25,118 nt of DNA from IMG/VR virus record IMGVR_UViG_3300046733_000209, positions 1-25,118 of that record; one strand, written 5' to 3'. A program made the position numbers and the translations under genes. This DNA is from a virus. Below are positions 1 through 25,118 of the stretch, piece after piece (position 1 is the first letter of the stretch; each line of letters starts with the position of its first letter). The notes beneath the pieces were generated by a model. That model did not search any database. It saw only the letters and a list, made by a program, of their open reading frames with translations, and was not told the DNA's origin.

Positions 1-850
1 TCCTAACAGGGTCATACACTTTCATGGAACTAGCATACGCTCCAGCGATAGTACCTCTAAGCGTATCGAATGCTTGTGGTCTAGTGTAACTTACAATTTG
101 TGTGTTCAAACCACTTGGGGCATTGATGTCGGTTTCTCCAGTATCCAAGTTTTCTGTTCTTGGTCTGAAAGAAAATGATAGTGGATACTCTTGTTCCATC
201 ATAGTGTCAATAGATTTGAACTTATACTTACCATTTAGTGTTTGGAAAAAGAACATACCATTTTTAAACGATGTCTTGTTTCCTATAGATGAGTTTTGTG
301 TTATCCAGTCTATTATTTTAGAGACTTTCCAATTGGGCCATACCATCTGATTGTTGTCGGGTATGGTCGTTTCCCATGAGTCGAACTCTTCGGGTTTCAT
401 CTTAACGTCTTCTACTAAGATGTTTTGTAACATCTTATCATACGAACCACGCATCGCCTTACTTACACGTACACGCTCACACGCAAACATTCGTGGGTCA
501 CATAGTCTCAATACATACGTCTGTGTAGTATCATTGACACGGTTTATATTTGATGCCTTATATACACGAAAGTCTCTATCGATACTATCTTCTTTAGCCG
601 CCTTTTCTCCAGTTCCCTGTTTCATAGATATGGAAACACGTATGAACTCCTGACCAGTAAACCTGTAATTTTTAATTAAATTCAGACCATCAATGAAGTG
701 TATCTCTCCAGTAGTGTACTTTTTGTAGATAGATTCGTACAAGCGAAATCCAGTTATGAGTTTGGTTATCTCAACGGATTCTTTGAATTGATTGGAGAGT
801 GTTATTGAGTTTATAAAAAACTCACCACCCTTACGGTTATCTGTTGTCAT
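1..850 (-). CDS. 27: gp27-like baseplate hub protein (3' end outside window)
   Basis: About 283 codons are visible from an ATG at 850; the reading frame stays open to the left edge, so the C-terminus is missing. Near the N-terminus, segments such as FINSITLSNQF and TGEIHFIDG are followed by a stretch ending QEFIRVSI. This follows the layout of T4 gp27, the trimeric hub subunit whose first tube-like domain has this 'small deviation, then field of strands' pattern. The gene follows gp53 with only 3 nt between them, in the same operon as gp48. Known: gp27 forms the central hub ring below the tail tube and carries the gp5 spike. Inference: this is the hub protein. Another virion protein with the same tube fold is possible, because the match is by order and pattern rather than strong identity. 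Confidence 0.6.
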   Translation of the reverse strand, partial: MTTDNRKGGEFFINSITLSNQFKESVEITKLITGFRLYESIYKKYTTGEIHFIDGLNLIKNYRFTGQEFIRVSISMKQGTGEKAAKEDSIDRDFRVYKASNINRVNDTTQTYVLRLCDPRMFACERVRVSKAMRGSYDKMLQNILVEDVKMKPEEFDSWETTIPDNNQMVWPNWKVSKIIDWITQNSSIGNKTSFKNGMFFFQTLNGKYKFKSIDTMMEQEYPLSFSFRPRTENLDTGETDINAPSGLNTQIVSYTRPQAFDTLRGTIAGAYASSMKVYDPVR

Positions 851-853
851 ATA

Positions 854-1591
854 TTAAACTTGCAAAAGTGATTCGTATTGGGTTACCACAGTTTTTATAT
901 ACTGCGGTTTGATTACTTTAATTTTTCTCTTATCTTCATTAAGTGCATTTTCCATTTCCCATATACTTACACTTTGAAATCCACTCTGAGGTGTTGTGGA
1001 TTTTATACCCTTACTATTAACGTAGTGTGATATGGAATCTCTTGGTTGCACTACACCTTGTACTGTAGAACTCTTGAGAGAGCCTGTTATAGTTTGGTCT
1101 GCACTCCAATCTCCAGCAGTAACTCTAAGTCGGTTGTTCGATGGGTCGACCTGTAATACGTGTCCTGTTGTTGTACCTTGTGTGATTATTTCACCCAATA
1201 AGAATTTATTATCGGATGTGATATTGCCCTGTCCATCTGTGTTGTGTGGGCCCACAATATCTGTTGAAGATGATGCGGTTAGATATACACCTTCATATTT
1301 TCTATCTAGATAATTATTAAAAGTGGTGTTGTCCATATACCAATCATAGTAATTATCTATCTCATTCACTAGGAATAATACCCAATGCAAATCACTATCT
1401 CCGTATAGTTTGGAAGCAACTATATCGGGTCTTTCACCTTCATCTAATTGATAAAACTCATAATCAATCAGTGTATTAACTTTTTGTAATTCAATCTTAC
1501 CCTTACGGAAGAAATCTTTGATGTGGATAATTCTGCCATCATTAAGTTTATACTGTATCGTTGGAAAGTTTTTAAATAATTGTGATGCCAT
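854..1591 (-). CDS. 53: Baseplate wedge subunit gp53
   Basis: A 245-residue protein. The N-terminal part has the typical gp53 layout: a short FPTIQY stretch, an FFRKGKIE segment, then ERPDIVASKLYGDSDLHWVL and a YYDWYMD segment. The 'ExPDxVAxKLYGdxxlhWvLfLvN' pattern is the LysM-like region that marks gp53 of T4 and marine T4-like phages. Known role: gp53 clamps neighbouring wedges together in the inner baseplate. The middle of the protein (about residues 105-190) is a beta-rich insert with GEIITQGTTTGHV, not typical of T4 gp53. The start follows gp48 by 5 nt, with a GGATAA-type ribosome site that overlaps the gp48 stop. Confidence 0.88.
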   Translation of the reverse strand: MASQLFKNFPTIQYKLNDGRIIHIKDFFRKGKIELQKVNTLIDYEFYQLDEGERPDIVASKLYGDSDLHWVLFLVNEIDNYYDWYMDNTTFNNYLDRKYEGVYLTASSSTDIVGPHNTDGQGNITSDNKFLLGEIITQGTTTGHVLQVDPSNNRLRVTAGDWSADQTITGSLKSSTVQGVVQPRDSISHYVNSKGIKSTTPQSGFQSVSIWEMENALNEDKRKIKVIKPQYIKTVVTQYESLLQV

Positions 1592-1596
1592 AATTG

Positions 1597-2685
1597 TTAT
1601 CCGTTGGTTGTATCTCTATTGTCCAATATACTTTGTGTACCACCACCTATACTAGTGTCTGCTTTTGGATGTGGTGATATCATCTGATACGTTTCCTGTG
1701 TAAGAACTTTAATCTCAGTAAATGCTAAATTCAACTTCATCTCTAGTGGTGTGCCATCGGAAAAAGTCTCTAGTGTACTACCACCACCATATGTTACAGA
1801 TGCATCTGTAATTACTGCTGGTAAGAATCCGTCCATAGTATTTTTAATAGGCCCTTCCCATCTTAAATCGATAATGTTCGGATAGTTGAAATAATTTTCA
1901 ATCTGATTTGACTCATCCGAACCAAAAGTGTCGGGTAACATGGCAGTTCTTAAAGTGTATATAATTTCTTTACATACATCTGCTTCTTCTTGCGATACTG
2001 GTCTCATTGTAAATTCCATACTGAATGAACGAAACCCAACACCCTCTAACATCTGTTCTTTCATCGGGTTGACTGCTTGTCCCTGTGCAAAGTTAACAAC
2101 ATCACCTGTTGCCATATTAGCCATCTTATTTAGACCTGACGATATAGCAGCATTCAATGCATCACCAATTGCCACACTTGTATCAACGAAACCGTCTGCT
2201 CCCATGACATCCATAATACCCCTTGCAGCTACACCAACCTCACCTTCTTTGTATGAAACTTTCGCTTCACTTACTTGTCCAGTAGGAACGTACATATAAA
2301 TGTATGTCTCTGAATCATTCATTAAGTTTTTAGCATTAGCACCACTGTTCTGTTGTTTTCTTGGTCTAATTTTTATTTCTAGATAGTTGTTGAGTTGCTC
2401 TAAAGGATACTGTAGTTCTTTTGTTTGTCCAGCGGGTGGTCTCTTAGCAGCCTTAATGGATTTCATTTTATTAGCAGCATCCTCATCTTGATTGAGTCTA
2501 CTTCTTCTTCCTTCTAATATCTCTCTTTCTTTATCTGCTAGTTCTTTAAGAGCATCATAGTTTGATAGGTCTGCGATTGTTTTTTTGTAGTCTGTATTTG
2601 AGATTTTAGACTTAAGACCCTTTACTGATTTCAATGCTGATGAAGCAGAGTTGACTTTCGATAGAATTTTGTTTAGTGATGCCAT
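1597..2685 (-). CDS. 48: Baseplate tail-tube cap gp48
   Basis: At 362 residues it is nearly the length of T4 gp48 (364). The N-terminal third is basic and helical. The central and C-terminal parts hold the tube-fold pattern SFSMEFTMRPVSQEEAD, then TLRTAMLPDTF, YFNYPNIIDLRW and ITDASVTYGGG. Known role: gp48 sits on the hub and, with gp54, starts polymerisation of the gp19 tail tube. It is the first gene of the leftward structural operon 48-53-27-like. A late-promoter octamer (CATAAATA) lies about 35 bp upstream, inside the start of the divergent gp4 gene. Confidence 0.88.
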   Translation of the reverse strand: MASLNKILSKVNSASSALKSVKGLKSKISNTDYKKTIADLSNYDALKELADKEREILEGRRSRLNQDEDAANKMKSIKAAKRPPAGQTKELQYPLEQLNNYLEIKIRPRKQQNSGANAKNLMNDSETYIYMYVPTGQVSEAKVSYKEGEVGVAARGIMDVMGADGFVDTSVAIGDALNAAISSGLNKMANMATGDVVNFAQGQAVNPMKEQMLEGVGFRSFSMEFTMRPVSQEEADVCKEIIYTLRTAMLPDTFGSDESNQIENYFNYPNIIDLRWEGPIKNTMDGFLPAVITDASVTYGGGSTLETFSDGTPLEMKLNLAFTEIKVLTQETYQMISPHPKADTSIGGGTQSILDNRDTTNG

Positions 2686-2686
2686 G

Positions 2687-2694
2687 TATAAATA
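2687..2694 (+). promoter_or_regulatory. T4-type late promoter for gp4
   Basis: A perfect TATAAATA octamer, 2 bp from the gp48 start codon and pointing right. With T4 geometry (octamer at -13 to -6) transcription would begin near 2700, giving a leader of about 25 nt before the gp4 ATG at 2725. Confidence 0.75.
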
Positions 2695-2719
2695 CCTAGA
2701 GTTTCATTATTGTTACATC

Positions 2720-2727
2720 TATTTATG
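2720..2727 (-). promoter_or_regulatory. Late-promoter-like octamer for gp48 operon
   Basis: CATAAATA on the minus strand matches TATAAATA at 7 of 8 positions. It overlaps the gp4 start codon. Predicted start near 2714, which leaves about 29 nt of leader before the gp48 ATG, including an AGG ribosome site. Confidence 0.55.
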
Positions 2728-3156
2728 TCATATAGCGGACGGTTTAAACCGAAGAATTACAAAAAATATACAGGCGACCCCACAAAGATTGTCTATCGTT
2801 CGCTGTGGGAGCGAAGATTCATGCAATATTGTGATGATAACAACAATATTATTGAATGGGGTAGTGAAGAAATCATCATTCCATACATCTCACCAGTAGA
2901 TAAAAAGGTTCATAGATACTTCCCTGATTTCTATATCAAGTATCGTAACACTAGGGGTGAAGTGTTGCATGAGATTATAGAAGTTAAACCTAAGAAACAA
3001 ACTAAACCTCCTAAAGAACCCAAAAGAAAAACCAAAAGATACATCAACGAGGTTGCAACTTATCTTGTCAATCAAGCAAAGTTCAAAGCAGCAAACGAAT
3101 ACTGTAAAGACCGTAAATATAAATTTAGAATATTAACTGAAGACCATCTAACTTAG
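2725..3156 (+). CDS. 4: Head completion protein gp4 (TnsA-like nuclease fold)
   Basis: A 143-residue protein starting MSYSGRFKPKN. It matches the T4 gp4 pattern: IVYRSLWERRFMQYCD, then the EEIIIPY strand, YFPDFYIKY and EIIEVKPKKQT, then FKAANEYCKDRKYKFRILTE. The spaced PD ... ExK residues are those of a PD-(D/E)XK (TnsA-like) nuclease core. Known role: gp4 acts in head completion after packaging, before the tail joins. A TTG at 2710 in the same frame, with an AGAG upstream, would add five residues. The ATG was preferred because homologues begin close to the 'S-G-R-x-x-P-K-N' stretch. Its stop is directly followed by the late promoter of the next gene. Confidence 0.85.
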   Translation: MSYSGRFKPKNYKKYTGDPTKIVYRSLWERRFMQYCDDNNNIIEWGSEEIIIPYISPVDKKVHRYFPDFYIKYRNTRGEVLHEIIEVKPKKQTKPPKEPKRKTKRYINEVATYLVNQAKFKAANEYCKDRKYKFRILTEDHLT

Positions 3157-3164
3157 TATAAATA
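3157..3164 (+). promoter_or_regulatory. T4-type late promoter, predicted leaderless start
   Basis: A perfect TATAAATA octamer starts 1 nt after the gp4 stop codon. By T4 spacing the first transcribed base would be about 3170, which is the A of the next ATG. No Shine-Dalgarno sequence lies between the octamer and that ATG. Confidence 0.65.
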
Positions 3165-3169
3165 GATGT

Positions 3170-3766
3170 ATGGCATCTATTCTTAAGAACTATGATAACT
3201 TACTTCCATCTGAGATTGAAGAAAAGTCCTTAGAAGCTAGAGAATGGTTTAAGGACAATCTTAGAACTATAAAGGTCAATCGTAATAAGTTACTAGTAGA
3301 AGGAACACCAATAAGACGACCATTTTTAGGTACTCTAGTGTTGTTTAATTATGATGCAAAGGGGTATGCTACATTGCCGTATTGGGATAAATACCCTGTA
3401 GTGATACCAATAGAACCTAGAGGTAAAGGATTCTTAGGTTTAAATTTACACTATCTCCCACCAAGAAAGAGGTTGGAGTTGTTAGAAGTTTTTGACCAGT
3501 TAGCAGTAGACCCCGATATGGGGGATGATGAGAACACTAGACTAAAACTTACATACGATATGGTTAAGTCCATATCAAAGTTAAAATGGGCAAGACCGTG
3601 TGTGAAAGAGTATCTCACCACACATATTAAAGGTCAAATAAGAGAGATACCATATGATTACTGGGACGTGGTTGCAATGTTACCATCTCAGAAATTTGTA
3701 GATAACCAAGGTTCAGCATTCAATGCAAACACAGTATACGCTGAATCACTCAAGAGAGTAATATAA
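3170..3766 (+). CDS. Conserved T4-like virion-morphogenesis protein, unknown function
   Basis: A 198-residue protein. Its centre has a run typical of a family I associate with marine T4-like phages: PFLGTLVLFNYDAKGYATLPYWDKYPVVIPIE, written here in parts as LVLFNYD, TLPYWDKYPVV and FLGLNLHYLPP, followed by RLKLTYD and a 'YWDVVAMLPSQKF' tail. The N-terminal 50 residues are charged and helical. It sits between gp4 and gp54 under its own late promoter, so a structural or assembly role is likely. I cannot match it to a named T4 protein. Its stop overlaps the ATG of the next tiny gene (TAATG). Confidence 0.75.
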   Translation: MASILKNYDNLLPSEIEEKSLEAREWFKDNLRTIKVNRNKLLVEGTPIRRPFLGTLVLFNYDAKGYATLPYWDKYPVVIPIEPRGKGFLGLNLHYLPPRKRLELLEVFDQLAVDPDMGDDENTRLKLTYDMVKSISKLKWARPCVKEYLTTHIKGQIREIPYDYWDVVAMLPSQKFVDNQGSAFNANTVYAESLKRVI

Positions 3767-3840
3767 TGATAAAAGATTTCATTCTAGTATGCTCACTAGG
3801 TTTTAATGTTGGATTTGTATTGGCATTGTTATTTATTTAA
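3766..3840 (+). CDS. 24-residue single-pass membrane micropeptide (candidate)
   Basis: A short reading frame whose ATG shares one base with the preceding stop (TAATG), so translation could be coupled. It reads MIKDFILVCSLGF then NVGFVLALLFI: two charged residues followed by about 18 hydrophobic residues, enough for one membrane helix. It ends 9 nt before gp54, and the gp54 ribosome site GGAAG follows its stop at once, so it fills the gap between two late genes with no wasted space. It could be a real micropeptide or a coupling leader for gp54. No homologue recognised. Confidence 0.4.
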   Translation: MIKDFILVCSLGFNVGFVLALLFI

Positions 3841-3849
3841 GGAAGTATA

Positions 3850-4686
3850 ATGGAAGATAAACCAAGAAATAGGCACGACTCGATAGACACTATCATCGGT
3901 GCAATTAAAGCTCCAGCAATGGCAAACCAATTTGAGGTTGCGTTTTTTGGCCCTCAAGGGTTGACACTCAATGCAGTTAGATGTAAGACTGCAACTATTC
4001 CAAGTAGAAAAATAGAAGTTACTGAAAAGAACACACAAGGTAAATCTAAATTCCTTCCAACAGGTAAAATTGATGACGGTGGAACTGCAACATTCACATT
4101 CTATTGTGACATTGATTTCTTAGATAGAAGAATCATGCAATTGTGGTTAGACTCAATCTATGGTGGTGACACTGCAGCTCCTGAACAAGGAGAAGGTTCA
4201 GACCCAAACACACAACCTATCTTTGCATTCTATAAAGACTATATTGGTGAAGTAGAAATTAAACACCTTAGAAAGGATGGGTATAATCCTACCTTTGCTT
4301 CCGATGGGCAACAAGGTGCAAGTCTAATAACAAGATTGCATGATGCATATCCAACATCAATCGATGAACTGGTATTGGATATGGCACAAGGTGAAATGTT
4401 AAGTGTAAGTGTACAATTTGCATACAGATATTTTACTACAGAATATGTGGAGAGTAAAAATCCACAGAAAACTCCTCACCCTGTTTATAATGGTGAAGGG
4501 ACGACTCCGAACGGACTAAATAGTGGTAGGAGTCAAATCGATAACTTGCAAGAGGCCTTAGCAATCGGTTCTAGATTTTCTAGTTCTGCTGGAAGGTTAC
4601 AGAATAAAGTCTCAGGACTTACTACTGCAAAATCGAGGATTGATAACAGTTACAAGAATGTGAGAGACCTTTTTGGAACTCAATAA
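3850..4686 (+). CDS. 54: Baseplate tail-tube initiator gp54
   Basis: A 278-residue protein with the tail-tube fold. There is an N-terminal MANQFEVAFFGPQG strand and a central CKTATIPSRKIEV ('velcro' loop region), then GTATFTFYCDIDFLDRRIMQLW and the late strand pair ELVLDMAQGEMLSVSVQFAYRYF, read as separate strands. This order follows T4 gp54 (320 residues), whose matching parts are the 'M-Q-D-W' and 'V-T-F-A-Y-R' motifs. The C-terminus is a helix-rich linker, as in gp54. Known role: with gp48 it forms the platform for gp19 tube polymerisation. gp19 itself is much shorter (about 163 residues), which argues against that alternative. Confidence 0.75.
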   Translation: MEDKPRNRHDSIDTIIGAIKAPAMANQFEVAFFGPQGLTLNAVRCKTATIPSRKIEVTEKNTQGKSKFLPTGKIDDGGTATFTFYCDIDFLDRRIMQLWLDSIYGGDTAAPEQGEGSDPNTQPIFAFYKDYIGEVEIKHLRKDGYNPTFASDGQQGASLITRLHDAYPTSIDELVLDMAQGEMLSVSVQFAYRYFTTEYVESKNPQKTPHPVYNGEGTTPNGLNSGRSQIDNLQEALAIGSRFSSSAGRLQNKVSGLTTAKSRIDNSYKNVRDLFGTQ

Positions 4687-4705
4687 AATATAATATGGAG
4701 TAATT

Positions 4706-5410
4706 ATGGCATTACCGATTCAGTCGGCACCGACTTATAAAACAGTGCTACCTAGTAATGGTCAAGAAGTAGAATACAGACCATTCCTAGTAAAGGAACA
4801 AAAAGTTCTAGTCATGGCAAAAGAAAGCAATGACCAAGAACAAGTTATGCAATCAATCATTAAGATGCTTGATGCATGTACATTTGGTAAATTAAAAATA
4901 CCAAATATTGCTATGATGGATATGGAATGGTTGTTTATTAAAGTCCGTTCTGTTTCAGTTGGTGAAACATCTAAGTTAGTACTTGGTTGTACAGACGAAG
5001 GATGTAGAGGAAATGCAAAAGTAGATTTAAATTTGGAAGACATTGCACCCACAAGTGAAATGCCTGAAGAAGACACAGTCATGTTAACAGATGACTTGGG
5101 TGTTAAATTGAAAGTTCCTAGTGTTAGAGACATCGATGGATTGACAAAGATGGACGAAACACAACAGAGTATGGAGATTGTGAAGAGATGTATCACTTCT
5201 GTATTTGATGCCGATGAAGTGTATCCTATGGAAGATGTATCTCAAAAAGAGTTAGATGAGTTTTTTGATAGTTTGACGTTTAATCAACTAGACAAACTCG
5301 GGCAGTTCTTTGATAGTTTACCAAAACTAAGACATGAAGTAAGTTACTCGTGCGAAATATGTTCCAAAGAGAACACTAGAGTACTGGAAGGCATCCAAAG
5401 TTTTTTTTAA
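4706..5410 (+). CDS. 26: Baseplate hub / tail chaperone-like gp26
   Basis: A 234-residue protein of the T4_baseplate (gp26) family. It begins with the family pattern LPSNGQEVEYRPFLVKEQKVL, followed by WLFIKVRSVSVGE. Two cysteine pairs (C95/C100 and C216/C219) suggest a zinc-ribbon-like knuckle. A good ribosome site (GGAG) precedes the ATG. The frame ends at a run of eight T's (AGT TTT TTT TAA). The -1 frame continues for 62 more codons with recognisable tail-chaperone-like sequence. The gene lies upstream of the tape measure, exactly where siphophage and P2-type chaperones with -1 frameshifting (lambda G/GT) are found. T4 gp26 is described as a hub subunit; its role here may be as a tape-measure chaperone. 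Confidence 0.82.
   Translation: MALPIQSAPTYKTVLPSNGQEVEYRPFLVKEQKVLVMAKESNDQEQVMQSIIKMLDACTFGKLKIPNIAMMDMEWLFIKVRSVSVGETSKLVLGCTDEGCRGNAKVDLNLEDIAPTSEMPEEDTVMLTDDLGVKLKVPSVRDIDGLTKMDETQQSMEIVKRCITSVFDADEVYPMEDVSQKELDEFFDSLTFNQLDKLGQFFDSLPKLRHEVSYSCEICSKENTRVLEGIQSFF
5401..5407 (+). other. Candidate -1 ribosomal frameshift slippery site
   Basis: The heptamer T TTT TTT occurs in the gp26 frame just before its stop codon TAA (5408-5410). After a one-base backward slip, reading continues TTA ATA GGC into the open -1 frame. This form (X XXY YYZ) is a permissive slippery sequence. A perfect 6-bp stem lies about 20 nt downstream. Confidence 0.6.
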
Positions 5411-5595
5411 TAGGCCTTTCCCACGAGTCGGTGTTGAATTTTTATAACACCAACTTTCAGTTAATGCAACACCACAAGTATTCATTGACTGAACTAGATG
5501 AGATGATACCATGGGAACGAGAGGTATACATCAACCTATTACTTCAACACTTAGAAGAGGAAAGGCTAAAGAACGAACAACGAAAGAATAATTAA
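5407..5595 (+). CDS. -1 frame extension of gp26 (gp51/chaperone-like C-terminal part)
   Basis: An open -1 frame running from the slippery site to a stop at 5595, 62 codons. It reads LIGLSHESVLNFYNTNFQ then LMQHHKYSLTELDEMIPWER and a helical EEERLKNEQRKNN tail. The 'FxIGLSHxSxxNFYxTNFxLMQHHKYSLxELxxMxPWEREVY' pattern is what I recall from the small gene after gp26 in marine T4-like phages and from tape-measure chaperone extensions. The conserved residues LSHESVLNFY lie upstream of the first ATG (5464), and that ATG has no ribosome site. A fused gp26-extension protein of about 296 residues therefore fits better than a separate 43-residue protein. Confidence 0.62.
   Translation, partial: LIGLSHESVLNFYNTNFQLMQHHKYSLTELDEMIPWEREVYINLLLQHLEEERLKNEQRKNN
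5430..5451 (+). promoter_or_regulatory. Stem-loop downstream of the frameshift site
   Basis: GGTGTT (5430-5435) pairs perfectly with AACACC (5446-5451) around a 10-nt AT-rich loop. It begins 22 nt after the slippery run. This is longer than the usual 5-9 nt spacer, so its role as a stimulator is uncertain. Confidence 0.35.
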
Positions 5596-5640
5596 TATTC
5601 GTTATGTGTAAGTGATTCATAATAATAGAGGACACAAATT

Positions 5641-6027
5641 ATGAGTGACGACAAAAAAATTAGTCAAGGTAATGTCGAGATAGATGTTGCTAAGTATACA
5701 GAGATGGTCTTGAAGTTAGACGAAGCACAGGACAAAATCAAAGAGATGGAGAAGTTATCTAAGGAATTGCAAGTTGCAACAGCAGCAGCAAAACCAAAAG
5801 AAAGGTTCTCTGTTGGTGCATTGTTCAGAGATGAAAATGACATCAATGAAAAAGCAATCATAGGATTTGCATCATTCTTTTTAATGGTCGTATTCGGAAT
5901 GGCAGATTTAATTACTGCATTTTGGGATATGGACTTAAAAGTATCTGACACTATCTACACTTCATTTGTTGTAGTAACGTTAGGTGCGTTTGGAATATCA
6001 GAAGCAGGAAAAGCATTCGGAAAATAA
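5641..6027 (+). CDS. Small coiled-coil protein with two membrane helices
   Basis: A 128-residue protein. Residues 18-47 form a charged coiled coil (MVLKLDEAQDKIKEMEKLSK). Two hydrophobic segments follow at about 72-94 and 104-120. The tail ISEAGKAFGK is short and basic. The ribosome site GAGG is clear. It lies between the gp26 chaperone region and the tape measure and is separated from the latter by only 4 nt, so it is a late gene. Its shape resembles small phage holin-like or virion membrane proteins, but no lysis genes sit beside it. It could also be a chaperone partner of the tape measure. I do not recognise a named family. Confidence 0.75.
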   Translation: MSDDKKISQGNVEIDVAKYTEMVLKLDEAQDKIKEMEKLSKELQVATAAAKPKERFSVGALFRDENDINEKAIIGFASFFLMVVFGMADLITAFWDMDLKVSDTIYTSFVVVTLGAFGISEAGKAFGK

Positions 6028-6031
6028 TTAA

Positions 6032-8515
6032 ATGGCAGATGACAAGGACATAAAGAAGATTAACGATAGAATCACCAGTGTAACGACTGACATAGAAAAG
6101 ACGTTACAGCAAGGTGGTAGAGATATCGATAAGGGTATGAAGAGCGTTAACAAACGGTTTGGTGCTTCTATTGAAAAACTTAAAACTACCAACCAAGCGC
6201 TATCAAAGATATCACTCGATTCTATCAATACTCAAAAGTCCACCTACTCAGGCGCTTTACAGGGAAACAAACTTTTAGGTTTGCAATCTAACCTTGCTAG
6301 TGTTATGGAAGGAACTGTCGATAAGTCATCTGAAGAATTTAAAAAGTTAGAGGAATCCTTTCCTGATGTAGATTTATCGAAGTACGTCAACTCACATAAA
6401 AAATTCATGGAAGCATCGGAAGAGAATGAGAACCTTGCATTCCGTGAACAGATGTTGAATGGTAAGAAAAAAGCACTTCAAGATAGACAAGAACAACAAA
6501 CAGAAACAATCCTTGGTAAGACAGAACAATATCAAACACTTCTTGCCGAAACCGAAAAGGCAAGACAAGATGCTGAAAAACTTGCTAAAGAGTTTGCACT
6601 AACAGGTGCAGCTCAAACTGCCAAAGATTTGGGTGAAGCAAACACAAGAAGAGATGAACTCGATAAGAAAGCAGAATCAGTTAAGAAAAGAACTATGGAG
6701 TCTTTGGATTTAAGATTTGCTAAAGAGAAAGAAACTCTAGAATTGCAAGGCACTAAATTAGATGAGTTAAAACAACAGAACCAAAAGGTACTTGATAAAC
6801 AACAAGCAGTTAAAGATGTAGAAGAAACTTTAATTGGCGACAGAATGAAAGAAATTTCAGAGGATTCGGGTCGTCTTGGTCAATTCTCAGATGGTCTTAA
6901 AACACTCACAGGGTTTGACCTTGTAGGACTTGCAGATGATGTAGTTAAAAACATTGATGCTGTTGGTAAGGTATTCGGTACAGAAGACTTATTCCAAAAC
7001 TTGGTAATGAGTACTACAGGATTCTTTAATAGTATCGGTGATGGGTTGAAGAGTGGATTGGAAGGACTTCAGTCATTCATAAGTTCGCCCGCTGAAGTAA
7101 TTGGAAAAGGTGTGAGTTCTATATCCTCCAGTCTTTCCGCTGGATTTGACACTGCAAAAAACGTAATCGGTAAAGGTCTTTCTGGCATACTAGGTGGCGT
7201 TAAACAAATGGGGATGTCATTAATACTTGCTGGTAAGTCGATGGTCATGGCGGCAACTTCATCAATCAAATCGGGTCTTGTATTCCTAATGGCTGGTGCA
7301 AGTGCAATGGGAATGGCAATACTAAATGCAGGCAGAGCAATGGCAACAGCTGCTGCTGGAATGCTTTCCGCTGTCATACCATTCATTGTAGCTGGTCTTG
7401 CATTTATTGGTGGTCTACTTATGACTGCTGGTAGTATGTTATTGACTGCACTACCGTTCATTGCAATCGGTGTTGCTATACTTGCAGCTGGTGTGATACT
7501 CTACAATGCGTTTATGGCAATGTATGAGAATGTTGGATGGTTTAAAGGTATCATAGACACTGGAATATCATACATCATGAACATAGGTCAAGCAATCTTT
7601 GATATCTTTGCTGGTATGTTTGATTTGGTTGTGGGACTATTTACAGGTGACTTTGATAGAGTCATGGAAGGTCTTACTGGTATGTTTGGTGGACTATGGG
7701 ATTTACTCATGGCACCGTTTAAAGCAATCGGGGACTTCTTTAAGAATGTATTCGACATAGACATCGGTAAGATGTTAAGAGATTTTGCTGCAAAGATATT
7801 ACCGAACTGGTTGGTCAAAAAGATTTTCGGAAAAGAGGCTGATGCACCAATTTCAGATGAACAGGCTGAAGCAGTTGACTCTACTGGTGAAATGTCACCA
7901 GCGGCATCAGCGATGGCGACTGGATTGGAAGATACTGATACCCAAGAACTCATCAATGAAAGAGAGGCCCAAGAATCCCAAGCATACAATGCTGATATGC
8001 AGTTGAGACGAAGAGAAAGAAATGTTGCTCAAGGTATGAGAGGTAGTATTACCGTAAATGGAGAAACTCTCGAAGGTGATGCGAAAAGAGAATACCTACA
8101 GAATAAGGCTGATTCTGGCAAACTAGACTATATGGATAGAAGTGGTGTCAAGACTGGTTTTGAAGGTATGACATCTGCAGAGATTGAACAGACTAAGATA
8201 AGGTCTGAACAACAAGTAACAGACATTCAAGGTACCCTAGACGAAAGAAAAGACTATGCTAAGAGTAATATGGTAGCGACTGGTGAAGAAGACTTCTTTG
8301 GTGATATGGAATATGAAGAGACTGGTGACCGAGTTAAGACTGCTCGAGAAATGGAATTGGAATCAAAGACTGAATCAGAAAAGGCGCCAATCAATACTGC
8401 AGTAACACAACAGAATAACAATCAAACTAATGTTACTAATAATGCAATATCTAGTATGCCTGTTGTTAATGATAATGATTCGTCTGCGAAATTAGGATAC
8501 GCTGTTGCGTTCTAA
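6032..8515 (+). CDS. 29: Tail tape measure protein (gp29-like)
   Basis: An 827-residue protein with tape-measure architecture. A long alpha-helical, coiled-coil N-terminus (about residues 1-275) is rich in E, K and Q. A central Gly/Ala/Ser-rich hydrophobic region (about 330-560) contains several potential membrane helices near 413-503, such as LSAVIPFIVAGLAFIGG. The C-terminus is charged and ends in an Asn-rich stretch. T4 gp29 has 590 residues. If the usual 0.15 nm per residue holds, the tail would be about 120 nm, longer than in T4. Position, after the gp26 chaperone and next to gp54/gp48, agrees with this call. It is the last plus-strand gene before the convergent junction. Confidence 0.8.
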   Translation: MADDKDIKKINDRITSVTTDIEKTLQQGGRDIDKGMKSVNKRFGASIEKLKTTNQALSKISLDSINTQKSTYSGALQGNKLLGLQSNLASVMEGTVDKSSEEFKKLEESFPDVDLSKYVNSHKKFMEASEENENLAFREQMLNGKKKALQDRQEQQTETILGKTEQYQTLLAETEKARQDAEKLAKEFALTGAAQTAKDLGEANTRRDELDKKAESVKKRTMESLDLRFAKEKETLELQGTKLDELKQQNQKVLDKQQAVKDVEETLIGDRMKEISEDSGRLGQFSDGLKTLTGFDLVGLADDVVKNIDAVGKVFGTEDLFQNLVMSTTGFFNSIGDGLKSGLEGLQSFISSPAEVIGKGVSSISSSLSAGFDTAKNVIGKGLSGILGGVKQMGMSLILAGKSMVMAATSSIKSGLVFLMAGASAMGMAILNAGRAMATAAAGMLSAVIPFIVAGLAFIGGLLMTAGSMLLTALPFIAIGVAILAAGVILYNAFMAMYENVGWFKGIIDTGISYIMNIGQAIFDIFAGMFDLVVGLFTGDFDRVMEGLTGMFGGLWDLLMAPFKAIGDFFKNVFDIDIGKMLRDFAAKILPNWLVKKIFGKEADAPISDEQAEAVDSTGEMSPAASAMATGLEDTDTQELINEREAQESQAYNADMQLRRRERNVAQGMRGSITVNGETLEGDAKREYLQNKADSGKLDYMDRSGVKTGFEGMTSAEIEQTKIRSEQQVTDIQGTLDERKDYAKSNMVATGEEDFFGDMEYEETGDRVKTAREMELESKTESEKAPINTAVTQQNNNQTNVTNNAISSMPVVNDNDSSAKLGYAVAF

Positions 8516-8650
8516 TCTAGGATATTTTGATTTACGTGGAATACGTTTTTTCTTATTAGGAATGGTTTGAGCTCGGAAGGGCGAATCCTTCTCAAATAGA
8601 ACTTGGTGGTACCTCGTCTTTGGACGTTGTGGTCTCCTCAGTTGTTTCAT
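8492..8650 (-). CDS. Very basic 52-residue protein overlapping two genes (candidate)
   Basis: A short frame with an ATG at 8650, inside the upstream 71-residue gene (59 nt overlap), ending 24 nt inside the 3' end of the convergent tape measure gene. It reads MKQLRRPQRPKTRYHQVLFE then KDSPFRAQTIPNKKKRIPRK and SKYPRLERNSVS: very rich in K/R and P, no acidic run. A weak GAGAAG ribosome site precedes the ATG. The second half lies in otherwise empty DNA and looks more protein-like than the overlapped half. It may therefore be reached by +1 frameshifting at the ATT TGA end of the 71-residue gene. Function unknown; nucleic-acid binding would fit the charge. Confidence 0.4.
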   Translation of the reverse strand: MKQLRRPQRPKTRYHQVLFEKDSPFRAQTIPNKKKRIPRKSKYPRLERNSVS

Positions 8651-8807
8651 CTTTCTTCTCTACTTTCTTTTTACCAAAAATTGCGTCCCAACCATCAGCA
8701 TAAGCATCGTATGATTTCTTATCCTTCCCTCTAGTGTGGGAACCTTTACCACCTTCCCATGAACCATTATGAAGGTTGTAAGTTGTTTCTCCTTTAGGCC
8801 CTACCAT
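8592..8807 (-). CDS. Small hydrophilic protein downstream of bS21
   Basis: A 71-residue protein, MVGPKGETTYNLHNGSWEGG at the start, with a Gly/Lys-rich middle and an acidic Thr/Glu tail (TTEETTTSKDEVPPSS). The tail looks disordered. It starts 2 nt after the bS21 stop with a strong GGGAG ribosome site overlapping that stop, so the two are one operon. No known family recognised. Confidence 0.6.
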   Translation of the reverse strand: MVGPKGETTYNLHNGSWEGGKGSHTRGKDKKSYDAYADGWDAIFGKKKVEKKDETTEETTTSKDEVPPSSI

Positions 8808-8809
8808 AT

Positions 8810-9046
8810 CTATCTCCCTAGTCTAAAACCTTTTTGAGCAGACCTCTTTGCGTTGATTTTTTTCCTACGCTTGATTGCCTGTTTTTGCTCGTTCTTAATA
8901 GAACTAGGTTTTTCAAAGTGTTGCCTGTCTCTAACCTCTTGAACGATACCAGCACGTTCGCATGATTTCTTCCAACGTCTCAACATCCTATCAAAGGGTT
9001 CTTCGTTAGACTTTCGTTTATCTGTTCTTGGTGTTACACTTGGCAT
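8810..9046 (-). CDS. rpsU: Ribosomal protein bS21 (phage-encoded)
   Basis: A 78-residue protein matching bS21. [20 protein letters not shown] covers the N-terminal helix region, followed by [16 protein letters not shown] and a highly basic tail ([14 protein letters not shown]). The NEPFD and SCExAG signatures and the EKP turn are those of cellular bS21. bS21 sits on the 30S platform next to the anti-Shine-Dalgarno end of 16S rRNA and assists initiation, so a phage copy can replace or add to the host protein. It has been reported in many marine phages. It lies downstream of gp32 and a structured RNA. A late-promoter-like octamer lies 16 nt before the ATG. The 10-nt leader from that promoter carries only a weak CGGA. 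Confidence 0.92.
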
Positions 9047-9061
9047 AAATTTTCCGTTCGT

Positions 9062-9069
9062 TATTTAAA
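9062..9069 (-). promoter_or_regulatory. Late-promoter-like octamer before bS21
   Basis: TTTAAATA on the minus strand matches TATAAATA at 7 of 8 positions. Start would be near 9056, giving about 10 nt of leader before the bS21 ATG. It overlaps the T-run at the end of the structured RNA. Confidence 0.4.
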
Positions 9070-9225
9070 AAGATGTACAGTCGCCCCAATCAACTTTACA
9101 GCATCCCGCTCTGTACCGATAGCCCCGCTTTGACCCCGACTACCTTTCCCTTACTGAGTACCCCCATTCCTACGGTCTCAGTTAGTCTACACTTCACATG
9201 GACACATGATATAGATGTGTAGACT
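9067..9225 (-). ncRNA. Structured small RNA or bS21 leader (undescribed candidate)
   Basis: The 206-bp gap between gp32 and bS21 has no reading frame. It is G-rich on the minus strand, unlike its surroundings, and has three nested inverted repeats. P1: AGTCTACAC (9225-9217) pairs with GTGTAGACT (9192-9184), 9 perfect bp with a 24-nt loop that itself holds CATG/CATG. P2: ACTGAG (9182-9177) with CTCAGT (9158-9153). P3: GTACAG (9116-9111) with CTGTAC (9080-9075), followed by ATC and five T's (9071-9067), which looks like a terminator; TTACAG-type sequence at 9096-9101 could compete for the same arm. A late-promoter-like octamer places the start at the first base of P1. It may be a free RNA or a regulatory 5' leader of bS21. 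Confidence 0.55.
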
Positions 9226-9227
9226 CC

Positions 9228-9235
9228 CATTTATA
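9228..9235 (-). promoter_or_regulatory. Late-promoter-like octamer for the structured RNA
   Basis: TATAAATG matches TATAAATA at 7 of 8 positions. The predicted start (about 9222-9225) coincides with the 5' base of the 9-bp P1 hairpin. Confidence 0.45.
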
Positions 9236-9252
9236 AGTAGTTAACTAACTAA

Positions 9253-10149
9253 TTAATCGTTAGCCAACTTCTTAAAGTAATCCATCGCATCATTCTCTTC
9301 TGAACTACTAGAAGACATTTCCGCTGATGAGATTACAGGTTCATCTGCAACCGTCTCTTTGTTAACGTTAGACCATGGCACTTCGTCCATATCTTCCGCA
9401 ACTGACTCTGCAGTTGAATTACTCACTGAACCAGTTAGACCGAGAACTCTATCGAGTTTCTCTTTGAGTTCATCGTAAGACTTGAACTCTTCTGGCGCAA
9501 TTATGCCTGATAATGAATGAGCAGATGAATATATAGTATTCAACTGTGCTTCATCTTCGAACAAAGCGGCAGGTGAGTCAAACTCTGATTTGTCATAGTT
9601 CCAGTAACCGTCTACTTTTCTAATCTTAATCTTAAAGTTCGCACCTTCTCTTAGGTCGAAAGGATTGATTGCTTGTTCGTCTTCAAATGCTGGTGAGATA
9701 GCCTCTTTGAGTTGTTCAAAGATTTTCTTACCATATCTGTATTTGTATACTTTACCTTCGTTAGATGGATTTTTTGGGTCTGAAACAACATAAACATTTG
9801 ACACATAGTGTAAACGTCTCTTCTGCTTTCTAGCAGTTTCTTTGTTTGCTTCAATCCCAGTATTCCATAACTGAGTATTGTATTCTGACACAGGGTCTTG
9901 TTTATTAAGTGTAGTCAAAGACTTCTCAATATACCAACCGCCTGGGCCTTGGAAACCGTGGTCAAAGTATGATACCCATGGCATCTCTTCTCCCTCGGGT
10001 GTGGGTAGAAAACGAACTACCGCAAAACCGTTACCTGTTTTATCAAGTTCGGGTTTCCACATCGTGTCGTCTGTGTAGGATTTTTTTGCACCTTCTGTAG
10101 GTGAAGCAGTTTCCATAGCTGCTCTTAGTTTATCTAATGATGCTGACAT
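9253..10149 (-). CDS. 32: Single-stranded DNA-binding protein gp32
   Basis: A 298-residue protein. The N-terminal basic segment (MSASLDKLRAAM) carries the cooperativity region. The core has WKPELDKTGNGFAVVRFLP and HYVSNVYVVSDPKNPSNEGK followed by YKYRYGKKIFEQL. The region FKIKIRKVDGYWNYDKSEF is the gp32 signature. The tail is acidic and Ser-rich and ends DAMDYFKKLAND, the protein-interaction tail. It coats single-stranded DNA during replication and recombination and interacts with gp59, encoded next to it. It has no cysteine at all: the region equivalent to the T4 zinc site reads PVSEYNTQLWNTG, so zinc is lost. Translation starts at the last of a set of AATACAATG repeats, with AGGAG 8 nt upstream. 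Confidence 0.95.
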   Translation of the reverse strand: MSASLDKLRAAMETASPTEGAKKSYTDDTMWKPELDKTGNGFAVVRFLPTPEGEEMPWVSYFDHGFQGPGGWYIEKSLTTLNKQDPVSEYNTQLWNTGIEANKETARKQKRRLHYVSNVYVVSDPKNPSNEGKVYKYRYGKKIFEQLKEAISPAFEDEQAINPFDLREGANFKIKIRKVDGYWNYDKSEFDSPAALFEDEAQLNTIYSSAHSLSGIIAPEEFKSYDELKEKLDRVLGLTGSVSNSTAESVAEDMDEVPWSNVNKETVADEPVISSAEMSSSSSEENDAMDYFKKLAND

Positions 10150-10190
10150 TGTATTCTCCTATTGTATTAACATTGTATTTGCATTGTATT
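10147..10190 (-). repeat. Tandem AATACAATG repeats in the gp32 leader (likely autoregulatory operator)
   Basis: On the minus strand AATACAATG occurs three times exactly (10190-10182, 10179-10171, 10155-10147) and once with one change (AATACAATA, 10168-10160), spaced 11-13 nt. The last copy contains the gp32 start codon and the AGGAG site lies between the last two. In T4, gp32 represses its own mRNA by cooperative binding to an unstructured A/U-rich leader. These repeats are an unpaired run of the right kind. Confidence 0.6.
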
Positions 10191-10192
10191 AA

Positions 10193-10242
10193 TCTATTAT
10201 ACGTCATCACTTGTAATAACACAAGAGGGTTTTTATAATAGA
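10193..10242 (-). promoter_or_regulatory. Nested hairpin upstream of the gp32 repeats
   Basis: TCTATTATA (10242-10234) and TATAATAGA (10201-10193) are a perfect 9-bp inverted repeat. Between them is a 5-bp hairpin CTTGT/ACAAG (10225-10221 with 10214-10210). This lies where T4 gp32 mRNA has its pseudoknot nucleation site. The inner arm also reads as a TATAAT -10 box (10201-10196), with only a weak -35 (TTGTGT) 17 nt before it, so it may also be a promoter. Confidence 0.45.
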
Positions 10243-10247
10243 CGATT

Positions 10248-10255
10248 TTATTTAG
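10248..10255 (-). promoter_or_regulatory. CTAAATAA, possible late promoter variant before gp32
   Basis: CTAAATAA lies just after the gp59 stop, upstream of the gp32 hairpin. A similar CTAAATAT occurs upstream of the acidic structural-type gene at 22149. Both are only partial matches to TATAAATA. Confidence 0.25.
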
Positions 10256-10259
10256 GCGT

Positions 10260-10850
10260 TTATGAACATGCATCCAAAAGAATTTTCTTAAATTTCTTAT
10301 GGTCTACACTTACAAACGTCTTGTACTTTCGTATCTTGATATGGACATCGGGGTACACTACCTTCTCAGAGATTAGTCTCTCCCAATCTGTAGTGAACCC
10401 GATTATCTCATCCATGATACAAAGAGTTTCGAGTGAGACATTCTTTGCTAGATAGTCTCGTAATAACCAAGGATGCTGACCGTTCTTTACTTCTAGAACT
10501 TTTTGTATTGTTCTTTTACGTAACACATCTGACACTTCTGATTGAAACATATACGACAACTTCTGTTGACGTTTTCTCCAATCGGCGTAGACACGTTCTG
10601 CTTCTTCGTTTAACAAGTCTCCCGCCCAACTATCTTTCTGAGATAGATTGGCGATATAGAAGTCTTGTAGGTTATCTTTATAAATTTTGTGAAGTTTTCC
10701 AAAGTGAAACTTATCTTTCCGCTTTAGGAAAGAGTTGATATCACTCCGTACTTTTCCGTTGTATTTAATGAAGTCATAATCCTTAGAATTGAAGTGCAAC
10801 TTAATTCCAAGGTACAACGTATATGCATCATATCCATCCCTAGATGTCAT
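10260..10850 (-). CDS. 59: Helicase loader gp59
   Basis: A 196-residue protein with the T4 gp59 pattern: GYDAYTLYLGIKLHFNSKDY then DFIKYNGKVR, KRKDKFHFGKLHKIYKDN and FYIANLSQKDSWAGDL. The C-terminal half is helical and basic with LETLCIMDEIIGF and KIRKYKTFVSVDHKKFKKIL. T4 gp59 has 217 residues and the same KYN, F-x-K-L and D-x-W-x-G-D features. Known role: it binds fork DNA and gp32 and loads the gp41 helicase. It sits directly before gp32, as in T4. Its start shares one base with the stop of the preceding gene. Confidence 0.9.
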   Translation of the reverse strand: MTSRDGYDAYTLYLGIKLHFNSKDYDFIKYNGKVRSDINSFLKRKDKFHFGKLHKIYKDNLQDFYIANLSQKDSWAGDLLNEEAERVYADWRKRQQKLSYMFQSEVSDVLRKRTIQKVLEVKNGQHPWLLRDYLAKNVSLETLCIMDEIIGFTTDWERLISEKVVYPDVHIKIRKYKTFVSVDHKKFKKILLDACS

Positions 10851-11152
10851 TAAGTAATAATCTTTTTCTCGGGGATATGGATTTCACCAGTAGCAGCGTT
10901 ATATGCTTCTGTGACTTTGTCGTTAGTTGCACACATAAAGATGTAGTCTTTCACAACCATTGTCTTAGGGTTCTCTTCACCTGTTACAGCAACTCCCCTA
11001 GCGAATCCCATTTGACCTTCTTGGTTTTGGATAATCATCCTAGGGTTAGTTAGTGCAACTGAGGTGTCGTCTTGCTGGAGTGTATCCAGTTTACCAACGT
11101 ACTCACCTGTGGCAGTAACAATTGTTATTACTTCATTGATTAATTCTTTCAT
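10850..11152 (-). CDS. Lsm/Sm-like small protein, unknown function
   Basis: A 100-residue protein of small beta-strands: VITIVTATGEYVGKLDTLQQ, then VALTNPRMIIQ and MVVKDYIFMCAT. The 'zGexvGkL...dxxvxLxNPRmi' pattern resembles Sm-like beta-barrel proteins and is found beside gp33/gp59 in marine T4-like phages. An ATG 12 nt upstream is possible, but the ATG at 11152 has a GAGG site 6 nt before it inside the gp33 stop region, so it was preferred. RNA binding or a ring protein is an inference from the fold resemblance only. Confidence 0.7.
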   Translation of the reverse strand: MKELINEVITIVTATGEYVGKLDTLQQDDTSVALTNPRMIIQNQEGQMGFARGVAVTGEENPKTMVVKDYIFMCATNDKVTEAYNAATGEIHIPEKKIIT

Positions 11153-11153
11153 T

Positions 11154-11393
11154 CTAGTCCTCATAAAATTTCGTGATATTCGCCTGACTCACTTGGCCAC
11201 GATTGATTAAGTTTAATTTTTGAGCCTCTGCTTCAAGTTTTTCTTTCAGCGGATTTGATAATAGTCTCTTAGCACTTTCGGGTTCAAGACTGTTTGTTTC
11301 GCACACTTTAATGATTGCTGACATTACATCACAACCTCTTCCACGTACAATTAATTTTTCAACTTGTTCTGTAAAATTTTTCTTGCTAATCAT
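11154..11393 (-). CDS. 33: Late transcription co-activator gp33
   Basis: A 79-residue helical protein: FTEQVEKLIVRGRGCDVMSA then IIKVCETNSLEPESAKRLLS and a KEKLEAEAQKLNL helix. This matches the gp33 pattern of marine T4-like phages (first helix, 'E-x-N-x-l-x-P-E' turn, 'L-x-x-x-i-x-x-K-i-e-x-E-A-x-x-l-N' helix). T4 gp33 is 112 residues; the shortened form is usual in these phages. Known role: it bridges RNA polymerase, the late sigma gp55 and the gp45 clamp at TATAAATA promoters. Its place next to gp59 and gp32 is the T4 order. Its start overlaps the preceding stop by one base. Confidence 0.82.
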   Translation of the reverse strand: MISKKNFTEQVEKLIVRGRGCDVMSAIIKVCETNSLEPESAKRLLSNPLKEKLEAEAQKLNLINRGQVSQANITKFYED

Positions 11394-11848
11394 TAGAACC
11401 TCAAGTCGTATCTATTATCGGGGTCTACTTCATCTACTTGCAATGGTAAACCAAAGAAGTGTTCTGCATCCCATGAATCATAATTGTTTTCCCAAAACCA
11501 ATCATGCCCTTCTTCTTCAAGTTGTTCTTGCATTTCGTCTTCGTCTGCTTCACTTCCTTCTGCAAGGTGAACGTATATATCCATACCACACCCATCAAAA
11601 GATTCTACGAATTCATTCTCTTCGAACTCACAAGGTTCCATATCACCTGTTGCATCTTCTGACATATATGCTTCTAAGGTCTCCTTGTCTTCTTCGTTAG
11701 TTACCTTGATAAGATAAACACCACTTCTCCATAGTGTCTCAACAACAACTCTGTCTTCACTATCATTGTCCTTAAACACTTCACGTTCTACATACGATTT
11801 TTTAAACTTAGGATATATCGCATATTCCTTTCCAATTTCAATTTGCAT
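11393..11848 (-). CDS. Acidic protein of unknown function (151 residues)
   Basis: Starts MQIEIGKEYAIYPKFKKSYV and becomes strongly acidic, ending with DWFWENNYDSWDAEHFFGLP and a VDEVDPDNRYDLRF tail. The true start was set at 11848, right after the stop of the upstream gene (TAAAATG), because an earlier in-frame ATG would overlap that gene by about 100 nt. Aromatic and acidic residues dominate the last 60 residues; such proteins can mimic DNA, but nothing else supports that here. No family recognised. Confidence 0.6.
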   Translation of the reverse strand: MQIEIGKEYAIYPKFKKSYVEREVFKDNDSEDRVVVETLWRSGVYLIKVTNEEDKETLEAYMSEDATGDMEPCEFEENEFVESFDGCGMDIYVHLAEGSEADEDEMQEQLEEEGHDWFWENNYDSWDAEHFFGLPLQVDEVDPDNRYDLRF

Positions 11849-11849
11849 T

Positions 11850-12155
11850 TTAGTATCCACACTCCAAGTTATCTCTCCAGTCTCTAACAATACTATAGTA
11901 AGCATAGTAAGTTGGACTAGTGTCATGAACACCAAGACCACCTTCTGCATAATCAGTTGTTAGGTAATCTATGAGATGGTCTGCCTTATCTAAGACTTCT
12001 TCTGTCACATCTTCTTCACTGTCGATTGCAAGATACTCCAATAGTGTGTCATATGCACTATCGTATGCTTGGGACTCAACCCACTCATCACCTTTAGAGA
12101 TTATCTTATTCCAATTGAAATCTCCTTCTAAATTAAATTCTTTCACTTCACTCAT
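11850..12155 (-). CDS. Acidic helical protein of unknown function (101 residues)
   Basis: MSEVKEFNLEGDFNWNKIIS then SAYDTLLEYLAIDSEEDVTE and DKADHLIDYLTTDYAEG. It is acidic, with several D/E-Y-L repeats, and looks helical. The gene starts 1 nt after the nuclease stop, with GGAG 6 nt upstream and overlapping that stop, and is followed by the 151-residue acidic gene. No family recognised. Confidence 0.62.
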   Translation of the reverse strand: MSEVKEFNLEGDFNWNKIISKGDEWVESQAYDSAYDTLLEYLAIDSEEDVTEEVLDKADHLIDYLTTDYAEGGLGVHDTSPTYYAYYSIVRDWRDNLECGY

Positions 12156-12156
12156 T

Positions 12157-12816
12157 TTATACTCCGTATAAGTTAGTGTACTGTTTTCGTAAACTAACTA
12201 ATTCATCAACGTGTTCATTTGGAAAACTCCCAAATGCCTGAACACCACCTGTTTGACCCTCTACTACAACAATAGCAAGAATCTCCTCAACTTCATAACC
12301 AGTCATCTCTTCAACCATCATAGCGTAAGCAGTCATCTGAATAAACCATGGTTTTGCCATGTATTCTTCTTTCCACTTACTTGATGTTTTGAAATCAATG
12401 ATTGTAAGTTTATCTTCAAAGAGACCAACACAATCCACTCTTCCTGCCATCTTAAGTGTATCGGAATACAGAGGCGCTTCTAGAGCGATCGGCTGGATTT
12501 CATCTAATAAGGGTAAAGCGGAATTGAACATCTGTTCTTGAAGAATGTTATCAAAGATAATTTCTTCTTCTTGTCTAAGATACTTTTCAAAGATGTCATG
12601 CATCTTAGTACCACGTTTTGTTGCCTGTGCGGTAATCTTATTCGCTTCTTGTTCACCAACTCTAGCTCTCCACAACTTTATATGTTCTTTGTTAAGAAGA
12701 CCTGTTACGGTTGTGACACTTGGATACTTATTACCTTCGGGTGTTTGGTAAAGTCGCTTTCCGTCCACCGATTCGGCTTTCATGTCGAGTAGTTCTAGTT
12801 CATGTAAATCTATCAT
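12157..12816 (-). CDS. PD-(D/E)XK exonuclease (Cas4/RecB-like)
   Basis: A 219-residue protein. The motifs are in order: RGTKMH with H73, an ALEAPLY strand with E113, GRVDCVG with D128, then IDFKTS with D141 and K143, and a QMTAYA (Q160...Y164) motif. This is the H...E...D...DxK...QxxxY set of the RecB/AddB/Cas4 nuclease clan. T4-like marine phages carry this gene in the replication cluster; it probably processes DNA ends or degrades host DNA. No four-cysteine iron-sulfur cluster is visible, so it is closer to RecB-type than to Cas4 proper. The gene is followed directly by acidic unknowns. Confidence 0.85.
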   Translation of the reverse strand: MIDLHELELLDMKAESVDGKRLYQTPEGNKYPSVTTVTGLLNKEHIKLWRARVGEQEANKITAQATKRGTKMHDIFEKYLRQEEEIIFDNILQEQMFNSALPLLDEIQPIALEAPLYSDTLKMAGRVDCVGLFEDKLTIIDFKTSSKWKEEYMAKPWFIQMTAYAMMVEEMTGYEVEEILAIVVVEGQTGGVQAFGSFPNEHVDELVSLRKQYTNLYGV

Positions 12817-12830
12817 AATATATACCTATT

Positions 12831-13139
12831 TTACTTCTTTCTTGACTGTATGTCAATATGCTTTTTTATTGTTTCTCTTGTCTTAACTTCTTTAGCATCT
12901 TTTCTGTGATATCTTTCCCCAAGTGGAGTGTCGATATTTTTGGAGGCGATATTCTTAAGTACATCATTAAACCCATCGGACGCTTTAACTCTGTCACCAT
13001 GACCACCTACAATTCTAGGGGCGGCTATTTGTTGTTTTAAGTGAGGGTTATCTTCTTTGAACTGGTCTAACTTAGTGTAAGACATGAAGTGTTCTGTCAC
13101 TTCACCAGTTTCGGTATTTAAGAAATCGTATGTTGGCAT
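12831..13139 (-). CDS. FmdB-like small protein that has lost its zinc cysteines
   Basis: A 102-residue protein beginning MPTYDFLNTETGEVTEHFMS, which follows the FmdB 'MPTYxYxC..CG.xFE' start, then IAAPRIVGGHGDRV, equal to the FmdB 'PaviGG' region. The C-x-x-C pairs of real FmdB proteins are replaced (NTETG for CxxCG), so zinc binding is lost. The C-terminus is a basic helix with a 'DVLKNIASKN' segment. This cysteine-less form is known among T4-like marine phages. Function unknown. Confidence 0.65.
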   Translation of the reverse strand: MPTYDFLNTETGEVTEHFMSYTKLDQFKEDNPHLKQQIAAPRIVGGHGDRVKASDGFNDVLKNIASKNIDTPLGERYHRKDAKEVKTRETIKKHIDIQSRKK

Positions 13140-13140
13140 A

Positions 13141-13677
13141 TTATAAACTCATAAAGGTTGGTACGTCACGTTCTGTCCACTTTGCGAATTCCTTCTTGTA
13201 GACTGCATAGTATTTATGGTATGCATCGAGAGTCGATTCCATCTTCACATCGTCTGGCATACACTGAGGTGGTTCTGACCATCCACCTAGTGTAATCTTG
13301 TTTGGTAACTGATTGAGTAATCCTCTAAGTTTAAAATCAGTTGCATGAATCTTTTTATATCTGTGAGTGTATTCGTCACACAGTGCAGTAAACATATCAT
13401 ATGCATACTGATACTGGATTGCGTTCTCACGTACCCATCGTGTAGAAGGGTGATTGATGTGTGATGCTTTGTATAACACATCTTCCATGTTTGAGTTGTC
13501 TAGTCTCCATCTCTGAATCCTACGACCACTAGATGCATCGGTATACTGAGTACCGTCTAACATTCTATGTGCGGTAGATAGCATCTGAGCGTACTCGATA
13601 ATCATCTTTACTACATGTTTGTCACAATGTAGTGTTGCAGAAATTTCGGGGTCTTTGTCTAAGTAAAATAAGTTCAT
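13141..13677 (-). CDS. Conserved phage protein with CDKHVVKM motif
   Basis: A 178-residue protein, starting MNLFYLDKDPEISATLHCDK, then HVVKMIIEYAQMLSTAHRM. The 'D-x-D-P-x-x-a-a-x-x-x-C-D-K-H-V-V-K-M-x-x-E-x-A-Q-M-L-S-T-A-H-R' pattern is found widely in phages and large viruses. The rest has HINHPSTRWVRENAIQYQYA and a ripe ring of conserved W, P and H residues. The many conserved Cys, His and Asp residues could form a metal or catalytic site, but no activity is established to my knowledge. Confidence 0.7.
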   Translation of the reverse strand: MNLFYLDKDPEISATLHCDKHVVKMIIEYAQMLSTAHRMLDGTQYTDASSGRRIQRWRLDNSNMEDVLYKASHINHPSTRWVRENAIQYQYAYDMFTALCDEYTHRYKKIHATDFKLRGLLNQLPNKITLGGWSEPPQCMPDDVKMESTLDAYHKYYAVYKKEFAKWTERDVPTFMSL

Positions 13678-13679
13678 GA

Positions 13680-14183
13680 TTATTTGTAAAATATGTGTTC
13701 GTTAATAACTACAGTCTCGTTCAATGAGTCTGCCCAATATGGTAATGTCCAAGTTGCATGATAATGTGTTGCACCTTCTGTAATGTCACCATACTTAGAT
13801 TGTATCACATCTCTTGCAATGTGCATAGAGGATAACCAAGTTGTACTATCCACTGGGTCGTCTGACTTACCATCACAAAACCAACTGAATTGACAAGCGT
13901 TGATTTTAGGAACCATTTCACCTTTCCAATTTGTTCTCAACTTTGCTTGGTATACTACACCACAAACAGTATCGGGATAAGCATAATGCTCAACCCTGTT
14001 TAACACTACTTGCGATACAGCAATCTTACCAGCGAGTGGTTGATTACCTGCCTCAAAATAAATGTTCTGTGCCATGCAATAGATTTCATTGTTTGGGTCT
14101 GACGCCTCAACCTTCATTGTCATAACACCACACAGGAAACCTAACAAGGCGCCTGATAAAAAACTTAAGTGTCTCATTCTCAT
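13680..14183 (-). CDS. SleB/CwlJ-type cell wall hydrolase, exported
   Basis: A 167-residue protein. Residues 1-27 are a signal peptide: MRMR, then a hydrophobic LSFLSGALLGFLCGVM and a VEA-type cleavage region. The mature part has the SleB (Hydrolase_2) pattern: CMAQNIYFEAGNQP with catalytic-type E44, then GKIAVSQVVLNRV, CGVVYQ and CQFSWFCDG. The family cuts peptidoglycan glycan strands. The chosen start shares ATGA with the lipoprotein stop and has GGAG 8 nt upstream; an earlier ATG at 14201 would add six residues. It lies directly after a lipoprotein gene, so both act at the cell envelope. It could be an endolysin exported by the host Sec system (SAR-like). Confidence 0.85.
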   Translation of the reverse strand: MRMRHLSFLSGALLGFLCGVMTMKVEASDPNNEIYCMAQNIYFEAGNQPLAGKIAVSQVVLNRVEHYAYPDTVCGVVYQAKLRTNWKGEMVPKINACQFSWFCDGKSDDPVDSTTWLSSMHIARDVIQSKYGDITEGATHYHATWTLPYWADSLNETVVINEHIFYK

Positions 14184-15808
14184 TGTATTAACTCCGAACA
14201 CTGTACATAAGGATTAGTTCTATTCATTGACTCTGCTTGTGTACTAGTGTTATATGTCAAACAGAATTCGTCACCACCAACGGTGTATGAATATGTGTAT
14301 TCTATTCCATCAATTGTTTTTGCATACTGCAATTCATCACCAGTGTACAAATATGAGATGGTATTCTGAGCATCTTCTATGTAATGTGATACACTATCGA
14401 TGGAATTTAAAATGTCTTGAGCAGTATTCAAGTCACCATTGTTAACTACAGAATTCGTATTGAAGTTGGCCATAGGGTTGCCAGGCCCAAAGGCAATAGA
14501 AAATCTATAGTCATGTGTGACCCAAAAAAGTTTACCTCTTTGGTTGGTTTGCATAGACCTATAATAGTTTGGTTTGGAGAATTGCACTCTAGTAAAACTG
14601 GTATCTGATAGGATACCATTATCATAACCACTTGCAACTGTAGAATAAAGATGTACGTCATCCATTCCCATAATATTTGTTGCTTGATGGACTGTAGATG
14701 TTTCTACACTAGAAGCAGATACAGAGATGTTACTAAATGACATGGGGATGATGTCTCCCTCATATGAATATAGATTACCATCTTTGTCTGCTGTAATACC
14801 ACTGTACAAACTTTCTGAGTAAGTCACTAAATCGTTGAACACTTGTTCCTCTTCTATTGTATGATTCATATCAAAATCTAGTGTGGTGAAATTACCACTC
14901 ATAACATCTGACATGACTCCTTCACTAAAGACATACCTATAAGGTAAGTTAACAGTATCCTCTAAAATATCCTTAGCAGTTGTTACTGTTGATATGATGT
15001 CAACAATGTCCATCGCTAATTGTTGTTTTGCAGTGTCCTCGGATTTAAAGAAATCCTCATAGAAGAAATCTAAACTGATATCGTACATTTCTAAAAATGT
15101 ATTGATGTATTGTTCTATTGCTTGAACGATGTTCTCGCCTTGAGATACAGCACCTGTACTACATGATTCGTTAATTGGATAATCTGTTACCATCAAAGAT
15201 GAAAAGAGAGGATTGATTAATGTCGTGAATGGAGTGATGTTAGTTCCGTCTGTAATGTCTCTCTCCAATACACTTGGCATCGCCATCATTTCATATGCAG
15301 TGTCTACATATCCCCTATCAGAATCATAAGCACCTTCGGGTACTACAGACATCACTGGTCTTAATGATTTACAGTAGGATGAATAATCTGTTATGTTGTC
15401 ATCTAGAAACTGTCCATTAAAATCACTTGGTGCATATTCTTCAGACTCCCTTGTTAGAAAGTAGTAATAATTATCTGGCGGGTCATATGCTCCAGTCTCA
15501 ATACATCCTTGAGAATCGTAATTGATGCAAACAGTAACAACAGGGTCAACACCCATCCAACTTGCTGATGGTTCGCCTGTATCTTGAAGACCATTGTAAT
15601 TCCAATCAAGGAACACATTAGCACCTTCGATGTATCCATCGATAACCACAAACTGGTTAGTGACATCATCTAAAGTGGTTGTGGTAAAACCTGTGTAATA
15701 GGTTATGCCAGAAGGAGCGACTACAGGGGTTAAGACCCCAGCAGCTCCACCACCGCCTCCGCAACCAACTAATATGGTTAGGGATATTAAACTTAAAAAA
15801 TATTTCAT
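14180..15808 (-). CDS. Phage-encoded lipoprotein with Ca-binding type loop
   Basis: A 542-residue protein, with an ATG at 15808 preceded by GGAG 6 nt upstream. A lipoprotein signal (MKYFLSLISLTILVGC) ends in a lipobox with Cys16, followed by GGGGG. No Asp at +2, so it should reach the outer membrane. Residues after about 65 contain DWNYNGLQDTGEPS, a D-x-N-x-N-G-x-x-D-x-x-E loop seen in dockerin and adhesin-type calcium sites. The remaining 450 residues are beta-rich with helical parts and four to six scattered cysteines, with no family I recognise. Candidate roles are superinfection exclusion, receptor masking or envelope modification. An upstream in-frame ATG would overlap the previous gene and lose the signal, so it was not used. 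Confidence 0.72.
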   Translation of the reverse strand: MKYFLSLISLTILVGCGGGGGAAGVLTPVVAPSGITYYTGFTTTTLDDVTNQFVVIDGYIEGANVFLDWNYNGLQDTGEPSASWMGVDPVVTVCINYDSQGCIETGAYDPPDNYYYFLTRESEEYAPSDFNGQFLDDNITDYSSYCKSLRPVMSVVPEGAYDSDRGYVDTAYEMMAMPSVLERDITDGTNITPFTTLINPLFSSLMVTDYPINESCSTGAVSQGENIVQAIEQYINTFLEMYDISLDFFYEDFFKSEDTAKQQLAMDIVDIISTVTTAKDILEDTVNLPYRYVFSEGVMSDVMSGNFTTLDFDMNHTIEEEQVFNDLVTYSESLYSGITADKDGNLYSYEGDIIPMSFSNISVSASSVETSTVHQATNIMGMDDVHLYSTVASGYDNGILSDTSFTRVQFSKPNYYRSMQTNQRGKLFWVTHDYRFSIAFGPGNPMANFNTNSVVNNGDLNTAQDILNSIDSVSHYIEDAQNTISYLYTGDELQYAKTIDGIEYTYSYTVGGDEFCLTYNTSTQAESMNRTNPYVQCSELIQ

Positions 15809-15809
15809 G

Positions 15810-16007
15810 TTATACTCCATGTGTGACATGGTCGTATTCATCGGGGCAATTTTTCACCCCACAAAGACAACCTTCGCCCACCTCTTCGGGTGCCATGTCC
15901 ATAGCATTGGTTGTTCCATAAGTTGCAAGATTCATCACATCATCTGCACTGAGCTTTCCACCAGTATTAGATGCAATAAGTTTTGCTTGTTCAAAAGTAA
16001 ATGTCAT
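15810..16007 (-). CDS. Small Cys/His-rich protein beside the lipoprotein
   Basis: A 65-residue protein. The N-terminal half reads MTFTFEQAKLIASNTGGKLS; the C-terminal half has GCLCGVKNCPDEYDHVTHG, a C-x-C-x4-C-x5-H...H cluster that could bind a metal. It overlaps the upstream stop by ATGA and ends 1 nt before the lipoprotein start, so it is translated in one chain. Unknown function. Confidence 0.6.
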   Translation of the reverse strand: MTFTFEQAKLIASNTGGKLSADDVMNLATYGTTNAMDMAPEEVGEGCLCGVKNCPDEYDHVTHGV

Positions 16008-16261
16008 AATGATTGTATCTCCTCACAAATTTTTTCGACTTGTTTCCATGTCTGATAACCAATAACATCTTGTGTTATAGGTGTATGGTAACATATCTGT
16101 AAATCTTCGTCAAGTACTGCGACTTCCCAAAGACCATCTTTACCACCGTAACTGAAATCGTGTTTCACTACACTGGCACCATACCCATTTTCAAACTTGA
16201 ATTGAAGTGTAATGCCTCCAGCATACTCCGCTTCCATAGTTTTGTATTCCTTAAGCTGCAT
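16004..16261 (-). CDS. Small conserved unknown (85 residues)
   Basis: MQLKEYKTMEAEYAGGITLQ then FKFENGYGASVVKHDFSYGG and QTWKQVEKICEEIQSL. It looks like a compact alpha/beta protein. The start at 16261 has a strong GGAGG 9 nt upstream, inside the previous gene, overlapping it by 11 nt. A shorter version starting at the second Met (16237) is possible. Unknown function. Confidence 0.5.
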   Translation of the reverse strand: MQLKEYKTMEAEYAGGITLQFKFENGYGASVVKHDFSYGGKDGLWEVAVLDEDLQICYHTPITQDVIGYQTWKQVEKICEEIQSL

Positions 16262-16604
16262 TGGCAATATCCTCCGCCAAAATGGTTTCAATCAAATCAG
16301 TAGCAATCCAAGATTTACCACCAACGTTCCATTGACACTCTTCAACTGGAATACATCCATACTTCCAAGCGTATACGGTAACATCGGCATAATCCCAGTC
16401 ATCCACATCAGCACCTTCTTCCCAGTACTTAACTTTGAGACACCACTCACAAGAAACTTTCTCGTTAGGGTCGGCATCTGTAAAGGTTGGTTTACCAAGC
16501 ACATTACACAAAGTGTTGTAATCTGAAAATATAGTTCCTTGTAGTGATGTGCCACCTACACTCTCTTCAAGTGTAAGGACTTCAAATTCTTTAATAGTAT
16601 ACAT
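16251..16604 (-). CDS. Small conserved phage protein (117 residues)
   Basis: MYTIKEFEVLTLEESVGGTS then IFSDYNTLCNVLGKPTFTDA, VSCEWCLKVKYWEEGAD and ECQWNVGGKSWIATDL. The 'T-S-L-Q-G..Y-x-x-L-x-x-x-L-G-x-P', 'W.lkv' and 'W-x-V-G-G' pattern is one I associate with small proteins of other marine phages. Start overlaps the previous stop by one base (TAATG), with GGAGG 7 nt upstream. Unknown function. Confidence 0.62.
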   Translation of the reverse strand: MYTIKEFEVLTLEESVGGTSLQGTIFSDYNTLCNVLGKPTFTDADPNEKVSCEWCLKVKYWEEGADVDDWDYADVTVYAWKYGCIPVEECQWNVGGKSWIATDLIETILAEDIANAA

Positions 16605-17053
16605 TATACAGCCTCCGAATAAATTTCTTTCATAAATGGAGCATCAAGTTCTCCGTTAGCAACCTTGCTGTCGTGAATTGCATCCAACTCCTCAATGAGA
16701 GTTTCCGCATCACCACTCCACGTTGGGTGGTCGGGTGTGTTGAAAGGAGAATCAATCACATCAATCTGAGTGATGTAATCAAACGAACCGTTCAATCCGT
16801 TGTACCTGTTCACGTGTTTCATCACGAGAGCAGCAACTGACGCCTCGGTAAGAGAAGGTGACTCATAGTAAGAGTGTTCACCCTCACCATATGCATCTTC
16901 CTCGAAGATACACTTCTCAACATGGAAACCAATCACGTACTCGGAACCGCCTTTGAACTTGTGAAAGTTCGCACCGTACTCCTCAACATTCTGAGTAGTA
17001 ACTACGTACCATCTTGCAGTACCGTCTAAAATTTGTTTATGTTTGATTCCCAT
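16604..17053 (-). CDS. Unknown 149-residue early-region protein
   Basis: Start at 17053 (MGIKHKQILDGTARWYVVTT) after a good GGAG ribosome site, and just after a sigma70-type promoter. Aromatic and acidic residues are frequent: GEGEHSYYESPS, HPTWSGDAETLIEELDA. An earlier in-frame Met (17095) lies inside the promoter and was rejected. No family recognised. Confidence 0.62.
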   Translation of the reverse strand: MGIKHKQILDGTARWYVVTTQNVEEYGANFHKFKGGSEYVIGFHVEKCIFEEDAYGEGEHSYYESPSLTEASVAALVMKHVNRYNGLNGSFDYITQIDVIDSPFNTPDHPTWSGDAETLIEELDAIHDSKVANGELDAPFMKEIYSEAV

Positions 17054-17085
17054 AATATTTTCTCCTAAATTTATATTATACACAT

Positions 17086-17115
17086 AGTGTAACAAAAAGT
17101 GAGGGGCTTTGTCAA
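17086..17115 (-). promoter_or_regulatory. Sigma70-type early promoter (P1) before the 149-residue gene
   Basis: Minus strand: TTGACA (17115-17110), 18-nt spacer containing CCCCTCACTT, then TACACT (17091-17086). The spacer core is shared with the other promoters at 17510-17539 and 18663-18692. A perfect TATAAT (17080-17075) lies further down but is too far from this -35. Confidence 0.6.
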
Positions 17116-17480
17116 ATTAAGTAATCTGGCCCATGCACTCTGTGAGTTGAATATCCTTTTGCAATTTCATATCCATCGTACAAGTTACCTCTGGCAGAGT
17201 TAAGAGCGGGTTGACTCCAACCCGATGCTTTTAAAACGTCACCAACTTTAAACTTGTTATTACCCACATTAATGAAACCCCAAACTGAACGTTGACTTCC
17301 ATTATCACTGAATACTCGAATGTACTTCTTACCAATACTATAGTCATGGGTTGTATTCCCAATAGTATGTTCCCACTTGTTGTTTATAGCAGTAGTAATA
17401 TCTGCACATAAAGTCTCAACTAGTTCTACTAGTTCAATAGCATTAGTTTCCGCAACATTTCTTTTTTCTAAATCGTTCAT
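17112..17480 (-). CDS. Conserved phage protein (122 residues), 'KYIRVFSDNGSQRSV' type
   Basis: Start at 17480 (MNDLEKRN) with GGAG 6 nt upstream; an earlier Met would lie over this site. After a helical N-terminus come KYIRVFSDNGSQRSVWGFIN, GDVLKASGW and a ...ALNSARGNLYDG segment, then HRVHGPDYL. This is the common phage pattern 'kYirv...gSqrSvh.FV...GDvlK.asWkaPa..aRGniyd...GPaYl'. Widely conserved, function unknown. Its stop overlaps the -35 box of the next promoter. Confidence 0.68.
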   Translation of the reverse strand: MNDLEKRNVAETNAIELVELVETLCADITTAINNKWEHTIGNTTHDYSIGKKYIRVFSDNGSQRSVWGFINVGNNKFKVGDVLKASGWSQPALNSARGNLYDGYEIAKGYSTHRVHGPDYLI

Positions 17481-17509
17481 TTGTATCTCCTTTTTCAATC
17501 TATGTGTAT

Positions 17510-17539
17510 AGTATATAAAAAAGTGAGGGGCTTTGTCAA
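17510..17539 (-). promoter_or_regulatory. Sigma70-type early promoter (P2) before the 122-residue gene
   Basis: Minus strand: TTGACA (17539-17534), 18-nt spacer with CCCCTCACTT, then TATACT (17515-17510). The first 17 bases of TTGACAAAGCCCCTCAC are identical to those of the promoter at 17086-17115. Confidence 0.7.
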
Positions 17540-17541
17540 AT

Positions 17542-17757
17542 TTATTTTTCGTCCTTTATGGACTGAGCATACTGGTGACGTGCCAGAGCTTGAAGTTGAC
17601 CCTTAGTCAAATCGGGATGTTTACGTTTCAAATCCTTTCGCAAATTGAACATCTTACTTGAATCATCTACGAGTAACCAAGCGCCTGTCAGTACGAATCC
17701 AAAGACAAGTAGTGCCAAGATTGACATCATCAAATTTATTAAGTTTAAGTTTTCCAT
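17542..17757 (-). CDS. Small single-pass membrane protein
   Basis: A 71-residue protein. Residues 8-30 are one hydrophobic segment (LMMSILALLVFGFVLTGAWLL). The C-terminal part is basic and helical (LRKDLKRKHPDLTKGQLQAL), likely cytoplasmic. It lies in the small-gene block and follows the 101-residue gene by 3 nt. Host-membrane targeted function is possible, not shown. Confidence 0.6.
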   Translation of the reverse strand: MENLNLINLMMSILALLVFGFVLTGAWLLVDDSSKMFNLRKDLKRKHPDLTKGQLQALARHQYAQSIKDEK

Positions 17758-17760
17758 AGT

Positions 17761-18066
17761 TTATTTTCCTATATGTTTAACGTCATCACGTGGGATGACT
17801 TGATAAGCACCTTTATTATAAGCGGGTGCGATTGTGAAGTTTTTAGACTCTTCTACCTTCCATGAATCGTCTACGTTTGTTTTCGGAAGACCAAGTGGAG
17901 CGGAAGGATATTCCTTAGTCTCTCGAACTGGTTTGGGTTCCACGAGTGGGGAATCCCAATTAAAATCTGACATCCTCTTTGTGCGAGTTCGCATAGATTT
18001 TGTCTTTCGTTTCTTGCCGTTCATACTGTATCGAAGTGAACCAGCGTAATGGTTTGTCATACCCAT
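17761..18066 (-). CDS. Basic small protein of unknown function
   Basis: A 101-residue protein. The N-terminal 35 residues are very basic (NGKKRKTKSMRTRTKRMSDF). The rest is Pro-rich and looks disordered (PLVEPKPVRETKEYPSAPLG). GGAGTATATT ribosome site is good. A long imperfect hairpin lies in its leader. Unknown function; nucleic-acid binding would fit the charge. Confidence 0.55.
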   Translation of the reverse strand: MGMTNHYAGSLRYSMNGKKRKTKSMRTRTKRMSDFNWDSPLVEPKPVRETKEYPSAPLGLPKTNVDDSWKVEESKNFTIAPAYNKGAYQVIPRDDVKHIGK

Positions 18067-18093
18067 AATATACTCCTAATAAAAAATTCTGGC

Positions 18094-18157
18094 GGGATGG
18101 GTCTCAAACAAACATCGTATAATGAGTTGTAGATTTTGTTTTTATTGACCCTGTCCC
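18094..18157 (-). promoter_or_regulatory. Long imperfect hairpin in the leader of the basic small gene
   Basis: Three stacked pairings: GGG/CCC (18094-18096 with 18155-18157), GGGTC/GACCC (18099-18103 with 18147-18151) and AAACAAA/TTTGTTT (18106-18112 with 18135-18141), separated by small internal loops. On the minus strand it is followed by AATTTTTTATT, so it may be an attenuator or terminator. TTGACA (18171-18166) lies just upstream, but no good -10 was found at 17-18 nt. Confidence 0.4.
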
Positions 18158-18181
18158 TACCCGAGTGTCAAGCACCCCTAT

Positions 18182-18361
18182 TTAAATCGGTAAAGAAGAT
18201 ATCCTCTTCTCTGTTCTTTCCTTAACATCATCTAATGTGTAATGTAACCCACTAAACAATTGCTTACTACCATTCTTCCAGTCAACAATGTATCGCTTGT
18301 AACCATTTACACGGTCTTGGGTGATTACAACATCACCATAACTTGCAACTACTAATCGCAT
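18182..18361 (-). CDS. Small unknown protein (59 residues)
   Basis: The ATG at 18361 overlaps the stop of the upstream gene by 10 nt. The 59 residues read MRLVVASYGDVVITQDRVNG, YKRYIVDWKNGSKQLFSGLH and YTLDDVKERTEKRISSLPI: a small beta-sheet followed by a helix, a good fold-like pattern for a real protein. No family recognised. It is too short to be found by a 60-residue cutoff. Confidence 0.55.
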   Translation of the reverse strand: MRLVVASYGDVVITQDRVNGYKRYIVDWKNGSKQLFSGLHYTLDDVKERTEKRISSLPI

Positions 18362-18615
18362 GCTGTTCCATTAAGATATTTCTTGACTGCAAGTCTTTCG
18401 TTTTTACTTAAGTCATCAATTCCTTGAAATTTTGACCATGTTGTACCAAAAGACATGAATTTGTTTGCTGCTGTCACAGCAGAGTTCCACAATGTTAGGG
18501 ACTCTTCATCATCCTTTGGGAAAATAGTATTATTTTCACACTCTTGAATGATTTTGCGACCTAAATCGGTGTACGCTCGTTCATGTGCGGATAGTTCGTG
18601 TTGACTTTGTATCAT
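18352..18615 (-). CDS. Unknown 87-residue early-region protein
   Basis: MIQSQHELSAHERAYTDLGR then TLWNSAVTAANKFMSFGTTW and a helical C-terminus with SKNERLAVKKYL. Mostly helical. It has a strong AAGGAG ribosome site and the promoter at 18663-18692 just upstream. It overlaps the next small gene by 10 nt. No family recognised. Confidence 0.58.
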   Translation of the reverse strand: MIQSQHELSAHERAYTDLGRKIIQECENNTIFPKDDEESLTLWNSAVTAANKFMSFGTTWSKFQGIDDLSKNERLAVKKYLNGTACD

Positions 18616-18662
18616 TTTTTTCTCCTTTTGGTAAAAACACAGTTAATTTATCTAACTTGTGT

Positions 18663-18692
18663 ATTCTACTCAAAAGTGAGGGGCAATGTAAA
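18663..18692 (-). promoter_or_regulatory. Sigma70-type early promoter (P3) before the 87-residue gene
   Basis: Minus strand: TTTACA (18692-18687), 18-nt spacer with CCCCTCACTT, then TAGAAT (18668-18663). The same spacer core lies in the promoters at 17086-17115 and 17510-17539. Confidence 0.65.
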
Positions 18693-18699
18693 GGGGTTT

Positions 18700-18948
18700 T
18701 TAAGAACTTTTTTGAATGTCATCGAGTTCGTCTAACTTCTTACGAAGAATTTCAACTCGATTGGGCCAGTAGATGTAGTCTTTATCGGAATCTTTCATAA
18801 GATTCTCCAAAAGCGGACGAATGAAATCGTCCATCTTAGCAATGGCGGTTGCGGATGCGACTGTTTTCTCAACAATCTTTGTATCGATGGATGCGAGTTC
18901 ATCTGCATCAATAGCAGTGAACCCAAAATCGTTATATTCTATACTCAT
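18700..18948 (-). CDS. Unknown 82-residue acidic helical protein
   Basis: Start at 18948 (MSIEYNDFGFTAIDADELAS), 4 nt after the SDR stop; an earlier in-frame Met would overlap the SDR gene by about 70 nt. Helical, with VEKTVASATAIAKMDDFIRP and VEILRKKLDELDDIQ. No clear ribosome site, so it may depend on coupling to the SDR gene. No family recognised. Confidence 0.5.
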   Translation of the reverse strand: MSIEYNDFGFTAIDADELASIDTKIVEKTVASATAIAKMDDFIRPLLENLMKDSDKDYIYWPNRVEILRKKLDELDDIQKSS

Positions 18949-18952
18949 AATA

Positions 18953-19525
18953 CTATTTAGTAAATCTTTCCATGTCTCTGAGAGTTTCTTTATCACTCTG
19001 CACTTCTTCATAGTTTGCATGTGCCTGCATAGTCACTTCGGGAATCTCAATATCGGGATATGACGTTGTAAGGTACCAAATAGCATTGGAGATTGACTGA
19101 TATGATAATGAAGGCAATTCATGATTGATTAAACCTAAATTCATAGTAGTAATCTTACACTTCTTATCTGAATTGTAGGTGTAATTGTTAGACATGTGGT
19201 TGAGTGCCGCTTTTGCAGCTGCATACTTGTAACCTTTGGATATGTTTGGTTGTGAGGCACGTGAAGATATGTTGATGATAATCTTCTTCATATCATATCG
19301 ATATGCATTGAAAGATTTTTCCAGTAAGTCACACTGGTCAAATGGAGCGCCGAAAGCATTGTTGATAAACACATCGTATTCCTGCCATTCCCAATCTTCC
19401 CAAAGCATCAAATCTTCAATACGTGCTTCGTTGACGATATTCATTCCACCACCAACTGGTGTGGAAGTAAAAGTGTCACTAATGTTTCTTGCTAAACCTG
19501 TACTACCTGTTATTAGGATTTTCAT
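18953..19525 (-). CDS. Short-chain dehydrogenase/reductase (SDR)
   Basis: A 190-residue protein, short for the family. N-terminal nucleotide-binding pattern ILITGSTGLARN (G7, G10; the third glycine is replaced). NNAFG (N55, N56) matches the NNAG motif. The catalytic set is S87, Y101 and K105 (INISSRAS, then YKYAAAKAALNHM). Such enzymes oxidise or reduce sugars and alcohols with NAD(P). It overlaps the radical SAM gene by 23 nt, so the two are likely translated together. Substrate unknown. Confidence 0.8.
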   Translation of the reverse strand: MKILITGSTGLARNISDTFTSTPVGGGMNIVNEARIEDLMLWEDWEWQEYDVFINNAFGAPFDQCDLLEKSFNAYRYDMKKIIINISSRASQPNISKGYKYAAAKAALNHMSNNYTYNSDKKCKITTMNLGLINHELPSLSYQSISNAIWYLTTSYPDIEIPEVTMQAHANYEEVQSDKETLRDMERFTK

Positions 19526-20435
19526 AATATTCCTTCACTAGGTCAAATGATTGTTTACCAAATAAACTCCCATCGACACTACACTTGTTACAAGGGGACA
19601 TCTCTCTGTTCCCTTTCATTAATCTCTTACGAATCTTTGTCATCGGTTTGCTAAACCACACTTCATGTAGGGACATAGTCAATAGATTACCTACGACATG
19701 TTCTCTACCCCAATCGTTAGAGCAGAACAACACATCACCGTTCCAATCTACAAACATTTTATAGAATGGGTAGTGACATGGTTTACCTTTTAAATTCTCT
19801 ACACTATCATCTTCGATACCAACCCAATCAACTACACCACTACGGTTGTTTAGTATCAGTCCGTGTTTCTCAAAGTCACCCCAATGCATTCTGTATCTGT
19901 ATTGGTCTTCATGCACTCTTGCTTCTGCCATCATCAAATCAAAACCTTCCATTTGATGAATACCATCATACAGATTAATATAGAGTAAATCTAATCCACT
20001 CTTGTACAAACCTGTGACGTAGTCTGAATCTAGTTTGTCGCCGTTAGTGTTACACTCTAGTGTTGCATAAGGTAAGTTTAATCTAAACACCTTAACGATT
20101 TCTCTAAAGTTAGGATTCAATAAGTTCTCCCCAAATCCACTAAAGGATATCTTACCGTTGAATCCATTGTCGGCAAGTTCTTCTGCAATCGTGGTTGCAC
20201 CTTTAATGGTTAAGTGTAAGTTTCTATTGGGGAATACTTTAGGGTCATGTCTTGGGCAAAACACACATGTTCTATTACAGAGTTCTGTGGTGTTAATCTC
20301 TACAGTAAGAATAGAGTCAAGTTCTGTTAGAGTGCCTTTCTTTCTCTGCCAGTGTTTCTGTTCTTGTCCTCTACGATGTTCGAGAAAATCATATTGGTCA
20401 ACTGCTGTAATTGGGATGTTTCTATTTTCGGACAC
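19503..20435 (-). CDS. Radical SAM enzyme with SPASM-like C-terminus
   Basis: A 310-residue protein. The radical SAM cluster motif CNRTCVFC gives C53, C57, C60. After it come the usual strand motifs FSGFGENLLNP (GGxG-type region) and LECNTNGD. The C-terminal part has C220, C238, C282 and C285 (FCSNDWG, PCNKCSVDG), the layout of a SPASM or twitch auxiliary cluster. It starts with GTG (20435), with AAGGA 8 nt upstream. Known SPASM enzymes modify peptides or sugars. Together with the overlapping SDR it forms a modification pair, perhaps for a glycan or nucleotide sugar. Substrate unknown. Confidence 0.85.
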   Translation of the reverse strand: MSENRNIPITAVDQYDFLEHRRGQEQKHWQRKKGTLTELDSILTVEINTTELCNRTCVFCPRHDPKVFPNRNLHLTIKGATTIAEELADNGFNGKISFSGFGENLLNPNFREIVKVFRLNLPYATLECNTNGDKLDSDYVTGLYKSGLDLLYINLYDGIHQMEGFDLMMAEARVHEDQYRYRMHWGDFEKHGLILNNRSGVVDWVGIEDDSVENLKGKPCHYPFYKMFVDWNGDVLFCSNDWGREHVVGNLLTMSLHEVWFSKPMTKIRKRLMKGNREMSPCNKCSVDGSLFGKQSFDLVKEYYENPNNR

Positions 20436-20438
20436 TTA

Positions 20439-20900
20439 TTATTTCCTTGTGATTCTAAGGTGTCGTTCCACCCATTCACCGTCTTCTTCATGTTGTTCAA
20501 TGTATTCATAATTTATTTCCTCTCCTTCTTGGAATGGACTAAAGTGTTTAGGAACTGCTAACCACTGGTCGTCCTCATGTATTGAAAGTATACAAGATGT
20601 CGGATTTCCTTTTGACTTTGCTAAGAAGGTACCGAGTCTTATATTATCTGTTCCTTGTCCTAGACCTAAGTCTAGTGATGAGATAAGCATAACATCATCC
20701 TTGGTGTATAAGTACACACCATCTGTATCGTATCTCGTTCCTAGTTTAACTGTGTATTCTGTGGGTAAATTAAAACGCAAAACATCATCTCTGATATTCT
20801 CAAAGTGTTCTACATATTGATTACTTATTTGGCCGATCGCTACAGGTAAGACTACTGAGTCTCTAGAAGTAGCCACCGTCTCGGACATCCGTGGAATCAT
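20439..20900 (-). CDS. Conserved unknown before the radical SAM gene
   Basis: Start at 20900 (MIPRMSETV) has a GAGG 6 nt upstream; another at 20888 has no ribosome site. Length 153 residues. It contains DVLRFNLPTEYTVKLGTRYD then DGVYLYTKDDVMLIS and HEDDQWLAVPKHFSPFQEGE. Beta-rich, with an acidic end and a basic last five residues. It overlaps the previous gene by 38 nt. No family recognised. Confidence 0.6.
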   Translation of the reverse strand: MIPRMSETVATSRDSVVLPVAIGQISNQYVEHFENIRDDVLRFNLPTEYTVKLGTRYDTDGVYLYTKDDVMLISSLDLGLGQGTDNIRLGTFLAKSKGNPTSCILSIHEDDQWLAVPKHFSPFQEGEEINYEYIEQHEEDGEWVERHLRITRK

Positions 20901-22149
20901 TTTCACCCTCATCGTCTGCACTTACGAACTCGCCAGTGTCTTGTAATTTTGCAATTAAGGCATCAGTCTGTTCTTGGAAATCAAGAATCATCTTTGCCTT
21001 AGTGTCTTCTGTAGTCACATTAAATCCAGCATTAAATTTCTCATTCAATACATCAGCAACTTCGACAATCTTTGCCTTTGTCATTCTTTGAAGTTCGTCT
21101 GAACTAGGAATTACAATTTCATCGTATTCCTCTTCTTGAGATGCATCAATACGTTCTTGCATATCTGCGAGTAATTCTTCTTCAGTGTCAAATGCTTTTG
21201 CATCTACTGGTGCAGTCACTTGTTGTGTTTCAGGCATTTGTGCTTTTATGTTTGGAGCATTTCCAGCAGTCACTGGGTTAACAAATGAATCGTTAAACTG
21301 TTGTTCGTCAATATCATCTTGAATTGCGATGTCTAACTCTAGTTGTTCTTCTTCAGTAAAATCTTCTTCAGTTACTGTTTCCTCTGTCCACTCTGCGAAG
21401 GACTTCTTAGTCTCTTCAACCTTTTCTACAAACTCTTCATCTTCTGAGATTGGTTCGTCTGAGATAAGTGCATCTGCGATAGCAACTTCATTGACTCTTT
21501 CAACTTCCTCAATAAATTCTTCTGTAGTTGTACCACTTGGTCTGAACTCATCAATCTGTGATTGTGTTGCGGTTACAGGATTCAATGCACGAGCAGCTGC
21601 AAATGCTGGGGAAGTTTTACCTGTTGGTTTTGGTGGTTCTGCTGGTTGACGTTCTGCAAGTGGTTCACCTGTTACACTAGGTGCATTGCCCTTTACTTCA
21701 ACTGGAGCAGGTGCGGTGTTCTTAACACGACTCTCGTAAATGTCTTTGAGAACTCTGAGTTCCTCTTCCGCCTTCTTCCTTGCAACTCTCTCATCTGCAA
21801 GTGCTTGCTGATGCATTAGATTGATTTCATTTTCTTTGTTAGCACTCTGCAAGTACTCTTCTTGTTGAATTTCTTTAAGTCTCGCCTCAGCAATCTGAAC
21901 AGTTGTATTAAAGTCAATAATACCTTTTGTAAGTTCTTCACGAATTACAACTAACATGTCTAAGTCTTGTAAAGTGTATTGTCCTTTCGCTAGACCATTC
22001 TCTAGAATACCACTAACTGCTTGTGCTGACTTCGGAGCGAGTTGTACCTTAAAGTCTTGGACTCTTCTTTGTATTTGTTGAGTTTCAGTTAAAACTTCGG
22101 GGGCCTGCTCTTGAGCAAACTGTGATGGGGGTTGATTTTGTTCTGCCAT
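20863..22149 (-). CDS. Long acidic coiled-coil protein, probably virion-associated
   Basis: A 428-residue protein. The N-terminus is helical and Gln-rich (MAEQNQPPSQFAQEQAPEVL). Residues 85-145 look like a coiled coil (INLMHQQALADERVARKKAE). The middle is very acidic (EEFIEEVERVNEV, TEEDFTEEEQLELD). The C-terminal part has a MTKAKIVEVADVLNEKFNAG helix pair, of HeH/SAP type. Very low aromatic content and long acidic runs are typical of scaffold-like or packaged proteins. A CTAAATAT element lies upstream. Function unknown; structural or assembly role is inferred only from composition. Confidence 0.6.
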   Translation of the reverse strand: MAEQNQPPSQFAQEQAPEVLTETQQIQRRVQDFKVQLAPKSAQAVSGILENGLAKGQYTLQDLDMLVVIREELTKGIIDFNTTVQIAEARLKEIQQEEYLQSANKENEINLMHQQALADERVARKKAEEELRVLKDIYESRVKNTAPAPVEVKGNAPSVTGEPLAERQPAEPPKPTGKTSPAFAAARALNPVTATQSQIDEFRPSGTTTEEFIEEVERVNEVAIADALISDEPISEDEEFVEKVEETKKSFAEWTEETVTEEDFTEEEQLELDIAIQDDIDEQQFNDSFVNPVTAGNAPNIKAQMPETQQVTAPVDAKAFDTEEELLADMQERIDASQEEEYDEIVIPSSDELQRMTKAKIVEVADVLNEKFNAGFNVTTEDTKAKMILDFQEQTDALIAKLQDTGEFVSADDEGENDSTDVRDGGYF

Positions 22150-22165
22150 AATATATCCTTTTTGT

Positions 22166-22232
22166 GGGGGTTAACCCATGGGGCGGTGTGCGACTAGAAG
22201 TTTACATATTGAAGTTTGTCTTATAAACTTCT
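22166..22232 (-). promoter_or_regulatory. Leader with two alternative hairpins and a palindrome
   Basis: GAAGTTT (22197-22203 and 22211-22217) occurs twice and both copies can pair with the single AAACTTC (22225-22231): 8 bp for the outer choice, 7 bp for the inner. Only one can form at a time. Nearer the gene is the perfect palindrome GGGTTAACCC (22168-22177), overlapping CCCATGGG. These lie between the AT-hook gene and the acidic coiled-coil gene. Confidence 0.35.
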
Positions 22233-22265
22233 CTAGTTCTTTATGTATAGTCTCGAACCACATTA

Positions 22266-22273
22266 ATATTTAG
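22266..22273 (-). promoter_or_regulatory. CTAAATAT, possible late promoter
   Basis: A partial match to TATAAATA, placed right after the AT-hook gene and about 115 nt before the acidic coiled-coil gene. Similar to CTAAATAA before gp32. Confidence 0.3.
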
Positions 22274-22792
22274 TTATCTTATGTCCTCGGGAAACGCATT
22301 TTTAGCGATTTCCTTTGTCACATTTTTGAAAGGCCAAGTACCGTCTTTGACTAAGTCTATCATTTTTGCTTCCATAGTTGGAATGCCTTCTAACAGTTCA
22401 ATCCACATTGTCTCTCTACGAGCAGGTGGTATTTGTTCTGTTACGAAATACTGAAACTTCTTGTGTTCAAACTTAAGTGCGGTTTCAGTGAGGTCGGATG
22501 CTGGAGCGCCATTATCATTGTAAGGTGTTGTTCCTTCTGGCAACTTACTTTGAATGTCGTCTCTGTACACCCACATAAGGATTGGTTTAATTGAAGCATT
22601 TCTTTGGTTAAATACTTGGAGACCTTGAACTGCAAGTTTAGGGTCTTTCTTTGCAACGATATCTGCTTGACAAAAAATTTCATATGCATCCGCACTTGGA
22701 AGCAAGTCTTGCTTTTTTGTAATCAGTTTTAGTTTTGGTTTGTTGGGAGCGCCTGCTGGTCTTCCTCTCCCTCTTTTCTTTTCTTCTGTCAT
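22274..22792 (-). CDS. AT-hook-like conserved protein (172 residues)
   Basis: The N-terminus has KKRGRGRPAGAPNKPKL, a classic AT-hook core (RGRP) that binds the minor groove of AT-rich DNA. Then ADAYEIFCQADIVAKKDPKL and NASIKPILMWVYRDDIQSKL follow, and a C-terminal domain with ETMWIELLEGIPTMEAKMID then EIAKNAFPEDI. I associate this 'LLEGIP..EAKmi..vKd...p.k...ke.a..aFP' tail with a DUF6433-type family of marine T4-like phages. The start overlaps the RNase H stop by ATGA. A role on phage or host DNA fits, not shown. Confidence 0.7.
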   Translation of the reverse strand: MTEEKKRGRGRPAGAPNKPKLKLITKKQDLLPSADAYEIFCQADIVAKKDPKLAVQGLQVFNQRNASIKPILMWVYRDDIQSKLPEGTTPYNDNGAPASDLTETALKFEHKKFQYFVTEQIPPARRETMWIELLEGIPTMEAKMIDLVKDGTWPFKNVTKEIAKNAFPEDIR

Positions 22793-23622
22793 AATGTAAA
22801 ATCCTCTACATGGTTAAGTAACTCATTTAATCTATGAGATACGAGATAGTTAAAAACTTTGCCCTTAACTATCGTGGTTTTGTCAAATTCGCTTAAGATA
22901 GATTCTTCAATATGGTCGGGTATTAAATCCAAGTCAATTAAAGTTTGGTTTCTTAAGTAGTTACGATAGTATTTATCGTCCTTTTCAATGCTAATTCTGA
23001 GGTACTTTTCGAGTACTGGTTTTCTCAGTGGTGTTTGTCTGATACCCAAATCAAAGCAATCATCGTTAGATAGTATATTAGGAATACCATCTGACTTGTC
23101 GCCTCTTAGAATATGTTCCTTCAAGAACATACTAGGGTCTTCACAACGAATCATTTTGTTTAGATTAGGTGACCACTGTTTCACATCGTAATGATGTAAC
23201 TGTTGAAAGTCTTTATCGCCTGATACAATGAGTACAGGTTCTGTTGCATGTTTAACTAATATTGCAATGATGTCATCCGCTTCACACTTCTCTACGTACA
23301 TATACCTGTAAGGAAAGTTATCTCTAATCTCTTCCTTTACTTTCTGTAGTGTGTCAAACAACATACCCCAATCCATATCAGATGCATCACGTGTCTTCTT
23401 ACGATTCGCTTTGTATAGTGGATAGAAGTCTTTTCTCCATGTATGGGAAGCATCTGTACAAAGAACAATCTCTCCGTACTCTCGTGCATATTTCTTTTGA
23501 TAGTTTCGCACTGAGTTTAGAATCATATGTCTTAACATATCTTCTGAAACTTCTCCACCATTCATTTTGAGTTGTGCCATTAGACCAGCAATGATGGTCT
23601 GTGTAAAGTCTATAAGTATCAT
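22789..23622 (-). CDS. rnh: RNase H-type 5' nuclease (T4 Rnh family)
   Basis: A 277-residue protein with the FEN-type acidic motifs: D5 (ILIDFTQ), D57 (LCTDASHTWRK), a YKANRKK basic arch region, E114/D116/D117 (CEADDIIAIL), D136/D138 (SGDKDFQQL), and D175/D178 (RGDKSDGIPNIL). This matches T4 RNase H, which removes RNA primers and adjacent DNA from lagging-strand fragments. T4 Rnh is about 305 residues. The gene overlaps both neighbours by 4 nt (ATGA). Confidence 0.92.
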   Translation of the reverse strand: MILIDFTQTIIAGLMAQLKMNGGEVSEDMLRHMILNSVRNYQKKYAREYGEIVLCTDASHTWRKDFYPLYKANRKKTRDASDMDWGMLFDTLQKVKEEIRDNFPYRYMYVEKCEADDIIAILVKHATEPVLIVSGDKDFQQLHHYDVKQWSPNLNKMIRCEDPSMFLKEHILRGDKSDGIPNILSNDDCFDLGIRQTPLRKPVLEKYLRISIEKDDKYYRNYLRNQTLIDLDLIPDHIEESILSEFDKTTIVKGKVFNYLVSHRLNELLNHVEDFTL

Positions 23623-24329
23623 TTAATCACTTTTAATAATAATGTATTTTTGGTAATGAGCGGGTTTCCGTCTTTCAACTTAGACCTAGGGATTTCATCA
23701 ATGAAACCTTTCGCAATTATATTACCACCTTTAACTAGCCTATCAAGTAACTTGCTATCTGTCAAGGTCTTTTCTGAACATTTATCAAAATCAATAATCT
23801 TAGAACCTTTGACTTTGAGTCCATACCCCTCGAAGGCAGTAAACTTTTTACTTGAAGTGTTATAAGTGTATAATCCTTTTGCTCTTATAATCTCTACTGG
23901 TTCGATACTCTTGTAACTCTCCCACTGTTTTAAGTAGGGTAGTTTCTTAACCATCTGTTCGGGTGTTTGTGGTTTTCTTGGTTTACGAACTGGTGTGTAT
24001 TCATCGCAAAATCTTTGAATGTCTTCTTCAATTTTATCTAACCACTTAATAAACTTTTTCTTTTGAGCGGCGGTGAAGAAATCATATCCTTCATCTAATT
24101 GGTCATCACCTTCTACATTCTTTAACTCTAAGGTCAAATCATTTGTAAGACCTTTCATGTAGGCGACAACCTTTCCACTATACTCTAGTTGTTGCAAGTA
24201 CTTGTACATACTGAATGAGTTCTTGCCATTCTCTAGGTATTTGTCGATTTGAAATTCTACTTCATCAAAAGCATCTAGTGCTTTCATTCGCATTCTTTCT
24301 TGTACAGATATTTTATTTGTTTGTGTCAT
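23619..24329 (-). CDS. Conserved T4-like phage protein of unknown function (236 residues)
   Basis: N-terminal part is helical with KALDAFDEVEFQIDKYLENG and KFIKWLDKIEEDIQRFCDEY. The C-terminal part is beta-rich and basic: TPVRKPRKPQTPEQMVKKLP, VEIIRAKGLYTYNTSSKKFT and LKVKGSKIIDFDKCSEKTL. The 'KPRKxKTPEQxVKxlxYlk' followed by 'iiGAkxlwvyNTkxrKl' pattern is one I associate with T4-like cyanophages and pelagiphages. Adjacent to Rnh, under its own sigma70-type promoter. Function unknown. Confidence 0.75.
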   Translation of the reverse strand: MTQTNKISVQERMRMKALDAFDEVEFQIDKYLENGKNSFSMYKYLQQLEYSGKVVAYMKGLTNDLTLELKNVEGDDQLDEGYDFFTAAQKKKFIKWLDKIEEDIQRFCDEYTPVRKPRKPQTPEQMVKKLPYLKQWESYKSIEPVEIIRAKGLYTYNTSSKKFTAFEGYGLKVKGSKIIDFDKCSEKTLTDSKLLDRLVKGGNIIAKGFIDEIPRSKLKDGNPLITKNTLLLKVIK

Positions 24330-24336
24330 AATGAAG

Positions 24337-24366
24337 AGTATACTATTAAGTGACTACCATTGTCAA
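24337..24366 (-). promoter_or_regulatory. Sigma70-type promoter (P4) before the 236-residue gene
   Basis: Minus strand: TTGACA (24366-24361), 18-nt spacer with TCACTT at the same place as the other three promoters, then TATACT (24342-24337). Located between the RimK-like gene stop and the next start. Confidence 0.68.
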
Positions 24367-24370
24367 GTGA

Positions 24371-25118
24371 TTAATCTGAAATATCTTTGCCTTTGTTTGT
24401 TAGCATGAATTTTCTTGAACAATTAATCATAACATTTGCACGAGACATGAAGTCTCGGTTTATGAGAAGAGGGATACTGCCTCTTGAATCTAATGACACT
24501 TCAGTGTCTTTGTATACAGTGTTTAGAAACTCTATATCCATTAACACTACTGGTCTTGTCTCAGCAGGTTTTTGTAATGTGACACTTCTATGTAATGGTT
24601 TAGTATGTGTCTCACCATTTAGTTTCCATGTGACTTTCTTGTTTTTAATCTCTACATCTTCTGCATGTAAAGAACATACTGAAGTAGAGTTTCCTGTATC
24701 CAACTTACCAGTCATCTCTTGACCGTCAACTATAAAGGACTCTAACACTCCACACTGTTTAGGTTCCTTTCTCCACGTGTCTCTGTCGAAGTAAAGTTTA
24801 AGAACCATTTTAGTAATGTCTTCTTCGATTGCTTCAGAGATTGCTTTACTACCAGCACTATGATTGACTTCAAGAATATAAGGTGCATCTTTATCTCTCT
24901 TATTAGCAGGAATGTAATCCACTCCAACCCATTGACCGTTCACACCTTTTGCAGCTTTAAGACATTCTTCTTTTTCCAGTTCAGTCATTTCAATCAACTC
25001 AACTGTTGCACCTTGTGATGCATTACTTCTGAAGTCGTCTGTAATCTTATTACGTTTCATTGCACCAACAATTTCTTGGTTCACTATCACGCACCTTACG
25101 TCATAGTCGGACTCAATG
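24371..25118 (-). CDS. RimK-like ATP-grasp ligase fused to a retropepsin-like domain (5' end outside window)
   Basis: The last 248 residues of a longer protein; the frame runs off the right edge. The first part is the end of an ATP-grasp fold of RimK type: DVRCVIVNQEIVGAMKR, then DDFRSNASQG, and the metal-binding strand pair GVDYIP ... YILEVNHSAG. RimK adds glutamates to ribosomal protein S6 in bacteria. The second part (from about residue 120) has KLDTGNSTSVCSLHA, a DTG aspartic-protease-type motif seen in RimB-like (PF05618-type) proteins that trim the same tails, followed by SIPLLINRDFM. The fusion of both halves in a phage protein is notable. Substrate not known. Confidence 0.82.
   Translation of the reverse strand, partial: IESDYDVRCVIVNQEIVGAMKRNKITDDFRSNASQGATVELIEMTELEKEECLKAAKGVNGQWVGVDYIPANKRDKDAPYILEVNHSAGSKAISEAIEEDITKMVLKLYFDRDTWRKEPKQCGVLESFIVDGQEMTGKLDTGNSTSVCSLHAEDVEIKNKKVTWKLNGETHTKPLHRSVTLQKPAETRPVVLMDIEFLNTVYKDTEVSLDSRGSIPLLINRDFMSRANVMINCSRKFMLTNKGKDISD

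Follow-up and report, generated by a model that had tools for sequence, protein, structure and literature searches.

In phages lambda (G/GT) and P2 (E/E'), a -1 frameshift shortly ahead of the tape measure gene yields a short and a long chaperone, the lambda heptamer being G GGA AAG. In the dnaX-type bacterial -1 signal, an internal Shine-Dalgarno-like motif about 10 nt upstream is combined with the heptamer A AAA AAG and a downstream structure. For T4-like phages, Vladimirov, Gautam and Davidson (2022, Virology 566:9-15) reportedly described frameshifting in several groups, with separate genes 26 and 51 in T4 itself. A passage of the PRFect paper (PMC10885494, citing Vladimirov et al. 2022) states that some T4-like phages have a short gene plus a longer fused gene instead of frameshifting, and a passage of the Adele paper (PMC12846349, citing Vladimirov et al. 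2022) mentions poly-T slip signals as known in TAC-N genes of T4-like phages. The arrangement examined here is known in kind, having already been reported for T4-like phages (Vladimirov et al. 2022); added here are detail on the frameshift signal and one lineage that breaks the rule. Among the literature matches listed, in which subscription journals are thinly covered, no title dealt with this locus in pelagiphage-like viruses.

The window analyzed is the 25,118-base virus record IMGVR_UViG_3300046733_000209 (positions 1 to 25,118), which carries T4-like tail genes (Table 1). The first-pass annotation had described a gp26 frame ending in T TTT TTT TAA and a -1 frame open for 62 codons, and both were found in place. 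The end of gp26 reads AGT TTT TTT TAA, giving a run of eight T (5401-5408), and the -1 frame stop closing the extension lies at 5593-5595. Positions 5410-5592 matched phrog_634, "baseplate hub assembly catalyst" (gp51), with an E-value of 1.8e-24. The extension also matched the last part of phrog_150 (positions 236-279 of 282, E 4.6e-5), a sign that fused members occur in this gp26 family. Upstream of the slip site, the -1 frame of the window is shut by a stop a few codons earlier; in contig L001, whose junction is identical to that of the window, the -1 stop is found 31 nt before the 0-frame stop. The -1 frame ATG at 5464, codon 21 of the tail, gave an anti-Shine-Dalgarno duplex of +1.6 kcal/mol and, as previously remarked, has no ribosome site. 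In-frame GTG and TTG codons (tail codons 10-11) precede this ATG with duplexes of -1.8 and -2.5. Downstream of the junction, a 6-bp stem GGTGTT/AACACC (5430-5435/5446-5451) lies within the hairpin fold.

Table 1. Features at the chaperone locus of the window and immediately downstream.
Feature	Position	Strand	Remarks
gp26 gene, short form (TAC-N), 234 aa	4706..5410	+	PF12322 T4_baseplate, Pfam E 3.8e-55; phrog_150, E 4.3e-58
Shine-Dalgarno-like GGAAGG	5386..5391	+	9 nt 5' of heptamer; duplex -5.5 kcal/mol
Slippery heptamer T TTT TTT	5401..5407	+	0-frame stop TAA (5408-5410) immediately after
-1 frame extension, 62 codons and stop, gp51-type C-terminal domain	5407..5595	+	phrog_634
Downstream hairpin, possible stimulator	5425..5456	+	11 pairs; includes the 6-bp stem
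128-aa ORF between chaperone locus and tape measure	5641..6027	+	VIT1-like Pfam match 0.0016, below cut-off
Probable tape measure protein, 827 aa	6032..8515	+	Weak matches and position

The AlphaFold2 model of gp26, based on 81 sequences, reached a pLDDT of 93.8. A Foldseek search with this model returned no solved structure at E <= 0.001, and 2ob9 appeared only at E 4.8. When the top candidates were realigned, the HK97 tail assembly chaperone (PDB 2ob9) came first with a Z of 7.8 (83 aligned residues of 107, rmsd 4.0), followed by YqbN (3klu) with a Z of 7.0, and the next row stood at 2.8. The modeled fold of gp26 resembles that of the HK97 tail assembly chaperone, a Z under 8 not being proof of kinship. 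The arrangement of 2ob9 and 3klu is like that of gp26 residues 1-87, whereas gp26 carries about 145 further residues and the identity is 5-8%. Searching PDB sequences with the gp26 profile gave a best E-value of 0.44 with no phage-related match, and NCBIfam had no match for gp26 or for the tail.

The locus had been placed before the tape measure in the first-pass annotation. It does lie shortly before a probable tape measure gene but is not adjacent to it, as the 128-aa ORF stands between them. At most residues 515-585 of the tape measure candidate matched eight phage records, each of them carrying the name tape measure (E-values of 3e-5 to 6e-4, over 6-9% of the query), and the candidate sits where HTVC008M has a "putative tail tape measure". 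Elsewhere in the window, the gene at 24371-25090 (-), whose start is near the window edge, encodes a RimK-like ATP-grasp domain (PF08443, 1.3e-15) whose match starts only at position 93 of the 188-position profile; the region after it contains a DTG motif that we take to be like that of an aspartic protease. A 553-aa protein at 14180-15841 (-) has a lipoprotein-like start (LVGCGGGGG) and no Pfam match, and it adjoins a cell wall hydrolase (13680-14201, PF07486, 1.6e-24). Finally, a Radical SAM/SPASM protein (19503-20435 (-), PF13186, 6.7e-14) lies beside an ORF with a sub-cut-off short-chain-dehydrogenase match (18953-19525 (-), 1.7e-5), the two being a possible auxiliary metabolic pair.

Conservation of the junction was examined in a first set of 96 loci, composed of the window, nine close IMG/VR contigs, six named phages and 80 IMG/VR loci picked through gp26 motifs located outside the junction. 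A tail could be placed in 95 of these, in all cases in the -1 frame and with T TTT TTN, and in the 96th (L063) the contig ends soon after TTTTTTC. The full set of 277 loci was obtained with three gp26 profiles centered on different branches, taking the best 80 of at least 600 candidates per profile, and represents a wide, non-exhaustive sample weighted to marine phages. Here the tail was placed in 272 loci, every one in the -1 frame of gp26. Of the five others, three end before the site (L006, L180 and L188) and L063 ends just past TTTTTTC; the fifth, D528 (L103), yielded no tail that passed the threshold, but on inspection by eye it has a similar -1 frame. Of these 272, T TTT TTN stands at the frame crossing in 261, whose median tail score is 104.4 bits; among distinct 120-nt junctions, 229 of 234 have it. 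The T-run and the open -1 frame are thus retained together in these 261 loci, which is what the first-pass annotation had suggested looking for. Its restriction of the arrangement to one branch of T4-like phages proved too narrow, as Kyanoviridae, Schizotequatrovirus phi-ST2, phiM12, ACP17, a Desulfovibrio phage and a Pseudoalteromonas phage share it. The junction reads T TTT TTC in phi-ST2, ACP17, the Desulfovibrio phage and Makaravirus MA01, and T TTT TTA in the Pseudoalteromonas phage.

Codon choice at the junction is strongly biased. All 87 distinct homologues have T TTT TTN, with a preceding codon that is always NNT, a first Phe codon that is always TTT and a last codon of TTT (37 loci), TTC (41) or TTA (9). 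Elsewhere in the same genes, Phe is encoded by TTT in 652 of 881 cases and by TTC in 229, and the other Phe-Phe pairs read T_TTT_TTT or T_TTT_TTC in 4 of 76 cases and have TTC first in 42 of 76. On these codon counts, the heptamer is commoner at the junction than expected by chance. In the 30 nt upstream, the most variable position is the third position of the 0 frame (1.66 vs 1.43 and 0.92 bits), and from 9 nt past the heptamer start it is the third position of the -1 frame (1.54 vs 1.07 and 0.62 bits), indicating that the 0 frame gives way to the -1 frame at the slip. Comparison with relatives brings out a conserved frame, a conserved heptamer, synonymous constraint and a chaperone-like fold.

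The T4 genes provide a comparison within the same superfamily. T4 gp51 (249 aa) has a complete gp26 domain at residues 1-201 (PF12322, E 3.9e-52) with the same tail behind it, and by its domain content it is a natural single-frame version of the long form. As proposed for the window locus, T4 has a short and a long protein with the same domains; unlike it, T4 encodes them in two divergent genes, 26 and 51, and has no heptamer. Among T4-type loci, none of the 12 with a complete gene 26 end carries the heptamer (a 13th locus is cut), and 8 of the 12 end in GAR TTC TTT. Absence of the slip site where the long form has its own gene is as the frameshift reading predicts. The model of a T4-type gp51 had a mean pLDDT of 83.6, with the tail poorly predicted in blocks of 58-69. 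In one T4-type gp51 gene (L117:1501-2260), the gp26-domain frame runs into a stop at 1861 and the tail lies in another frame, from either a broken copy or a sequencing error. In the passages concerned, a T4 review (PMC3004832) lists gp26 and gp51 as hub assembly chaperones, calls gp51 essential and without known function, and gives genetic support for gp26 as part of the hub itself. The latter would suit a structural role and counts against reading the two proteins as a chaperone pair.

Signals around the slip site were analyzed in 221 non-redundant loci; the codon tests and their p-values take no account of relatedness among the sequences. At -14, Glu is encoded by GAG in 117 of 179 cases, compared to 1359 of 5087 in the rest of gp26. 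At -11, 138 of 219 Gly codons are GGA or GGG (background 589 of 1528), and GG is present at -11/-10 in 219 of the 221 loci. The preference for GAG and GGA/GGG gives a stronger Shine-Dalgarno-like motif, the window itself using the less favored GAA GGC. Much of this likeness comes with the conserved [EQK]G residues themselves, which account for a large part of the duplex strength: other [EQK]G sites average a duplex of -5.63 vs -6.20 at the junction, and 88% vs 85% reach -4. Downstream, the mean folding-energy z was -1.31 at +7 and -1.48 at +12, against -0.10 to -0.64 at twelve places between -600 and -20. Against a synonymous-codon control keeping the -1 protein, which uses pooled codon usage and does not hold the base composition of single phages fixed, structure was in excess right downstream, with a mean z of -1.69 from +12 and 101 of 221 loci below -2. 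Further on, the same control gave -0.97, -0.46, -0.03 and -0.37 from +24, +48, +72 and +96. The 6-bp stem pointed out previously is present in the window but is hardly conserved, as all six pairs occur in 3 of 87 loci (the window included) and five of six in one more, near relatives only. Its 3' arm does not track the 5' arm (2.17 vs 2.11 pairs expected, 423 of 2000 shuffles being as good). No common downstream helix stood out by covariation in the 87 sequences, and Rfam gave no match over 5200-5700. The Shine-Dalgarno-like motif, 9 nt upstream in the window, and the downstream structure probably raise the slip rate.

We put a probability of about 0.9 on the reading that this locus encodes a short and long tail-assembly-chaperone pair by -1 frameshifting, as the first-pass annotation had proposed for gp26 and its extension; the proposal is supported by the HK97 chaperone fold match and by the identity of the tail with gp51, a listed T4 hub-assembly chaperone. 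Most ribosomes would translate gp26 as far as the TAA at 5408, giving the 234-aa short chaperone. A fraction would stall on T TTT TTT, slip back by one base, bypass the TAA and append 62 residues of the gp51-type domain, yielding a long chaperone (TAC-NC) of 296 residues in all. By analogy with lambda G/GT, the short copies may coat the tape measure protein and a few long copies may recruit the tail tube protein. We infer the slippage itself, its rate and these binding roles.

One alternative is that the tail is a separate small gene, the gp51 of cyanophage annotation, whose translation begins within gp26 or shortly past its end, through re-initiation or weak starts. Nine of the 14 annotated GenBank records with this layout do list a separate short gp51, the other five listing no gene in the tail's frame; the tail of the window offers the GTG/TTG and ATG codons described above, and D528 has TAATG at the junction. 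However, the conserved tail residues start right at the slip, ahead of any ATG in most loci, as had been noticed in part in the window, and the first ATG of the tail falls at codons 20-24 in 56 of 87 loci. Going upstream from the slip, the -1 frame meets a stop within 8 codons in the median case and 18 at the most, and 80 of the 87 loci have no start codon in this open stretch. A start with a Shine-Dalgarno sequence there or within 24 codons was found in 1 of 87 loci, compared to 59 of 86 for gp26's own start, so that a tail with its own ribosome-site start, which the first-pass annotation had named as evidence against frameshifting, is nearly absent. A separate gene also leaves the invariant T TTT TTN unaccounted for, though synonymous choices exist, and in T4 the tail is fused to the gp26 domain. 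We consider this alternative highly unlikely.

Transcriptional slippage on the T-run, with mRNAs of altered length and the long form made from edited messages, would be in keeping with the eight T of the window, but the run is exactly six T in 173 of 221 non-redundant loci. Runs of six are shorter than usually needed for transcriptional slippage, and the Shine-Dalgarno-like motif and RNA structure fit ribosomal slippage, making this route, if anything, slightly less probable than a separate gene. Homopolymers are also error-prone, and the two frames could be joined in the real genome and separated by an assembly or homopolymer error. Since the same junction recurs in nine further close IMG/VR contigs, and the same frame relation is present in isolate genomes with different stops and in all 272 placed tails, such an error is almost certainly not the cause. 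All three alternatives were rejected on this evidence.

The heptamer is missing in 11 of the 272 placed loci, namely a Kuttervirus (L101) and ten loci 95-100% identical to it in gp26 (L122-L131), whose tails score only 7.2 bits, a weak match. Their junction reads ATT TTC ATT TAA, with no tandem slippery heptamer (L101:2200-2360; L122-L131 near 2260-2420). In D528 (L103:2130-2260) the junction is CTT TTC AAG TAA, again with no heptamer and with the TAATG overlap. Loss of the T-run with both frames kept, the other finding named in advance as adverse to frameshifting, is therefore absent in 261 of 272 loci and does occur in Kuttervirus-type phages as one real exception. In some Kuttervirus members, a -1 stop directly before the junction would confine any frame change to about four codons. 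The Kuttervirus-type and D528 loci suggest that the -1 frame relation can be maintained even where a classical slip site is lacking. One joint reading, which we put forward tentatively and hold to be somewhat less than an even chance, is that synonymous selection has maintained a three-part signal (internal Shine-Dalgarno motif, T TTT TTN and downstream structure) through much of the T4 superfamily. The T4 branch would have lost this signal on dividing the pair between two genes, and Kuttervirus-type phages would have exchanged it for a -1 shift that does without a tandem heptamer and takes place around ATT TTC A, immediately ahead of the stop (around CTT TTC A in D528). If true, the Kuttervirus-type shift would amount either to a slip on a single codon, which is unusual, or to some other means of recoding.

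The comparative evidence points to a genuine, deeply conserved -1 frameshift locus that serves a tail assembly chaperone pair. According to a passage in Sullivan et al. 2010 (PMC3037559), the gp51 of cyanophages and marine vibriophages is without the ~200 residues at the start of other gp51 proteins. These missing residues correspond to the gp26 domain, and frameshifting would supply them, which accounts for the most likely nature of the short "gp51" in marine T4-like phages. The gp26 and tail frames are joined in none of the 14 annotated GenBank records with this layout; the long chaperone is thus missing from the annotation of these records. The T4 superfamily additionally allows frameshifting and separate genes to be set side by side, in a contrast provided by nature, as two routes to one chaperone pair.

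Among known systems, the T4-like gp26 (TAC-N) and gp26-gp51 (TAC-NC) pair, as far as the passages cited above describe it, is like the pair proposed for the window in having a short and a long chaperone and a poly-T -1 slip site. Compared to the T4-like phages named, the window represents an uncultured marine member, its gp26 being 27-38% identical to those of the six named phages aligned. Lambda G/GT and P2 E/E' resemble the reading proposed here in the -1 frameshift, the place before the tape measure and the short and long pair, a likeness of arrangement, and the lambda heptamer G GGA AAG differs from the T TTT TTT of the window. Finally, the dnaX-type signal has the same three elements as this locus, a Shine-Dalgarno-like motif about 10 nt upstream, a heptamer and a downstream structure, whereas here the heptamer is T TTT TTN instead of A AAA AAG and the structure is no single conserved stem.
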